From positions 1 through 62,086 of the forward strand of contig REDV01000089.1 in the NCBI GenBank assembly GCA_007695365.1: 62,086 nt of DNA, read 5' to 3'. This DNA comes from Cryomorphaceae bacterium (GTDB taxonomy: Bacteria; Bacteroidota; Bacteroidia; Flavobacteriales_D; SKUL01). Under the pieces are notes generated by a model that made no database searches, had not been told where the DNA came from, and saw only the letters and a list, made by a program, of their open reading frames with translations. Made by a program: the position numbers and the translations under genes. Positions 1 through 62,086 of this stretch are shown here, in pieces. The stretch's first letter is position 1; each line of letters starts with the position of its first letter.

Positions 1-368
1 GTTCGATTTACCTATCCGTTATTTTTTACCGTGATTTCGTCGCGTAAATAGAATTTGGCGAGTAAAAGTTGCGAAAAAACGTCTCAAGCGTATAACTTCT
101 GACCCCGTTCAATGGCCCAACTGCCGGCAGGAAGGGACTGTTCAATTGGGTCTGCGCGATACAACCGAAACTTTCAGTCGCGAAGCGTTGATTGCGCTCC
201 CTTGATGCGCCTCGTTTGTATGCCGAAGCTTCAGCACCGACGCATCTCGCCCGACACTTTTTGAATCCGGCATATCATGGCTTAAAAGAAAATCCCTAAA
301 TGTTTTTGCTCTGGCCAGGCCTGCTTTTGAGCAGGCTTTAAGGGCCCCGCTTTTCGTAACTTTGCAGC
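1..368. other. Left-edge non-coding stretch
   Basis: No open reading frame of useful length is visible on either strand and there is no tRNA-like fold. A perfect 7-bp hairpin with a 4-nt loop sits at 319-336 (GCCTGCT / AGCAGGC) and is followed by only three T residues, so it could be a weak terminator for a gene beyond the left edge. The last bases hold the uvrB -7 box at 357-364. The rest shows nothing I can name. Confidence 0.5.
357..364 (+). promoter_or_regulatory. -7 box (TAACTTTG) of uvrB
   Basis: This is a perfect match to the Bacteroidota -7 element TAnnTTTG. Only four bases (CAGC) separate it from the GTG start at 369, so transcription should begin at or within a base or two of the start codon. 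No clear -33 TTG was found at 17-23 bp upstream. Confidence 0.6.
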
Positions 369-2381
369 GTGAAATTTAAGATTCATTCAGAATACTCGCC
401 TACCGGAGATCAACCTGCGGCGATTGAGCAATTGGTGCAAGGCATTGAACAAGGGGATTCGGACCAGGTGTTGCTTGGAGTAACCGGTTCCGGAAAGACG
501 TTTACCATTGCCAATGTCATTGAGCGTGTGCAGCGCCCCACTTTGGTGCTTTCGCACAATAAGACCCTCGCAGCTCAACTCTACAGTGAGTTCCGGCAGT
601 TTTTTCCGGAGAACCTCGTGGAGTACTTTGTGTCCTACTACGACTACTACCAGCCTGAGGCTTTTATTCCTGTAACCAATACCTATATCGAAAAAGACCT
701 CAGCATCAACGATGAAATTGAAAAACTGAGACTTTCAACCACGTCGGCGCTGCTTTCCGGCAGGCGGGATGTGATTGTGGTTTCATCGGTTTCCTGTCTC
801 TATGGTATCGGGAACCCGGCCGAATTTCACAAAAGCGTGATTTCGATTAAGGTGGGTCAGAAAATCAGTCGCAACAAGTTTCTGCTTCAGTTGGTTGAGA
901 GTCTGTATTCCCGGAAGGACATTGACCCGGTGCGCGGTAATTTCAGGGTAAAGGGCGACACCATCGATATCTACCTTGCCTACACCGACCATTTTGTGCG
1001 GGTAACTTTTTGGGGTGATGAGATTGAAGGCATTGCCACCTTTGACCCTGAGACGGTTTCGCGCCGCCACACCTTTCAGGAATTCAATATCTATCCCGCC
1101 AACATCTTTGTAACCAGCAAGGAAACTTTGCAAAATGCCATTTGGGAAATTCAGCAGGATGTGGAAAAACAGGCTGAGTATTTCAGGGAGATTGGCAAAA
1201 ATCTTGAAGCCAAGCGATTGAGCGAGCGCGTGTATCACGACATTGAGATGATGAAGGAGCTCGGGTATTGCTCGGGCATTGAGAATTACTCGCGCTACTT
1301 TGATCGCCGTGAGGTGGGACAACGCCCTTTCTGTTTGCTGGACTACTTTCCCAATGACTTTCTTTTCGTTATGGACGAAAGTCACGTAACCTATCCGCAG
1401 ATTTCGGCTATGTACGGTGGGGACCGGTCGCGCAAGGTGAATCTTGTGGACTATGGGTTTCGGCTTCCGGCAGCGTTGGACAACCGACCTTTGAAAAAGG
1501 AAGAGTTTGAATCCATGCTGCACCAGAGCATCTATGTGAGTGCAACGCCCGGAGATTACGAATTACAAAAAGCCGGAGGGGTGGTGGTGGAGCAGGTAAT
1601 ACGGCCAACAGGTTTGCTCGATCCGCCCATTGAGGTTCGCCCAAGCCTGAACCAGATTGATGATTTGCTTAATGAGATATCTCTTCGAACCGAGCGACAA
1701 GAACGTGTGTTGGTTACCACCCTTACCAAGCGCATGGCCGAGGAGCTTACCCGCTACCTGGATCGAAATGGCGTAAGGGTGCGTTACATTCACTCCGAAG
1801 TAGATACCCTTGAGCGCGTGGAGATTTTGCGCGACTTGCGCACGGGGATGTTCGATGTACTGGTCGGCGTGAACCTGCTTCGGGAGGGGTTGGATTTACC
1901 CGAAGTCTCGCTGGTGGCCATCCTCGATGCCGATAAAGAGGGTTTTTTGCGCTCCGACCGCTCGCTTACTCAAACTGCAGGAAGAGCGGCGAGAAACGTG
2001 GACGGCCTCGTGATCATGTACGCTGATAAAATTACAGGTAGCATGCAGCGCACCATGGACGAAACCAACCGCAGGCGCGAATTGCAGATCAGCCATAATA
2101 CCGAGCATGGTATCACGCCACAGCAAATTGTAAAATCTACCGAAGGTATGATGACACACGGCAAGAAGGCGGCTGCTGCGGCGGGTTACAGTGGTAACGA
2201 AGAGCCTGTTTCGGTTGCTGCCGATCCCGTGGTGCAGTACATGAGTAAAGAGCAGCTTGAAAAAACCATGACCCAAACGCGCAAGGCCATGGAGAAGGCG
2301 GCGAAAGCGCTTGATTTTATGGAAGCTGCACGACTTCGTGACGAGCTTTTTGCACTGGAGGAAATCGCGAAGTCGAAATAG
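369..2381 (+). CDS. uvrB: UvrABC system protein B (excision nuclease helicase subunit)
   Basis: UvrB is the DNA-damage verification subunit of nucleotide excision repair. It is loaded on DNA by UvrA and recruits UvrC for incision. The 670-aa length is normal for the family. Visible are the Walker A motif GVTGSGKT near residue 40, the beta-hairpin region YYDYYQPEAFIP near residue 92 that inserts between DNA strands, the DESH helicase motif near residue 337, helicase motifs in the second RecA-like lobe (DLPEVSLVAILDADKEGFLR), and a C-terminal UVR helix pair (about residues 627-665) that contacts UvrC. The start is a GTG at 369, four bases after a perfect -7 box. It stands alone, with a different gene class following under its own promoter. 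Confidence 0.97.
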   Translation: MKFKIHSEYSPTGDQPAAIEQLVQGIEQGDSDQVLLGVTGSGKTFTIANVIERVQRPTLVLSHNKTLAAQLYSEFRQFFPENLVEYFVSYYDYYQPEAFIPVTNTYIEKDLSINDEIEKLRLSTTSALLSGRRDVIVVSSVSCLYGIGNPAEFHKSVISIKVGQKISRNKFLLQLVESLYSRKDIDPVRGNFRVKGDTIDIYLAYTDHFVRVTFWGDEIEGIATFDPETVSRRHTFQEFNIYPANIFVTSKETLQNAIWEIQQDVEKQAEYFREIGKNLEAKRLSERVYHDIEMMKELGYCSGIENYSRYFDRREVGQRPFCLLDYFPNDFLFVMDESHVTYPQISAMYGGDRSRKVNLVDYGFRLPAALDNRPLKKEEFESMLHQSIYVSATPGDYELQKAGGVVVEQVIRPTGLLDPPIEVRPSLNQIDDLLNEISLRTERQERVLVTTLTKRMAEELTRYLDRNGVRVRYIHSEVDTLERVEILRDLRTGMFDVLVGVNLLREGLDLPEVSLVAILDADKEGFLRSDRSLTQTAGRAARNVDGLVIMYADKITGSMQRTMDETNRRRELQISHNTEHGITPQQIVKSTEGMMTHGKKAAAAAGYSGNEEPVSVAADPVVQYMSKEQLEKTMTQTRKAMEKAAKALDFMEAARLRDELFALEEIAKSK

Positions 2382-2430
2382 GACTTCAAGGTTGTGCCTA
2401 CATTCTCTATTTTGCGGCCTGAATCTTGCC

Positions 2431-2438
2431 TAAATTTG
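2431..2438 (+). promoter_or_regulatory. -7 box (TAAATTTG) of the lipoprotein gene at 2449
   Basis: Perfect TAnnTTTG match ending 10 bases before the ATG at 2449. A TTTG at 2411-2414 lies 16 bp upstream, slightly short of the usual 17-23 bp spacing for a -33 element. Confidence 0.5.
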
Positions 2439-2448
2439 AAAAAACACC

Positions 2449-2919
2449 ATGAAAACGAAATTCGTACTGATAGTTTCTTTGGCTCTCGCCCTTTCGGCAG
2501 CAATGGGTTGCGGAAAAAAGAAAGCCATGGCCAACCCCAACGAGGAAACTGCAGAGGTTACTATGCCTGCTCCTGAAATTGAAAAGCTTGTAATTGATGA
2601 GAATTTCTTGCCGCCACGCGACAATGGGCGTTTTGAGGTGGAATCCATGAAGATGGAAGATCATTTGCTGAAGCTAAGAGTAGCATACAGCGGCGGCTGT
2701 GAGGAGCACTTTTTCAACCTGTTTTCCAATGGTATGTACGCCAAAAGTTATCCGCCTCAACTCACGCTTTTCCTTGAGCACATCGACAACAACGACCGGT
2801 GCCGCGCGTGGATCGTGAAAGAGCTGGTTTTCGACATCTCAGATGCTGAGTATCCGGGAACCAATGAGGTGGTGATTCGCCTGAATAACACCGATAAAAC
2901 TGCAAGATTCAAATACTAG
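2449..2919 (+). CDS. Small lipoprotein of unknown function
   Basis: The 156-aa product starts with a lipoprotein signal peptide (hydrophobic stretch, then LSAAMGC with the lipidated Cys at residue 21), so it should be anchored in the cell envelope by its N-terminus. The mature part is acidic, with a Cys pair in YSGGCEEHFF and NNDRCRAW that could form a disulfide, and it ends in a beta-rich segment. I recognise no named family. It lies 14 bp before the secreted protease gene at 2934 on the same strand, so the two may be co-transcribed from the -7 box at 2431. Function is unassigned; the lipoprotein call is firm. Confidence 0.75.
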   Translation: MKTKFVLIVSLALALSAAMGCGKKKAMANPNEETAEVTMPAPEIEKLVIDENFLPPRDNGRFEVESMKMEDHLLKLRVAYSGGCEEHFFNLFSNGMYAKSYPPQLTLFLEHIDNNDRCRAWIVKELVFDISDAEYPGTNEVVIRLNNTDKTARFKY

Positions 2920-2933
2920 AAATCACATCATTT

Positions 2934-5198
2934 ATGAAGAAATTTACACTACTGTTTGCACTGGGTCTTTTATTTTCGCTTTCCGCTTGGGCGCAGGTCA
3001 GCTATGGTGGTGAGCCCATTGCATGGGAGACCCCGGAATTATTGGAGCCAGCCCCTTTTATCGAAATGGAGCGCATTGACCTCGAAACATACCTTGCCGA
3101 GGATGCCATCAACGATCAGTACAAAGACATTCCCTATCGCTTTGGGGTGAACCTCGATGTGCAAATCCCCATGGAAGCAGGTCATACGCAGTACCTGCCC
3201 GACGGAACCAAAGTATGGCGCTTGGGAATCAGCAGTCCCGGTGCTACCAGTATCAACATGGTTTTGGGTCAGTTTCAGGTGCCTGAACGGGCCGCACTTT
3301 TTGTGTACGACGAGGAGATGACCCACTTCATCGGCTCGTTTGATCACCGCAGTCATCAACCCCACGGTGGTTTGGCGCTTTCTCTCATTCAGTCGGATCG
3401 CGTCATTCTGGAGTACATCGAATCACCCAAAGTAGCTGGACAAGGCCGTATCTCCATTGAGCAGGTTACGCATGGCTATCGCGGCATTTTGCACAAATTT
3501 GAGGAAAATGCCCGCGGCCCTTTCGGTAACAGTGGCTCGTGCAACATTAATGTGGTTTGCCCTCCGGGACAGGGCTGGGAAGACCAGATTCGCTCTGTGG
3601 CACTCATTGTTTCCAATGGAAATGCGGTTTGTACAGGAAGCCTCGTCAATAATACCGCCAACGACGGTACGCCTTATTTCCTCACAGCCAATCACTGTCT
3701 AGGAGGAAATGTAAACAACTGGGTATTTTATTTTAACCATCAATCACCTACCTGTCAGGGAAACAACGGCCCCACCAATCAAAGCGTGTCGGGTGCGCAA
3801 TTGCGGGCCAACAGCGCGGGGTCAGATATGGCTTTGCTTGAGTTGAACCAAGCTCCACCAGAAAGCTTTGACGTGTACTTTAACGGGTGGGACAGGACAG
3901 GAACCATCCCCAACGGACAAACCTGTATTCATCATCCGGCCGGAGATGTAAAGAAGATTTCTCACGATCACGACCCTGCTACCCAAACCGTGAATGCAGG
4001 TTCACAAAACTGGTACATTGGCGAGTGGGAAGAAGGAACTACTGAACCTGGCTCAAGTGGCTCTCCGCTTTTTGACCAAAACGGACGTGTGATTGGCCAG
4101 TTATACGGAGGTATAGCCTCTTGTACCGTGATTAGCTATGATTACTACGGGCGTTTTGATGTTTCGTGGGACGGGAGCAGCGCTTCCAACCGATTGCGCG
4201 ACTGGCTCGACCCGCTGGGAACCAACCCGCCGGTGCTCGATGGCCTTGGAGGAGCACCGCTGGTGGCTCATGATGCTGCTGTATTGAGCATTTCCGGAAT
4301 AGAAGATGTGTACTGTGCGGAATCAAATGTCAACGCTCAGGTAACCATTCGCAACAATGGTGCAGAGAACCTTACTTCGGTTCAGATTACAGCCACCCTT
4401 AATGGTAATGAAGTCTTGAGCCAAAACTGGTCGGGTAACCTTTCAACAGGGCAAACGGCTGTAATCAATGTTCCGCAAATGACCGCGCAGGATGGTGACA
4501 ACCAGTTTCAGGTAGTGCTGGCTAATCCCAACGGACAGCCCGATGGAAATCCTGCCAACAATACTGGCAACCGTAATTTTACCGCCTTTGTAAATGCCGT
4601 GGAATATCAGTTGGACATTGTTCTGGATGATTACGGCTCCGAAACCACCTGGGAGATTGCAGATGAAAATGGCAACGTGCTTTATTCCGGTGGGCCTTAT
4701 GCAGGTGGTGGCGGCTGGGGAAGCGACGGCACCGACGGCCAGCTTGAGCAGTATGAACTATGCCTTGGAAACGGCTGCTACACCTTTACCATTTTTGATT
4801 CCTTTGGTGATGGTATTTGCTGTGATTATGGAAATGGAAGCTATGAGCTCATAGACAATGAGGGTAATTCATTTGCCACCGGAGGCGATTTTGGTTCAGA
4901 GGAATCGGTGAACTTTTGTATCGAAAGTGTGTCTGTACCTGAGTTAAACATCTCTGATGTAAATCTCTTTCCAAACCCTTCCAGCACCTCATTTGTGATT
5001 GAACTCACAGGAAAGGAGAACGCAGTGTTTAACTGGGTGATGCTCGACGTAGCAGGACGTCGGGTGGCTGACGGAACCATGCAGGGTGGCATGAGCCGAC
5101 AGGAGGTTCAGGTGGCCCACCTGCCCGCCGGTCTGTACTTTGTTCAGCTTCACGGTGAAGCGGGTGTGATATCGAAAAGAATCATCGTAGCCCGTTAG
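2934..5198 (+). CDS. Secreted trypsin-fold (lysyl endopeptidase-like) protease with T9SS sorting domain
   Basis: This 754-aa protein has a cleavable signal peptide (…SLSAWAQ), a propeptide-like region, and a serine protease domain resembling Achromobacter lysyl endopeptidase. The catalytic triad is readable as His254 (TANHC), Asp298 (SDMALLEL) and Ser375 (GSSGSP), with the GQLYGG strand after it as in that enzyme. A CARDB-like Ig domain follows (about 445-545), then a Gly/Asp-rich jelly-roll-like region, and a type IX secretion C-terminal sorting domain (NLFPNPSSTSF … GLYFVQLHGEAGVISKRIIV, about residues 675-754). It is therefore expected to cross the outer membrane by T9SS and be attached to or released from the surface. 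Lys specificity is only inferred from the family resemblance. Confidence 0.9.
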   Translation: MKKFTLLFALGLLFSLSAWAQVSYGGEPIAWETPELLEPAPFIEMERIDLETYLAEDAINDQYKDIPYRFGVNLDVQIPMEAGHTQYLPDGTKVWRLGISSPGATSINMVLGQFQVPERAALFVYDEEMTHFIGSFDHRSHQPHGGLALSLIQSDRVILEYIESPKVAGQGRISIEQVTHGYRGILHKFEENARGPFGNSGSCNINVVCPPGQGWEDQIRSVALIVSNGNAVCTGSLVNNTANDGTPYFLTANHCLGGNVNNWVFYFNHQSPTCQGNNGPTNQSVSGAQLRANSAGSDMALLELNQAPPESFDVYFNGWDRTGTIPNGQTCIHHPAGDVKKISHDHDPATQTVNAGSQNWYIGEWEEGTTEPGSSGSPLFDQNGRVIGQLYGGIASCTVISYDYYGRFDVSWDGSSASNRLRDWLDPLGTNPPVLDGLGGAPLVAHDAAVLSISGIEDVYCAESNVNAQVTIRNNGAENLTSVQITATLNGNEVLSQNWSGNLSTGQTAVINVPQMTAQDGDNQFQVVLANPNGQPDGNPANNTGNRNFTAFVNAVEYQLDIVLDDYGSETTWEIADENGNVLYSGGPYAGGGGWGSDGTDGQLEQYELCLGNGCYTFTIFDSFGDGICCDYGNGSYELIDNEGNSFATGGDFGSEESVNFCIESVSVPELNISDVNLFPNPSSTSFVIELTGKENAVFNWVMLDVAGRRVADGTMQGGMSRQEVQVAHLPAGLYFVQLHGEAGVISKRIIVAR

Positions 5199-5212
5199 GC
5201 CCTTTGCAAGTT

Positions 5213-5911
5213 TTACTCAAGGTCAACCGAACGCTGTACTGGCAGGTAGGTTGCAGTAATGCGCCCTCCCGAGGTTGTGCGCTCTTGCAAGGATGTGCGC
5301 AAGCGTCGTTCCATTCTGAGTTGAGCAAAACCCGGTGTCCATTGAGCGAGGTCACCCGCCGGAATTACCACTGACAACTCGTGGGTGTTGTTTACGGTGT
5401 AGGTTTTGGATCCTGCTCCATCAATGTTCACCCTGAGTTGCACGCGCTCGTCCTCTATGAGGGGTTCACCTTCCCAGAAAAGCTCGTAGACAGAGATGGT
5501 TTCAATGGGAAAAAGCTCGTTGGGGAAATCTATCCAAGGCATGGTGATTTCATTGTTGTACACCTTGCCGTCTGCGTCAATCCAGGTAAATACACCCACA
5601 GGAATCAGTCCCGGAATTTCGAGCTGATAGTCGGTGACGTTGGTGAGAGGCTGAATAAACTCTTGCAACAGTTGGTCATTAAAACGCACGTGGCTGGTGC
5701 CTGATAGCTTTAGCTGCCGGCCTGCTGCTGTAAGATGCCGGAAGTTGGCTTTCACTTTGGTAATATCCTCTGACTGGTCATAACTCACTTCGTAGTTGGC
5801 CCAGATAAGGTTCTGTGCAATTTCTTCTGATTCTCTCGGTTTTTGACACCCGGAAACAGATGTGAGGACAAGTAAAATCAATGTGGCACGGCTGAATGCA
5901 ATTCGCGTCAT
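5213..5911 (-). CDS. Putative lipoprotein, unknown function
   Basis: Read from the ATG at 5911, this is a 232-aa protein with a lipoprotein signal peptide (RATLILLVLTSVSGC). A longer reading frame reaches 5977, but its extra 22 residues are not signal-like, so the inner Met is preferred. The mature part is beta-rich and lacks recognisable catalytic motifs; it contains several Asp/Glu-rich turns and a segment GVFTWIDADGKVYNN that looks like an Ig-type strand pair. A near-consensus -7 box (TACTTTTC) lies at 5940-5947. It is convergent with the protease gene at 2934-5198, with 14 bp between their stops. Function unknown. Confidence 0.7.
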   Translation of the reverse strand: MTRIAFSRATLILLVLTSVSGCQKPRESEEIAQNLIWANYEVSYDQSEDITKVKANFRHLTAAGRQLKLSGTSHVRFNDQLLQEFIQPLTNVTDYQLEIPGLIPVGVFTWIDADGKVYNNEITMPWIDFPNELFPIETISVYELFWEGEPLIEDERVQLRVNIDGAGSKTYTVNNTHELSVVIPAGDLAQWTPGFAQLRMERRLRTSLQERTTSGGRITATYLPVQRSVDLE

Positions 5912-6004
5912 GTGTGTAATTGTTGGATGGTGGAGTCGGAAAAGTACGAACTCTATGCCAAAATGTGTAAAGAGCAACCATCACAATGCATGATGTACTG
6001 TTCG

Positions 6005-7750
6005 CTACGGTTTCACTTCGCGCCGCATGGCCTTCTTCTCGGCCGGAGTGGGTTCGCGTTGCCAATCTTCGTTATACGGCAACCAATGTGAAGATTGTGA
6101 CGCTTCTTCCAACGATATTTTGCCATCCATATAGTTGGCAATGAGTTTTCCGGCAGGATGCTTTGCGTCCTGAAGAAGCAACAGGGCAGCGTTGGCCGCA
6201 GCCCGCACAGCGATGGGTACACCGCCACCCAGTTCAGCCCAATGCCCTCCCAGAATGAGGTTCTTCACGGGCGTCCGGTAATGCGCAATTCCCGCTTTGT
6301 AATTCTCCTTGCCGGGTCGTGCGCCCATCATGCTGCCATCGCGGTTTTGGGTATAGCGCCAATGGGTGATGGGCGTAGCGATGTCGCAGTATTCAATGTG
6401 GCTTCTCAGGCCTGGGGCCAGCCGCTTTTCAATCCGCTCAAGGAGAATATCTGCGTATTCCTGTTTGTGCAACTTGTAGGCCTCACCGCGAATAAACTCG
6501 CCGTTGTTGGATCGCTCGGTGTGCCAGTAATCGTCTTGTTGAAAGTACGCAGGTACATACACCGTCAAGGTGCCTTTGCCGGCCGGTGCCAAAGAGGGGT
6601 CTCTCAATGAAGGCGCCAAAAGACTGATATCACTGGTATGCGGATTTCCATTTGCATGTTCATCCCGCGAAATACCAGTCTCTGCCAGATACACCATTTC
6701 TTCACCAAAACCGAGTTCTTCTACAGGGCAGTCAAGAGCAATAGATAGCGTAACGGACGAACTGTAAAGCCTGGCCTGGTTCAGTTTGTGCTTCATTTTT
6801 TCGGGCACTACTTCTTTGGGCAACATCTTCTCGTACAGCGCCTGAACATCACATGCAGCCAATACATAGTCGCTTTTCACCTCATACATCTTTCCTCGGT
6901 GCTCAAAACTACAGCCTGTTGCCATATTGTTTTTCAGAGAAATGCGCCGTACCTGCGCTTTAAACTGAACATCGTTGCCAAAAGAATCCATCACATGACA
7001 CAGCCATTCCGGAAGTACCTGGCTCCCACCTTCGGGAGGTAGTTGGTAGTCTGCGTGGTAAGCCCAGCCAATGGGCACCAGGCAGCTCAGAATATCCATT
7101 TCCGAACAAAACAAATCTAGCAAATCAGGATCGCTGAAATACCGCTTGAGTCCCTTGACTACGCCCTCAGGTCCGTTGAAACGAATGTGGGGAATAAAGG
7201 GCAGCGCAAATTTGAGTTTTTTAAGCATAAACAAGCCGTACTCCAGACCACGCATACTCTCGTCTGTGCGCGAGGTATATCCGAGCATCGCAAACGAACT
7301 ACCCAACTTGTATGCGTGATGGAAAAAGCGCTCAATCCCTTTGCGCTCATGTGGAAAGTCGCGGATGAGTTCCGTTTTCATCTCATCCGGATGGTCTGTG
7401 AGCAGATAATTATGCTTGTCGGTAATGTATCGCTTGATGAGGCGTTGTTGTTTGGCCCTGGGGTGATCTTTTCCTATCAGATCAAAAACGCGGGTTACGA
7501 GCCCTTGAGGCCCCATCTGATTCAGCCAGTGAATCGCGCTGTCAAAGCGAAAATCCTTGCGCCTGAAACCGGCCAGATATCCTCCGGGACGAGCATCTGA
7601 CTCTAGCACCAACACCGACAATCCTGCCCGCGAAAGCATAGCAGCCGAGGTCAAACCACTCACACCTGCACCAATCACAATGGCGTCGTATTGTGAACGA
7701 AGTCCGAGCGCTTCGGGGCTTTGAGCGTTTGTGGTATTATTCTGGGTCAT
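6005..7750 (-). CDS. FAD-dependent oxidoreductase of the phytoene desaturase / retinol saturase family
   Basis: The 581-aa product begins with an N-terminal FAD-binding dinucleotide fold (AIVIGAGVSGLTSAAML … VLVLESDARPGGYLAGF) and ends with the matching FAD motif NLILGGHWAELGGGVPIAV. This is the architecture of CrtI/CrtISO/RetSat enzymes (COG1233), which saturate, desaturate or isomerise polyene chains. Which polyene is used cannot be told from the sequence, and no carotenoid genes are nearby. An in-frame Met at 7771 also exists, but a near-consensus -7 box (TACCTTTC, 7758-7765) lies inside that extension and seven bases before the ATG at 7750, which favours the shorter start. The gene is single and followed by an unrelated lipoprotein gene. 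Confidence 0.85.
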   Translation of the reverse strand: MTQNNTTNAQSPEALGLRSQYDAIVIGAGVSGLTSAAMLSRAGLSVLVLESDARPGGYLAGFRRKDFRFDSAIHWLNQMGPQGLVTRVFDLIGKDHPRAKQQRLIKRYITDKHNYLLTDHPDEMKTELIRDFPHERKGIERFFHHAYKLGSSFAMLGYTSRTDESMRGLEYGLFMLKKLKFALPFIPHIRFNGPEGVVKGLKRYFSDPDLLDLFCSEMDILSCLVPIGWAYHADYQLPPEGGSQVLPEWLCHVMDSFGNDVQFKAQVRRISLKNNMATGCSFEHRGKMYEVKSDYVLAACDVQALYEKMLPKEVVPEKMKHKLNQARLYSSSVTLSIALDCPVEELGFGEEMVYLAETGISRDEHANGNPHTSDISLLAPSLRDPSLAPAGKGTLTVYVPAYFQQDDYWHTERSNNGEFIRGEAYKLHKQEYADILLERIEKRLAPGLRSHIEYCDIATPITHWRYTQNRDGSMMGARPGKENYKAGIAHYRTPVKNLILGGHWAELGGGVPIAVRAAANAALLLLQDAKHPAGKLIANYMDGKISLEEASQSSHWLPYNEDWQREPTPAEKKAMRREVKP

Positions 7751-7829
7751 TCCGGCCGAAAGGTAACACATGTAATCATGCTTAGGTTCGGTGAGATGCG
7801 ATATTTCATGCGTCTCTGCAAAGCGCGGC

Positions 7830-7837
7830 TATCTTTG
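7830..7837 (+). promoter_or_regulatory. -7 box (TATCTTTG) of lnt
   Basis: Perfect TAnnTTTG match; eight bases separate it from the ATG at 7846, so the 5' UTR is predicted to be only about 0-5 nt. Confidence 0.55.
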
Positions 7838-7845
7838 CAAATCCC

Positions 7846-9507
7846 ATGCAGCTTCTACCCACACGTCAAGCAACACTCCTCGCTCTTCTGTCGGGCTTGT
7901 TGTGGGTTTTTGCATGGCCGGGCACAGGGGCTATGTGGCCGCTCGGGTTGGTAGCTTTCGTGCCGTTGATGCAAATTGCCCTCTGGGTGCAAAACGGAGA
8001 GTTATCCCTGCGTGAGGGCGTTTCAAAATCTATTATTACATGGGTTATATGGAACGCGGGAACACTTTACTTTTTAGCCGGAATTGAGCAAAGCTGGAGT
8101 ACCAGGCTGATTTCGTATGCTACGCCTGTACTGATCAACACATTTTTGATGTCTGTGTGCACAGCCCTGAGCTGGTTTGTGCTTAAGCATTGGAGCAGAG
8201 CGTTGGGTTGGATTTTGTGGCCTGTTTTATGGCTCGCAATGGAGTGGTTGCAGCACCACGGCAGCCTTGCTTTTCCCTGGCTTGCTTTGGGAAATGCCAT
8301 GGCCGAGCACACACAATGGGTGCAGTGGTACTCCTTGACCGGTGTGGCCGGAGGCACGCTATGGATATGGCTGGTGAATTTTGCCTTTTTCTTTTTCATG
8401 CAGACCGTTATAACCTCGTCCGGAAACAGACGCTGGTTGGTAGCGGGTTTACCGGTAGGGCTGATTTTGCTGCCAATGTTGGTAAGTCAGCTCATTTACC
8501 GAAGTTTCCAGCTGCCCAAGCCGTGGATGAGCGCTGTGATCATTCAGCCCTGCCTGAGTTTGGAGGACGAGAAGTTTAACCGGGATGAGCAACTCTCATT
8601 GCTGCAAAAGATGCTGAATGATGCTGCAATTGCTGGAAAGAGTGACCTCGTGGTTTTGCCCGAAACGGCAATTTTCGACCCCGGCAGAATGCATGGAAAC
8701 GAAAACACATTGCGCTTTTCGGGTATCTGGCATCACGACACCGATAACTCGGAATTGCTCCATGAAGCGCGCAGTTGGCTGAAAGAACACGGCTCGGGGA
8801 CGCTGATTTCAGGAGCTTTTACAAGCCGATTCTTTGCAAAAGGTGAGGAGGCTCCGGTGTATGCAGTGCCCGTTCCCGGTTTAGCAGGGGCAAAAGTGTT
8901 GCATTTCAATTCGGTGGTTGTGCTGGATTCGCTCCAAACCACTTTGCGACACAAAACCATGTTGGTGGCCGGTGTTGAGCAGATACCTCTGGCCGATGTT
9001 TTTCCCTGGATGAACCAACTTGCCCTCGATCTGGGTGGATATGCAGGATCATTGGGAAATGAGCCCCCGCAAACGATTCGCCTGTCCGGTGGAATCGAGG
9101 CAGCAGTAATGATTTGTTACGATTCGGCCTTTGGATGGTTAAGTCAGGAAGTCGTAAAGAACGGAGCCGAAGCCTTGGTAGTAGTAACCAATGACGCATG
9201 GTGGGGCGATACCCCCGGATATAAACAGCTCTTTTCAATGGCCAGGCTCCGCGCTCTTGAAACCCGGCGCCCGCTAGTCAGGGCCGCAAACAACGGCATT
9301 TCGGCGTACATCAATGCCAAAGGTGAGGTAGAACATCAACTTCCATGGAACATGAAAAGCGTGTTGCGTATTGATTTCGCACCCATGCAAATGATAACCA
9401 TGTATGTGCGCTACGGTGATGTGATTTACCGGATATCTGCATGGCTGGTGCCCATCTTACTGGTTTTGGCGGTTGTAAGAGCGAAGTTGGGTAGCCGATA
9501 CATTTAG
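7846..9507 (+). CDS. lnt: Apolipoprotein N-acyltransferase
   Basis: Lnt adds the third acyl chain to the N-terminal Cys of lipoproteins at the inner membrane. The N-terminal part (about 1-215) is a bundle of hydrophobic segments, and the C-terminal part is a nitrilase-type domain. The catalytic triad can be placed at Glu273 (VVLPETAIFDP), Lys370 (RHKTMLVAG) and Cys424 (VMICYDSAFG), with the typical VVVTNDAWWGDTPGYKQ and RAANNGISA blocks following. A final hydrophobic helix near the C-terminus matches the family. At 553 aa it is close to other Bacteroidota Lnt proteins. Many lipoprotein signal peptides are encoded in this window, consistent with need for this enzyme. Confidence 0.95.
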   Translation: MQLLPTRQATLLALLSGLLWVFAWPGTGAMWPLGLVAFVPLMQIALWVQNGELSLREGVSKSIITWVIWNAGTLYFLAGIEQSWSTRLISYATPVLINTFLMSVCTALSWFVLKHWSRALGWILWPVLWLAMEWLQHHGSLAFPWLALGNAMAEHTQWVQWYSLTGVAGGTLWIWLVNFAFFFFMQTVITSSGNRRWLVAGLPVGLILLPMLVSQLIYRSFQLPKPWMSAVIIQPCLSLEDEKFNRDEQLSLLQKMLNDAAIAGKSDLVVLPETAIFDPGRMHGNENTLRFSGIWHHDTDNSELLHEARSWLKEHGSGTLISGAFTSRFFAKGEEAPVYAVPVPGLAGAKVLHFNSVVVLDSLQTTLRHKTMLVAGVEQIPLADVFPWMNQLALDLGGYAGSLGNEPPQTIRLSGGIEAAVMICYDSAFGWLSQEVVKNGAEALVVVTNDAWWGDTPGYKQLFSMARLRALETRRPLVRAANNGISAYINAKGEVEHQLPWNMKSVLRIDFAPMQMITMYVRYGDVIYRISAWLVPILLVLAVVRAKLGSRYI

Positions 9508-9539
9508 TAACTTCGCAGCCGCATATAAAAACGTTTATC

Positions 9540-10943
9540 ATGGAGCAATTTGATGTGACCATTATTGGTTCGGGCCCCGGGGGCTACGTGGCCGCCATTC
9601 GCTGCGCCCAGTTGGGTATGAAAACAGCCATTATTGAGAAGTACAACACCCTGGGCGGTACCTGCCTCAACGTGGGTTGTATCCCGTCCAAGGCATTGCT
9701 GGATTCTTCTGAGCACTTTTTCAATGCGGTACACAACTTTAAAACGCACGGTATTGATGTGAGTGCCCCCAAAGTGAACATTGAGCAGATGATTAAGCGC
9801 AAAGCAGATGTGGTTGCTCAAAACGTATCGGGGATTGATTACCTGATGAAGAAAAACAAGATCACTGTATTTACCGGTGTTGGCTCATTCAAAGATGCTG
9901 AAACCATTTCTATCAGCCCTGCAAAAGGCAAGTCGCAGGAAGTCAAGACGAAATACACTATCATCGCCACGGGCTCAAAGCCTAACTATTTTCCGGGAAT
10001 GGAGCCTGATAAAAAGCGCATCATTACCAGTACCGAGGCCCTTGAGCTGAAGGAAGTTCCCAAACACTTGATTGTGATTGGCGGCGGCGTGATTGGTTTG
10101 GAGCTGGGTAGTGTGTACGCTCGCCTTGGCTCAGAAGTAACTGTGGTTGAATACACCGATAGCCTGATTCCTACCATGGACCGCGACTTGGGCAAAGAGT
10201 TGATGAAAGTGCTTAAGAAAGAAGGTGTGAAGTTTAACTTTAAGCACCAGGTTAAAAATGTAAGTGTTCGCGGTAAAACGGTTACTGTTAAGGCCGACGA
10301 TGCCAAAGGAGAGTCGGTTGAGTTTAAAGGTGATTATTGCCTGGTGTCGGTAGGGCGAAAGCCATACACGGCGGGCTTGGGTGGTGAGAACATCGGACTT
10401 AAAATGGATGATCGCGGCAGAATAGAGGTTGACGACCACCTCCGCACCAATGTGAAGAACGTTTTCGCGATTGGCGACGTGGTTCGTGGGGCGATGTTGG
10501 CCCACAAAGCAGAGGAGGAGGGTATTTTTGTTGCAGAAGTAATTGCAGGCCAAAAACCGCATATTGATTACAATCTCATACCCAATGTAGTGTACACCTG
10601 GCCTGAGGTTGCGGGTGTGGGGCAAACCGAAGAACAATTAAAGGAAGCCGGTGTTAATTACAAAGTCGGAAAGTTTCCGGTTAAGGCTCTAGGCCGCGCA
10701 CGTGCTAGCATGGATACAGATGGATTTTTCAAAATACTGGCCGATGAAGCTACCGATGAGGTGCTCGGCGTGCATATGATAGGTCCGCGAGCAGCTGATA
10801 TCATTGCAGAGGCTGTAGTTGCCATGGAGTATCGGGCTACCGCCGAAGATATTGCCCGCATGAGCCACGCGCATCCCACCTACACCGAAGGAATGAAAGA
10901 AGCGGCATTAATGGCAACGGATAATCGACCCATTCACCTGTAA
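9540..10943 (+). CDS. lpdA: Dihydrolipoyl dehydrogenase (E3)
   Basis: This FAD flavoprotein reoxidises dihydrolipoamide in pyruvate, 2-oxoglutarate or branched-chain dehydrogenase complexes and in glycine cleavage. The 467-aa chain has the FAD motif IIGSGPGGYVAA, the redox-active disulfide GGTCLNVGCIPSK, the NAD motif VIGGGVIGLELGSVYARLG, the second FAD motif NVFAIGDVV, and the C-terminal catalytic HAHPTYTEGMKEA. A near-consensus -7 element (TAACTTCG, 9508-9515) precedes it. No E1 or E2 gene is adjacent, so which complex it serves is open. The ferrochelatase gene begins 12 bp after its stop and is probably co-transcribed. Confidence 0.97.
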   Translation: MEQFDVTIIGSGPGGYVAAIRCAQLGMKTAIIEKYNTLGGTCLNVGCIPSKALLDSSEHFFNAVHNFKTHGIDVSAPKVNIEQMIKRKADVVAQNVSGIDYLMKKNKITVFTGVGSFKDAETISISPAKGKSQEVKTKYTIIATGSKPNYFPGMEPDKKRIITSTEALELKEVPKHLIVIGGGVIGLELGSVYARLGSEVTVVEYTDSLIPTMDRDLGKELMKVLKKEGVKFNFKHQVKNVSVRGKTVTVKADDAKGESVEFKGDYCLVSVGRKPYTAGLGGENIGLKMDDRGRIEVDDHLRTNVKNVFAIGDVVRGAMLAHKAEEEGIFVAEVIAGQKPHIDYNLIPNVVYTWPEVAGVGQTEEQLKEAGVNYKVGKFPVKALGRARASMDTDGFFKILADEATDEVLGVHMIGPRAADIIAEAVVAMEYRATAEDIARMSHAHPTYTEGMKEAALMATDNRPIHL

Positions 10944-10955
10944 GTTTAAAAGAAG

Positions 10956-11990
10956 TTGGCCAAAAAACCTCCACACACAACGGGCGTTCTGCTCATCAAT
11001 CTCGGAACACCCGATTCCCCAAAGGTATCCGACGTACGTCGATATCTCACGCAGTTTCTCAACGACCCACGTGTGATTGACATACCGTGGTTACCTCGTT
11101 TTTTGCTCGTTAATGGAATTATCGTTCCATTTCGGGCGCCAAAATCTGCCAAGGTTTATCGTGAATTGTGGGAGCGCTCCAATGGAGAATCTCCGCTGCT
11201 TACGCATGGGTACGAGCTGCTGAGAAAGTTGCAGGCGGGTTACCCCGAAGATAAACTGCGATTTCACTTTGCCATGCGCTACGGCAATCCATCCATGCCC
11301 GATGTGTTGGCCGAAATGTACAAGCTGCGCTACGATAAGATCATAGTGGTGCCGCTTTACCCACATTACGCGTCGGCAACCACGGGCAGTACAGTCGAAG
11401 AGCTTTTTCGCATCATGAAAAAGTGGTACGTAATCCCTGAGATTGAGATCATCGGCCAGTTTTATCATCATGACGCGTACATCCAGTCGTTTGTGAAAAA
11501 TGCCCAAAAGTTTGACCTCAAGTCTTACGACCACTTCTTGTTTTCCTACCACGGTTTGCCCGAGCGTCAGGTTGACAAGGTGTATGATGAAGGCCTTTGC
11601 CGGGATAAAGATTGTGAGAACCGCATCACCGACGAGAATAAGTTATGCTACAAAGCAACCTGCTTTGATACCACCCGCAGACTGGTGGAGGCGCTGAACC
11701 TTCCCGAGGATAAGGTGACCACTGCTTTTCAATCGCGTTTGGACAAGAAATGGATTCGTCCGTTTTCAGACGACGTGGTTGAAGAGCTCGCAAAGAATGG
11801 CGCAAAGCGCATATTAGTGTTCTCTCCTGCTTTTGTTGCAGACTGCCTCGAAACCATCATTGAGATTGAGGACGAATACCTCGAAATTTTTGAGGAACAC
11901 GGTGGCAAAGAGCTTCACATGGTGCCAAGCCTTAACGCTGAAGATTACTGGGTAGATGGTCTGAAAGATATCATTGGTTTGGACAAGTAG
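10956..11990 (+). CDS. hemH: Ferrochelatase with internal four-cysteine motif
   Basis: Ferrochelatase inserts iron into a porphyrin in the last steps of heme synthesis. The active-site His199 lies in SYHGLPERQ and the family signature is present as SPAFVADCLETIIEI. The start is a TTG at 10956, 12 bp after lpdA; no better in-frame start is visible, and the N-terminus (AKKPPHTTGVLLINLGTPDSP) aligns with the family. An internal segment carries Cys215, Cys220, Cys231 and Cys236 (CX4C-X10-CX4C), a pattern known from ferrochelatases that hold a [2Fe-2S] cluster; whether this one does is an inference. The gene is closed by the strong hairpin at 12012-12038. Confidence 0.95.
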   Translation: MAKKPPHTTGVLLINLGTPDSPKVSDVRRYLTQFLNDPRVIDIPWLPRFLLVNGIIVPFRAPKSAKVYRELWERSNGESPLLTHGYELLRKLQAGYPEDKLRFHFAMRYGNPSMPDVLAEMYKLRYDKIIVVPLYPHYASATTGSTVEELFRIMKKWYVIPEIEIIGQFYHHDAYIQSFVKNAQKFDLKSYDHFLFSYHGLPERQVDKVYDEGLCRDKDCENRITDENKLCYKATCFDTTRRLVEALNLPEDKVTTAFQSRLDKKWIRPFSDDVVEELAKNGAKRILVFSPAFVADCLETIIEIEDEYLEIFEEHGGKELHMVPSLNAEDYWVDGLKDIIGLDK

Positions 11991-12011
11991 TACTCCTCCA
12001 TAGTCAAAAAC

Positions 12012-12038
12012 AAAAAGGCCGCTTTTAGCGGCCTTTTT
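12012..12038. terminator. Rho-independent terminator, probably bidirectional
   Basis: A perfect 12-bp stem (AAAAAGGCCGCT / AGCGGCCTTTTT) with a 3-nt loop lies between the convergent hemH and the gene at 12062-13336. The A5 and T5 arms give a U-tract in both directions, so it can end transcription from either side. Confidence 0.92.
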
Positions 12039-12061
12039 GTTAAACTCAAAACCATGAAAAA

Positions 12062-13336
12062 TCAATTGAGAGCCACTTTCCGGGTAAGAAGGTGGTTGTC
12101 GTTTACAAGCTGAATAATATATACACCCATGGCCAATCTGTTTCGATTGATGACGATGTCGTTCATTCCAGAACGAACGGGCACTCTTTGTTGTCCCATC
12201 ATCACCTGGCCATTCATGCTTAACACATAGAGATCAAAATCTTCATTGATGGATGAAGAAACCCGCAGGGTGAGCTCCTGGGAGTTGAAGTTGTTTAGTA
12301 CTGTAACAATGTCGAGTTCAAAGTCGCTGCAATTTCCTGAAACTGGCCCGTAAACTTTATGGGTTCCGTTGTAGTCGAATTGAGTAAGGCGGTAGTAAGT
12401 GTCGCCTTCATAAACGCTGTGATCGCTTACTTCATAATCCAGGCGCACGCTGCTGTTTCCTGCTCCTTCCACATCTTTTACCCATTCCCAGTTGAGCGCA
12501 TCTCTGGAGCGCTCCAGCATAAAAAAGTCGTTGTTTAACTCTGTGGCTGTAGACCACTGAACCCGCATGACACCATTTTCACACACGGCATTGAAAGAGA
12601 GTAATTCTACAGGAAGAGGCATTTCACGGCTAACCAGGGTCCAGGCGCGGAAAAAGTCAGCCGCAGGAGCTGGAATGCCGGTTACAACATTTGTGCTCGT
12701 ATTTGCAGTTCCCTCAGGTAGATAATCGCCCCATACGTCCTCGTCGGAATTGTAACGCTGTCCGCCAAGAAGTGACTCTACAATTGTATTACCAATAGCT
12801 GTGTGCTCTTCATCGGCATATCCAATACTTAAGGTTGCCGACGGTCTGTTGGTGTAACCCATTCCGTCAAGAATGTAATATCTGTCAATCACGTAGGGAG
12901 AGTTGTTCACGAGTCCGGTGGCGATATCAACAGTGTGATTCACCGGAGTGGGGCGGTTTACAAAGCTGTCCCAGTTGGCCCCGCCAAGCCCTCCGTAGGT
13001 TGAGAAAAGAAAGTGCTGCGCGGTTCCTCCGCTTCCTGCACTGCTGATATCAACGGTTACAGGAATCTTATCATCATTTGCCGTGGTAAAAGGTATTACG
13101 TAAGATCCGGTTTGGTTGGCAATGTTCCACTTCACATAGTTAAACTCATCCTCGGAAACAATATTTCCTTGTGCAGGATTGGTGATTGCATTGGCGTTGC
13201 CGTTACCGATTACGAGGTAGGCGTTGTCGTTGATGACTATATACGGATCATTTTGAAATACGATTCTAGCCTGAGAAAAAGCACCTTGTGCGCAGAGAAT
13301 CAGTGACAAAAATACCAGAAAATAGAATTTCTTCAT
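12062..13336 (-). CDS. Secreted protein with T9SS C-terminal sorting domain
   Basis: Read from the ATG at 13336, this is a 424-aa protein with a signal peptide ending around GAFSQA and a beta-rich N-terminal half full of Asn/Gly/Thr. A typical Bacteroidota linker follows (MPLPVELLSFNAVCENGVMRVQW, a fibronectin-like segment found just before many sorting domains), then a type A T9SS sorting domain (about 345-424, ending GVYIIQLVNDNHLLTRKVALN). It should be exported across the outer membrane. No catalytic motif is visible, so an adhesive or structural surface role is more likely than enzymatic, but that is inference. A perfect -7 box at 13358-13365 lies 21 nt before the start. Confidence 0.85.
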   Translation of the reverse strand: MKKFYFLVFLSLILCAQGAFSQARIVFQNDPYIVINDNAYLVIGNGNANAITNPAQGNIVSEDEFNYVKWNIANQTGSYVIPFTTANDDKIPVTVDISSAGSGGTAQHFLFSTYGGLGGANWDSFVNRPTPVNHTVDIATGLVNNSPYVIDRYYILDGMGYTNRPSATLSIGYADEEHTAIGNTIVESLLGGQRYNSDEDVWGDYLPEGTANTSTNVVTGIPAPAADFFRAWTLVSREMPLPVELLSFNAVCENGVMRVQWSTATELNNDFFMLERSRDALNWEWVKDVEGAGNSSVRLDYEVSDHSVYEGDTYYRLTQFDYNGTHKVYGPVSGNCSDFELDIVTVLNNFNSQELTLRVSSSINEDFDLYVLSMNGQVMMGQQRVPVRSGMNDIVINRNRLAMGVYIIQLVNDNHLLTRKVALN

Positions 13337-13357
13337 GGTGCCTGATTGGTTAATAAT

Positions 13358-13365
13358 CAAAGGTA
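13358..13365 (-). promoter_or_regulatory. -7 box (TACCTTTG) of the T9SS cargo gene at 13336
   Basis: Perfect TAnnTTTG on the minus strand, 21 nt upstream of the ATG at 13336. It supports choosing that ATG over the upstream in-frame Met at 13414. It is divergent to the pabB promoter. Confidence 0.55.
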
Positions 13366-13422
13366 CGGATTCTACCCGAAACTGCCCAATGAAATAGGTG
13401 AGCTTTTTATCCACAGTCGCCT

Positions 13423-13430
13423 TAACTTTG
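13423..13430 (+). promoter_or_regulatory. -7 box (TAACTTTG) of pabB
   Basis: Perfect TAnnTTTG match ending four bases before the ATG at 13435, predicting a leaderless or nearly leaderless transcript for the pabB-tilS-transporter operon. Confidence 0.6.
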
Positions 13431-13434
13431 TAGC

Positions 13435-14718
13435 ATGCGACGAGCCGTAGCTATTGAACTGGCAGAATCAGTCCTCAAAGGATTAACGAAAAAATTTCCT
13501 CAAGTTGCCTTGTTGAGGTCCAACAATTCGACGGGTCGGAACATTGTGGCGCTCGGTTGCCTCGATGAGCTGATTATTTGCGCAGCAGATAAGCACAATC
13601 CTATTGCTGCGCTGGCCGAATTTCACCAGAAGCATGAGGACTGGATTTTCGGGTACCTGACTTATGAAGTCAAGGATAGTCTGGAAAATCTTTCCTCTGC
13701 CAATCTCGACCAACAACAGTGGCCTTTGCTTCGCTTCTTCAGGCCTGAATGGATAGTAGCGTGGAAGGACCGCGAAACCACGCTATACCTGTTGCCCGAT
13801 CAAAAACCGGATGATTTCTTCGAATTAATAGGAGAAGGCTCGAACGAGAATACTGATGCCATACCCATTCCTGTTCTTCAGCCTGCGTTAAGTCGCGAAG
13901 ACTACCTGAAAGCGGTTAATCGTGTGAAAGAGCACATTCAGCAGGGCGATGTGTACGAATTGAACTATACTTTTCCGCTTGAAGCCCGGGTACCCGCACT
14001 GGATACATTTGAGCTTTACAAACGAGTAAACAATGCAACACGAGCCCCATTTTCGGTGTATTATCACGACCAACATCACTCATTGATTTGTGGAAGTCCG
14101 GAGCGTTACCTTCGGAAAACGGGCAAAGAACTCATTTCGCAGCCCATTAAGGGAACCATGCGTCGGGGAAGCCCCGGAGAGGATGATCTTCTCAAAGAAA
14201 TGCTTCGCAACGACCCCAAAGAACGCGCTGAAAACATCATGATTACCGATTTGGTGCGCAATGATCTGTCGCGTGTGGCAGCACCGAAATCGGTCGTAGT
14301 GGATGAGCTGTGCGAGATTTATACTTTTCACACTGTGCATCAGATGATTTCCACCATTCGGGCTGAATTGGCCGAAGATTGTTCAGGGTGGGATGCCTTG
14401 CGGACTTCGTTTCCCATGGGAAGCATGACCGGCGCTCCCAAAATCAGAGCCATGGAGTTGATTGAAGAACTTGAAGTACGTCGCAGAGGATTGTATTCCG
14501 GTGCCTTCGGTCTGGTTTTTCCCAACGGCGATTTTGATTTCAACGTGGTAATCAGAAGCTTGCTGTACAGCCGTGAAAATGGCATGCTCGCCTTGCACAC
14601 AGGTAGCGCCATTACTGCTGCATCTGTACCAGAGCAGGAATACGACGAATGCATGCTGAAAGCCGAAGCGCTTCTTCGTGCCATAAACAACCCCACCGAT
14701 GTACCCGCAGTTTCTTGA
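13435..14718 (+). CDS. pabB: Aminodeoxychorismate synthase component I (chorismate-binding)
   Basis: The 427-aa protein is a member of the chorismate-utilising family (TrpE/PabB/MenF). The motif QPIKGT carries the Lys that marks PabB-type aminodeoxychorismate synthases; anthranilate synthases have Ala there. Further family blocks are visible: DLVRNDLSRVA, FHTVHQMIST, FPMGSMTGAPKIRAMELIEELE and GAFGLVFPNGDFDFNVVIRSL. The product feeds 4-aminobenzoate and folate synthesis. No glutamine amidotransferase (PabA) or lyase (PabC) gene is adjacent. Its end overlaps the tilS start by 20 bp. Assignment rests on the PIKGT residue, so confidence in PabB over TrpE is good but not absolute. Confidence 0.9.
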   Translation: MRRAVAIELAESVLKGLTKKFPQVALLRSNNSTGRNIVALGCLDELIICAADKHNPIAALAEFHQKHEDWIFGYLTYEVKDSLENLSSANLDQQQWPLLRFFRPEWIVAWKDRETTLYLLPDQKPDDFFELIGEGSNENTDAIPIPVLQPALSREDYLKAVNRVKEHIQQGDVYELNYTFPLEARVPALDTFELYKRVNNATRAPFSVYYHDQHHSLICGSPERYLRKTGKELISQPIKGTMRRGSPGEDDLLKEMLRNDPKERAENIMITDLVRNDLSRVAAPKSVVVDELCEIYTFHTVHQMISTIRAELAEDCSGWDALRTSFPMGSMTGAPKIRAMELIEELEVRRRGLYSGAFGLVFPNGDFDFNVVIRSLLYSRENGMLALHTGSAITAASVPEQEYDECMLKAEALLRAINNPTDVPAVS

Positions 14719-16000
14719 TTTTGTAGAAAAACACAAGCTCTTCTCAGCAAGCAGCAATTTGCTGGTTGCGGCAAGTGGCGGTCTCGATTCAATGGTACTG
14801 CTGCATTTGCTGCAAAAAATGAACGCTACTTTTGAAGTTGCACACATGAATTACGGATTGCGGGGTAACGAGAGTGATGCCGACGAAAAACTGGTGCGTA
14901 ATTGGTGCGAAGCCAACAATCGGGTGTTGCACGTAAAACGAACCGATCCGGCCGAGCTTAGTTCCGTTCAAACCGATGCACGAAAGCTGCGCTATGCATG
15001 GTTCCGGGAGTTGATGGAGCGACACTCTCTTTCGCTTCTGGCAACGGCTCACCATGCCAACGACAACCTTGAAACCCTGTTTACCAATCTGCTTCGCGGC
15101 GCAGGAGCCCACGGATGGTCGGGTATTCCGCTCAATGAAAACCAAACTGTGCGCCCACTTCTGTTTGCAACCCGCGCCCAGTTAGAGGAGTACGCTGTTT
15201 CGGAAGCCATTCATTGGCGCGCGGATGAAAGTAACTCGCAGGATACCTATTTACGCAATCGCATCCGGCATCATCTCGTGCCGGTGCTGGAGGAACTTCA
15301 CCCACAGGCTGTGAAGCGCGTTTCGGCAAATCAACTTCTGTTGCGAGAAGATCTTGCACTTTTGGAAACACTGATTTGGCAATTGAACCCCGATGCCATC
15401 CGACGCGAAGAAGAGGTGTTGCACATTGACACAAACGCCCTTCGGCCCGAAAGTAAACGAAGCGCTGTGCTCTTTGCCTTGCTTCGCCCTTTAGGGTTTT
15501 CGCATGAGCAATGCGAAGCCATGTTGAAAATCACCGAAAGCGGAAAACAAATTGCCACAAATGATTACACAGCCTGGTTCAATCGCGGGGTGTGGCAGGT
15601 TGTGTCCGCACCGCAGCTACAAAGTATGGAAGCAGTGTGGATAGCCGCCGACACTATCTCCCTGGAGCGTCCGCTTCATCTTACCATTCGAGAAGTGTCC
15701 GCGGAGGGGTTTCAGCCTTTGCCAAATCCCGACATTGCAGCCCTTGATGCAGGAAAACTTAACTTTCCCTTACAAGTTCGTCTCTGGCGGTACGGTGACC
15801 GAATGACACCTCTGGGAATGAAAGGCTCTCGCCTGGTAAGCGACATATTGATTGACGAAAAAGTTCCTCAGCACAGAAAACGCCACATTTTTGTTCTGGA
15901 GTCGAAGGGTGAAATCGCATGGCTGGTGGGCCTGCGTATCTCCGAACGATTTAAAATCACCCCAAACACACAGCGGGTATTGCTGTTTACATTGCTGTGA
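14699..16000 (+). CDS. tilS: tRNA(Ile)-lysidine synthase
   Basis: TilS attaches lysine to C34 of the tRNA-Ile with a CAU anticodon, changing its identity from Met to Ile; it is essential in most bacteria. The ATP pyrophosphatase loop AASGGLDSMVLLHLL is at residues 23-37, followed by family blocks MNYGLRGNESDADE, TAHHANDNLETLFTNLLRG and LRNRIRHHLVP. The C-terminal third holds the substrate-specificity domain (RLWRYGDRMTPLGMKGSRLVSD). At 433 aa it is full length. It overlaps the pabB end by 20 bp, and its stop overlaps the GTG of the next gene, so all three form one tight transcription unit. Confidence 0.96.
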   Translation: MYPQFLDFVEKHKLFSASSNLLVAASGGLDSMVLLHLLQKMNATFEVAHMNYGLRGNESDADEKLVRNWCEANNRVLHVKRTDPAELSSVQTDARKLRYAWFRELMERHSLSLLATAHHANDNLETLFTNLLRGAGAHGWSGIPLNENQTVRPLLFATRAQLEEYAVSEAIHWRADESNSQDTYLRNRIRHHLVPVLEELHPQAVKRVSANQLLLREDLALLETLIWQLNPDAIRREEEVLHIDTNALRPESKRSAVLFALLRPLGFSHEQCEAMLKITESGKQIATNDYTAWFNRGVWQVVSAPQLQSMEAVWIAADTISLERPLHLTIREVSAEGFQPLPNPDIAALDAGKLNFPLQVRLWRYGDRMTPLGMKGSRLVSDILIDEKVPQHRKRHIFVLESKGEIAWLVGLRISERFKITPNTQRVLLFTLL

Positions 16001-16740
16001 AGAGAGTTGTAAATAGGGGAGCTGCGCTTAATTTTTACCTCTTTTTAGGAGCGCTTTTTATTGCTGCACTGGTTGGCGGAAACCTGATGTTTCAGAAGTT
16101 CTTCTATTGGACGCCATTGGGTTTTCTTGGGCCTTTGAGCTCACAAGGCTCGTGGTTGAATAGCCTCACCGAATTCACCTTCGAAATCAGCGTGGGAATC
16201 ATACCCTACCCGGTAACTTTTCTGGTTACCGACCTTATTTCTGAAATCTACGGCCGCAAGCGCGCCAACCGGGTGGTGATGGCCGGATTGTTTGCCACAC
16301 TGTTTGTATTGCTTATGGTAACCCTGAGCAATGTAGCGCCTGCTACCGAGTGGTCGCCTGTTGATGACGAGCGATTCCAGCAGGTATTTGGATTGACAGG
16401 AGTGGCCGTTACGGCCTCAATGGTTGCTTATCTTTTGGCGCAATTCATTGATATACGCATTTTTCACTTCTGGAAACGCTTAACCAACGGTAAGCACCTG
16501 TGGCTTCGCAATAACGGTTCTACCATGGTAAGTCAGTTTGTGGATACAGCGGCGGTGGTGGGCTTGCTGTGTCTCTTTGGTGCCATTGACTGGGTGCGGT
16601 TTTGGCCATTGGTATTCAATGGTTTTTTGTTCAAGGTGATGGTAGCCTTTATTGATACCCCCTTTTTCTACGGCACTTCGTGGCTGGCGCGGCGATACTT
16701 TGGCTTGAAACTGGGTGAGGAGATAGATTTAACAGCCTGA
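15997..16740 (+). CDS. Queuosine precursor transporter (YhhQ/QPTR family)
   Basis: This 247-aa integral membrane protein has about six hydrophobic helices and the family's typical blocks GALFIAALVGGNLMFQKFF, PVTFLVTDLISEIYGRKRANRVV and QFIDIRIFHFWKRLTNGKHLWLRNNGSTMVSQFVDT (quoted in parts). YhhQ proteins import queuine-pathway precursors such as preQ0 or preQ1 for tRNA modification. The start is a GTG whose last two bases are shared with the tilS TGA (4-nt overlap), giving translational coupling with another tRNA-modification gene. No queuosine biosynthesis gene is seen in the window. Confidence 0.9.
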   Translation: MKRVVNRGAALNFYLFLGALFIAALVGGNLMFQKFFYWTPLGFLGPLSSQGSWLNSLTEFTFEISVGIIPYPVTFLVTDLISEIYGRKRANRVVMAGLFATLFVLLMVTLSNVAPATEWSPVDDERFQQVFGLTGVAVTASMVAYLLAQFIDIRIFHFWKRLTNGKHLWLRNNGSTMVSQFVDTAAVVGLLCLFGAIDWVRFWPLVFNGFLFKVMVAFIDTPFFYGTSWLARRYFGLKLGEEIDLTA

Positions 16741-16810
16741 CCTCTCAGAAAGAATTGTAAGAATACAACTTTAACCCCCCTTTGAAATCCATGGCTAAGC
16801 CTAAATTCAG

Positions 16811-16818
16811 TAGCTTTG
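16811..16818 (+). promoter_or_regulatory. -7 box (TAGCTTTG) of the dsbD-like gene
   Basis: Perfect TAnnTTTG match 22 nt before the ATG at 16841, within the 100-bp gap after the queuosine precursor transporter gene. Confidence 0.5.
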
Positions 16819-16840
16819 CCATTCGCTAAATGACCCTATA

Positions 16841-19255
16841 ATGTTATTGAGATTCACAGCGTTTCTTTCCCTTTTGTCCTTGTTTGCAATTGCATGGCCC
16901 ACTTACATGAATGCCCAGATTTACGATCCGGTGAAGTGGAGTTTTTCTGTGGATGTGCACGATGGTAAGAGCGCAACACTTGTGCTGCAAGCGGATATAC
17001 AAAAGGGATGGCACGTATATGCCACCGAGTTGCCCAGTGATGATGGCCCGATTGCCACCTCTTTCGAGTTCGAGCCCTCCGGCGCTTATGCCTTAGACGG
17101 TAAGATTCAGGAACCAAAGTTCATTACCAAGTTCGATCCGAATTTCGACATGGAGCTGAATTTTCATGACAATCAGGCTATTTTCCGCCAGAAGGTAGAT
17201 CTGCTTTCATCCGGGGCTTTTACCATCAAAGGTATGCTCACTTTTATGACCTGCGATGATGAAAAGTGCCTGCCGCCCGAAGATGTGAATTTCACATTCG
17301 AAATTCCTGCAAGAGAATCCTCCACGCAAGGTATGGCTATTCCAGCCAATCAACCTCCTTCGGGTGGAATGCTGGAGCCTGTGAAGTGGGACTTTTCTAT
17401 TGAAGACGAAGGCAACAATAACTTTGTTTTTGTCGCCAAAGCAACGATTGACGAGCATTGGCACCTTTATTCACAGCACCTTGAAAGTCTGGATGGTCCA
17501 ATTCCCACCGAGTTCTTGTTCGAACAGCAGCCCGGTTTGGAGTTGGTAGGAGTAGTAGAGGAGCCTACTCCCATAACGGCGTATGATTCTCTGTTTGAAA
17601 TGATGGTGAGTTATTTCGACAAGGAAGCCGAGTTCCGCCAGAAATTCAGGAACACAGGTGGGCTCACCGCGCTCAAAGGCTCTGTTGGTTTCATGGCTTG
17701 CGACGACGAACGCTGCATTTTTCCCGATCCTGAAGAGTTTAACGAGTCGCTTCCCGGAGTTGAACCCGTAGATGCTACGGCAGCCATTACACCCACCCCA
17801 ACTACACCCGATCGCTCACTGCTCGGAATCTTCATTATTGCATTCTTCGGAGGTTTTGCGGCACTGCTCACGCCTTGCGTATTTCCGATGATTCCTATGA
17901 CCGTGAGTTTCTTTACCAAACAGAGCAAAACCAGGGCAAAAGGTGTTACCAACGCCATGATTTATGCCCTGAGCATCATCTTTATCTACGTACTGCTCGG
18001 GTTTGGCGTAACAGTTATTTTCGGTGCGGATGCGCTCAATGCCATGTCAACCAACGTGTGGTTTAACCTGGCGTTTTTTCTGCTGCTCGTCATTTTTGCC
18101 ATTTCGTTTTTTGGAGCCTTTGAAATCACACTACCCAGTTCATTCATCAACAAGGTAGATAAGAATGCAGACAGGGGAGGTTTGATAGGAATCTTTTTCA
18201 TGGCTTTTACGCTGGCACTGGTTTCTTTCTCCTGTACAGGGCCCATTATCGGGACTTTGTTGGTTGAGGCGGCATACGTAGGCGGTAAGTCTGGTCCGCT
18301 GGTGGGAATGTTCGGTTTTTCGCTGGCTCTCGCCCTCCCATTCGGACTTTTCGCAGCCTTTCCCGGGTGGCTCAACAGCCTGCCCCAATCAGGTGGTTGG
18401 TTGAACTCTGTAAAAGTTGTGCTGGGTTTCCTGGAACTTGCATTGGCCTTTAAATTCCTCTCCAACGCCGACCTCGTAGTGCAGGCCGGCATCATTACGC
18501 GAGAGGTTTTCATTTCCATTTGGATTGCCGTTTTTGGTGTAATGGCCCTCTATCTCTTTGGTGCTTTCAGGCTTCCGCACGACAGCCCCGTGGATCGCTT
18601 GTCCGTCGGTAGGCTGCTCTTTGGAATCCTCACCGTAACCTTCACCATATACCTGATACCGGGTTTGTGGGGCGCACCGCTTAAAATCATCAGCGGATTT
18701 CCGCCCCCCATGTTCTACAGCGAATCACCCGACGGCTTTGGCAGCAGCACTGCAGTGGTGCAGGTAGGAGAGGGCGGAACGCCTGTAAAAAGCGGAAAAG
18801 GTTGCCCACACAACCTTCAGTGCTTCAAGGATTACGACGAAGGCCTTGCCTACGCCAAAGAAGTGGGCAAACCGGTCTTACTCGATTTTACTGGGTGGGC
18901 CTGCGTGAATTGCCGCAAGATGGAAGAACAGGTGTGGTCGCACCCCGATGTGCTCTCTCGCCTGCGCGAAGACGTGGTGCTGATTTCACTCTACGTGGAT
19001 GACAAACGAGCCCTTCCTGCCGAAGAGCAAGTTGAGGTGACCATCGGAACGAAAACAAGAACGTTGAAAACCATCGGTAACAAGTGGAGTCATTTCCAGG
19101 CAGATCGCTATCAAAGCAACTCGCAGCCTTTGTATGTGTTGATGGACCACGACGAGCAAAACCTTGTAGAGCCCACTGCCTACGACCTGGATGTGCAACG
19201 TTACGTGGACTGGCTCGATGCCGGCAAAGCCGCCTTTGAAAAGCGCAACCCTTAA
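16841..19255 (+). CDS. dsbD: DsbD-family thiol:disulfide interchange protein with duplicated N-terminal domain
   Basis: DsbD carries electrons from cytoplasmic thioredoxin across the inner membrane to periplasmic disulfide carriers and cytochrome c maturation. This 804-aa version has a signal peptide, then two successive DsbD-alpha domains (about 26-155 and 178-310), each with a CX4C pair (Cys138/Cys143 and Cys287/Cys292, both in a M-[TA]-C-D-D-E-[KR]-C context). The membrane domain (about 325-620) bears the two conserved Cys, Cys346 in TPCVFPMIPM and Cys465 in FSCTGPIIGTLL. The C-terminal thioredoxin domain holds Cys688-Cys691 (ACVNCRKMEE). The E. coli enzyme (565 aa) has only one alpha domain, so the extra one is the notable feature. 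Confidence 0.93.
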   Translation: MLLRFTAFLSLLSLFAIAWPTYMNAQIYDPVKWSFSVDVHDGKSATLVLQADIQKGWHVYATELPSDDGPIATSFEFEPSGAYALDGKIQEPKFITKFDPNFDMELNFHDNQAIFRQKVDLLSSGAFTIKGMLTFMTCDDEKCLPPEDVNFTFEIPARESSTQGMAIPANQPPSGGMLEPVKWDFSIEDEGNNNFVFVAKATIDEHWHLYSQHLESLDGPIPTEFLFEQQPGLELVGVVEEPTPITAYDSLFEMMVSYFDKEAEFRQKFRNTGGLTALKGSVGFMACDDERCIFPDPEEFNESLPGVEPVDATAAITPTPTTPDRSLLGIFIIAFFGGFAALLTPCVFPMIPMTVSFFTKQSKTRAKGVTNAMIYALSIIFIYVLLGFGVTVIFGADALNAMSTNVWFNLAFFLLLVIFAISFFGAFEITLPSSFINKVDKNADRGGLIGIFFMAFTLALVSFSCTGPIIGTLLVEAAYVGGKSGPLVGMFGFSLALALPFGLFAAFPGWLNSLPQSGGWLNSVKVVLGFLELALAFKFLSNADLVVQAGIITREVFISIWIAVFGVMALYLFGAFRLPHDSPVDRLSVGRLLFGILTVTFTIYLIPGLWGAPLKIISGFPPPMFYSESPDGFGSSTAVVQVGEGGTPVKSGKGCPHNLQCFKDYDEGLAYAKEVGKPVLLDFTGWACVNCRKMEEQVWSHPDVLSRLREDVVLISLYVDDKRALPAEEQVEVTIGTKTRTLKTIGNKWSHFQADRYQSNSQPLYVLMDHDEQNLVEPTAYDLDVQRYVDWLDAGKAAFEKRNP

Positions 19256-19301
19256 TTGTCTGCCCGCGGCATTGCCTATCTTTCGCCGCAGGTAGCAGCC
19301 T

Positions 19302-21161
19302 ATGTGCGGAATCGTCGGAATTGTATCTCAAAAACCAGTAAAACATCGGGAGTGGCTCGATGCCGGGCGGGATGGCCTCCAACACCGCGGTCCTGACGAT
19401 GCCGGAACATGGTGGTCTGAAGATTTAAGGGTCGGATTGGCCCATCGCAGACTTGCCATCATGGACCTGAGCAGCGACGGACATCAACCCATGCATTTTC
19501 CGGAAAAGAGACTTACTGTCATCTTCAACGGAGAGATTTACAATTTCCGGGAATTGAGGAAGGAGCTATCGGTTAAAGGTTACAGTTTTCACTCACAAAG
19601 TGATACCGAAGTGTTGTTGGCCGCCTTTGACTGTTGGGGCGAAAGCTTCGTATCGCGCCTTAACGGAATGTTTGCCTTCGCGATTTTCGATGATGTTCGC
19701 CAAAAGATATTCCTGGCCCGCGACAGGACCGGCGAAAAGCCGCTTTTTTACCGTGCAGCCAATGATGAACTGCGTTTCGCATCTGAACTCAAGGCTCTCC
19801 TTGCCGATCCGCTAGTGCCGCGGAGTCTTAATCCGGATGGGCTGGATACCTACCTCGGACTGGGTTTTGCACCAGGCGATTTGTGCATCCTTGAAGGATT
19901 CAACAAGCTGCCACCCGCTCACCAACTGAGCTTTGATTTGAAAAGCGGTAACCTCGAAATTAAGCGTTATTGGGACTTCCCGAAATCGAATGCTCAAGTA
20001 CCGTCTCTTACAAAAGATATGTTGCTTTGCGAGCTGGAAACACTACTCTCGGAAGCCGTTCAGCGGCAGATGGTGGCCGACGTGCCGGTTGGGGTGTTGC
20101 TCAGCGGTGGAGTGGATTCAAGTCTTATTGCGGCCATGGCTGTTCGCCACGCCTCTGAAGTGCGCACATTCACCATCGGTTTTCCGGGAGGAAATCGCTA
20201 CGATGAACGTCCGCACGCAAAGCTGGTGGCCGATTTTCTCGGAACCCGACACCATGAGCTGATGGCCGAACCCACCACGGTAGAACTTTTCCCTGAATTG
20301 GCGCGGCAGTTTGACGAACCCATTGTGGATTCAAGCATGATTCCCACCTACCTTGTGAGCAAACTGGTGCGGCAGCATTGTACGGTGGCGCTGGGCGGCG
20401 ACGGAGGTGATGAGCTTTTCGGTGGCTACCCGCGTTACAATCGCTTGATTCGCATTCAAAAGCAACTTGGCCCTTTGCCCTTGCCACTGAGGAAAATCAT
20501 CTCAGCCGGGGCTACTCATCTTCTCCCCGCAGGCACCTGGGGGCGTACCTACTTGCAAACGTTGGATGTGAACTGGACCAGCGGTTTGCCGCAGATTGCC
20601 ACCTACTTCGATACCCAATGGCGGGCAAAATTGCTCAACAGGGCGGGCACAGGAGTTGCCGAACGGCTCTATTCGCAGCGCGTTCCAAACCATCCGGATC
20701 TCCTTCAGCGCGCAACACGAATGGATTTTACCCATTTCCTTGCAGAGGACGTGCTGGTAAAAGTAGATCGTGCCAGCATGATGCACGCGCTAGAAGTGCG
20801 CGCGCCCATGCTTGATGTCAATCTCCTGGAGTTTGCGTTTGGGCGTTTGCCCGTCAACATGCGCGCAACAGCCACCGGGCGTAAAATCATTCTAAAGGAA
20901 TTGGCTCAGAAACTTCTGCCCCCGGAGTTCAATACAGTTCGCAAACAAGGATTTTCCATTCCGCTGGATAGCTGGGTGCGCACTGGGGCTTTCAGAAAAA
21001 GTTTTGAGGAAGTGCTGCTCGATGAAAGTTGTATGTTTCAGCAAGACGCCGTGAAGCAATTGTTCCGGTTACACGACCGCGGTAAAAGTCACGGAGAGCG
21101 TTTGTTTGCGTTGATGCTGTTTGAGTTGTGGCGAAAAGCTTACGGAATCTCCCCTGAATAA
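19302..21161 (+). CDS. asnB: Asparagine synthase (glutamine-hydrolysing)
   Basis: The 619-aa protein has the N-terminal glutamine amidotransferase class II domain with Cys2 as nucleophile (MCGIVGIV), LQHRGPDD and FNGEIYNF blocks, and a C-terminal synthase domain with the ATP-pyrophosphatase loop [13 protein letters not shown]. It makes asparagine from aspartate, ATP and glutamine; members of this length also occur as amide transferases in cell-surface polysaccharide clusters. Its downstream neighbour is gmhA (heptose precursor), which leaves the second role possible, but there are no glycosyltransferases here. A near-consensus -7 element (TATCTTTC, 19277-19284) lies 17 nt before the ATG. Confidence 0.93.
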
Positions 21162-21202
21162 ATCGTTTTTGGCATTTTTGCCAGGGCCCTTTCAAACAGG
21201 GG

Positions 21203-21218
21203 TAATTTTGTACATTTG
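21203..21218 (+). promoter_or_regulatory. Two adjacent -7 boxes upstream of gmhA
   Basis: TAATTTTG (21203-21210) and TACATTTG (21211-21218) are back-to-back perfect matches to TAnnTTTG. A TTTG at 21177-21180 lies 22 bp before the first, within the usual -33 spacing. The ATG at 21235 is 16 nt after the second box, which excludes the longer in-frame start at 21121 that would overlap asnB. Confidence 0.6.
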
Positions 21219-21234
21219 GCTCAAACCGTGTGGT

Positions 21235-21804
21235 ATGAACGACCGAATCAAAATGCATTTTGAAGAAGCGCGTCAGGTGCTGGAAAAGGTACTGGCCGAT
21301 GAAGCATTTTTGGCTTCCGTTGAGCGTGCGGGTGAAGTCATGCGCGATTCTCTCAATCAAGGAGGTAAAATCATTTCCTGCGGAAACGGCGGAAGCATGT
21401 GTGATGCCATGCATTTTGCTGAAGAGCTTACCGGTCGTTTTCGCGACGACCGCGCCCCACTTCCTGCTATCGCCATTTCAGATCCGTCGCACCTGAGTTG
21501 TGTGGCCAATGATTACGGTTTTGAGCACGTTTTTGCGCGTTTTATTGAGGGTGTGGGAAAAGCAGGTGACGTATTGCTGGCTATCAGCACCAGCGGCAAT
21601 TCTGCCAACGTGGTTCGCGCAGCAGAAACGGCCAAAAAGTTTGGAATTACCGTGGTTGGGCTTACCGGTCACAGCGGAGGAAAACTGGCCGCTTTATGCG
21701 ATGTTGAAATTCGCGTGCCGCACATGGCCTGGGCCGATAGAATTCAGGAAATTCACATCAAGGTGATTCACGCTTTGATTGACCATCTGGAACAGAAATC
21801 CTAA
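21235..21804 (+). CDS. gmhA: Sedoheptulose 7-phosphate isomerase
   Basis: GmhA converts sedoheptulose 7-phosphate to D-glycero-D-manno-heptose 7-phosphate, the first step of ADP-heptose synthesis for the lipopolysaccharide core. From the ATG at 21235 the product is 189 aa, close to the E. coli enzyme (192 aa). The SIS-fold motifs are clear: [52 protein letters not shown], and the C-terminal [14 protein letters not shown] containing the catalytic His. The other heptose genes (hldE, gmhB) are not in the window. The ComM-like gene starts 6 bp after its stop, so they are probably co-transcribed. Confidence 0.95.
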
Positions 21805-21810
21805 AGAAAG

Positions 21811-23349
21811 ATGCTGGTAAAGACCTATGGTAGCGCGGTTTACGGGGTTGAAGCCATCACCATCACGGTGGAAACCAATCTAAGTACAGGCGTTAAGTTT
21901 TTTCTGGTGGGCCTGCCTGATAATGCTGTAAAGGAAAGTGAACAGCGTATTGGGGCTGCCCTCCGAAACAACGGGTTCAAGGTGCCCGGAAAAAAAATTG
22001 TCATCAACATGGCTCCGGCCGATATCCGCAAGGAGGGCTCAGCCTACGATCTCACCCTGGCCATGGGTATTCTCGGCGCGTCGGGGCAGGTTTTTGCTGA
22101 TGATTTGGAAAAGTACATGATTATGGGTGAGCTCTCTCTGGATGGCGGATTACAGCCCATTCGCGGTGCATTGCCCATTGCCATTCAGGCGAGGAAGGAA
22201 GGATTCAAAGGCTTCATTCTCCCTAAACAAAACGCCAAGGAAGCCGCTATCGTGAGCGACCTTGAAGTGTATGGAGCTTCCAATATCCGCGAGGTGATTG
22301 ACTTTTTTAACGGCGAAGGTAATCTGCATCCTGAGGTGGTGGATACGCGCGCGGAGTTTTCAAAGGAAGGCAATATATATGATGTGGACTTCACCGATGT
22401 GAAAGGTCAGGAAAATGTGAAGCGTGCGTTGGAGATAGCCGCTGCCGGCGGGCACAATGTCATTTTAATTGGTCCGCCCGGAGTGGGTAAAACCATGCTC
22501 GCCAAGCGCATTCCCACTATATTGCCTCCGTTGAGTTTGATGGAGGCCCTGGAAACCACTAAGATTCATTCGGTAGCTGGTTTGATGGACAGCCACAGCG
22601 CATTGATTACCACCCGGCCTTTTCGCAATCCGCACCATACGGTGAGCGATGTGGCACTGGTTGGTGGAGGAACCAATCCCAAGCCGGGAGAGATTTCACT
22701 TGCGCACAACGGCATTCTTTTTCTGGATGAGCTGCCCGAGTTCAAGCGTGCAGTGCTCGAAGTGTTGCGGCAGCCCATGGAAGACCGCAAGGTGACTATT
22801 TCCAGGGCGCGCATCACTGTGGATTACCCGGCCAGCTTTATGCTTGTGGCCTCTATGAACCCCAGTCCCAGTGGCGATTTTTACGACCCCGAAAAAGGCA
22901 CGGCTGATTCAGAAATGGCGGTTCGCCGTTATCTGAACAAGATTTCAGGCCCACTAATGGATCGCATTGACCTCCATATTGAGGTGAGCCCGGTGCCCTT
23001 TGACGAGTTGTCGAACAAAGCGGCAGGAGAGGGCAGCGCATCTATTCGCCAGCGGGTGCGAGTGGCGCGAGAGATTCAAACAGCCCGCTACATGGACTAT
23101 CCCGGTATTCACAGCAACGCCCAACTTACTCCTAAATTGATGAAGGTGTATTGTGAGGTGGACGAAGCAGGAAATCGTTTGTTAAAAAACGCGGTTGAGC
23201 GACTCGGGTTTTCGGCACGATCATATGCCCGTATTCTCAAGGTTGCCCGAACCATTGCCGATCTTGAAGCCTCACATTCCATTCAAAGCAGGCACGTTGC
23301 AGAAGCCATCCAGTATCGGTCTCTCGACAGGGAAGGATGGCTTGGCTAA
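21811..23349 (+). CDS. comM: YifB/ComM family Mg-chelatase-like AAA+ ATPase
   Basis: The 512-aa protein has an N-terminal Lon-type fold (VKTYGSAVYGVEAITITVE, LPDNAVKESEQRI), a central AAA+ module with Walker A GPPGVGKTMLAKRIP, Walker B ILFLDELPEF, and a C-terminal Mg-chelatase-like domain (GFSARSYARILKVARTIADL). ComM is a hexameric helicase that promotes branch migration during natural transformation in other bacteria; a transformation role here is not shown. It follows gmhA by 6 bp, an association that seems to be transcriptional convenience only. Confidence 0.92.
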   Translation: MLVKTYGSAVYGVEAITITVETNLSTGVKFFLVGLPDNAVKESEQRIGAALRNNGFKVPGKKIVINMAPADIRKEGSAYDLTLAMGILGASGQVFADDLEKYMIMGELSLDGGLQPIRGALPIAIQARKEGFKGFILPKQNAKEAAIVSDLEVYGASNIREVIDFFNGEGNLHPEVVDTRAEFSKEGNIYDVDFTDVKGQENVKRALEIAAAGGHNVILIGPPGVGKTMLAKRIPTILPPLSLMEALETTKIHSVAGLMDSHSALITTRPFRNPHHTVSDVALVGGGTNPKPGEISLAHNGILFLDELPEFKRAVLEVLRQPMEDRKVTISRARITVDYPASFMLVASMNPSPSGDFYDPEKGTADSEMAVRRYLNKISGPLMDRIDLHIEVSPVPFDELSNKAAGEGSASIRQRVRVAREIQTARYMDYPGIHSNAQLTPKLMKVYCEVDEAGNRLLKNAVERLGFSARSYARILKVARTIADLEASHSIQSRHVAEAIQYRSLDREGWLG

Positions 23350-23353
23350 TCCG

Positions 23354-23361
23354 TATTTTTG
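23354..23361 (+). promoter_or_regulatory. -7 box (TATTTTTG) between comM and the TonB-C-domain gene
   Basis: Perfect TAnnTTTG match five bases after the comM stop. It would give a leader of roughly 100 nt for the gene at 23468. No good -33 TTG was found. Confidence 0.35.
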
Positions 23362-23467
23362 TAAGGTGAAACAGAATTGCAGCACAAAGTTTAAAGTGGG
23401 ACGGATTTTTCGTAACCCATCGGCGATTGAAGACGTATCCTCCGGTATATTTTTCAATTGTACCATC

Positions 23468-24211
23468 ATGAGCCGACTGTTGATTGTTGCATTGTTTGTG
23501 GGATGTTTGAATGGTTTAACCGCTGTTGCTCAAGACATCAAGAAAGAAGCCGTTCCGGGCATCAGAATCTATCTGGATGCCAGAATGAATGAATGCAAGC
23601 GGAAGAACGCCATGTACTTCATGAAAGTGGACCAGGTGGAAGACGGTGAGTTTCTTGCCATGGTGTACTTTATGGATGGAACCCTCAAAATGCAGGGCTT
23701 TTATCTGGATCCGGCGCTGGAAACCGCACATGGTGACTTCACTTACTATTATGAAAACGGCAACAAAGAGTCTGAAGGGGCCTTTGACATGGGAGCCAAA
23801 ATAGGCGTGTGGGAGCGATGGAATGCAAATGGCACAGCTAAAGCAGAGCGTTACTACACCGGTTACAAGTTTGGTGAAAAGCCCGTTTACGACCCCGATG
23901 TATATCCGGAATATCCCGGGGGCGACCCCGCCATGCAGGTGTTTCTCCGTGAGAACCTTCAGTACCCCGAGCCTGCGCGAATTAACCGTGTGGAGGGAGA
24001 TGTCTTCGTGACCTTTGTAGTGAACAAGGTAGGACAGGTTGAGCAGGTTCTGGTGCGCAATTCTCTGGATCCGCATCTCGACAAAGAGGCCATTCGTGTG
24101 ATTGAAAGCATGCCCCACTGGACTCCCGGTACCAAAGACGGAAATCTGGTAAATACCCAACTGGGGATGCCCATCAAATTTCGTCTTGATGAAGCCGCTA
24201 CATCAAGGTAG
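23468..24211 (+). CDS. Exported protein with YwqK/MORN-like repeats and TonB C-terminal domain
   Basis: From the ATG at 23468 the product is 247 aa, starting with a cleavable-looking signal peptide (LLIVALFVGCLNGLTAVAQD). The middle has antitoxin-YwqK/MORN-like repeats (YYYENGNKESEGAFD…GVWERWNANGTAKAERYY). The C-terminal 85 residues form a TonB-type domain (LQYPEPARINRVEGDVFVTF, VGQVEQVLVRNSLDPHLDKEAI, MPIKFRL). TonB proteins normally keep an inner-membrane anchor; here the N-terminus looks cleavable and no other hydrophobic segment is seen, so energy transduction is doubtful. Its stop codon overlaps the end of the convergent porU gene by 9 bp. Confidence 0.85.
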   Translation: MSRLLIVALFVGCLNGLTAVAQDIKKEAVPGIRIYLDARMNECKRKNAMYFMKVDQVEDGEFLAMVYFMDGTLKMQGFYLDPALETAHGDFTYYYENGNKESEGAFDMGAKIGVWERWNANGTAKAERYYTGYKFGEKPVYDPDVYPEYPGGDPAMQVFLRENLQYPEPARINRVEGDVFVTFVVNKVGQVEQVLVRNSLDPHLDKEAIRVIESMPHWTPGTKDGNLVNTQLGMPIKFRLDEAATSR

Positions 24212-27187
24212 TTTGATTACTTTGATGACGGCCAGCGCATCGGGGCTTTCAACCCTGAGCAAGTAAGTTCCAGCGGGCATACCCTCAAGCGAAATTTCCT
24301 GAGAAACACCTTGTGTGCTTCCCCATGTGCGCACGGGCTGTCCGTTGCTGTTAAGGCAGGATATTTGAGTGTTCGGCTGCGTTTCACTCCAACGAAGCGT
24401 TATACGGTCGGTAGTAGGGTTTGGAAAAACACTGAGTTGCATGGCTTGCTTCTCATAAACCCTTGTAAAAATATCCGATACGTCAAACCCCATCCTGCAA
24501 CCCAATGCTGATTGATCCTGATTTGACGCGTGCAAAATGATTTTACCCTCGCCGGGGTGTCCGTTACCTTGTTGCGGCAGGTAAACGGTAAAGTCAAATG
24601 CTCCGAACATCACATCGGTTACTCCGTGCGCCAATGTGTCCAGATGAACCGAGTACTCAAAAGGGGGGAATCCGTCGTTGCCAAGGGTTATCTGCGGCAC
24701 GCGACTGTCGAGAACCAGGTAAGATAGCTGACCGTCGAAATGAGATGCCGGCAATCCGTCAATATCAACAATGCCGCCTTCCAGCCTGATGGTGGTGCCA
24801 CCTGTTAGCTCATCCAGTTCTGTTCCTGTATTTGGATCTGAAAGGCTGCTTACCTCAATGTAATAATCGGCATATTTGAGCCGCACCATCGGGTCGCCCA
24901 ACAGATTAATAGAACGGTGGCTCATGATACTCGAGCTGAGACTCGCATTTTTTGCGTTTCTAATTAAATCACCCAATCTCGGATATCCGTCTTCATATTG
25001 GGTAAAGAGGTTGTTGTTGAAATGGTTGTTAAAAGTGAAGTTGGAAGATGAGTAACCAAGCCGTGCATTGCTCACGCAGGCAATGGCTCCTCCATCAGGG
25101 TTGATCATCAGGCGTTCGCCGCCGGAAACAAACTGGGGCGCATCAAACTTACTGAAGTCACAATTAGCCATGAAGTGAAAAGGAAGCCGTGTGCCGTTTT
25201 GCAGCTGCTCAATAGTCGTATCCACAAGTACCTGTTCTGCTGCCCAGTTGCTATGACCGCTGTGGCCTGTATAGTTTACCATAAACTGCCCGGCATTCAG
25301 TTGCTTGCTGATTTCCTGGCTGGCTTCGGGGTAGCGATTACCGTTGGGGGTGCTTACCTGTTCATAGGCATCTATGTACACTTTGCTGAGGTGAAGCGCG
25401 CAGTTGAGGTTCTCCAGGTTTTCGGCAATGGCCTCCGCCTGCGTCATGTGTATGTTGTTGTCTTCGTCATCGGCCACGATCAATACCTTGTACTGCCAGT
25501 TGCCGTTATTTTCGGGTTGGCTGTATGCAATGATTTTATCCACCATGGCCTGGGCCTCTTCTACTGACTTGGCAGGTAATCTGCCTACGCCTGCATCGAG
25601 GGATTCCTGAAGCAAATTGGATTTTTGAGGTTGCAACAGCACAAAGTAATCATCAGAACAGTAGGTGGTAATGAGCGCAAAAGATGTCTCTGACTGGAAC
25701 GTGGGCACGAAACACGAATTCGGGTGAACATGGCCTTTGTAATCAAAAGAAGCGTCGCCAAGCAGACAGAGGTAGCGAGGTCTTTCTTCCGGCGATGGTG
25801 CATTGTTGTAAAAGTAGCGCAGATAGTCCTTGATGGCAGTAATGTCTTTTGCGCCTCCGGAAAACTCACGGTAAATTTCATCCGTGGTGGCTACATTGAC
25901 GCTCAGTTGATTGTGACTTTCGTGAAACGCAGCAAGTTGAAGGGCTTGTGCAAGAAAATCCGGATGGGTTACAATAAAGCCTTCGGCAAAAGGTTGTCCT
26001 TTGAGGTTTTGATTGGGCAGAATACCGAGGTAATGAGGGCTCAGCGTGTTGTTGAGGTTGAAGCAGACAAAGCGACGAGCTTCATCATTGATTCGTTGAA
26101 ATACCATATTACCGTTGTATGACAGGGCAGGGCTGAGCCGAACCGGGGCTGCAAAAGAGGAAATATCCCACACCATGGTTTCAGTATTGCCATTGGCAAC
26201 GCGGTATTCCAGCACTTCATCACTGGGCGCTGAAGGCGGGGAGCGAAACAGAAACTGTTCCTGGTTGTGTAAGACCAAATGACGTTCTACCTGAAGGGTG
26301 ATGAAGTTAATCCAGGCCGCGCTGGCGCTGCTAAAAGGATCGAGCGTAACGGATACAGGCGTGAGGGTTCCATTTACTTCAAAGGAAAAAATGTGGCGGG
26401 CAGCACGTACATAGTCATTGAGGTAGTTATTGGTAACATTCAGCACCTCAAAGCTGGATTGAGTGCCCGCCGCTTGCACTTCAAACGTGTTGGTGTTACC
26501 CATCCCCAACGCCCTGCTGATTACATTTACCTCGCACAGACCTTGAGAACCGGCAACGGCTCCCGGAATTTGGAATACAAAATCGTGCGTTAGGACATCG
26601 TAAAAATTTTCTCCGAACCATTTCTTTCCGGAACTGAATAGGTTCCGCAGGTAGGTTTTGTGCAGAAAAGGTTCAGGGCTTTGATTGATCACGTGTTCAG
26701 TGATGACCATTTGGCCGGGAGCCTGTGTGACCCGTAAACCGTATCCATGGTCAGTAGTCAGGAAGAAATGTACCTCATCGTCGTAAAGGTTTGTGCTGTG
26801 ACGGTATATACCATCAGCTCCGTGGTAAGTCCATGTGGTCTGATCAGATCCGTAAAAAAGTAAATAGTCCCCGGGTTCAAAATGACCATCGCCCCCATCT
26901 CCCACATATATCGCTACTTCCCTGAGGTCTGAAGGGCGCGGAACCCAGTTTTGCTCGGGGAGCATTCCGGGGCCGTGGCTAAACAAGCGCAAATATTCTG
27001 AGGCTATCGGAGCGCTCAATACACCCAAACCTTCAAGGTCTTCGAAGGTTAACTTGTACACCCCGTCACTGGATGTTGTGAAGTGATGCCAGTTGCCCGA
27101 ACTCAGGAGCGATGACTGGCCGCATAATTTCAGCACTCCAAAGCAGAGAATGAAAGCAAGCAGCAGCGTTGAGTGTCTGTTTAGCAT
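24203..27187 (-). CDS. porU: PorU-like type IX secretion sortase (peptidase C25 family)
   Basis: PorU is the outer-membrane-surface sortase that removes the C-terminal sorting domain from T9SS cargo and attaches the cargo to the surface. Read from the ATG at 27187 the protein is 994 aa, with a signal peptide (LLLAFILCFGVLKLCGQ) and a gingipain-like C25 domain. The catalytic pair is placed at His642 (NYTGHSG) and Cys676 (MANCDFS), 34 residues apart as in gingipains. A sorting-type C-terminal domain (LSVFPNPTTDRITLRW … GTYLLRVESPDALAVIKVIKLP) closes it. porV, a frequent partner, is not adjacent. At least four cargo genes lie in this window. A perfect -7 box ends five bases before the start. Confidence 0.88.
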   Translation of the reverse strand: MLNRHSTLLLAFILCFGVLKLCGQSSLLSSGNWHHFTTSSDGVYKLTFEDLEGLGVLSAPIASEYLRLFSHGPGMLPEQNWVPRPSDLREVAIYVGDGGDGHFEPGDYLLFYGSDQTTWTYHGADGIYRHSTNLYDDEVHFFLTTDHGYGLRVTQAPGQMVITEHVINQSPEPFLHKTYLRNLFSSGKKWFGENFYDVLTHDFVFQIPGAVAGSQGLCEVNVISRALGMGNTNTFEVQAAGTQSSFEVLNVTNNYLNDYVRAARHIFSFEVNGTLTPVSVTLDPFSSASAAWINFITLQVERHLVLHNQEQFLFRSPPSAPSDEVLEYRVANGNTETMVWDISSFAAPVRLSPALSYNGNMVFQRINDEARRFVCFNLNNTLSPHYLGILPNQNLKGQPFAEGFIVTHPDFLAQALQLAAFHESHNQLSVNVATTDEIYREFSGGAKDITAIKDYLRYFYNNAPSPEERPRYLCLLGDASFDYKGHVHPNSCFVPTFQSETSFALITTYCSDDYFVLLQPQKSNLLQESLDAGVGRLPAKSVEEAQAMVDKIIAYSQPENNGNWQYKVLIVADDEDNNIHMTQAEAIAENLENLNCALHLSKVYIDAYEQVSTPNGNRYPEASQEISKQLNAGQFMVNYTGHSGHSNWAAEQVLVDTTIEQLQNGTRLPFHFMANCDFSKFDAPQFVSGGERLMINPDGGAIACVSNARLGYSSSNFTFNNHFNNNLFTQYEDGYPRLGDLIRNAKNASLSSSIMSHRSINLLGDPMVRLKYADYYIEVSSLSDPNTGTELDELTGGTTIRLEGGIVDIDGLPASHFDGQLSYLVLDSRVPQITLGNDGFPPFEYSVHLDTLAHGVTDVMFGAFDFTVYLPQQGNGHPGEGKIILHASNQDQSALGCRMGFDVSDIFTRVYEKQAMQLSVFPNPTTDRITLRWSETQPNTQISCLNSNGQPVRTWGSTQGVSQEISLEGMPAGTYLLRVESPDALAVIKVIKLP

Positions 27188-27192
27188 GTGAG

Positions 27193-27200
27193 CAAAATTA
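27193..27200 (-). promoter_or_regulatory. -7 box (TAATTTTG) of porU
   Basis: Perfect TAnnTTTG on the minus strand; five bases separate it from the ATG at 27187. It lies inside the longer in-frame extension to 27286, so it decides in favour of the start at 27187. Confidence 0.6.
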
Positions 27201-27382
27201 ACCAATTCGGAGGTTTGATTAAACCGGAGTGGAAGCGGTTTGTAGCCTAATTTTGCTGAAAATACAAGGCCTAAAAAGCAAGTCAAATACGGTTTTACTT
27301 TTAGAAAGAGGTAGATGGATAAAAAGGAGTTGTTGGATGAAAAGGCACCAGCGCCTCAACTGTTCTATTGGCAAACTTCAAT

Positions 27383-27390
27383 TAACTTTG
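27383..27390 (+). promoter_or_regulatory. -7 box (TAACTTTG) of the response regulator gene
   Basis: Perfect TAnnTTTG ending four bases before the ATG at 27395. A further perfect match on this strand (TAATTTTG, 27248-27255) lies farther upstream and could start a second, longer transcript. Confidence 0.6.
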
Positions 27391-27394
27391 AACC

Positions 27395-28090
27395 ATGAGC
27401 ACAGGTAAACGCATTCTGCTTGTTGAGGACGACCCGGTACTGCACGCCAATATTTGTGATGCTCTGAAGGCTGAATCGCTTGATGTTATATCGGTATATG
27501 ATGGCCAGATTGCGGAAAAAATGCTGCAAAGAGATTCGTTTCATTGTGTTATCTTGGACATTAACCTGCCCGGTAAAAATGGTCTTGAGCTTTGTCGCGA
27601 CCTTCGGCAACGCGATAAAAAAACATTGGTTTTAATGCTTACAGCCTTTGGCGAACTGGATGATAAAGTATCAGGTTATGAGGCAGGAGCAGATGACTAT
27701 TTAACCAAGCCATTTTACATGCGCGAACTTGTGCTCAAGTTGCAGGCGCTGCTTAAACGCAGTGACGAAGACAACCCTGCACGGAGTCAGGAGCAAATTG
27801 TTGTGGGCGATTTAACAATCACTCCTTCTACTGCTGAAGTTAGTAGGCAGGGCAAGGAAATTTCGCTTACCCCAAGAGAATATCAGATTTTATTGAAGCT
27901 CACGGAAAGACCGGGTGAGTTGGTGTCAAAAAAAGAGCTGATTCAAAAAATTTGGGGTCGCTCTATCGACATCAATACCAATACTGTGGAAGTGTATATT
28001 AATTTCCTGCGAAACAAAGTAGATAAGCCTTTTGGACGGTCCTCCATCAAGACCAAAGTTGGCTACGGCTATTATTTTGAGGTGCAATGA
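27395..28090 (+). CDS. OmpR/PhoB-family response regulator
   Basis: The 231-aa protein has an N-terminal receiver domain with the phosphoacceptor Asp55 (CVILDINLPGKNG), the acidic pair near residues 9-11 (LVEDDPVLH), the conserved Thr in LMLTAFGE and Lys in YLTKPFYMREL. It ends with a winged-helix DNA-binding domain (LTPREYQILLKLTERPGELVSKKELI … INFLRNKVDKPF). Its stop overlaps the kinase start by 4 bp (ATGA), so it is co-translated with its partner. The adjacent outer-membrane porin gene is a natural target; a candidate operator is described at 29510-29534. The signal sensed is unknown. Confidence 0.95.
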   Translation: MSTGKRILLVEDDPVLHANICDALKAESLDVISVYDGQIAEKMLQRDSFHCVILDINLPGKNGLELCRDLRQRDKKTLVLMLTAFGELDDKVSGYEAGADDYLTKPFYMRELVLKLQALLKRSDEDNPARSQEQIVVGDLTITPSTAEVSRQGKEISLTPREYQILLKLTERPGELVSKKELIQKIWGRSIDINTNTVEVYINFLRNKVDKPFGRSSIKTKVGYGYYFEVQ

Positions 28091-29457
28091 GCATTCAACG
28101 CAAGATTTTGCTCTACTTTTCGGTCACAGCCATTGGCCTTAGCGCCCTGTCGCTTTCATTTATCTACACCTTGTTTTACGAGTTTCGGGAAGAGGAATTT
28201 CAACAGCGTCAAAAAGCCCAGGTTACCAACACGGTGCAGTACCTAAGCACCGTTGAGCAGATGGAAAGTGATATCCTCAGAGCCATCGACAAGATCAGTA
28301 TTGAGCGCATATATGACGAAAAAACTCTTCTCTTCAACAGCCAGAGGGAACTCATCTATGAGAGTTTGGATGATACGTCCATCCCTTACTTTGCCGACAT
28401 TTTGACCGCACTTTCGGCAGAGACACCCTGGATAGAGCAAAAAGATGGCTTGTACGATGTGATCGGGATGTATCTGGTGGTAGGAGGAGAAAGCTACTAC
28501 GGTATCAGCAAAGCTTACGATGAGTTTGGCTACTCCAAGCTCAACTATTTGCGCACAGTGTTTATCATAAATTTGTTGATTATCAGTGTTTTTATTATTT
28601 CCGTGTCGTTTTATCTATCGAGGCTCCTGTCAAGACCTATTGTGGATGTGGCCGAAACTATTGATAACTACGATGTGGAGGTCGAAAGTGAGCCCATTCG
28701 AGTATCGAACAGCAACCGGGAAATAGATGTTCTGGTAAAGCGCTTCAACCAATTGATGGCTCGTATGCGCAAGGCTTTTTCGTTTCAAAAGCATGCTATT
28801 CATCACATCTCGCACGAATTGAAAACGCCCGTGGCCATTTTGGTTTCCAATTTCGAACGGATGGAAGCAGAGGCCGACGGTGATAGACTGAGAGAGATGC
28901 TGAAAAACCAAAAGCAGGATACGAAAGCTCTGAGTAACATTATTGACGCCTTGCTCGAGATATCCAAAGCAGAGTCTGGTGGAAAGGTAAGTATGCAGCA
29001 GTTGAGGGTGGATGAATTACTTTTTGATACCGCTGAAGATTTACAAGGGCTATACCCTGAATTTACCTTCACCATTGAATATGCGGGGGCTTCTGATAAT
29101 GAGTCGAAACTGACTGCAAAAGCCAATCCAACGTTGCTCAAATCGGCTTTTACCAACCTCATGTTGAACTGTATTCAGTACAGTGAAGAAACCCATGCAC
29201 GTATCAGCATTGAACCCAGCGAGGAAAGCATTGACATACGCTTTGTAAACAAGGGCCAAACGATTGGTGAAAAAGAGCAAGCATTTCTTTTTCAGCACTT
29301 TTTCAGAGGTGAAAACAGCAAAGGAAAAAGTGGGTTCGGTTTGGGATTGGTATTCATTCACAAGATTATGAAGCTGCACAATGGGGCCATCGAATACAAT
29401 ACCGACAAAAAATACAACCGTTTCACCCTGCGAATTCCAACCTTGCCTTCACTGTAA
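28087..29457 (+). CDS. Membrane sensor histidine kinase
   Basis: The 456-aa kinase has two membrane helices (about 10-30 and 158-180) enclosing a sensor domain of about 130 residues without a recognised fold, a HAMP-like linker, a dimerisation domain with phospho-His243 (HHISHELKTPVAIL), and a catalytic ATP-binding domain with N box LLKSAFTNLMLNCIQYS and G box KSGFGLGLVFIHKIM. The G1-type Asp motif is divergent (SIDIRFVNKGQTIG). It is coupled to the response regulator by a 4-bp overlap. A porin-like gene follows after 165 bp. Confidence 0.94.
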   Translation: MSIQRKILLYFSVTAIGLSALSLSFIYTLFYEFREEEFQQRQKAQVTNTVQYLSTVEQMESDILRAIDKISIERIYDEKTLLFNSQRELIYESLDDTSIPYFADILTALSAETPWIEQKDGLYDVIGMYLVVGGESYYGISKAYDEFGYSKLNYLRTVFIINLLIISVFIISVSFYLSRLLSRPIVDVAETIDNYDVEVESEPIRVSNSNREIDVLVKRFNQLMARMRKAFSFQKHAIHHISHELKTPVAILVSNFERMEAEADGDRLREMLKNQKQDTKALSNIIDALLEISKAESGGKVSMQQLRVDELLFDTAEDLQGLYPEFTFTIEYAGASDNESKLTAKANPTLLKSAFTNLMLNCIQYSEETHARISIEPSEESIDIRFVNKGQTIGEKEQAFLFQHFFRGENSKGKSGFGLGLVFIHKIMKLHNGAIEYNTDKKYNRFTLRIPTLPSL

Positions 29458-29509
29458 GCTCACCCCTCCTCAGCCTTTGTCATTCTGCATTTTGGTCTAA
29501 AGCCAAATT

Positions 29510-29534
29510 TTAACCGGGTTAAGAGTATTTTAAG
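29510..29534. promoter_or_regulatory. Candidate operator: TTAA half-site array before the porin gene
   Basis: Three TTAA half-sites (TTAAC 29510, TTAAG 29519, TTAAG 29530) are spaced 9 and 11 bp, and the first two form the inverted repeat TTAACC-G-GGTTAA. OmpR/PhoB-class regulators bind repeated half-sites about one helical turn apart. The array lies about 90-115 bp before the porin start and just after the two-component system. Downstream, GTTCTTTG at 29546-29553 keeps only the TTTG part of a -7 box, which would fit an activator-dependent promoter. This is inference from layout. Confidence 0.35.
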
Positions 29535-29622
29535 CCTATTGACGTGTTCTTTGCACTCCGCGCTTAAGAACGATGGTTTCATCATGAACCTCTTCGGCGC
29601 TTGATGTGGGCTGTGAAAAAAA

Positions 29623-31008
29623 GTGGTGAAAATGAGATTTTGCGCGTTGAATTGGTGTTGTGTTCGGTTAAAATTCTCTGCCTTAATATTCCTCTCCTTT
29701 TTTCTGAGCGCTGACTTGCTCAAGGCTCAGGAAAATGACAATGGTGCAGAGGGGGAGGAAGCAAAGAAGGAGAATAAGCAAGACAAACCTCTCATTGATA
29801 CCCTCACTTACGAAATGCGTGCAGGGCTTCCCATTGCTGCCTCCAAGATTTATTTCTCCGATCGCAAATTCACCTTTTCAGGATTTGGAGAAGTGAATTA
29901 CACCCATTACGATGGTCCAAAAGACCGTTCCAGTCAGGATATTGAGCTTTACAACACCAATCTTTACCGTTTTGTGAGCTATTTGGCCTACAAACCAAAG
30001 CCATGGCTGGTTCTTTACGGTGAGGTCTTTGCAGAATTTTATCAAGATCAGCGACTGGAAAACGACTTCGAATTATTTCTGGAGTTCTTCGCAGATTTCC
30101 TCATTCACGAGCGCTTTAATGTGCGCATAGGAACCCATCAGGTTCAAATTGGGTTTGTGAACAACAACGATGAGCCCATTCAATTCTATTCAGTAAATCG
30201 CCCTGAGGTGGAGCGTGTGATTATTCCTTCGCAGTGGATTGATTTGGGTGTTATGACCTATGGAGCAATATCCAAAGACCTGAGCTATTCGTTGTCGGTT
30301 TACCAGGGGCTGGATCCATCCGTGTACAATGGGGGAACCTGGATACGCAGAGGTCGAGGCGATGAATTTCGGGGTGCGTTCAATTCCGCATTACTCAACG
30401 GGCAATTGGAGTACAGTGGTTTGAAAAATACCACAATCAGCCTGTCGGGACTCTACACCCAGGCGCGCGACATGAAGGGGCAGGAAGATTTTTCTGCCGA
30501 TACATGGCTCGTTTCATCATACATTCGAAATTCCTGGAAGAACTGGACATTTCTGGCGCTTGGTTCTATTGGTGGCATGGGAAGCACCCCCGCCATTCAC
30601 GATTTTACAGGTTTTGCCAATAGTGAAAATGGTACGCTGTCCGGCCAGGTGCTCGGCAGTCGCGTGTACGGGTACTACGCAGAGGTTGGCTACGACATAC
30701 TGCCTCTTTTCAGAAAAGGAAAAGCTAAAACAGCCAAAGGAAATTGGCTCTATCGAAGCAACGAGTTAAAATTGCCGCTTTTTGTGCGTTACGAAAGGTT
30801 AAACACCCATGCAGACATAGATCCGGAACTGGCCGACCTCGAAAGATTCCAAACTAACCTGACAGCCATTACCGTAGGAGTTAATTTCAACCCGCGGAAG
30901 AACATAGTGTTCAAAACGAACTATCAATTTCGCATGAACACCATAGAACTTCCCACAGGTGAATTGGAGGGTAATCGGTTTGAAATAGGTCTCGGTTTTA
31001 TTTTCTGA
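29623..31008 (+). CDS. Outer-membrane beta-barrel porin-like protein
   Basis: The 461-aa protein has a signal peptide (FSALIFLSFFLSADLLKAQE), a short acidic Lys/Glu-rich linker, and then alternating beta strands ending in a terminal aromatic residue (GNRFEIGLGFIF), the usual outer-membrane barrel signature. It resembles porins of the phosphate-selective or general type in Bacteroidota, but I cannot fix a substrate. The start could be GTG 29623 or ATG 29632 (MRFCALNW); both leave the signal peptide intact. It sits 165 bp after a two-component system and is likely controlled by it. Confidence 0.8.
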   Translation: MVKMRFCALNWCCVRLKFSALIFLSFFLSADLLKAQENDNGAEGEEAKKENKQDKPLIDTLTYEMRAGLPIAASKIYFSDRKFTFSGFGEVNYTHYDGPKDRSSQDIELYNTNLYRFVSYLAYKPKPWLVLYGEVFAEFYQDQRLENDFELFLEFFADFLIHERFNVRIGTHQVQIGFVNNNDEPIQFYSVNRPEVERVIIPSQWIDLGVMTYGAISKDLSYSLSVYQGLDPSVYNGGTWIRRGRGDEFRGAFNSALLNGQLEYSGLKNTTISLSGLYTQARDMKGQEDFSADTWLVSSYIRNSWKNWTFLALGSIGGMGSTPAIHDFTGFANSENGTLSGQVLGSRVYGYYAEVGYDILPLFRKGKAKTAKGNWLYRSNELKLPLFVRYERLNTHADIDPELADLERFQTNLTAITVGVNFNPRKNIVFKTNYQFRMNTIELPTGELEGNRFEIGLGFIF

Positions 31009-31160
31009 ACTCGCTGATTGTTCATTGGGTTTTGGTGCCGGTACGACAGGGAAAAAGGAAAACATTCGGGAATTAACTGTTGGCCGAATAAGGATTCTCA
31101 ACCTGAATTGTACCCACCGAATTGCTGCGAATCATTCAATTTTCCATAAAAGCTCAGCCA

Positions 31161-32513
31161 TCAAAGCACCCCTTGCCATCGTTGCGAAAACTTGCGCTGA
31201 AGTTTCCAGAAGCGCGCCAGCAACAACACCGCCGAAATAGTCAGGCCTCCTGCAAGAGCATACCAGATCCCCATCACGCCTAACGATGAATGCTGCGAAA
31301 ACAAATAGGCCGCTGGCAAGGTGAGCACCCAATACGCAAGAAATGTGATGAGTGTAGGAATTTTTACATCCTGCAATCCGCGCAGTGCACCCAGCCCTAC
31401 CGCTTGAAGTCCGTCTGAAAGCTGAAACAATACCACAACCATTAACATTTGGGCTGCCAGGCCAAGTACCACGGGGTCGTCGGTGTAAAAACCTGCCAGC
31501 GCTTTGTTGAAGGTTAGAATGACGAGGCCGGCAAAGGCCATCCAGGCCGTTGTCATGGCGAATAAGGTGAGAGCGGCCCGTTTGAGGTTCATCGCATCTC
31601 TTCTACCCAGTTGATTGCCAATACGCACGGAAGCTGCTGCACCCAGCCCTGTAGCGGCCATGTAGCTCACACTGGCTATATTGATAGCAATGTGGTGTGC
31701 CGCAAGGGCAGAAGCGCTAATCATTCCGGCCAGTACTGCCGCTGCTGAAAAGGCGCCTACTTCAAAGATGTATTGCAGCCCTGAGGGAATGCCGAGGTCC
31801 AATATGCGGCGGGCAACCTTCATTCTGAGCCCAGCACCCCAGAGCTTCAGTTTGAATTTTGCAAAGCGCACATGACGAAAAACATACCACCACATGGCTG
31901 CCATCATCAGGATACGCGCAATCAGCGTAGCCCAACCTGCTCCATTGAGCCCAAGTTCGGGTAATCCCCAGTTTCCGTAAATCAGGAGGTAGTTGAGACC
32001 AATGTTCAATACGTTGCATCCGATACTAATGACCATGGCCGTGCGTGTGTCCGACAGGCCTTCGGCAAACTGCTTAAAGACGAGAAAAACAACCAGTGGT
32101 ATGACCGATGCGCTGATAATGGCCAGATAGGGCAGGGTAAGAGGCACTACGCCCTCGTCCTGACCCAAAAGATGAATGAAGGGGCCCAGCGTCATGGAAC
32201 CAAAAAACAGAAGCACTCCCAGTCCTAAGCCAATCCAGAAACCGTGCTGAAGCACAACAGCTTGCAAATGCCTTCCTCCGCGGCCTTCAGCATTGGCAAC
32301 CAGTGGGGTAATGCCCATCACTACTCCGATGCCAAACACCATAAACACCGAAAATAAGCTGTTGGCCAGCGCCGCAGCGGCCAGTGGCAGGGTGCCGAGC
32401 TGGCCTACCATCACACTGTCTGCAACGCTCACGGCGATGTGGCCAAGCTGTCCTATCATCACCGGAACAGCAATGTGCAGGTTGGTGCGCAGATGTTTTT
32501 TGATGCTGTCCAT
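31161..32513 (-). CDS. MATE family multidrug/Na+ efflux transporter
   Basis: The 450-aa protein contains about twelve hydrophobic helices arranged as two homologous halves, as in NorM-type antiporters. The first half has VPVMIGQLGHIAVSVADSVMVGQLGTLPLAAAALANS, quoted here only as the start VPVMIGQLGHIAVSVADS; the second half includes PSGLQYIFEVGAFSAAAVLA and GLGAAASVRIGNQLGRRDA. These transporters export cationic drugs or metabolites using Na+ or H+ gradients. A perfect -7 box (TACTTTTG) lies seven bases before the ATG. It is convergent with the porin gene (152 bp apart) and 44 bp downstream of the nuclease gene stop. Confidence 0.93.
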   Translation of the reverse strand: MDSIKKHLRTNLHIAVPVMIGQLGHIAVSVADSVMVGQLGTLPLAAAALANSLFSVFMVFGIGVVMGITPLVANAEGRGGRHLQAVVLQHGFWIGLGLGVLLFFGSMTLGPFIHLLGQDEGVVPLTLPYLAIISASVIPLVVFLVFKQFAEGLSDTRTAMVISIGCNVLNIGLNYLLIYGNWGLPELGLNGAGWATLIARILMMAAMWWYVFRHVRFAKFKLKLWGAGLRMKVARRILDLGIPSGLQYIFEVGAFSAAAVLAGMISASALAAHHIAINIASVSYMAATGLGAAASVRIGNQLGRRDAMNLKRAALTLFAMTTAWMAFAGLVILTFNKALAGFYTDDPVVLGLAAQMLMVVVLFQLSDGLQAVGLGALRGLQDVKIPTLITFLAYWVLTLPAAYLFSQHSSLGVMGIWYALAGGLTISAVLLLARFWKLQRKFSQRWQGVL

Positions 32514-32520
32514 GGGGCGG

Positions 32521-32528
32521 CAAAAGTA
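32521..32528 (-). promoter_or_regulatory. -7 box (TACTTTTG) of the MATE transporter gene
   Basis: Perfect TAnnTTTG on the minus strand, seven bases before the ATG at 32513, so the predicted leader is only a few nucleotides. Confidence 0.55.
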
Positions 32529-32557
32529 AAGCTATTGCACGGCCTGTGGAGAAGGAT

Positions 32558-33328
32558 TTATTCCCAAAGCTTAGGATGGTTTTCAACCGCTTCGATGCGC
32601 TGCTGGGTGGTGTCGGCGAGGTGGCTGAAAAAAGACAATCCGCTGTTGGTTTCCAACTGTCGCACAGACATGGCGAAACTTGCCAATGGCTCCGGTGAGT
32701 TTTCATTCGGAATCACAAAAGCAAGCGCATAAAAGTCATTTTGGGTGTAAAATAGCAGCGCCTTGTAGTACGATTTTGGCACACATACCTCTCCCGAACC
32801 AATGGTTGAGAAGCTCTCATGGTTTTGAAGAATCGGACCGGTGTACACCAGAATCGAGTCGTGGCTGTGCGTCCATTTTCTTACTTGTTCTTCCAGGCGT
32901 TTCCAAACACCGCGGTTGCATCCTGCTGTTTGCGGAGAGATATTCGAGAGCCAGAACGACTCGTCCATGCACTCCTGGCTGTGGGTCATATCACCCGCCG
33001 GAGCCAGATGTCCACGGTCATAACCACTTTGCTTGTAGTCAGTTAGTTGGGCAGATTTGCCTTCCGCGATGCGCGGGTCAGGCCGAAAATTGTCCTTTCG
33101 TCTAATCAGGCCCTCGGTCATTTCGCGCCGCAAGGTGTAACGCACCCAATGGGGCTGTTTACAAGGAATATGGTAACCAATTTCAAGGCAATCTGAACTG
33201 AGCAGCAGATGAATGTTATCCTCCGGAGCAACAACCGCCGATTCTGCAATACGCGTCGCTTGTCGACATGCCGACAATAAAATCAACATCAACGCCCAAA
33301 TAGCTATGAACCGGAGTATCCTTCTCAC
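32558..33328 (-). CDS. Secreted DNA/RNA non-specific endonuclease (NucA type), lipoprotein
   Basis: The product carries the Serratia-type nuclease signature DRGHLAPAGDM with catalytic His107, followed by FWLSNISPQTAGCNRGVWKRLE, where the Asn of NRG is the expected metal ligand. The N-terminus is a lipoprotein signal peptide (IAIWALMLILLSAC). I prefer the GTG at 33328 (256 aa) because a near-consensus -7 box (TACATTTA, 33333-33340) ends four bases before it; a TTG at 33343 is possible in frame. The enzyme is expected on the periplasmic or outer face, degrading nucleic acids for nutrient or phosphate gain. No immunity-like gene is adjacent, so a toxin role is not supported. Confidence 0.9.
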   Translation of the reverse strand: MRRILRFIAIWALMLILLSACRQATRIAESAVVAPEDNIHLLLSSDCLEIGYHIPCKQPHWVRYTLRREMTEGLIRRKDNFRPDPRIAEGKSAQLTDYKQSGYDRGHLAPAGDMTHSQECMDESFWLSNISPQTAGCNRGVWKRLEEQVRKWTHSHDSILVYTGPILQNHESFSTIGSGEVCVPKSYYKALLFYTQNDFYALAFVIPNENSPEPLASFAMSVRQLETNSGLSFFSHLADTTQQRIEAVENHPKLWE

Positions 33329-33396
33329 GCGATAAATGTACAATGCAGTTTTCCATCGACGATAAATTTTCGTTTTTTGGTGCGCAATTCAAAACG

Positions 33397-34083
33397 ATGT
33401 CAACCTACGTTATAGGCGATGTTCATGGATGCCTCGGAGCCCTTAAGGCCCTGGTAGCCGCTACGGATATTAAGCCCGGCGACACCCTCATTTTTTTGGG
33501 CGATTACATCAGCCGCGGAACCGATTCAAAAGGAGTCATTGACTGGATTCTAGAACATCAAAGCACCTACCATATCATCGCTTTGAGGGGCAACCACGAG
33601 ATCATGATGCGCCGCGCAAGGAAGGGAAAACGCCAGTTTATGCAATGGTATCGCTTTGGGGGAGAATCAACACTGAAATCTTATGGCATTACTGAATACT
33701 CCAATTGGCGAGAAGCGGTTCCCAAAAGCCACTGGAAATTCCTCAAGAGTACCCGTAGTTATTATGTGTGGCGGCACTTTGTTTTTGTGCATGCCGGTCT
33801 CGAAAACGGGGTGCCGATGCACGAGCAAAGCAAGGCCGCTCTCTTTTGGAGAAAGTACCCCAAACCCGAAAAATACTCAGAAGATGCCGTTGTGATCTGC
33901 GGCCACACACCCCGCAAAGACGGAAGAATTGCAGACTTTGGTCATGCTATTTGTCTGGATACTTATGCCTATGGCGGCAAGTGGTTAAGCTGTCTGCATC
34001 TGCCTTCCGGAAGGTTCTGGCAGGCGCGGGAAAAGGGCAAAACCCGGAAAGGCATTCTCCCTGGTGCGATGGCATTGCAGTAG
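33397..34083 (+). CDS. PPP-type metallophosphoesterase (serine/threonine phosphatase family)
   Basis: The 228-aa protein shows the PPP metal-binding series: GDVHGC near residue 7, GDYISRG at residues 35-41, RGNHE, FVHAGL and ICGHTP. The usual GDxxDRG motif has Ser39 in place of the catalytic-relay Asp, which is unusual for an active PPP phosphatase. I chose ATG 33397 because it starts directly before the first catalytic strand (STYVIGDVHG); an in-frame ATG at 33343 adds 18 residues. Substrate could be phosphoprotein or diadenosine tetraphosphate; the sequence does not decide. Confidence 0.88.
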   Translation: MSTYVIGDVHGCLGALKALVAATDIKPGDTLIFLGDYISRGTDSKGVIDWILEHQSTYHIIALRGNHEIMMRRARKGKRQFMQWYRFGGESTLKSYGITEYSNWREAVPKSHWKFLKSTRSYYVWRHFVFVHAGLENGVPMHEQSKAALFWRKYPKPEKYSEDAVVICGHTPRKDGRIADFGHAICLDTYAYGGKWLSCLHLPSGRFWQAREKGKTRKGILPGAMALQ

Positions 34084-34098
34084 TCCTTAAAAAAAAGT

Positions 34099-34119
34099 GC
34101 GCAAATGTTACCTTTGCGC
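34099..34119. repeat. Inverted repeat overlapping the -7 box of the M3 peptidase gene
   Basis: GCGCAAA (34099-34105) and TTTGCGC (34113-34119) form a perfect 7-bp inverted repeat with a 7-nt loop. The right arm overlaps the -7 box TACCTTTG at 34109-34116. An A-run at 34089-34096 lies just left, so on the minus strand the hairpin is followed by a T-run like a terminator. It may be an operator, or a terminator against antisense reading from the right. Confidence 0.5.
34109..34116 (+). promoter_or_regulatory. -7 box (TACCTTTG) of the M3 peptidase gene
   Basis: Perfect TAnnTTTG match 23 nt before the ATG at 34140 and partly inside the inverted repeat at 34099-34119. Confidence 0.5.
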
Positions 34120-34139
34120 CCTTGTAACCTGATGACGTA

Positions 34140-36293
34140 ATGAAAAACCTGTTTATTCTGTTTGCTGTTATGAGCTTTATGTTCCACGCATGCACACCCG
34201 GTGCCGATAGTGCCACTCAAGAAAAAGTTTCAGACGAAGCCAATCCCCTGTTGGAAGAATTTACCCTTCCCTTCGGTGCCCCTCCGTTTGATAAAATCCG
34301 AAATGAGCATTTCCTCCCTGCGATTAAAGCGGGTATAGCTGTGCACAAAGAGGAAATTGAGGCCATCGTCAACAACCAGGAGCCTCCAACATTCGAGAAC
34401 ACCTTGATGGCACTCGACCAAAGCGGCAGATTGCTGGGCCGCGTAAATACCATCTTCAGTAACCTGAACTCGGCGCACACCAACGATGAAATGCAGGAAA
34501 TTGCCAAGCAGATTTCCCCGCTCCGAACCGCCCACGACAATGATATCAGCCTCAATGCGGATTTGTTTGAGCGGATCAAAACCGTTTGGGAGAAGCGCGA
34601 TGCTGAAAATATCACCGGTGAGGACCTTCGCCTGTTGGAAAGAAAATACAGGGAGTTTGTGCGCGGTGGTGCATTGCTGAACGAAAAGCAAAAAAGCCGT
34701 CTGCGAGAGATCAACGAACGATTGAGCATGCTGAGCCTGCAGTTTGGCCAGAACGTATTGGCCGAAACCAATGCTTTTACCCTCGAGATTGACAACGAAG
34801 AAGACCTCGCGGGTTTACCCCAATGGTTGGTTGATAACGCCGCCGATGCTGCGGCCAGCCGCGGTAAAGAAGGAAGTTGGGTATTCACACTGCAGTGGCC
34901 ATCAGCCATGCCTTTCTTTCAGAATGCCGAAAACCGGGAGCTGCGCAAAGAGCTTTGGACAGCCTTCGTGAACAAAGCCAACAATGGTAATGACAACGAC
35001 AACAACGAAATCATACGCGAGATCATCACCCTCCGAATTGAGAAAGCAAATATGCTGGGTTACGAAAACCACGCAGCTTATGCTTTGGAGGAAAACATGG
35101 CCAACTCAGTTGATCGTGTAAATGAACTGCTTGACCAGCTTTGGATTCCTGCCCTGGAGGCTGCCAGTCGCGAAGCCGCAGATTTGCAGGCCATGATTGA
35201 AAGCGAAGGTCATGATTTTACCTTGCAACCCTACGACTGGCGTTTCTATGCATCGCGTCTCAAGGCAGAGCGTTTTGACCTCGATGATGAAGAAGTGAAG
35301 CCTTACTTCAGCACTGACAACGTTCGCAACGGTATTTTTATGGTTTGCGAAAAACTTTGGGGCCTGAAGTTTCGCGAAATCAACGACCTGCCTGTTTACC
35401 AAAAAGACGTGCGCGTTTTTGAAGTGATGGAAGCCGATGGCTCGCACATTGGCATTTTGTACGAAGACCTATTTGCTCGCGACTCAAAGCGCGGAGGTGC
35501 CTGGATGACTTCATTCCGCAAGCAGTATTACGATGGCGACGAGCGCCAGGCTCCGCTGATTAAAATCACCTGCAACTTTCCTCCTCCAGGAGCAAACACT
35601 CCCTCTTTGCTCACTTTTGACGAGCTTACTACTTTTTTCCACGAGTTTGGACACGCCCTCCATGGATTACTGAGCGATGTACAGTCTTATGAGTTGTCAG
35701 GAACTTCGGTAGCCCGCGATTTTGTTGAGTTACCCTCACAGCTGCTCGAAAACTGGGCAACTGAGCCCGAAGTAATGAAAATGTACGCTCGTCATTACAA
35801 AACCGGTGAAGTGATTCCTGATGAGTTGATTGCCAAACTTGAGGCCAGCGGCACCTACGGACAAGGCTTTGCTACTGTAGAGTACCTGGCATCCACTTTC
35901 CTCGATATGGCTTTTCATACGCTGGAGGAGCCTTTTGAGGGCAGCGCAGAAGACTTTGAAAAGGCGGCCATGAAGGAGATTGGCTTGATTGATGCCATCG
36001 TGCCTCGCCACCGAAGCACCTACTTTTCGCACGTGTTTTCGGGGGGCTATTCTGCGCGCTACTACAGCTATATCTGGTCGGGTGTGTTGGATACGGATGC
36101 CTATGAAGCTTTTGCCGAAACAGGTGATTTCTTCCACCCGGAAAAAGCGAAACTCTTGCGTGAGCACATCTATTCTTCGGGTGGAACGGCTGATCCCATG
36201 GAGCTTTACGTGGCTTTCAGGGGGGCCGAGCCTACCATTGAACCATTGCTTCGCAAGCGAGGTTTGATGCCACCCAAATCAGTTCGCAAGTAA
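34140..36293 (+). CDS. dcp: M3 family peptidyl-dipeptidase, lipoprotein
   Basis: The 717-aa protein is a zinc metallopeptidase of family M3 (Dcp/oligopeptidase A type), which removes dipeptides or cleaves short peptides. The zinc site is readable: His501, Glu502 and His505 in FFHEFGHALHG and Glu530 in DFVELPSQ as third ligand, with the substrate-side GGYSARYYSYIW near the C-terminus. The N-terminus is a lipoprotein signal (FAVMSFMFHAC), so unlike cytoplasmic E. coli Dcp this one should be in the envelope. The next gene starts only 3 bp after its stop, indicating an operon. Confidence 0.93.
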   Translation: MKNLFILFAVMSFMFHACTPGADSATQEKVSDEANPLLEEFTLPFGAPPFDKIRNEHFLPAIKAGIAVHKEEIEAIVNNQEPPTFENTLMALDQSGRLLGRVNTIFSNLNSAHTNDEMQEIAKQISPLRTAHDNDISLNADLFERIKTVWEKRDAENITGEDLRLLERKYREFVRGGALLNEKQKSRLREINERLSMLSLQFGQNVLAETNAFTLEIDNEEDLAGLPQWLVDNAADAAASRGKEGSWVFTLQWPSAMPFFQNAENRELRKELWTAFVNKANNGNDNDNNEIIREIITLRIEKANMLGYENHAAYALEENMANSVDRVNELLDQLWIPALEAASREAADLQAMIESEGHDFTLQPYDWRFYASRLKAERFDLDDEEVKPYFSTDNVRNGIFMVCEKLWGLKFREINDLPVYQKDVRVFEVMEADGSHIGILYEDLFARDSKRGGAWMTSFRKQYYDGDERQAPLIKITCNFPPPGANTPSLLTFDELTTFFHEFGHALHGLLSDVQSYELSGTSVARDFVELPSQLLENWATEPEVMKMYARHYKTGEVIPDELIAKLEASGTYGQGFATVEYLASTFLDMAFHTLEEPFEGSAEDFEKAAMKEIGLIDAIVPRHRSTYFSHVFSGGYSARYYSYIWSGVLDTDAYEAFAETGDFFHPEKAKLLREHIYSSGGTADPMELYVAFRGAEPTIEPLLRKRGLMPPKSVRK

Positions 36294-36296
36294 GTA

Positions 36297-37154
36297 ATGA
36301 GCGGGTTGAGGTTGATACTTGTGTCGGCCTCATTCCTTGTCTTACAATGCCTGTTAGCCTCAACTGCCTCTTTCGCTCAGAGCGATTGTAACCTGGTTGA
36401 AGCAGGACATTCGCACAACGATTACCTGCGTGAGAGCCCACTTTTTGACGCTCTGAACCGGGGTTTTCTCAGCGTGGAGGCCGACATTTTTTTCGCCAAT
36501 GGCAATTTTACGGTGGCCCACACGGTATTCGGTCGTCGCAATAAACGAAACCTGCGCAAGATGTATCTCGAGCCCTTAAAAGCCCGCGTAGATTCATGCA
36601 ACGGCAGGGTGTTTTGTGATTGTCCGCAGGTATTTGAGCTCATGCTCGACCTGAAAGGGAGGTGGGATGCCGACCGTCTTCATGGGTTGAATGCACTTCT
36701 CGCTCAATTTGAAGGCATGTTGGAGCGCGTGGAGAACAATCGCGTACTATCCGGATCTGTGAGAATCGTATTGTCCGGTGCCGCGCGCATTCAATGGGCC
36801 GATACTTTAAATGTGAGGCGATACTTTTTTGATGGCGGCATGGGTAGCCTGGCCAGTGCGGCTGATAGCTCCATCCTTGCGCGAAACAGCGCAAAATATT
36901 CATCCTTTTTTTCGTGGACCGGAGAAGGCGAGATGCCGGAAAACGAAAGAAGCATATTGAAGAATCTTGTTGGCAAGGCCATTGAAAACAACAGGAAGCT
37001 TAGATTTTGGAAAATGCCTGAAAACGAGAATATTTGGCAGGAATTTTTGGATGCCGGCGTGCAGTGGATGAATGTAGATGACCTTGAGAGATTTAATCGG
37101 TTTTTCGGGAAATGGAACAATACTCCACGGGATGGGAACAAAAAAAAGAACTGA
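36297..37154 (+). CDS. Exported AIM6-like PI-PLC-fold phosphodiesterase
   Basis: The 285-aa product has a signal peptide (…LASTASFAQ) and then the family's opening block AGHSHNDYLRESPLFDAL, with GFLSVEADIFFANGNFTVAH a strand later. HSHNDY and VEAD are typical of the AIM6 branch of the PI-PLC/glycerophosphodiester phosphodiesterase superfamily, and supply the His and acidic residues expected in the active site. Its substrate is unknown; phosphodiester lipids or glycerophosphodiesters are likely by family. It is 3 bp downstream of the M3 peptidase gene, so the two are co-transcribed. Confidence 0.82.
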   Translation: MSGLRLILVSASFLVLQCLLASTASFAQSDCNLVEAGHSHNDYLRESPLFDALNRGFLSVEADIFFANGNFTVAHTVFGRRNKRNLRKMYLEPLKARVDSCNGRVFCDCPQVFELMLDLKGRWDADRLHGLNALLAQFEGMLERVENNRVLSGSVRIVLSGAARIQWADTLNVRRYFFDGGMGSLASAADSSILARNSAKYSSFFSWTGEGEMPENERSILKNLVGKAIENNRKLRFWKMPENENIWQEFLDAGVQWMNVDDLERFNRFFGKWNNTPRDGNKKKN

Positions 37155-37210
37155 ATGGAAAACCTTTTGGCGACGAATGCGTCATTGAGATGTAAACCAA
37201 ACAAAAACCT

Positions 37211-37840
37211 ATGATTTCAAAATCTACCCCTTTCCTTATCATTTTGGCTCTTTTGACTCTTCCTTTGCAAAAGGTTGCCGCCCAGACTACGGTTGATGTC
37301 ACAGTGTCAAACAACGTGTACACTCCGGCTAACATCACCATTAATGTAGGAGACACCGTTCGTTGGACTAACATTCAGGGTAATCACAATGTAAACGGCA
37401 CACAGGCTACCTATCCCAACAACCCGGAGTCATTCGGAAACGCTGTGGCGGGGCCGGGCTGGGTACTTACCCACGTATTTAACACCCCCGGATCGTACGA
37501 TTACCGATGTGATCCTCATCTTTTTGTTGGTATGACAGGTACGGTAACAGTCAATGATGTTTCAACTTCTCTGAACGAATATGACGCGATGGTACCCATC
37601 GTCTTTCCCAATCCTGCAAACCATGTGGTTAACTTTCGCTTCAATGACCAGGCGATGCTTGGTTTTCAGCAAGCAAACATCATTCTTTTTGATCAACTCG
37701 GAAAGCAGCATCGCGATGTGAACCTCTTGGAGCGAAGTGATATTCAAATAGATGTGGCAGGTTTGCACAGCGGATTGTACGTCTATCAGGTTTGGACGGA
37801 TGGCCGCATTGTGCACAGCGGCAAGTTAATAGTGAAGTAG
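37211..37840 (+). CDS. Exported cupredoxin (plastocyanin-like) with T9SS sorting domain
   Basis: This 209-aa protein has a signal peptide (…LQKVAAQ), a type 1 copper domain (about 25-117) and a T9SS sorting domain (about 130-209). The copper ligands can be read as His59 (GNHNVNG), Cys100, His103 and Met108 (YRCDPHLFVGM), with the C-x2-H-x4-M spacing of plastocyanin. The tail (PIVFPNPANHVVNFRF … GLYVYQVWTDGRIVHSGKLIVK) directs it through the type IX system to the cell surface. A surface-located electron carrier or copper scavenger is implied; the partner is unknown. Confidence 0.9.
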   Translation: MISKSTPFLIILALLTLPLQKVAAQTTVDVTVSNNVYTPANITINVGDTVRWTNIQGNHNVNGTQATYPNNPESFGNAVAGPGWVLTHVFNTPGSYDYRCDPHLFVGMTGTVTVNDVSTSLNEYDAMVPIVFPNPANHVVNFRFNDQAMLGFQQANIILFDQLGKQHRDVNLLERSDIQIDVAGLHSGLYVYQVWTDGRIVHSGKLIVK

Positions 37841-37884
37841 CTTTGAAGTAGTTTTTGGTGAAAGCACTTTTATCCTTCCTATAT

Positions 37885-37922
37885 TAGATTTGCACATAAT
37901 TACCTTTTATTCCTTACCTTTG
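37885..37922 (+). promoter_or_regulatory. Two -7 boxes upstream of the desaturase gene
   Basis: TAGATTTG (37885-37892) and TACCTTTG (37915-37922) are perfect TAnnTTTG matches. The TTTG of the first (37889-37892) lies 22 bp before the second, so it can also serve as its -33 element. The predicted leader is about 85 nt, the longest among the promoters listed with good matches here; it might carry temperature or lipid-responsive control, which is speculation. Confidence 0.5.
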
Positions 37923-38011
37923 CCGTTGTACCTGAACCCTGCAAGTTGAGTAGCCATTTGAAAGACAAAGAAGGTTATTCATCAGTTACAGGGGGTTTCT
38001 AAATCCTTTTT

Positions 38012-39181
38012 ATGGCTCAAGTTATATCTCCATCATCCCCAGCCAACACGACCTACTCCAAGTTCCAGCAGAAGAATGTTAACACAAAAATCCGCTTTCC
38101 CAGCAGGGAGGGTCAGGATTTTCACAAGGCCGTAATCGCTCGTGTTAACCAGTACTTCAAAGACAACGGTATTTCTACTTACGCCAACTGGCAAATGAAG
38201 TTGAAAACGGTGGTTCTATTGACATCTTATTTCGCGTTGTACTTGGCAATTATCAGCGGTCAGTTTAGCATTTGGGTCATGTGGCTTATGGCCGTTGGCT
38301 TGGGTGTAGCTACTGCCGGTATTGGTTTCAGTGTGGCACATGACGCTATTCATGGGGCCTACTTCAAGAGTAAAAAGCTCAATTATCTGCTGGGTCTCAC
38401 TATGAATCTCATCGGCGGGAACCGCTACGTTTGGAGCATTACACACAACGTGGTGCATCACACCTACACGAACATACATGATCACGACGAAGATCTTGAG
38501 GTAGCTTCATTTATTCGTTTATCTCCGCATGCTCCGTTGCGACCTATTCATCGGTTTCAGCACATTCTTGCATTTTTAACCTATGGTCTGGCCAGCTTTT
38601 TCTGGGTGTTTGTGAAGGACTATAAAAAACTCGCTCAAAAAAGTATTGGTCCGTACGACGGTAAAAAGCACCCCACGAAAGAAATTGTGATGCTGATCGT
38701 AACAAAACTGTTTTACTACGCCTATCTTATCGCTATTCCATTGCTTGTTTTGGATATTACATGGTGGCAGTTCATTATTGGGTTTCTTACAGTGCACCTT
38801 ACCGCCGGGATGATTCTTGGCATTGTGTTTCAGATGGCGCACACAGTAGAAAACACAGAGCAGCCGCAAAGTGATGCTGAAGGAAGAATGGAAGATTCAT
38901 GGGCCGTGCATCAAATGAAGACCACGGGCAACTTTGCCATGAACAATAGGTTCATCAACTGGTATGTGGGTGGCCTGAATTTTCAGGTTGAACATCACTT
39001 GTTTCCCAACATTTGCAGCATACACTACACGGCTATCAGTCCCATTGTGAAGCAAACGGCAGAGGAATTCGGCGTTCCCTACAACTATTACGAAACCTTT
39101 GGCGAAGCCATTGCCTCTCATTACCGCCAGCTCAAAAGATGGGGTCGCCCCGAGTCACAGGGTAACGCGGTTCCGGCCTGA
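38012..39181 (+). CDS. Membrane fatty acid (acyl-lipid or acyl-CoA) desaturase
   Basis: The 389-aa protein has four to six hydrophobic helices and the three histidine boxes that bind the di-iron centre: HDAIHG, HNVVHHTYTN and QVEHHLFPN. The QxxHH third box is typical of front-end or linoleoyl-CoA-type desaturases rather than delta-9 stearoyl enzymes (HxxHH). It introduces a double bond in membrane fatty acids using O2. No dedicated ferredoxin or cytochrome b5 is fused or adjacent. It is convergent with the proline dehydrogenase gene (11 bp between ends). Confidence 0.93.
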   Translation: MAQVISPSSPANTTYSKFQQKNVNTKIRFPSREGQDFHKAVIARVNQYFKDNGISTYANWQMKLKTVVLLTSYFALYLAIISGQFSIWVMWLMAVGLGVATAGIGFSVAHDAIHGAYFKSKKLNYLLGLTMNLIGGNRYVWSITHNVVHHTYTNIHDHDEDLEVASFIRLSPHAPLRPIHRFQHILAFLTYGLASFFWVFVKDYKKLAQKSIGPYDGKKHPTKEIVMLIVTKLFYYAYLIAIPLLVLDITWWQFIIGFLTVHLTAGMILGIVFQMAHTVENTEQPQSDAEGRMEDSWAVHQMKTTGNFAMNNRFINWYVGGLNFQVEHHLFPNICSIHYTAISPIVKQTAEEFGVPYNYYETFGEAIASHYRQLKRWGRPESQGNAVPA

Positions 39182-39192
39182 TAGAGCAAATC

Positions 39193-40371
39193 TTATTTTT
39201 TCACCTGCTTCCTGCGCGCTTTTTCCCTTAGAATCAGGCTCAGCTCGCGCCCTGTTTGTCCTTGTGCTGAGGTGTTTTCTTCTGCTCGTCGGATAAGGTA
39301 GGGTAGCACCTCCCGCACCGGACCGTAAGGCACATACTTGGCCACATTGTACCCCATGTTGGCAAGGTTAAAGCTGATGTGATCGCTCATTCCGAAGAGC
39401 TGAGCAGAATAAATGCGCGTGTCGCTGGCATCAATTCCTTTCTCTTCCATCAGGTGCTTCAGCAATATGGAGCTTTCTTCGTTGTGTGTGCCGGAGCAAA
39501 ACGAAATGCGGTCGAGATGTTGCAGGCAAAATCGCAGAGCCTCATTAAAGCTGCGATCCGTATCTGCTTTGGTATCGTGAATGGGCGATGGGTAGCCTTT
39601 TTCTTCGGCCCGATCACGCTCCTTTTCCATGTAAGCCCCCCGTACAAGCTTTTCGCCCAGAAAGTAACCTCCTTGAACCGCGGCGTCGTACGAAGCTTTA
39701 AGAAACTGCAGCCGGTCTTTTCGGTACAATTGTATGGTGTTGTACACGATAGCGCGTTCCTTGTTGAAGCGCTCCATCATTTTGGTGGCAAAATGGTCAA
39801 TGGCAGGCTGTATCCACGTTTCTTCTGCATCAATAAAAACAGGAGTGCCTGAATCGTGAGCCGCCTTGCAGATGCTGTCAATGCGCTCTTCAACCCTTGC
39901 CAGTCGCGCTTTTTCGCGGTCATTGAGTTCCTCGCCCAAACTGAGTCTGGTGAGAATGCGGTTGGGCGCTATACCCGTCACTTTAAACACACAAAAAGGA
40001 ATGTGTGGGTTGCCGTTCGAGGTGCGAATGGTGGCCAGAATTTCTTCGGCTGTGGCGTCCAAATCGCGCTCATCCTCCTTGCCTTCCACAGAGTAGTCCA
40101 AAATGGTTCCGATGTTGTAGCGATCCAGCAGTTGGGTAGTCTTTGCACATTCTGCAATGGTTTCGCCGCCACAAAACTGCCGAAAAATGGTGGCCCTGAC
40201 AGCACCCCGAATGGGTAGCCTTAAGGCTAAACCAACCTGTGTCAATCCCTTTCCTATCTTCATCAACCACGGATAGCTGATCATCTTAAATAGCCAGTAT
40301 GCCCGGTTTAGGTCTTTGTTGCTTTTGCTGCTAAAAGCAACCTCTGTATTGTTGAATGGATCACTGCTCAT
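39193..40371 (-). CDS. putA: Proline dehydrogenase (monofunctional, FAD)
   Basis: From the ATG at 40371 the product is 392 aa and matches the proline dehydrogenase TIM barrel, which oxidises proline to pyrroline-5-carboxylate and passes electrons to the quinone pool. Typical blocks are TILDYSVEGKE, PVFIDAEETWIQPAID, YNTIQLYRKDRLQFL and LVRGAYMEKERDRAEE with the flavin/substrate residues. The frame is open further to 40605, but this would overlap the divergent aroB gene, and a perfect -7 box (TAAATTTG, 40377-40384) lies five bases before ATG 40371. The P5C dehydrogenase is not adjacent. The symbol follows the PutA PRODH domain; the aldehyde dehydrogenase half is absent. Confidence 0.93.
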   Translation of the reverse strand: MSSDPFNNTEVAFSSKSNKDLNRAYWLFKMISYPWLMKIGKGLTQVGLALRLPIRGAVRATIFRQFCGGETIAECAKTTQLLDRYNIGTILDYSVEGKEDERDLDATAEEILATIRTSNGNPHIPFCVFKVTGIAPNRILTRLSLGEELNDREKARLARVEERIDSICKAAHDSGTPVFIDAEETWIQPAIDHFATKMMERFNKERAIVYNTIQLYRKDRLQFLKASYDAAVQGGYFLGEKLVRGAYMEKERDRAEEKGYPSPIHDTKADTDRSFNEALRFCLQHLDRISFCSGTHNEESSILLKHLMEEKGIDASDTRIYSAQLFGMSDHISFNLANMGYNVAKYVPYGPVREVLPYLIRRAEENTSAQGQTGRELSLILREKARRKQVKK

Positions 40372-40376
40372 CGCGA

Positions 40377-40384
40377 CAAATTTA
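40377..40384 (-). promoter_or_regulatory. -7 box (TAAATTTG) of the proline dehydrogenase gene
   Basis: Perfect TAnnTTTG on the minus strand, five bases before the ATG at 40371. It rules out the longer open frame reaching 40605. Confidence 0.6.
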
Positions 40385-40425
40385 AAATTTGAATGCACGC
40401 ACCTTTTCATTGCAGCACAAAAAAC

Positions 40426-40433
40426 TATCTTTG
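40426..40433 (+). promoter_or_regulatory. -7 box (TATCTTTG) of aroB
   Basis: Perfect TAnnTTTG match lying downstream of the first in-frame ATG (40393), so that ATG cannot be in the transcript. In-frame starts after it are TTG 40441 (7 nt away) and GTG 40456 (22 nt away). Confidence 0.6.
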
Positions 40434-40455
40434 GTTCCCTTTGTACCAACCATCC

Positions 40456-41565
40456 GTGCCTGCAGCCGCCAAAAACACCGAAATATTTGCCTCGGACTAT
40501 TCCGTGAATGTAGGCAATGGTGCGCTTTTTCAGCTTGAGCGAGACCTCTGTCTTCTCGATTATTCGCGAAAGTATATTTTGGTTGATGAGAATACCATTC
40601 AACACTGTTTGCCGATTGTTATGAATGATGTGCCATCGCTCAGAAAAGCAGAGGTCATTGAGATTGAGAGCGGGGAGAAAAACAAAACCATTGATATTTG
40701 CAGCAGTGTGTGGGCTGTGCTGGCCGAGCTTCAGGCCGACCGTCGGAGTTTAATGGTAAACCTGGGCGGTGGTGTAATTGGTGATTTGGGTGGATTTGTA
40801 GCAGCAACCTATAAACGCGGAATAGACTTCATCAATGTTCCCACCACGCTCCTTGCACAGGTGGATGCGTCGGTGGGCGGAAAGGTGGGTGTAGACTTAC
40901 AAGGCCTCAAAAACATGGTGGGCCTTTTTCGGAACCCGAAGGGCGTGTATGTGTACCCGCAATTTTTGAAAACACTACCGAAATCTGAGGTAATGGCGGG
41001 TTTTGCGGAAATGCTCAAACACGGCTTGATTCAGGATGCGAAGCATTTTGATGATTTGCTCAAATTCAGTTTTTCGCAGTTTGAAGCTTTGGAGCCTCAT
41101 ATCATTAAGAGTATTCAAATCAAAAACCGTGTCGTACTGGATGACCCGCTTGAGAAAGGAGTGCGGAAGCTGCTCAATTTCGGACATACCATCGGTCACG
41201 CGCTGGAAACCTACAGCATGGAAACCATGAAGCGGGGCTTGTTGCACGGAGAGGCGGTGGCCATCGGCATGCTCTGTGAAGCCTATCTGAGTAGGGAAAT
41301 GCTGGAGCTGAATCCGGAGGTGCTCGAGAGACTTTCGGCCTTTGTTCTAACCCATTATCCGCCATTCGCCATGGATGCCCTGGCTCATCACCGGCTCATT
41401 GAAATCATGCGCAACGATAAAAAGAATGTTGGCGACGAGTTGAACTTTTCTCTGCTTCGCAATGCCGGCGATGCCGTGCACGACCAGCAGGTGAGTGCCG
41501 ATGAGGTAGTGCGGGCGCTCAATTATTACCAAAGCCGAATCCAAACCCAGATTCATGCTTCCTGA
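40456..41565 (+). CDS. aroB: 3-dehydroquinate synthase
   Basis: AroB is the second enzyme of the shikimate pathway (DAHP to 3-dehydroquinate, NAD+ and Zn or Co dependent). From GTG 40456 the protein is 369 aa, near the E. coli enzyme (362 aa). Motifs: NLGGGVIGDLGGFVAATYKRG, VPTTLLAQVDASVGGKVGVD, and FGHTIGHALE with a zinc His. The start was picked from the promoter position and length; TTG 40441 is an alternative. It overlaps aroA by 11 bp, so the two are one operon, which is the usual pairing of shikimate genes by function though not a universal order. Confidence 0.95.
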   Translation: MPAAAKNTEIFASDYSVNVGNGALFQLERDLCLLDYSRKYILVDENTIQHCLPIVMNDVPSLRKAEVIEIESGEKNKTIDICSSVWAVLAELQADRRSLMVNLGGGVIGDLGGFVAATYKRGIDFINVPTTLLAQVDASVGGKVGVDLQGLKNMVGLFRNPKGVYVYPQFLKTLPKSEVMAGFAEMLKHGLIQDAKHFDDLLKFSFSQFEALEPHIIKSIQIKNRVVLDDPLEKGVRKLLNFGHTIGHALETYSMETMKRGLLHGEAVAIGMLCEAYLSREMLELNPEVLERLSAFVLTHYPPFAMDALAHHRLIEIMRNDKKNVGDELNFSLLRNAGDAVHDQQVSADEVVRALNYYQSRIQTQIHAS

Positions 41566-42778
41566 TATATCGGGTTGTAAAATCATTTCGGGAGAGGTAC
41601 AATTGCCTCCTTCCAAAAGCATTCTCAACCGGCTTCTGATCATTGCCGACCTTGCCGGTCAGGAGCTACCGCCCCAATCAAGTTCAGACTCCGGCGATTC
41701 GGTCCTTTTGCGCAACCTGCTGCAAAGAAAACCGGAGCAATATTATGCCGGAATGGCCGGCACGGTAGCGCGTTTTCTCACCGCCCGATTGGCCATTCTG
41801 CCTGGTGAGCATTTGCTTACCGCAGCCGACAGAATGCTGCTGCGCCCAATGGCCCCGCTCATTGATGTTCTGCAATCATTGGGTGCAGACATCACGTGCC
41901 TGGGTAACGAAGGGTTCCTGCCTTTGCGCATCGGTGGAGTGAACATGAAAGGCGGCAAGGCGAGCATCTCCGGTGAAATCAGCTCTCAGTTTATTTCGGC
42001 CTTGCTGATGGTGGCTCCCTATTTCAAGAACGGGCTTGAACTGGATGTACGGCCACCATTTCATTCAAAGCCCTACGCACTGATGACAGCGGCACTGATG
42101 CGCGAGGCAGGCGCAGAAGTAGAAATCACTAACAACCGATTTATCGTACCGCCCAAGCTATATCACTCCTTTCCCAGCTCGGTAGAGTCTGATTGGAGCT
42201 CTGCCGCGTTTTTTTACCAGTTGCTGGCAGTTGCGCGAACAGGCTCTCTTGTATTGCCCGGACTAAAAAAGAACAGCCTTCAGGGTGATGCCTTCGCTGC
42301 AACTTTTTATGGCCGGTTGGGAGTTGAGAGTAAGTTCACCGGCAAAGGAGTGCACATTCAATACAATCCGCACCAACAGCTTCCCGGGAAAATAGATATT
42401 GACTGCAGCGCTTTCCCCGATTTAGTGCAAAGTTTTGCCTGTGCTTGTGCGGCCTTAAAAATACCAGCCCGGTTTACAGGTATTTCAACTTTAAGGGATA
42501 AGGAAACCGACAGGCTGGGGGCCTTGTATCTCGAGCTTATGAAACTCGGAGTCTTGATGAGTTGGGATGAAAACAGATTGGAACTGATTTCATTCCGCAA
42601 GGCAAAGCCGGTTACTATTCGAACCTACGGCGACCACCGCATGGCTATGGCGTTTGCACCGCTGCACGTACTCTTTCCAAAGTTGAAAATCGAAAATCCT
42701 GCGGTTGTTGCTAAGTCTTTTCCCCATTACTGGGACGAACTCAAAGCCGTTTGTATAATGGATGGACCCATGGGGTGA
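41555..42778 (+). CDS. aroA: 3-phosphoshikimate 1-carboxyvinyltransferase (EPSP synthase)
   Basis: AroA joins shikimate 3-phosphate and phosphoenolpyruvate to EPSP, one step before chorismate, which PabB in this window uses. The 407-aa chain is slightly short (E. coli 427 aa) but has the key blocks PPSKSILNR, GTVARFLTARLA, SSQFISALLM, SDWSSAAFFY and YGDHRMAMAFAPL. The second active-site Lys/Arg region is present. It begins inside the last codons of aroB. The next gene has its own promoter (-7 box 42803-42810). Confidence 0.95.
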   Translation: MLPDISGCKIISGEVQLPPSKSILNRLLIIADLAGQELPPQSSSDSGDSVLLRNLLQRKPEQYYAGMAGTVARFLTARLAILPGEHLLTAADRMLLRPMAPLIDVLQSLGADITCLGNEGFLPLRIGGVNMKGGKASISGEISSQFISALLMVAPYFKNGLELDVRPPFHSKPYALMTAALMREAGAEVEITNNRFIVPPKLYHSFPSSVESDWSSAAFFYQLLAVARTGSLVLPGLKKNSLQGDAFAATFYGRLGVESKFTGKGVHIQYNPHQQLPGKIDIDCSAFPDLVQSFACACAALKIPARFTGISTLRDKETDRLGALYLELMKLGVLMSWDENRLELISFRKAKPVTIRTYGDHRMAMAFAPLHVLFPKLKIENPAVVAKSFPHYWDELKAVCIMDGPMG

Positions 42779-42802
42779 GAAATGGTTTCACCAATGGATT
42801 GT

Positions 42803-42810
42803 TATTTTTG
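42803..42810 (+). promoter_or_regulatory. -7 box (TATTTTTG) of the mini-T9SS / S74 gene pair
   Basis: Perfect TAnnTTTG match 27 nt before the ATG at 42838. It supports that start over the in-frame Met at 42751 inside aroA. Confidence 0.5.
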
Positions 42811-42837
42811 GAACGCACGAACATTAAAAACACAGCC

Positions 42838-43302
42838 ATGAGAAGTTTTCTTTTACTCTTTATGCTCCTGCCCACATGGGTGTTGGCGCAGCAATCGCCG
42901 GTAGCCGGCGGAGGTGATGCCGTTGGACCCGGTGGGAGCGTGTCGTTCTCGGTGGGTCAGGTGGCGTACAAACACTATCAGGGAACTGCCTCGGTGAATG
43001 AAGGTGTGCAGCAGGTGTATGAAATATCTCCTGTTACATCACTCCAAGAGGATGAAAATCTTTTTCAGCTCGTGGCTTATCCCAATCCCACAGCGGATGT
43101 GCTGTGGCTTGAGGTGCTGGGTGATGCTGAACTTGGCGAAACACACTATCAGATGGTGAGTGTATCGGGGCAGCACCTTGGCTCAGGTATGATTACCTCT
43201 AACCGAACCGAAATCAGTATGGCCCATGTGGCCCCCGGATCTTATGTGCTTCGCATCAGTGGAGCCAATAACCAATCATTTAGAATCATCAAAAACAGAT
43301 AA
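42838..43302 (+). CDS. Small exported protein with T9SS sorting domain
   Basis: The 154-aa protein consists of a signal peptide (LLLFMLLPTWVLAQQ), a short module of about 50 residues (GGSVSFSVGQVAYKHYQGTA … EGVQQVYEIS) and a T9SS type A sorting domain (about 75-154). The middle module, with its S-[VI]-G-Q-V and GVQQ-x-YEI pattern, recurs in Bacteroidota proteins that are encoded next to S74 tail-fibre-chaperone proteins, as here. The next gene starts 2 bp after the stop. It may be a surface anchor or base for the neighbouring fibre; that is inference from adjacency. Confidence 0.82.
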   Translation: MRSFLLLFMLLPTWVLAQQSPVAGGGDAVGPGGSVSFSVGQVAYKHYQGTASVNEGVQQVYEISPVTSLQEDENLFQLVAYPNPTADVLWLEVLGDAELGETHYQMVSVSGQHLGSGMITSNRTEISMAHVAPGSYVLRISGANNQSFRIIKNR

Positions 43303-43304
43303 GC

Positions 43305-44681
43305 ATGAAACGAATATTTTGGGCCTTTGCCTTCTTGTTGGCAGGGATGGAAGTTGTAGCGCAAGCGCCCCAGCGCATGAACTATCAGGCGGTGATTCGG
43401 GATCAGTCAGATATGCTGCTCACCAATACCCAGGTAGGCATACAGATCAGTATCATTGAGGAATCAACTTTTTTCCCGGTGTTTTTGGAACAACATACTG
43501 CCAATACAAACCAAAACGGATTGGTAACACTTGAAATCGGTGGGGGTAATATCCTCAGCGGCAGTTTGGAGTCCATTGATTGGGGTAATGGTGTGTATTC
43601 CATTCAGGTAGATACCGACCCAAATGGAGGTACGGATTACACCGTATCCGGAACGAGTAATCTTCTGAGTGTGCCCTATGCATTTTATGCAGCCAATGCG
43701 GGAGAAGGAGGGGGCCAAACTACTCTTAACGAAGCCTACAACGGAGGTGGAGCAGGCGAGGGTAGAATCATCATTGCCGACGCAGGCGCAGTTGAAATTG
43801 AGAATGCTGGAGGCAACACCACCGCCCTGAAAGTGAGCAGCAGCGTTGCCAATTCATTCGTTATCGATGCGTCGCAGCAAAATTCTGGTGTGGCTATTCG
43901 AGCTGAAAGCACCAACCCGGCCAATACGTTTGCCGCCGTGCAGGTAGAGACGAACAGCTCACTGGCGGATAATGCTGCCCTCACCGCTCAGAACGCAGGG
44001 GCCGGTTTCGCACTGGCAGGCCAGATACCGGTCGGTGCAACGGGAAATGCCGCTGTTCTCGGCTCTAACTTTCGAACAGATGGTGGCTCAGGCCTAAGAG
44101 GGGTTGGCTTCAATGGCACGGTGGGTATTGCCACGAATGCACAGGGTTTTGGCGTGTTCGGAGCCAATGAAAATCCCGCCTCGGGTGACAACCTTAGCAT
44201 CGGAACCTACGGTATTGGATTTAATGGAATTTTTGGGCAAACTACGGATGTAGTGCAAGGCTGGGCGGGCTATTTTACCGCAGATGTCGGCGTAGAAGGA
44301 ACCGGCTTTGCCCTGGGCGGATGGGTGAACGCCTCCGATTCCCGACTCAAAAGTGAGGTGCGCCAAATTAAGACTGCGCTCGATAAAATTACCGGGTTGC
44401 GGGGTACGCACTACACCATCACCACACCGGTTCGAACACCCGAAGGTGAGCTTGAACAGCGCACACGTCAGCAATACGGTGTCATCGCACAGGAACTGGA
44501 GGCCGTCTTCCCGGAGATGGTGAGTGAGCGGGCACTTTTCAGCAACGCAGGAGACGACAGTCATTACAAAACAGTAGACTATATCCAGCTTATTCCGGTG
44601 TTACTCGAGGCTGTTAAAGAACTGAACGCGGAGGTAAAAGAGCTGCGCAACCTGTTAAACGAGGTTAACAACAACGAATAG
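43305..44681 (+). CDS. Tail-fibre-like protein with C-terminal intramolecular chaperone (S74)
   Basis: The 458-aa product has a signal peptide (…LAGMEVVAQ), an N-terminal beta-rich domain (about 20-135), a Gly/Ala/Asn-rich repeat region (about 140-335) and a C-terminal endosialidase-type chaperone domain (about 340-458). The autoproteolytic site is readable: Ser344 and Lys349 in SDSRLK, with YGVIAQELEAVFPEM and VDYIQLIPVLLEAVKELN following, the last part a coiled coil. Such domains trimerise the fibre and then cut themselves off. No phage gene is nearby, so this is a cellular surface fibre rather than prophage. It lacks a sorting domain itself. Confidence 0.88.
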   Translation: MKRIFWAFAFLLAGMEVVAQAPQRMNYQAVIRDQSDMLLTNTQVGIQISIIEESTFFPVFLEQHTANTNQNGLVTLEIGGGNILSGSLESIDWGNGVYSIQVDTDPNGGTDYTVSGTSNLLSVPYAFYAANAGEGGGQTTLNEAYNGGGAGEGRIIIADAGAVEIENAGGNTTALKVSSSVANSFVIDASQQNSGVAIRAESTNPANTFAAVQVETNSSLADNAALTAQNAGAGFALAGQIPVGATGNAAVLGSNFRTDGGSGLRGVGFNGTVGIATNAQGFGVFGANENPASGDNLSIGTYGIGFNGIFGQTTDVVQGWAGYFTADVGVEGTGFALGGWVNASDSRLKSEVRQIKTALDKITGLRGTHYTITTPVRTPEGELEQRTRQQYGVIAQELEAVFPEMVSERALFSNAGDDSHYKTVDYIQLIPVLLEAVKELNAEVKELRNLLNEVNNNE

Positions 44682-44741
44682 AACAGCATTCAAAACCACA
44701 AACTTTGTACATTAGGGCGCCTTTTTAAAACGATAAAAGCC

Positions 44742-46514
44742 ATGCAGAACCCCACCCGACTTTTCGACTTTCCATACTACCAGATGGAAAAATTCCCGCT
44801 CAAACTGATGATGAAATCATTGGGCGACAGTACGGAAGAGTACTCCTCCCAGTCATTTATTGAGCAAATGAACAAAGCCAGTCGTGGGTTGCTCGCAAAA
44901 GGTGTGCAACCGAGTGACAAAATCGGTCTCATTTCGCACAACAACCGCTGTGAGTGGAATGTGATGGATCAGGGGATTCTGCAAATAGGGGCTATCGATG
45001 TGCCCATTTACCCCACAATGTCACCGGAGGATATTCAGTATATCCTCAATCATGCGGAGGTTAAACTTTGCTTTGTGTCCAACGAGGAGCTCTTCCATAA
45101 AGTGCAGAGCATTAAATCGCAGGTGCCTACATTAAAGGAGGTGTACACTTTCGAAAAAGTAAATGGCGCACCCAACTGGCATGATGTGTTGAATGCATCG
45201 GGCGATGTTGCCCAGGAAAAGGTTGACGAGATTGCTGCGGGCATTAAACCCGAAGAACTTGCCACTTTGATTTATACCTCCGGTACCACAGGGCTACCCA
45301 AGGGGGTTATGCTTTCGCACCATAATATATGTACCAATGCCATAGACAGCAGTGAGCGCGTGCCAACCTTGTACGCCGGAAAAAGCCGATGCCTCAGTTT
45401 TTTGCCCGTATGCCACATTTTTGAGCGCATGTTGCACTACATGTACATGTACAACGGGGTGTCCATTTACTTCGGCCAAAGTCTCGAAACGATTAAGGAA
45501 GATCTTCAGGCATCAAGACCGCACATGTTCACAGGAGTGCCTCGCCTTTTTGAGAAATTTTTCGACGGTATTGTGGCTAAGGGTGCCGCTGCCGGTGGCA
45601 TCAAATCCAAACTTTTTGCCTGGGCCGTGGCCACCGCGTTGCAGTGGGAGCCCGATGGAAAAAACGGAGGCTGGTACGAATTCAAAATCAACCTGGCGCG
45701 CAAACTTGTGTTTTCCAAGGTAAAAGAAGCTTTGGGGCTCACTGAAATTGCCGGTGTTGCATCCGGAAGCGCCGCCCTGCAGGCCAAACTTGCACGATTC
45801 TTTAATGGTGCCGGAATACCCTTGCTCGAAGGATATGGATTAACCGAAACCTCTCCCGTAATCTCGGTAAACACCATCAACCAACCCGGAATGATTAAAG
45901 TCGGCACGGTGGGAAAAATCATCAGCAACGTGAAAGTAAAGATTGCAGCCGACGGTGAAATCCTTTGTAGTGGGCCCAATGTGATGATGGGTTATTACAA
46001 AGACCCCGAGCGCACGGCCGACGTGCTGAAAGATGGGTGGTTCCATACCGGTGATATTGGTGAGCTCGACGGCGACGGATTCCTGAAAATCACCGACCGC
46101 AAAAAGGAAATTTTTAAAACCTCAGGCGGAAAGTATATCGCCCCGCAAATTGTTGAGAACGCCCTGAAAGAATCCATTTTCGTTGAGCAGTGTATTGTGG
46201 TGGGCGAAGGAAAGAATTTCCCCTCGGCGCTGATTGTGCCTTCGTTTGACGCTTTGCGAACCTGGTGCGAAAAGCACGGGATTTCCTATACATCCGACAA
46301 GGAAATGGTTCAAAACCAAAAGATCATTGATCGAGTTCAGAAAGATGTGGACAAAGCCAACGAGCGGTTTGGAAAATGGGAACAGGTGAAAAAGTTTACG
46401 CTCCTCCCTGAATTGTGGACCATTGAGGCCGATGAACTCACCCCAACGCTTAAGCTCAAACGCAAGCAGATTCACCAACGTTATGCATCGCAAATTGAAG
46501 CGTTGTACAGCTAG
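44742..46514 (+). CDS. fadD: Long-chain acyl-CoA ligase (AMP-forming)
   Basis: The 590-aa protein belongs to the long-chain acyl-CoA synthetase branch of the adenylate-forming family. Motifs: YTSGTTGLPKGVMLSH (ATP loop), LLEGYGLTETSPVISVN, GWFHTGDIGELDGDGFLKITDRKKE, KTSGGKYIAPQIVEN with the C-terminal lysine context. It activates free fatty acids for membrane lipid repair or degradation, likely at the inner membrane. It is flanked by unrelated genes. A weak -7-like element (AAACTTTG) precedes the gene by about 35 nt. Confidence 0.94.
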   Translation: MQNPTRLFDFPYYQMEKFPLKLMMKSLGDSTEEYSSQSFIEQMNKASRGLLAKGVQPSDKIGLISHNNRCEWNVMDQGILQIGAIDVPIYPTMSPEDIQYILNHAEVKLCFVSNEELFHKVQSIKSQVPTLKEVYTFEKVNGAPNWHDVLNASGDVAQEKVDEIAAGIKPEELATLIYTSGTTGLPKGVMLSHHNICTNAIDSSERVPTLYAGKSRCLSFLPVCHIFERMLHYMYMYNGVSIYFGQSLETIKEDLQASRPHMFTGVPRLFEKFFDGIVAKGAAAGGIKSKLFAWAVATALQWEPDGKNGGWYEFKINLARKLVFSKVKEALGLTEIAGVASGSAALQAKLARFFNGAGIPLLEGYGLTETSPVISVNTINQPGMIKVGTVGKIISNVKVKIAADGEILCSGPNVMMGYYKDPERTADVLKDGWFHTGDIGELDGDGFLKITDRKKEIFKTSGGKYIAPQIVENALKESIFVEQCIVVGEGKNFPSALIVPSFDALRTWCEKHGISYTSDKEMVQNQKIIDRVQKDVDKANERFGKWEQVKKFTLLPELWTIEADELTPTLKLKRKQIHQRYASQIEALYS

Positions 46515-46563
46515 TTGATAAAACCCCTTGGTCGTATCTTTAAGTCAATATTCAGGGAGTACA

Positions 46564-46577
46564 TCACGATTTCGTGA
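46564..46577. promoter_or_regulatory. 14-bp palindrome upstream of the lipoprotein gene at 46614
   Basis: TCACGATTTCGTGA is a perfect inverted repeat (6-bp arms, 2-bp spacer). It lies 9-22 bp upstream of a near-consensus -7 element (TTACTTTG, 46586-46593), where a -33 region would be, so it is placed for a transcription factor. No regulator gene is adjacent. Confidence 0.4.
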
Positions 46578-46613
46578 AATTGACGTTACTTTGTGGTTAC
46601 TGAAGAAACCATC

Positions 46614-47036
46614 ATGAAAATTATCATCCGTTTTAGTCTTGCTCTTTTATTGGTTGCAGGGGCAATGGTACCCTATGGATGCCAAAAAGCAGAAGGCGAA
46701 GGAGGACGAGCCTCAATAACTGGCAAAATCTATGTGAAGCAAATGCGCCCGGACGGAACAGTTAGGGCTGAGTTTTATGCTCCCGAAGAAAGGGTGTACA
46801 TCATCTACGGCGATACAACGAGAGTGTACGACGATGATATGCGGACTGATTTTGACGGACGGTTTCGTTTTCGTTGGTTGCGCGCCGGTACCTATACCAT
46901 TTATGCATTTTCGGAATGCTGGTTGGGAGAGTCCGGCTGCGTGCAAATTGGAGGGCAGTATCCCATTTTTCGTGAAGTGACCATCGACAGAAACGAGCAG
47001 GTAGAATTGGAAGACATCATTATTTTCGATTACTAA
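46614..47036 (+). CDS. Small lipoprotein with carboxypeptidase-regulatory-like (CnaB-type) domain
   Basis: From the ATG at 46614 the product is 140 aa, with a lipoprotein signal peptide (LALLLVAGAMVPYGC). The mature part fits the transthyretin/CnaB-like fold: it starts with SITGKIYVKQ and includes the typical DFDGRFRFRWLRAGTYTIYAF core, ending with VELEDIIIFDY. These domains are structural or binding modules at the cell surface, without catalysis. A GTG in frame at 46593 lies within the promoter-like element, so the inner ATG is preferred. Confidence 0.8.
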   Translation: MKIIIRFSLALLLVAGAMVPYGCQKAEGEGGRASITGKIYVKQMRPDGTVRAEFYAPEERVYIIYGDTTRVYDDDMRTDFDGRFRFRWLRAGTYTIYAFSECWLGESGCVQIGGQYPIFREVTIDRNEQVELEDIIIFDY

Positions 47037-47131
47037 AGTCAACCACTGCGGCAATTCAGGTGTTTTCAAAAGGTATTCAGGAAATTTAGAGACGAGGAAA
47101 GGGTCTCTCGCGACGTCATACAATAAGTAAC

Positions 47132-47809
47132 ATGGCAAAGAGGAAAAAGGGAAAGTGGTGGTATCCGGTGGTAGCCTTTCTGATGATTTTTGCGCTGGGC
47201 GTATGGATTGTATTCCCCATGGTGCAAAAAACACCCAAGCTGCGTATTTACAATCCGGCCGATATCAACCCCAAGCTGGTAGATGAGTCTCTTCAGCGGG
47301 TTACCCGCATGCACCGAACCCTTGATTTTGAACTGGTAAACCAACTGGGCGATACCATCACCCACCGCGATTTTGAAGGAAAGATTTACGTAGCAGATTT
47401 CTTCTTCACCACCTGTCCAACCATCTGTAAAGACATGAGCCGAAACTTTGCAGTGGTACAGGAAGCTTTTAAAGATAACCCCGACGTTCTGCTGCTAAGC
47501 CACTCGGTAACCCCTGATATTGACTCTGTAGCTGCACTTGCTGCCTACGGTGAGCGATACGGAGCCATTCCCGGAAAGTGGCACCTCACCACAGGTACCA
47601 AAAAGCATATCTATGAACTCGCCCGTAAGTCGTATTTCGCCTGTTTAGATGAAGGCGATGGCGGCGTGCAAGACTTCATTCACACCGAAAATTTTGTATT
47701 GGTTGACAAAGACAGACGCCTGCGCGGCTTCTACGACGGCACCTCTGATGTAGAAGTAAAACGCCTTATCAAAGAAATAGGCTACCTGCTCAAAGAGTAC
47801 GACAACTAA
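47132..47809 (+). CDS. Sco1/SenC family copper chaperone / thiol oxidoreductase
   Basis: The 225-aa protein has one N-terminal membrane anchor (about 9-29) and a thioredoxin-like domain with Cys95 and Cys99 (FTTCPTICKDMS) and His184 (FIHTENFVLVD), the three Cu ligands of Sco proteins at the normal spacing of about 90 residues. Sco proteins deliver copper to or reduce the CuA site of cytochrome c oxidase. No oxidase genes are in the window. The second gene downstream of it is not related; the LiaF-like gene has its own promoter-like element. Confidence 0.93.
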   Translation: MAKRKKGKWWYPVVAFLMIFALGVWIVFPMVQKTPKLRIYNPADINPKLVDESLQRVTRMHRTLDFELVNQLGDTITHRDFEGKIYVADFFFTTCPTICKDMSRNFAVVQEAFKDNPDVLLLSHSVTPDIDSVAALAAYGERYGAIPGKWHLTTGTKKHIYELARKSYFACLDEGDGGVQDFIHTENFVLVDKDRRLRGFYDGTSDVEVKRLIKEIGYLLKEYDN

Positions 47810-47878
47810 TTGCCTTTTACGAGATTGGTTGTAGTTCCGAAAAGCTTTTTACCTTCGCTTACACCAATACGTAATACT

Positions 47879-48403
47879 ATGGACTCAAAGCTATTTTGGG
47901 GTATTGTCATCATTTTTATAGGTGTTTCGCTCATTGTGAACTACCTGTTTAAGATTGATTTACCGGTTTTCAAAATTCTTTTTGCGCTGCTTATCATCTA
48001 CATCGGGGTAAAGATTCTGTTGGGTAGCTTCAATTTCAAGAGCAGCAGCTACGAGGATGACCGGTCGGGTGTTTTTACAAAGACAGAAATGACACCGGAG
48101 TCGCTGAGCAAGAAAGACGAATTCAGCATTGTGTTTGGCAACAGCAAAATTGATTTGCGCAATACGCAGTTTGAAAGTGGTACCAAGCTGGAGTTGAATG
48201 CCGTGTTCGGATCCATGGATGTGAAGCTTCCGCCCGACGTATTTGTCAGTTTGGAGGCAAGCAGTGTGTTTGGTTCGGTGCGTGGCGCCGAGCGCTCTAT
48301 TGACGGAATTGGAGAGCAGGAATCAGAGTGGGGCGATGCCTCCAAAGGGCGCCATCTGCGAATCAAAGCCAATGCAGTCTTTGGCAACGTGCATTTGCGC
48401 TGA
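47879..48403 (+). CDS. LiaF-like membrane protein (cell-envelope response family)
   Basis: From the ATG at 47879 the product is 174 aa. It has two hydrophobic helices (about 6-24 and 29-48) and a C-terminal beta-helix-like domain with repeats FSIVFGNSKIDLR, LNAVFGSMDVKLP, ASSVFGSVRGAE and ANAVFGNVHLR. This is the pattern of LiaF/YvqF-type cell-wall-active-antibiotic response proteins. The in-frame start 69 bp upstream is not preferred: TTG 47829 and TACCTTCG (47850-47857), 18 bp apart, look like a promoter and lie within it. No LiaRS-type two-component genes are adjacent, so its role here is open. Confidence 0.85.
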   Translation: MDSKLFWGIVIIFIGVSLIVNYLFKIDLPVFKILFALLIIYIGVKILLGSFNFKSSSYEDDRSGVFTKTEMTPESLSKKDEFSIVFGNSKIDLRNTQFESGTKLELNAVFGSMDVKLPPDVFVSLEASSVFGSVRGAERSIDGIGEQESEWGDASKGRHLRIKANAVFGNVHLR

Positions 48404-48440
48404 AGATTTTTGAAAAGAGGTTAAGGTTTCTCCGGTTAGA

Positions 48441-48473
48441 TTTGTTTTTATACCGGTTTCATGGCTATTTTTG
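48441..48473 (+). promoter_or_regulatory. Promoter of the tandem beta-propeller genes
   Basis: TTTG (48441-48444), 21 bp, and TATTTTTG (48466-48473) give a full -33/-7 pair. The ATG at 48491 is 17 nt after the -7 box. The earlier ATG 48461 lies inside this promoter and would be excluded. A second -7-like TAGATTTG at 48437-48444 overlaps the -33 element. Confidence 0.6.
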
Positions 48474-48490
48474 AGCAAAACACTGCTGCC

Positions 48491-50053
48491 ATGTCAGGAA
48501 AGCTCAGTTATTCATTTGTTTTGCTCTTGTGTTCAGCCTATGCGCTCGTTTCATTCGCTCAACCTTCCGCTACGCCGATGAAGACAGGAGATATTGCTGA
48601 ATCAGAGCTGTCTGTAAAATGGAATAAGTGTGATTTTGAAGGCATGGTGTCTGCTGCGTACTGGAATCCCAAACATCAGTTACTTCTTGTTGAAACGATT
48701 GATGAAATGACTAAAAAGGGTAACCCCATATCCGGCAGTTTGTGGGGGCAGAGGGTCACCGATGGTAAAAAATTATGGAGGGTTGAGTTCGAGCAGTCTG
48801 TTGATTCTTATCAGATTTATGATGACCACCTTCTCATAGAAGGAGAGAAGCTCACCGAATGGTGTGATATTCTTACCAGTGAGCCACTTTGGTTGAGCAA
48901 AACAAGGTTGCTTCATGTTGATCCGTCGAAGAACTATGCGGTGGGATTCAACAAAATCGCAGCCGGAAAAACCGGACAAAGAGCTTCCGCGTTGTCCCTT
49001 GATGACGGAAAACCCATTTGGAAAACTGGGGTTCCGTATGGCGAAGAATACCATGAAGTGCAGATTTATGGAGACAGCGTGATGTTCGTTTTGGCGCCGA
49101 ACGGATTGCACAGGGTTGGCTTTACGGAAGGAGATACCTGGCATTACAAACTTAAAACAAGCAAGGGTGATGGCGTGGCTGTTGGCGTAGCGGTGGGAAT
49201 GGGATTTGCCTTTGGCCTTCTCGGTGCCGCGTTCATATCTGCTACAGACTTCATGGTTAAAGGAAATTTGCAATCGAATATGGTAGTGAAAGGCGGCTTT
49301 ATTTATGTTGCAGATAAAAAGCACATTGTAAAACTGGGCCCAACCGGTGAGGCTGTTTGGAAACAGGACTTACCCAAGGAAATGGCCAGCCAGTCTATTG
49401 TCAACCTTCACAAAGGTGTGGTAACGGTTGTGAACACGAGCCTGGCATACGATAATTATGGCAACCCGAAAAGGTCAGGAACTCCCATGATTGCCGCTTT
49501 TGATGAGTATGATGGGGCGCAACGTTTTCTCAAACCTGTTGAATGCGGAGATGAAGCTATTCTCGATGTATTGATGGAAGGAAACACTTGTCGATTACTT
49601 ACCGGAACCGCTGTCATCCGCTATAATATGTCAAACGGATTATGGGCATACGAACGAAAGTTACCGGTAGAATATGTAAACAGACAAGCTTCTTTCGCTA
49701 GTGATGACCTGTTTGATTTTTCCGATAATCGTTTTTTTCCGGTGAACAGTCACCCCAGATTTTCGCACATGGTAAGATTAGATGATGGTCAGTTCCTGAT
49801 GCTGGACGAGGATGATGAACTGATTGATCGTGTGTCAGAGAATCAAAGCTGTACGAAATTAGACAGCTTCAATAATTATCATCTCCTTGCTGGTGGAGAG
49901 GTCATCTACCTTGCGGATGGCGATCTTCAGTTGATTACCACACTGCCCAAAGGCTTCAATGCGTTTTTTACTGAACATGGCTTTATGGTTGTCGCAGAGG
50001 ATGGAGTGTACGATATCCGGTGGGAGGAAAACCCATCACTTTTGGCTAATTAA
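48491..50053 (+). CDS. Exported PQQ-like beta-propeller protein with central glycine zipper, copy 1
   Basis: From ATG 48491 this protein is 520 aa, exactly the length of its downstream paralogue. It has a signal peptide (YSFVLLLCSAYALVSFAQ), WD/PQQ-type beta-propeller strands (DGKKLWRVEFEQ, DDGKPIWKTGVP, EAVWKQDLPKE) and, in the middle (228-248), a hydrophobic segment with Gly at 228, 232, 236, 238, 242 and 245, a glycine-zipper-like membrane or packing helix. It ends in VYDIRWEENPSLLAN. The in-frame ATG at 48461 is rejected because of the promoter and the signal peptide. I recognise no named family with this arrangement. It is one of a tandem pair, separated by 18 bp, and likely co-transcribed. 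Confidence 0.85.
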   Translation: MSGKLSYSFVLLLCSAYALVSFAQPSATPMKTGDIAESELSVKWNKCDFEGMVSAAYWNPKHQLLLVETIDEMTKKGNPISGSLWGQRVTDGKKLWRVEFEQSVDSYQIYDDHLLIEGEKLTEWCDILTSEPLWLSKTRLLHVDPSKNYAVGFNKIAAGKTGQRASALSLDDGKPIWKTGVPYGEEYHEVQIYGDSVMFVLAPNGLHRVGFTEGDTWHYKLKTSKGDGVAVGVAVGMGFAFGLLGAAFISATDFMVKGNLQSNMVVKGGFIYVADKKHIVKLGPTGEAVWKQDLPKEMASQSIVNLHKGVVTVVNTSLAYDNYGNPKRSGTPMIAAFDEYDGAQRFLKPVECGDEAILDVLMEGNTCRLLTGTAVIRYNMSNGLWAYERKLPVEYVNRQASFASDDLFDFSDNRFFPVNSHPRFSHMVRLDDGQFLMLDEDDELIDRVSENQSCTKLDSFNNYHLLAGGEVIYLADGDLQLITTLPKGFNAFFTEHGFMVVAEDGVYDIRWEENPSLLAN

Positions 50054-50071
50054 CATCAATACCATTGCACT

Positions 50072-51634
50072 ATGCTAAAAAAGCTCATCTTTTTTCTCGT
50101 GCTCAATGCGATTGCAATAAACCAATTCGTGGTGAAAGCTCAGCCCATAGGTGAACCGGTTGAAGCCGGATATGTGGTAGAAACAGTTGAGCCCATTCAC
50201 GGCTTGAAATACGATTTCCCGGGAAATCTCGTGGAAGTGTTGTCAGTGCCTGAAAAACAAATGATTCTCGTAAAGTCAATAGAGGCCTATAACAAATGGA
50301 GCGAGCCTCAAGGTTGCAGTTTGACTGCATACCGCGTTTCAGACGGGAACAGGCTTTGGGGGCTGAACATTCAAGACCATCACACATCATTGCAGGTTGA
50401 GGGAGGTTTTCTTGTTGTGGAGGGTTCAAAGTTTTGTGGGTGGCATGATCTTGAAACGGGTAAAGAATTGTGGTCCACCAAAACACGATTCATCCATTTC
50501 GATAGGGAAAACAACGTAGGGGTGGGGTTTCACAAATTAGCCGACGGTAATTTAGGCCAAAAAACAAGAGCTGTTGATTTAAATGACGGCTCAGAAATCT
50601 GGAGAGCACCGGTGTTTTTCGGTCAGGAGTTTGAAGACCTGCATATTTACGGAGATAGCGTAATGGTGTTTAGGTCCATGCATGCCTTGCATCGCGTTCG
50701 TTTTGAGGATGGTGATACCTGGGATTACAAGCTGAAAACAAAAAAGGCTGATGGTGCTGCAATCGGAGCATCCATCGGCGCCGGAATACTCTTTGGACTT
50801 TTGGGAGTGATGGTTGTGCCTGACCCGGACGGATATACCAAGCAGAGATTACAGTCTAACATGGTGGTGAACAATGAGTTTATTTACGCAGCCGATAAAA
50901 AACACATTGCCAAAATTGGCCCGGACGGCAGGCAGGTCTGGACGCAATCACTTCCAAAAGAAATGGGAAGCCAATCATTGCTCTCGGTCTATCAGGGATT
51001 GGTGTCGTTGGTGAACACCGGTTTGGGCTATGATTCGTATGGCCACCCCATGAGAACGGGCGTTCCAACCATCGCAGCCTTTGATGAGTACGACGGAGCT
51101 CCCAGATTTTTAAAACCTATTGAGTGCGGAGGAGAACATATTCTGGATCTCCACATCAGTGGCAAAGAGGCCAGAATGCTCACGCGAAACAGTGTTATTC
51201 GCTACAACCTATCCAATGGCATTTGGGCTTACACCCGCATGTTTGCTGGCGCCGAAGGTAATCAGGATGCGTTTTTTGTTTACGAGGAGTTGTACGACTT
51301 TTCCAATGAGCAGTTCTTTCCTGTGAGTCAGCATCCAAGGTTTTCACATGTCATTGGCGTTGATAGCGGAGATATTTTAATCATGGATGATGAAGACGAA
51401 CTGATTGATCGAATTCCGCTGGAACAGGCGTATCGACTGATGGATTCATACAATGGTATGCACATCTTTACAGATGGTAATGCACATTACCTGGCTGACA
51501 ATAAGCTAACAATGATTGCTGAATTACCCAATGGCAATGCTGCGTTTTTTACCGACCAAGGCATCATGGTTGTGGCTCTTGAGGGGGTTTATGATATCCG
51601 GTGGGAGGATAACCCATCATTGCTCGTAAACTGA
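50072..51634 (+). CDS. Exported PQQ-like beta-propeller protein with central glycine zipper, copy 2
   Basis: This 520-aa protein is a divergent tandem paralogue of the preceding one, colinear over the whole length. The zipper Gly residues are at the same positions (228, 232, 236, 238, 242, 245), flanked by GDTWDYKLKT before and LQSNMVV after, as in copy 1. Blocks YGDSVM, ADKKHI, KIGPDG and the ending VYDIRWEDNPSLLVN are shared. It has a signal peptide (LIFFLVLNAIAINQFVVKAQ). Nothing in it suggests an enzyme. The pair may act as subunits of one hetero-oligomer or be two specificities of one type; function is unknown. Confidence 0.85.
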   Translation: MLKKLIFFLVLNAIAINQFVVKAQPIGEPVEAGYVVETVEPIHGLKYDFPGNLVEVLSVPEKQMILVKSIEAYNKWSEPQGCSLTAYRVSDGNRLWGLNIQDHHTSLQVEGGFLVVEGSKFCGWHDLETGKELWSTKTRFIHFDRENNVGVGFHKLADGNLGQKTRAVDLNDGSEIWRAPVFFGQEFEDLHIYGDSVMVFRSMHALHRVRFEDGDTWDYKLKTKKADGAAIGASIGAGILFGLLGVMVVPDPDGYTKQRLQSNMVVNNEFIYAADKKHIAKIGPDGRQVWTQSLPKEMGSQSLLSVYQGLVSLVNTGLGYDSYGHPMRTGVPTIAAFDEYDGAPRFLKPIECGGEHILDLHISGKEARMLTRNSVIRYNLSNGIWAYTRMFAGAEGNQDAFFVYEELYDFSNEQFFPVSQHPRFSHVIGVDSGDILIMDDEDELIDRIPLEQAYRLMDSYNGMHIFTDGNAHYLADNKLTMIAELPNGNAAFFTDQGIMVVALEGVYDIRWEDNPSLLVN

Positions 51635-51678
51635 GCAAAATTTTAGATTTTTACAGTTTGGTGAGAACAGTATTCAGT

Positions 51679-52113
51679 TTACTTTTTCTCCAGAATATAC
51701 ATATTCGCGAGATCTCCTGTTATGATTTCACCTTCTGTATCGAGTTGAAGAAGCGATGTTTCACCAACTTTGTATTTGGTGGAACCGTGTCGTTCTTCGA
51801 GCGTAATGGCGCCTCCCGCGTCATCCCATTCAAAAGAACCTCGCTGTTCTATGAGTTGGGAATCGCCTTTCCCGAGATATTTGAGAAACCGCTCGTAGGT
51901 GTCATTTTCGTGGAGAACGAGTGTCATTTCAATACCTTCACAATCAGCGCAAGGCACAGTGCCCTGGTAAACCCCCCAGTAATCAAGCGAATTGCGGGAG
52001 TTGTGGGCCGGATCGGGCCTGTCAGAAACCGAGAAATGCCTCACACTTGGCTCTGAGGGCTCAATCCCACAACCTACCAAAAGAATCATGAACACAAAGG
52101 CAGAAAATCTCAT
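51679..52113 (-). CDS. NlpE-like lipoprotein
   Basis: The 144-aa product has a lipoprotein signal peptide (FSAFVFMILLVGC) and the NlpE N-terminal domain block YQGTVPCADCEGIEMTLVLHENDTYE, here quoted in part as GTVPCADCEGIEMTL, with the CxxC pair near the start of the fold. NlpE relays surface or copper stress to the Cpx system in E. coli; no Cpx genes are present, so the role is inferred only. It is convergent with the propeller pair (44 bp apart). A near-consensus -7 element (TAACTTCG, 52129-52136) lies 15 nt before its ATG and may allow transcription separately from the operon upstream. Confidence 0.85.
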   Translation of the reverse strand: MRFSAFVFMILLVGCGIEPSEPSVRHFSVSDRPDPAHNSRNSLDYWGVYQGTVPCADCEGIEMTLVLHENDTYERFLKYLGKGDSQLIEQRGSFEWDDAGGAITLEERHGSTKYKVGETSLLQLDTEGEIITGDLANMYILEKK

Positions 52114-52143
52114 AACATAGTTTTTGCCCGAAGTTAGTAAAAG

Positions 52144-52794
52144 TTACGGGCTTTTCAATTGACCAAACACCTGTACGCAATTATGATCATAGCTTTTGTG
52201 TGGGGCTATGGATACTCCCACAGCGTCGGTGTCAGGATGAAAAATGTTTTTTCGGTGCCCCACGCCTGGAATGCCCTCATCAATGAGTAGGTTCATCACA
52301 ATATCCAGCGCGTCACCAGATCCGTAGTCGCAATTTTCAAGTACAAAGTGATGGGTTTTGAGTACGTGTTTGAGCCGGGATTCAAAACTGCCTGCCGGCG
52401 AATCGTGCCCCAATGTGCCAGCCCTTCCGCTCGAAACGGCATGCTTTTGGGCAGCTCTGCGCAGAATTTCATCGGGCTTAAGAGCGGGTAAATCACGAAC
52501 CTCCTTCAGGTCGCGCTCCAGGCTTTTTACATAGCTGCTTGCAGCCATTTCATTCTCACGGATGTAAGGTGCGGCGATGGAGTCCCAAAACACAGTGCCA
52601 TTATGCCTGGCAAGGTTCATAATGAGAATCACTTTTTGTTCTTCCTTACTATGGGATGCGTCGTTTTTCGCCGTGTGCAATGCGCTAACCTCCGACTTCG
52701 AGTATCCCGGAAAGATGTCCTGTGCAATGCTACCTCCCGCTGTAGCCAGGAGCAAAATCCATGCAGCGCTAATATGCCTGATACACTTTTTCAC
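52144..52794 (-). CDS. Exported CAP-domain (SCP/PR1-type) protein
   Basis: The 216-aa protein has a signal peptide (AAWILLLATAGGSIAQ) and a CAP domain with the typical blocks NLARHNGTVFWDS, LRRAAQKHAVSSGRAGTLGHDSP, GSGDALDIVMNLLIDEGIPGVGHRKNIF and VGVSIAPHKSYDHNCVQVFGQ (split here). Conserved His residues in GHDSP and GHRKN are those of the CAP cavity. It overlaps the amidohydrolase gene by 26 bp and is the last gene of a minus-strand operon. Some bacterial CAP proteins bind lipids or act at the cell surface; the role here is unknown. Confidence 0.85.
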   Translation of the reverse strand: MKKCIRHISAAWILLLATAGGSIAQDIFPGYSKSEVSALHTAKNDASHSKEEQKVILIMNLARHNGTVFWDSIAAPYIRENEMAASSYVKSLERDLKEVRDLPALKPDEILRRAAQKHAVSSGRAGTLGHDSPAGSFESRLKHVLKTHHFVLENCDYGSGDALDIVMNLLIDEGIPGVGHRKNIFHPDTDAVGVSIAPHKSYDHNCVQVFGQLKSP

Positions 52795-54406
52795 CCTTTA
52801 CCAACGTCATCTGCACCTCAATATTTTTGAAGTCAAATGCAGAAGCAGTCATAAGGTCGCGGTTCAGTATCACCACGTCGGCCATTTTACCGGGCTCCAG
52901 GCTTCCGCGTCTGTTTTCCTCAAAGTTGGCAATGGCCGCCCACATGGTCATTCCCATCAGGGTGTGTTCGCGGCTCAAAGCGTCTTCCATCTGAAAACCG
53001 CCCTCAGGCCTGCCGTCCGGGGTTGTTCGAAAAACCGCCGCGAAAAAAGTCTGCAGTGGGTCAATACCTTCTATAGGAAAATCAGTGCCCAGCGGAACCA
53101 TTCCCAATTGTTGCCTCAAGGTTTCCAAACGGTATGAATCGCCGATGCGTTCACCCAGCCGGTCTACAGCCCAAAACATATCCGACGTTGCATGTGTGGG
53201 CTGCATGGAGGGAATGATACTGTATTGGCCAAATTTCTCAATATCATTGGGGTGCACTACCTGTGCATGTTCAATGCGCCAGCGTTTGTCGTTGGTGCCC
53301 CCCAACTCGTGGGCATACCAACCCAGCACTTCGCGGTTGGCGCTGTCGCCAATGGCATGTGTTACCAGCTGGTAGTTGTATTCTGTGCATCGGCCGGCCC
53401 ATTTCTGGTAGTAGCTCGCCGGATTGAGTATCAGGCCGTAATTGCCAGGGTCGTCTGAGTAGGGCTCTATCATCGCTGCACCCCGCGATCCCAATGCCCC
53501 ATCAGAGAAAAGTTTCAACGAACGCACCACAATGTGCTCCGACTCAAAATGACCGTTTTGCATCCAGCTTTCAGCCTCATCATCCGGCGATAGCATTTGG
53601 TAAATGTGCATTTTCAACACACCGCTCTCGTCCAGTGCATGCAATTTGCGAATCATGGATGCCGGAAGTCCTGCATCTGCTACCGAGGTGATACCTGCAG
53701 CAAAGCACCTGTCTTGTGCGAGTTTGACAGCTGCTTCTATGTCTTCATCCGTAAAGGGAGGTATCACCGCTTGAACCAGTTCCATGGCGCGGTCAATCAG
53801 CAAACCTGTGGGTATGCCATTGGCAGTCTCAATCTTTCCGCCCTCAACTTCACGGGAGCTGTCGATCCCGGCGAGTTCAAGTGCTTTTTTGTTCACAACA
53901 GCTGCATGGCCATCCACGCGGGTAATGTACACAGGTACATCAGGAAAGGCTGCGTCGAGCAAAGCGCTCGTGGGAAAGTTTTTGTCTTCCCATTCGTTTT
54001 GATCCCAACCTCTTCCCAGTAGCCAACCTCCTCGTCCCGGAGTAGCATTCTGCAATCGTTCAATCACTTCCTCCATAGATGAAGACCCCATCAACTCGGC
54101 CTCTCTGAGCGATTGCCCATAGTAAAGGAAGTGGCAATGCGCATCAATAAAACCAGGGTAAACAGGTTGTTTGCGTGCGTCAATTTTTTCCGGGGCGCTG
54201 TATCGGTTCAAAATTTCGCGCTCAGGACCGGTGGCGAGCACCACACCGTCTTTGATGGCCATGGCTTCGGCTTTGGTGCGCGCGGCATCCATGGTATAAA
54301 TCGTTGCATTGTGTATGATGAGGTCGGCGTCCATATGTTGATAGTGGCAGGAAAATAAAATCAAAAATAAGAGTGAGGCCAAAAGCGGCGCGATGGAAAA
54401 ACGCAT
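52769..54406 (-). CDS. Amidohydrolase family protein (YtcJ-like), lipoprotein
   Basis: The 545-aa product is an amidohydrolase of the YtcJ type, with a metal-binding HxH motif near residue 68 (YPGFIDAHCHFLYYG), the VDGHAAVVNK block, LKLFSDGALGSRGAAM, and the C-terminal MADVVILNRDLMTA. Its N-terminus is a lipoprotein signal peptide (LASLLFLILFSC). Substrates of this group are mostly unknown amides, imides or cyclic ureas. Its ATG shares one base with the SDR stop (TAATG) and its end overlaps the CAP gene by 26 bp, so all are translationally coupled. Confidence 0.88.
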   Translation of the reverse strand: MRFSIAPLLASLLFLILFSCHYQHMDADLIIHNATIYTMDAARTKAEAMAIKDGVVLATGPEREILNRYSAPEKIDARKQPVYPGFIDAHCHFLYYGQSLREAELMGSSSMEEVIERLQNATPGRGGWLLGRGWDQNEWEDKNFPTSALLDAAFPDVPVYITRVDGHAAVVNKKALELAGIDSSREVEGGKIETANGIPTGLLIDRAMELVQAVIPPFTDEDIEAAVKLAQDRCFAAGITSVADAGLPASMIRKLHALDESGVLKMHIYQMLSPDDEAESWMQNGHFESEHIVVRSLKLFSDGALGSRGAAMIEPYSDDPGNYGLILNPASYYQKWAGRCTEYNYQLVTHAIGDSANREVLGWYAHELGGTNDKRWRIEHAQVVHPNDIEKFGQYSIIPSMQPTHATSDMFWAVDRLGERIGDSYRLETLRQQLGMVPLGTDFPIEGIDPLQTFFAAVFRTTPDGRPEGGFQMEDALSREHTLMGMTMWAAIANFEENRRGSLEPGKMADVVILNRDLMTASAFDFKNIEVQMTLVKGEKVYQAY

Positions 54407-55167
54407 TACGGGTTGTTTTTTCTTGAGTAAAACGAACTTGCCTGGGTAGTGGGCGTAAGCACAATGTCATTCAGGCACACGTGTGGCGGACGAGTAGCTG
54501 CGAAAAAGACTACTTCGGCCACATCCCGCGGACGAAGAGGGTGGTAGCCTTCGTAAATTTTCTTCGCACGCTCTGCATCACCTTTGTATCGCACCAACGA
54601 AAATTCGGTTTCTACAATCCCGGGACAAACACCGGTAACCTTGATGTTGTGCTCCAGCAGGTCAATGCGCATGGCTTTGGTGAGCGAATCTACGGCGTGC
54701 TTGGTGGCGCAATACACGTTTCCCTGGTAGTAGGTTTCTTTCCCGGCTATGGAGCCGATGTTGAAAATATGCCCACTTTTTCTTTCAACCATTTGAGGTG
54801 TAAGTGCGCGGGTGATGTAAAGCAAACCCTTGAAGTTGGTATCAATCATGGTATCCCAATCGTCGAGCTCGGCTTTGTCAACCGTATCACGCCCCATCGC
54901 CAGACCCGCGTTGTTCACGAGTATCTCAACCTGCTTCCAGTCGCCTGAAAGGCTTACAAAAGCATGGTTTACTTCGTTGCGGTTGCGCACATCAAAACAA
55001 AGAGAAAGTATCTCAGCGCCATAGTTTATTTCGAGCTGTTCCTGCAATTTTTGCAAGCGCTCTTTTCTCCTTCCGGTGATGATAACGCGGTAGTTTGCAC
55101 GCGCAAAAATGGTGGCAATGGCTTCTCCGATTCCGGCTGTAGCACCGGTTACCAGTACGGTTTTCAT
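54406..55167 (-). CDS. Short-chain dehydrogenase/reductase (YdfG-like)
   Basis: From the ATG at 55167 the product is 253 aa with the Rossmann motif TGATAGIGEAIA, the NNAG block and the catalytic Tyr152 and Lys156 (YCATK). The form TNFKGLLYITRALTPQMVERKSGHIFNIGS resembles the 3-hydroxy acid dehydrogenase YdfG group, NADP-dependent by the TGRRKER after beta-2. It overlaps the preceding membrane gene by 4 bp (ATGA) and its stop overlaps the amidohydrolase start. An in-frame start at 55356 lies inside the upstream gene and is not preferred. Substrate unknown. Confidence 0.9.
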   Translation of the reverse strand: MKTVLVTGATAGIGEAIATIFARANYRVIITGRRKERLQKLQEQLEINYGAEILSLCFDVRNRNEVNHAFVSLSGDWKQVEILVNNAGLAMGRDTVDKAELDDWDTMIDTNFKGLLYITRALTPQMVERKSGHIFNIGSIAGKETYYQGNVYCATKHAVDSLTKAMRIDLLEHNIKVTGVCPGIVETEFSLVRYKGDAERAKKIYEGYHPLRPRDVAEVVFFAATRPPHVCLNDIVLTPTTQASSFYSRKNNP

Positions 55168-56480
55168 GGTTTCTTTTGCTTGGGTTGAATGATCGTTTGA
55201 AGCCTCAAAGATAAAGATGCTAATGAGGGGTGCATAACGATTCCGCATAGCACCACCAGAAAAGGAAGTGCGGGTATTTTGTAGCGAACCAATGCGCCCA
55301 GCACCGGAGTAACCAAACCCACCAGGAGCCCTAAACCAATGAGGCACGACACACAAAACAGCGCCATGGTGGCCATATCGCCCCGGGGCCTTTTAAAGCG
55401 GATAATGGTAGCAGCAATGAGCAGAAGATAAAAGAGGTTTTCAAGTGCCGAAACCACAAATGTGAGGCTGTTGGCCTCCAGCAAATGAGGCCGGAAATAG
55501 GTGTTGAAAATGGCCGTGGGTGCATTCAGAATCATATCAGTCCAATGATTCAACGGCGGAATGGCTACGGTGCTGCTTGCATGCTGCGTTTCACTCACAT
55601 TGTAAAAGTCTTTCTGCTTGAGCTGAAACATGTGAAATACATTGTAATCCTCCACCCATAAGCCCAATGAAAGTACGAAAGCAAAAAGCGCGGCGTGAAG
55701 TCCGGCGAATTTGACAAGCTGGTGACGGGTGTTGCCAGAAATCATGAGCCCCAAAAACAGTATGGCAGGTGCAAAAGCAATGAGCACATATGCTTTGGTG
55801 AATAGTAATAAAGGACCAGCCAGTAACATCCAGATGATGCCTGTGAAGTTTTTGTTCTTCAACTTTGCCATTCCGAAAAAAAGCAGTCCGAGTCCGAAAA
55901 TCAAAAGACCTTCTTTCATCACGCCGCTTCCCCAAAACAAGAGCGAAGGAGGCAATAGGAGTGCTGCAAACAGGAACATCCGAGGTGTTTTCGTGAGCCA
56001 TATGATAAAAAAGCGATACCACAGCACCAACCCCGAAAAGCTGACAAATGCCATAAAGAGCGTGTGCGTGTGAATGAAACCTCTTGAGAAAAACATCACC
56101 AGTGCATTGAATTTGATGATGGTGGGGTTGTCATTCAGCACGCCATAGTTTACAGCTCGGTTCCAGCGATCCATCGGGGCAATATATTCCTGCAAGGTCG
56201 GGTCGCTTGGGTTGGTAGCAAAAAGCAGTCTGAAAAAATCAACCGGACTTTCGTAAAAAACGCGGTGAAGAATCTGTCCTTCATCAAAGTAAGCAAAGGC
56301 ATCGCTTCCGTGATCAACACCGTAGTGAAAAGAATACACTGCCCAAAAAGCAATTCCGGCGAGTAGTTTCAACCAGAAACCTCCCAGAACAAACCACCTT
56401 GGAATCCCTGCCAACGAAAACCATCCTGAGCGCCAGATGATAAAGCTGAATGCAACAAGGTATAGCAGAAAGAGAATCAC
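55164..56480 (-). CDS. Polytopic membrane protein, GT-C or polymerase-like
   Basis: The 438-aa protein has ten or more hydrophobic helices and little soluble sequence apart from an early loop (about 48-110) with DHGSDAFAYFDEG and conserved Asp/Glu, and a loop near 290 (VEDYNVFHMFQLKQKD). This layout resembles lipid-sugar-using GT-C glycosyltransferases or O-antigen/EpsG-type polymerases. The neighbouring TylF-like methyltransferase fits a surface glycan pathway, but there is no direct proof. It starts 46 bp after the methyltransferase stop and ends overlapping the SDR gene. Confidence 0.6.
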   Translation of the reverse strand: MILFLLYLVAFSFIIWRSGWFSLAGIPRWFVLGGFWLKLLAGIAFWAVYSFHYGVDHGSDAFAYFDEGQILHRVFYESPVDFFRLLFATNPSDPTLQEYIAPMDRWNRAVNYGVLNDNPTIIKFNALVMFFSRGFIHTHTLFMAFVSFSGLVLWYRFFIIWLTKTPRMFLFAALLLPPSLLFWGSGVMKEGLLIFGLGLLFFGMAKLKNKNFTGIIWMLLAGPLLLFTKAYVLIAFAPAILFLGLMISGNTRHQLVKFAGLHAALFAFVLSLGLWVEDYNVFHMFQLKQKDFYNVSETQHASSTVAIPPLNHWTDMILNAPTAIFNTYFRPHLLEANSLTFVVSALENLFYLLLIAATIIRFKRPRGDMATMALFCVSCLIGLGLLVGLVTPVLGALVRYKIPALPFLVVLCGIVMHPSLASLSLRLQTIIQPKQKKP

Positions 56481-56526
56481 AGTTTGGCGCTTTGGCTCGT
56501 AAAAATAGGTTTTTCAGCGCTTGGGC

Positions 56527-57423
56527 TTAGCTGCCCGACTTCCGCCAGAAGTGCCCTGACCCGTCAATGTCTATGATTTCATCGGTGATGCCGTGTTCAT
56601 TGCGGTAATCGTGAACTGCTTTTCTGCAGGCCGGGATCACGCCGTAGTCATCCACAATTAAAAAGCCACCGGCCGATAGCTTTGGGTAGAGACTTTTCAG
56701 GGCGTCCATGGTTGATTCATACATATCGCCGTCTAACCGCACCACTGACAGTTGCCCTATGGGAGCCGATGGCAGCGTGTCTTTAAACCAGCCTTTCAGA
56801 AATTGCACCTTGTCATCCAGCAAATCAAAACGCTTGAAATTCTCCTTTACCTGCTCCAGGGAAACCCTGAGTTGTTCAATGCTGTATAGGTCGTCGCCCT
56901 CATCTGCCGGGTACAGTTCCACGTTGGGTTTGGGTAGCCCTTCAAATGAATCAGCTACCCAAATCATTCGGTTTTCATTGTACACCTCGCAAACGGCACG
57001 GGCAAAAATGCAGGCTCCCCCTCTCCAAACACCGGTTTCGATAAAGTCGCCGGGAATGCCTTCAGCAAATACCTGCTCAAGACAATATTGGATGTTGTTG
57101 AGGCGCTTCATGCCAATCATACTGTATCCGTTAATGGGCCACCCAAGGCCTATTTCACGGTCGGAGGATCCGCGCGCATTCACCCCCGTAATGGTAAGGC
57201 CTTTCTTACTGAGGGTGTTGATGAGTGAGTTGATGGCTGTGCGTTTCAGCCAGTAGCTGCGGTCGGGCGGGTAAGGAGTGAGTTGAAAGCGATGGGCATT
57301 ATCAACGTCAATGATTACTTCTTTGAGCAACTGCAAATAACGACGCTCCGACGGTGATACTGTGCTAAGATTGGTGTACTCAGAATCGTTCTGCGCGGCA
57401 CCGGTTACCTGGGCTTGGTTCAT
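56527..57423 (-). CDS. TylF/MycF-type SAM-dependent methyltransferase
   Basis: The 298-aa product matches the macrocin O-methyltransferase family: IETGVWRGGACIFARA (SAM site), VADSFEGLPKP, VRLDGDMYESTMDALKSL and the metal-binding IVDDYG block. Members methylate hydroxyl groups on sugars, e.g. in O-antigens or macrolides. Here it leads a minus-strand operon with a polytopic membrane protein, so a surface-sugar substrate is the likeliest guess. The start at 57423 is 29 nt after the -7 box at 57453-57460. Confidence 0.88.
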   Translation of the reverse strand: MNQAQVTGAAQNDSEYTNLSTVSPSERRYLQLLKEVIIDVDNAHRFQLTPYPPDRSYWLKRTAINSLINTLSKKGLTITGVNARGSSDREIGLGWPINGYSMIGMKRLNNIQYCLEQVFAEGIPGDFIETGVWRGGACIFARAVCEVYNENRMIWVADSFEGLPKPNVELYPADEGDDLYSIEQLRVSLEQVKENFKRFDLLDDKVQFLKGWFKDTLPSAPIGQLSVVRLDGDMYESTMDALKSLYPKLSAGGFLIVDDYGVIPACRKAVHDYRNEHGITDEIIDIDGSGHFWRKSGS

Positions 57424-57441
57424 TGTTTGTAGGATGCAAGT

Positions 57442-57469
57442 AACATCCCGTACAAATATAACGGATGTT
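57442..57469. promoter_or_regulatory. -7 box inside an inverted repeat upstream of the methyltransferase operon
   Basis: AACATCC (57442-57448) and GGATGTT (57463-57469) form a perfect 7-bp inverted repeat with a 14-bp spacer. The spacer contains the minus-strand -7 box TATATTTG (57453-57460) of the methyltransferase operon. A dimeric repressor binding both arms would cover the promoter. No regulator gene is adjacent. Confidence 0.45.
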
Positions 57470-57572
57470 GGTTTTTGATGGCGTCCTTAAAATTACTGGC
57501 ATTCGGCAATTTTTTCAACAATTTGGGGGAAAACTAATGCGGGCTCAAGACTGCTTACCGCTTGACTTTACC

Positions 57573-57580
57573 TACCTTTG
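57573..57580 (+). promoter_or_regulatory. -7 box (TACCTTTG) of purL
   Basis: Perfect TAnnTTTG match overlapping a TTG start at 57578, which it therefore excludes; the ATG at 57599 is 18 nt downstream. Confidence 0.55.
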
Positions 57581-57598
57581 CGGCAAATACAAGTTAGA

Positions 57599-59842
57599 AT
57601 GGAAAGTGCAACCAAAGAAGTAGCCACACTTGAGCAGGCCAGGGATTTGGGCTTGATGGAAAGTGAGTTCAATGAGATTTGCGAAATCATGGGTCGTACC
57701 CCAAACTTTACGGAAACGGCCATTTATTCGGTAATGTGGTCGGAGCACTGCTCTTACAAAAACTCCATTCTATGGCTTAAGAAGCTCCCAAAAGATGGTC
57801 CGCATATGTTGGTGAAGGCCGGTGAGGAAAATGCCGGTTTGGTTGATATCGGCGAGGGTCTGGCCTGCGCTTTCAAGATAGAGTCGCACAACCACCCTTC
57901 AGCCATCGAACCTTACCAGGGTGCCGCAACCGGCGTGGGAGGTATCAACCGCGACATTTTTACCATGGGAGCAAGACCCATTGCTCAGCTCAACTCTCTG
58001 CGTTTCGGAAAACTTTCTGAGGATCGAACCAAGTGGTTGTTGAAAGGTGTGGTAAAAGGTATTGGCGACTACGGAAATGCCTTCGGAATCCCGGTTGTGG
58101 GAGGCGAGGTTTTCTTCAACGAGTGCTACAGCGCCAATCCATTGGTGAATGCCATGTCGGTTGGAATTATGGAAGTTGGAACCATGATTTCGGCCAAGGC
58201 ATCGGGTGTTGGAAACCCCGTATTCATTGTGGGCTCTGCCACCGGAAAAGACGGAATCCAGGGGGCATCGTTTGCCTCAAAGGATATGTCAGAAGAGTCG
58301 GTGAAAGACCTTCCCGCTGTTCAGGTGGGCGACCCGTTTCAGGAGAAACTGTTGCTGGAGGCTACCCTTGAGCTGGCCAAAACTGATGCTGTTATTGGAA
58401 TGCAGGACATGGGGGCCGCAGGAATTACCTGTTCCACTTCTGAAATGAGTGCAGCCGGAGGCGTCGGGATGGAAATTCACCTGGACAAGGTGCCCATGCG
58501 TCAGGACGATATGAAGCCCTTTGAAATACTGCTGTCCGAATCGCAGGAACGCATGCTGATTGTGGTGAAAAAAGGACGCGAAGACGAAGTGCTCCGCATT
58601 TTTGACAAATGGGATTTGAACGCGGCCCACATCGGTGAGGTAACCGAAGGCGACCGCTTACGATATTATATGCACGGCGAACTGGTAGCCGATGTATCTG
58701 CCCACAGCCTGGTGCTTGGTGGAGGTGCACCTGTGTATGAGCGCGAGTTTAAGGAACCCGCGTACTATGCCGAGGCCCAAAAGTTCAGCATCGAGCAAGT
58801 ACAGGAGCCCGACGATTATGTGATCACCGCGCGCGAAATGTTGGGTAATCCCAACATCGCCTCCAAAAAGTGGATATGGGAACAGTACGACTCAATGGTT
58901 GGCACAGCCAACATGAGTACCAATGGCCCTACCGATGCGGGTGTGGTGCGCATTAAAGGAGCATCACAGGCCCTGGCGCTCACTGTTGATTGCAATGCTC
59001 GATACGTTAACAACGACCCCGAGCAAGGCGCTGCCATTGCAGTAGCGGAGGCGGCCAGAAACATTGTTTGCACCGGAGGATTGCCATCGGCTATCACCAA
59101 CTGTTTGAATTTTGGCAATCCATACAGCCCCGAAGTATATTGGCAGTTTGTGGGCGCTATTAAAGGTATGAGCAAGTCATGCGAAAGGCTCAAAACACCG
59201 GTAACCGGAGGAAACGTGAGCTTCTACAACCAGTCTGTAGCTTCCGACGGAAGTACGCGCCCGGTTTTCCCCACTCCAACCATCGGAATGGTGGGAATCA
59301 TCCCTGATAAGAACAAAATCATGACCCTTGATTTCAAACAAAAAGGTGACCTGATTTTCTTGTTAGGGGCCTCAAAAAATGACCTGGGTTCATCAGAGTA
59401 CCTGGCTTCCATGCGCGGCATTGAGTTGTCGCCGGCGCCTTACTTTAACCTCGATGAAGAAGTGGAGCTACACGAACTCCTGGGAAAACTTATCAATAAG
59501 CAAGTCATCAACGCGGCTCACGATGTTGCCGACGGTGGACTGTTCGTTACGCTTGTAGAAATGGGACTGCCCAATGGATTGGGCTTTGACATTCTCAGCG
59601 ATTCAGAAATTCGTTTGGACGCATTTCTCTTTGGTGAAGCTCAGAGTAGAGCAGTGGTGGCAGTGAGCAGCGATCAGGAAGACGCTTTCCTGAAGGTGCT
59701 GAGTGCTACAAACGTACCCAATCTCATGCTGGGTCACGTTACCAAAGGTAAAATGGTGATTGACGACAACCACTTCGGCTTTATTGATGAAGCCCGCGAG
59801 ATCTATGATCACGCCATAGCCCGCGAAATGCAGGGGCGTTGA
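57599..59842 (+). CDS. purL: Phosphoribosylformylglycinamidine synthase subunit PurL (small form)
   Basis: PurL is the ATP-dependent synthase of the fourth step of purine synthesis (FGAR to FGAM). The 747-aa protein is the small PurL type, which needs PurS and PurQ as separate subunits. Blocks: [40 protein letters not shown] (the ATP/Mg HNHP motif), [33 protein letters not shown], and a second AIRS-like half with [20 protein letters not shown] and [14 protein letters not shown]. Start at ATG 57599 rather than TTG 57578, judged from the -7 box. purS and purQ are not in the window. Confidence 0.95.
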
Positions 59843-59853
59843 TTTGAGGTGCC

Positions 59854-60411
59854 TCAAAATATAAACCCCATTCGGATTACGTAGTTCCCTATGTAGGGGG
59901 AGTTGAGGTCCTGCACCAGGTCGTACAATACGGTAAGCGCCAAACCAGATCTTCTTCCGGCAGGCATGAAATACCCTGCACCGATAAACAGATGGGGTAC
60001 AGTCATCCGGTGAAACTTAAAATCCTGGGTACGATCCCAGCCTTCAAAGCTCAGCACTTCAATTTCAGCATGAGCGAAAATATTCTCCAGGATAAATACA
60101 CGTGAGTGAATGTTCCCGCCGTATACATGCGTGTTGTATGACGGAGGTCTGTTATCTTGGAAAAACTGATATTGCGCCCCAACTCCAGCCGACCAACGCG
60201 GAAGAATCCGGTAACCAACTACAGGAGCAACCTGTACACTGGTAATCGTTCCAAAGCCAGCGCCGAGCATACCACCGTAGTAGATACGTTCTTTAAATGA
60301 CATATTTTTGAGCTCGTCCGAAGTGAACAAACCCTGAGCCCGGGTGCTTTGTATTGCAACCATCAGGGAGAGCGCTAAAAGCAATTTGATCGAAATACCT
60401 CCAGGTTTCAT
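59854..60411 (-). CDS. Outer-membrane beta-barrel protein, unknown function
   Basis: From the ATG at 60411 this is a 185-aa protein with a signal peptide (KLLLALSLMVAIQSTRAQ) and about eight beta strands ending in the terminal aromatic GNYVIRMGFIF, typical for small outer-membrane barrels. No enzymatic motif is seen. A frame extension to 60570 is not used because a perfect -7 box (60417-60424) lies five bases before ATG 60411. Convergent with purL (11 bp apart) and divergent from the SDR at 60431 with 19 bp between starts. Confidence 0.8.
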   Translation of the reverse strand: MKPGGISIKLLLALSLMVAIQSTRAQGLFTSDELKNMSFKERIYYGGMLGAGFGTITSVQVAPVVGYRILPRWSAGVGAQYQFFQDNRPPSYNTHVYGGNIHSRVFILENIFAHAEIEVLSFEGWDRTQDFKFHRMTVPHLFIGAGYFMPAGRRSGLALTVLYDLVQDLNSPYIGNYVIRMGFIF

Positions 60412-60416
60412 AAGAG

Positions 60417-60444
60417 CAAAGATACAGACAATGAATACAACCAA
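60417..60444 (-). promoter_or_regulatory. Promoter of the beta-barrel gene at 60411
   Basis: On the minus strand, TTG (60442-60444), 17 bp, and TATCTTTG (60417-60424) form a -33/-7 pair. The -7 box ends five bases before the ATG at 60411. It overlaps the first codons of the divergent SDR gene. Confidence 0.6.
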
Positions 60445-61156
60445 AAGAGAGAAGCTTGTTTTGATAACGGGTGTGAGTCGCGGCATAGGCCGGGCTATGT
60501 TTCTGCAGATGGCATCCACGCCGGGGCTTAAAGTAGTTGGGCTTGCCAGAAGTAAACATGCTTTGCACACCCTTGAGCAGGAATGTGTGAATGCGGGTTA
60601 CTCCGGTTTCTACTGCTTCGAACACGATGTAACACGGCAATACCTCCCTGAGCAATTAATGACCCTGTTTGAGGAAACGGGTAGGTTGGACGTGCTTATT
60701 AATAATGCAGGTGCTCTCGTGAACAAACCTTTTGTGGACATTTCACTAGAGGAGTGGGAGAGCTGTTACTTTACCAACGTATACGGACCGTTTCGGCTCA
60801 TTCAATTGGTTCATCCCTGGTTGTTGGCAGCCGGAGAAGCCCATGTTGTGAATATAGGTAGTATGGGAGGAGTGCAGGGGTCTGCCAAGTTTGCGGGCTT
60901 GTCGGCCTACAGCTCAAGTAAAATGGCCTTGGTTGGTCTTACCGAGTGTTTGGCAGAAGAGTTCAGAGGAAGCGGGATTCATGTGAATGGAGTGAATCTG
61001 GGCGCTGTTCAGACGGAGATGTTGGCAGAGGCGTTTCCGGGTTACGAGGCTCCACACCATCCACCGGAAATTGCTACATGGTTGATTGACTTTGCTCTGA
61101 ACGGAGGAAGGCTGATGAACGGCAAATCTGTTTCGCTTTCGAGCACCACGCCGTAA
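60431..61156 (+). CDS. Short-chain dehydrogenase/reductase
   Basis: From ATG 60431 the product is 241 aa with the Rossmann motif ITGVSRGIGRAMF, NNAG, the catalytic Ser in NIGS and Tyr160/Lys164 (YSSSK). The C-terminus has the usual GVNLGAVQTEM loop. NADP preference is suggested by GLARSKHAL after beta-2, with a basic residue. The substrate is unknown. The gene starts only 19 bp from the divergent beta-barrel gene and no clear promoter of its own is visible; an in-frame ATG at 60344 would overlap the divergent gene. Confidence 0.88.
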   Translation: MNTTKREKLVLITGVSRGIGRAMFLQMASTPGLKVVGLARSKHALHTLEQECVNAGYSGFYCFEHDVTRQYLPEQLMTLFEETGRLDVLINNAGALVNKPFVDISLEEWESCYFTNVYGPFRLIQLVHPWLLAAGEAHVVNIGSMGGVQGSAKFAGLSAYSSSKMALVGLTECLAEEFRGSGIHVNGVNLGAVQTEMLAEAFPGYEAPHHPPEIATWLIDFALNGGRLMNGKSVSLSSTTP

Positions 61157-61227
61157 ATTTTTCTGCCACTTATTCAGCGGGTTATGCATTTTAACAAATT
61201 TCTATTCCATTTTTTTGGTGCAAGTGC

Positions 61228-61257
61228 TTGTGAGTTTCAAAAAGTGCTGTACTTTTG
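61228..61257 (+). promoter_or_regulatory. rRNA promoter P1
   Basis: TTG (61228-61230), 19 bp, TACTTTTG (61250-61257): a full Bacteroidota-type -33/-7 pair, about 290 bp before the 16S gene. Confidence 0.75.
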
Positions 61258-61351
61258 CAGCCGCTTTGAACGCAAGGTGACCTTCAAGTGAAGGAAAAAG
61301 AGGGGTTGGAAAAGCAATTTTCGCTGATTGTTGAAAACTTTTAGCGAGATG

Positions 61352-61383
61352 TTTGCTGGAATGAAAAACAGCATGTATCTTTG
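61352..61383 (+). promoter_or_regulatory. rRNA promoter P2
   Basis: TTTG (61352-61355), 20 bp, TATCTTTG (61376-61383): a perfect Bacteroidota-type promoter, 162 bp before the 16S gene. The bases after both boxes begin with GCAGCC, so P1 and P2 look like a duplication. Confidence 0.78.
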
Positions 61384-61427
61384 CAGCCCGATTTTGAAAA
61401 AAACGAATTTTCTGTTCTCAGAAATAA

Positions 61428-61437
61428 AGTTCTTTGA
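61428..61437 (+). promoter_or_regulatory. boxA-like antitermination element
   Basis: AGTTCTTTGA resembles the boxA of rRNA leaders, which recruits NusB/NusE to prevent early termination. Position between P2 and the 16S gene fits that role; the match is approximate. Confidence 0.4.
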
Positions 61438-61545
61438 GGTATTGTAATAGTAAGTGAAACGAACCATCCCGAACTTGTCAATTCAAGTTTAAAAGAAGAG
61501 TCGGTTGATTCAAACAAACTGTTCAATAGAACAAAAAGTCTATTT

Positions 61546-62086
<541 letters not shown>

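Follow-up and report, generated by a model that had tools for sequence, protein, structure and literature searches.

A hydrophobic insert with a partly conserved glycine pattern in an unnamed family of exported PQQ_2 propellers from Bacteroidota

Two adjacent genes, here called A and B, in a 62,086-nucleotide stretch of DNA from a Cryomorphaceae bacterium (the window) raise the question of what a hydrophobic segment with zipper-like glycine spacing does in the middle of an exported β-propeller. A first-pass annotation had described the products as tandem paralogues with a perfectly conserved zipper and had proposed that they form a heteromeric ring or pore. Our analysis shows that A and B belong to an unnamed Bacteroidota family of exported, soluble PQQ_2 propellers. 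The feature is real, its fold is ordinary and its insert is unusual and partly conserved; from these properties we infer a possible function.

The tandem gene pair and its surroundings

Both open reading frames were confirmed as tandem genes for paralogues of 520 residues (Table 1). The start of A was placed at the ATG at 48491; translation from an upstream ATG in the same frame, at 48461, would lengthen the protein by 10 residues. Global alignment of A with B required zero gaps across the 520 residues, with 248 identical positions (47.7%, ~48%). The gapless alignment had been reported for the first 248 residues, which understated its extent: the whole proteins align, and 248 is the number of identities. 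Both N-termini are hydrophobic and end in FA/QP or KA/QP, and the predicted Sec signal peptides agree with the export proposed earlier. A lipobox scan of A, B and the other family members with an intact N-terminus found none.

SCO1/SenC and LiaF-like genes lie 5' of the pair, and NlpE-like and CAP-domain genes lie 3' on the opposite strand; no toxin, exporter, secretion or immunity gene was found among these neighbours. When neighbouring genes were compared over 19 loci, nothing was common beyond close relatives, so gene context suggests no guilt-by-association function for the propeller family. Two local arrangements were observed among the relatives. In two Bacteroidales MAGs, a small zinc-ribbon-like protein (CHNCG...CPKCG; L033:4624-4986 and L035:4624-4986) is encoded 11 bp 5' of the propeller gene, as if co-transcribed. 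L005 and L037, the two relatives whose insert is short and not hydrophobic, share an upstream neighbour, a gene for an exported protein that ends in a sorting-like domain (L005:295-1248 and L037:3919-4857, 58% identical).

Table 1. Positions in the window of genes A and B and of their predicted features
Feature	Position	Strand	Description and basis
Gene A	48491..50053	+	520-aa exported PQQ_2 (BamB-like) beta-propeller protein; ORF, Pfam, AlphaFold2
Gene B	50072..51634	+	520 aa, paralogue of A, 18 bp downstream of A
A signal peptide (predicted Sec), residues 1-23	48491..48559	+	Sequence, hydrophobicity; lipobox scan negative
B signal peptide (predicted Sec), residues 1-23	50072..50140	+	Sequence, hydrophobicity; lipobox scan negative
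A best PQQ_2 stretch, residues 90-189	48758..49057	+	Pfam
B best PQQ_2 stretch, residues 84-224	50321..50743	+	Pfam
A insert between two blades, residues 223-262	49157..49276	+	AlphaFold2 and 22-protein alignment; low-confidence helix 230-241 plus coil
B insert, residues 223-262	50738..50857	+	Alignment to A; 37/40 residues kept in genus-mate
A glycine-zipper core, residues 228-245	49172..49225	+	Sequence, A/B alignment, family alignment
B glycine-zipper core, residues 228-245	50753..50806	+	Sequence, A/B alignment, family alignment

Fold and predicted structure

Pfam analysis supported the PQQ-like assignment of both proteins, with matches to PQQ_2 (PF13360) above the gathering cut-off of 27.6 bits (A, 42.5 bits, E 7.8e-11; B, 34.5 bits, E 2.2e-8), and all 13 of the 13 family members scanned also matched this model (E up to 0.1). 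A sequence search of the PDB gave weak matches, the best of which was the designed propeller Scone-R (E 8.8e-5), and the spacing of sequence motifs suggests that the propeller likely has about ten blades.

An AlphaFold2 model of A, built from a 13-row alignment of window proteins and related loci (mean pLDDT 79, pTM 0.68), is all-beta with a propeller-like strand order. Residues 226-257 have pLDDT values below 50, and a helix at 230-241 lies between strands 216-220 and 264-267. The model of a distant homologue, L030 (pLDDT 81, pTM 0.73), features a helix at 227-243 with pLDDT values of about 50-60. Both models therefore place the zipper, at low confidence, in a helix outside the propeller and between blades, rather than in the buried propeller strand that would have counted against the earlier description.

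Structural comparison with Foldseek and VIA-align ranked BamB first for both models, at rmsd values of 7-10 and TM scores of 0.3-0.36. The alignment with residues 93-451 of the A model (Z 16.4, 276 residues, rmsd 6.8), like that with the L030 model (Z 14.8), covers both sides of the insert. The two halves of the protein thus appear to form one propeller in one compartment, which argues against a single membrane crossing between them.

The same genome (G000, contig C97) encodes a third PQQ_2 propeller (L044:1351-3294), a protein of 647 aa with a signal peptide. It carries two inserts rich in Ala and Gly, near residues 205-245 and 510-585, that are probably helical, more polar and sited elsewhere. 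BLASTP detected no kinship between this protein and A beyond the superfamily. Ala/Gly-rich inserts in PQQ_2 propellers are therefore not unique to the A/B family.

The hydrophobic insert in A and B

Glycines at positions 228, 232, 236, 238, 242 and 245 are all present in both A and B, within a hydrophobic stretch as originally described. The most hydrophobic 19-mer of each protein is residues 231-249 (Kyte-Doolittle 2.12 in A and 2.26 in B), which exceeds even the signal peptides (1.85 and 1.94, respectively), and the N-terminal flank of the insert is Lys-rich (KLKTSK, KLKTKK). A crude insertion-energy estimate was around zero or positive for this stretch, so its entry into a membrane would be marginal.

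The description of the zipper as perfectly conserved holds between A and B, but the statistics within this pair are weak. Following shuffling of residues 226-248, at least as many GxxxG pairs were obtained with P 0.16 for A and 0.06 for B, which makes the spacing mildly non-random, and glycine identity between A and B was not significantly different inside the stretch (6/7) and outside it (25/38; Fisher P 0.41). Glycine periodicity was accordingly rejected as stand-alone evidence (shuffle P 0.06-0.16), and relatives were needed to judge the pattern. The Pfam glycine-zipper models did not usefully match the insert, the only hit being DUF883_C, with E 9.8 and 6.4 bits against a cut-off of 27.

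Relatives and their distribution

Twenty relatives of A and B with an insert at the same site were collected from Flavobacteriales, Cytophagales and Bacteroidales. At the thresholds used, whole-genome searches of 399 sampled genomes from the same order and 395 from the phylum turned up relatives in 7 and 3 genomes, respectively; one of the latter three is only a weak PQQ match. Relatives were present in five of the eight genomes of one family of the order, that containing Cryomorpha ignava, and in 5/125 genomes of the family of Parabacteroides. Protein A as a single query gave no match in the named genomes, while a pattern search of these genomes retrieved Cryomorpha ignava, Telluribacter (Cytophagales), Bacteroidales MAGs and two Parabacteroides. 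This pattern was derived from a second alignment, as a first, mixed alignment was too diverse for patterns.

Two of the retrieved genes have unusual reading frames. The Cryomorpha ignava homologue (L029:5001-6703) has a stop at residue 440 and its C-terminal part is apparently in another frame (6338-6703), which appears to be a frameshift or an assembly error. At L036:3116-5521, a single ORF joins a CoA-ligase-like N-terminus to a propeller without a signal peptide, and is probably the product of a chimeric MAG contig.

Relatives usually occur as single or scattered copies. Co-occurrence of the pair across Bacteroidota, which had been put forward for checking, was not seen: the tandem arrangement was found in no other genome searched and is known from this genome only. 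A genus-mate (G001) encodes an orthologue of B that is 82% identical and lies at the edge of its contig, which begins 5 bases before B; no copy of A was found in this genome, which is 81% complete. In a tree of the 22 proteins, A and B group together and A branches outside B plus the B of the genus-mate (support 100/99). On this topology, the duplication appears to predate the split of the two species.

Conservation of the insert across the family

The insert recurs in the 22-protein alignment of A, B and the 20 relatives, where its length within the counted region ranges between 33 and 61 residues. Gly242 is present in 21 of the 22 proteins and Gly238 in 19, ranking 11th and 18th, respectively, in conservation among the 520 columns, while a small residue (Gly or Ala) occupies position 236 in 21/22. 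Gly232 was found in five proteins and Gly245 in eight, whereas Gly228, and with it the complete six-glycine zipper, is confined to the genus of the window. The expectation that the glycines would be conserved in homologues is thus borne out for 238 and 242, which are nearly always kept, and fails for 228, 232 and 245, so a rule of six conserved glycines was rejected for the family.

Hydrophobicity is usually retained: in 20/22 members, the hydrophobic maximum of the mature protein falls within the insert. In the UBA4893 protein (L034; insert SAASIALAILIDSY), both Gly238 and Gly242 are replaced and the Kyte-Doolittle value is still 2.04, whereas the L005 and L006 inserts keep the glycines with values of only 0.76 and 0.41. 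At the level of sequence, hydrophobicity and glycine are therefore separable in the insert. Between B and its genus-mate orthologue, 37 of 40 insert residues are identical and dN/dS is 0.064 in the insert versus 0.122 overall, the former value being approximate given the short insert; by this measure, B and its insert are under purifying selection.

Interpretation

Tentatively, and with a probability of roughly 0.45, we favour the reading that A and B are exported BamB-like propellers whose inserted helix contacts the envelope membrane or a membrane-protein partner, with the propeller as a scaffold. The core of the 40-residue excursion between two blades would be a hydrophobic helix centred on GxxxG (Gly238 and Gly242), and this helix would dip into, or lie on, one leaflet of whichever envelope membrane is involved, or would dock onto a partner protein in the membrane. 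In this way the periplasmic propeller would be kept in place without a lipid anchor, and may serve as a binding scaffold. This reading is consistent with the PQQ_2 matches (13/13), the top structural rank of BamB, a helical insert in two separate models, the retained hydrophobicity (20/22), the conservation of Gly242 and Gly238, the lack of a lipobox, the low dN/dS of the insert and the precedent of the PROPPINs (see below). Against it stand the pLDDT values of the helix (<50 in A, about 50-60 in L030), the marginal insertion energy, the reduced hydrophobicity of L005 and L006, and the failure of our searches to find a conserved neighbour or partner.

The helix could instead be exposed to water and pack propeller against propeller, or propeller against partner, through its small-residue face with no membrane involved. 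Within the insert, conservation is highest at the small residues 236, 238 and 242, as close helix-helix contact needs, and two relatives keep the glycines without strong hydrophobicity. However, in 20 of 22 members no other part of the mature protein is as hydrophobic, and exposing such a stretch would be costly; L034 is hydrophobic despite lacking Gly238 and Gly242. This explanation is less likely.

A reading that is less likely still takes the insert for an ordinary loop, disordered in part or packed on itself, that lends the propeller stability, for example by covering its underside, and the glycines for flexible-linker residues. The low pLDDT, the variable length (33-61 residues in the part counted) and a GxxxG spacing that is only mildly non-random within one protein would all fit such a loop, but both Gly238 and Gly242 fall within the top 20 family columns by conservation, the dN/dS of the insert is half that of the remaining sequence, and a plain linker would not retain hydrophobicity in 20/22 members.

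The heteromeric A:B ring or pore, in which the zippers would act as a membrane-spanning bundle, was not supported and is very improbable. Its attractions are the adjacency of the paralogues, their identical zipper positions and a precedent from Caulobacter, in whose two-component Cdz bacteriocins glycine zippers act (PMC5380434). However, the pair is known from this genome only, relatives have single or scattered copies, the modelled helix spans just 12-17 residues at low confidence, Gly228 and Gly232 are not family features, and no secretion or immunity gene lies beside the pair. Finally, a single transmembrane helix that splits the protein into earlier, periplasmic and later, cytoplasmic blades is hardly credible: one hydrophobic stretch of ~20 residues does follow the signal peptide, but the single propeller of BamB aligns on both sides of the insert, L005 and L006 have no stretch hydrophobic enough to span a membrane, and the Lys-rich N-terminal flank contradicts the positive-inside rule for an exported N-terminal half.

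Comparison with known systems

Like A and B, the Cdz bacteriocins are two proteins with GxxxGxxxG in a hydrophobic stretch, but they are 84-86 aa long and are associated with a type I exporter and an adjacent immunity gene (PMC5380434), whereas A and B are 520-aa proteins with Sec signals and neither such neighbour. An assignment as Cdz bacteriocins was therefore rejected, the pair being flanked by SCO1/SenC, LiaF-like, NlpE-like and CAP genes.

Two eukaryotic systems offer analogies of mechanism only. In EMC1, the propeller sits outside the bilayer, tied to an amphipathic brace helix that is itself packed on membrane helices (PMC7785296), and one member of our family matched the Pfam EMC1 N-terminal propeller (E 1.2e-4). 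The likeness is to the helix-tethered propeller proposed for A and B; EMC1 differs as a large subunit with two propellers in an eight-subunit eukaryotic complex. The closest functional precedent is the 6CD loop of PROPPINs, which is hydrophobic and unstructured, is predicted by AlphaFold to be helical at low confidence and turns into a helix on liposomes (PMC11387628). PROPPINs (WIPIs) resemble A and B as propellers from which a single long loop extends that is hydrophobic, partly helical and modelled with low confidence. They differ as cytosolic, seven-bladed PI3P binders with an F/LRRG motif, neither FRRG nor LRRG being found in the A and B sequences, and their loop lies within blade 6, whereas the A/B insert lies between blades.

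The usual view of BamB-like propellers is that of soluble scaffolds with a lipid anchor. A conserved hydrophobic GxxxG helix between blades, in a Bacteroidota-wide family with no lipid anchor, would be another way of placing a propeller at a membrane. A and B share with BamB (YfgL, the BAM accessory lipoprotein) their PQQ_2 repeats, export and best structural match, but they have no lipobox, are longer (520 versus about 390 aa) and carry the hydrophobic insert. BamB, a closed eight-bladed propeller, is the best match, but with rmsd 7-9 over about 276 residues and a TM score of about 0.35. Scores against the BamB equivalog model TIGR03300 were 25.4 (A) and 27.3 bits (B), compared with a cut-off of 285.2; with no lipobox either, A and B fall outside BamB as it is defined and were rejected as members. 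We regard as improbable a more specific proposal, that in some Bacteroidota these proteins take the place of BamB without a lipid anchor, the inserted GxxxG helix keeping the periplasmic propeller at the outer membrane or BAM, and that A and B, the duplicated copies, may pack via their zippers. Whether any Bacteroidota have BamB has been stated to be unclear (PMC12578637), and the family, which has members in the culturable genus Parabacteroides, bears on that question as a reason to test a BAM link rather than as evidence for one.
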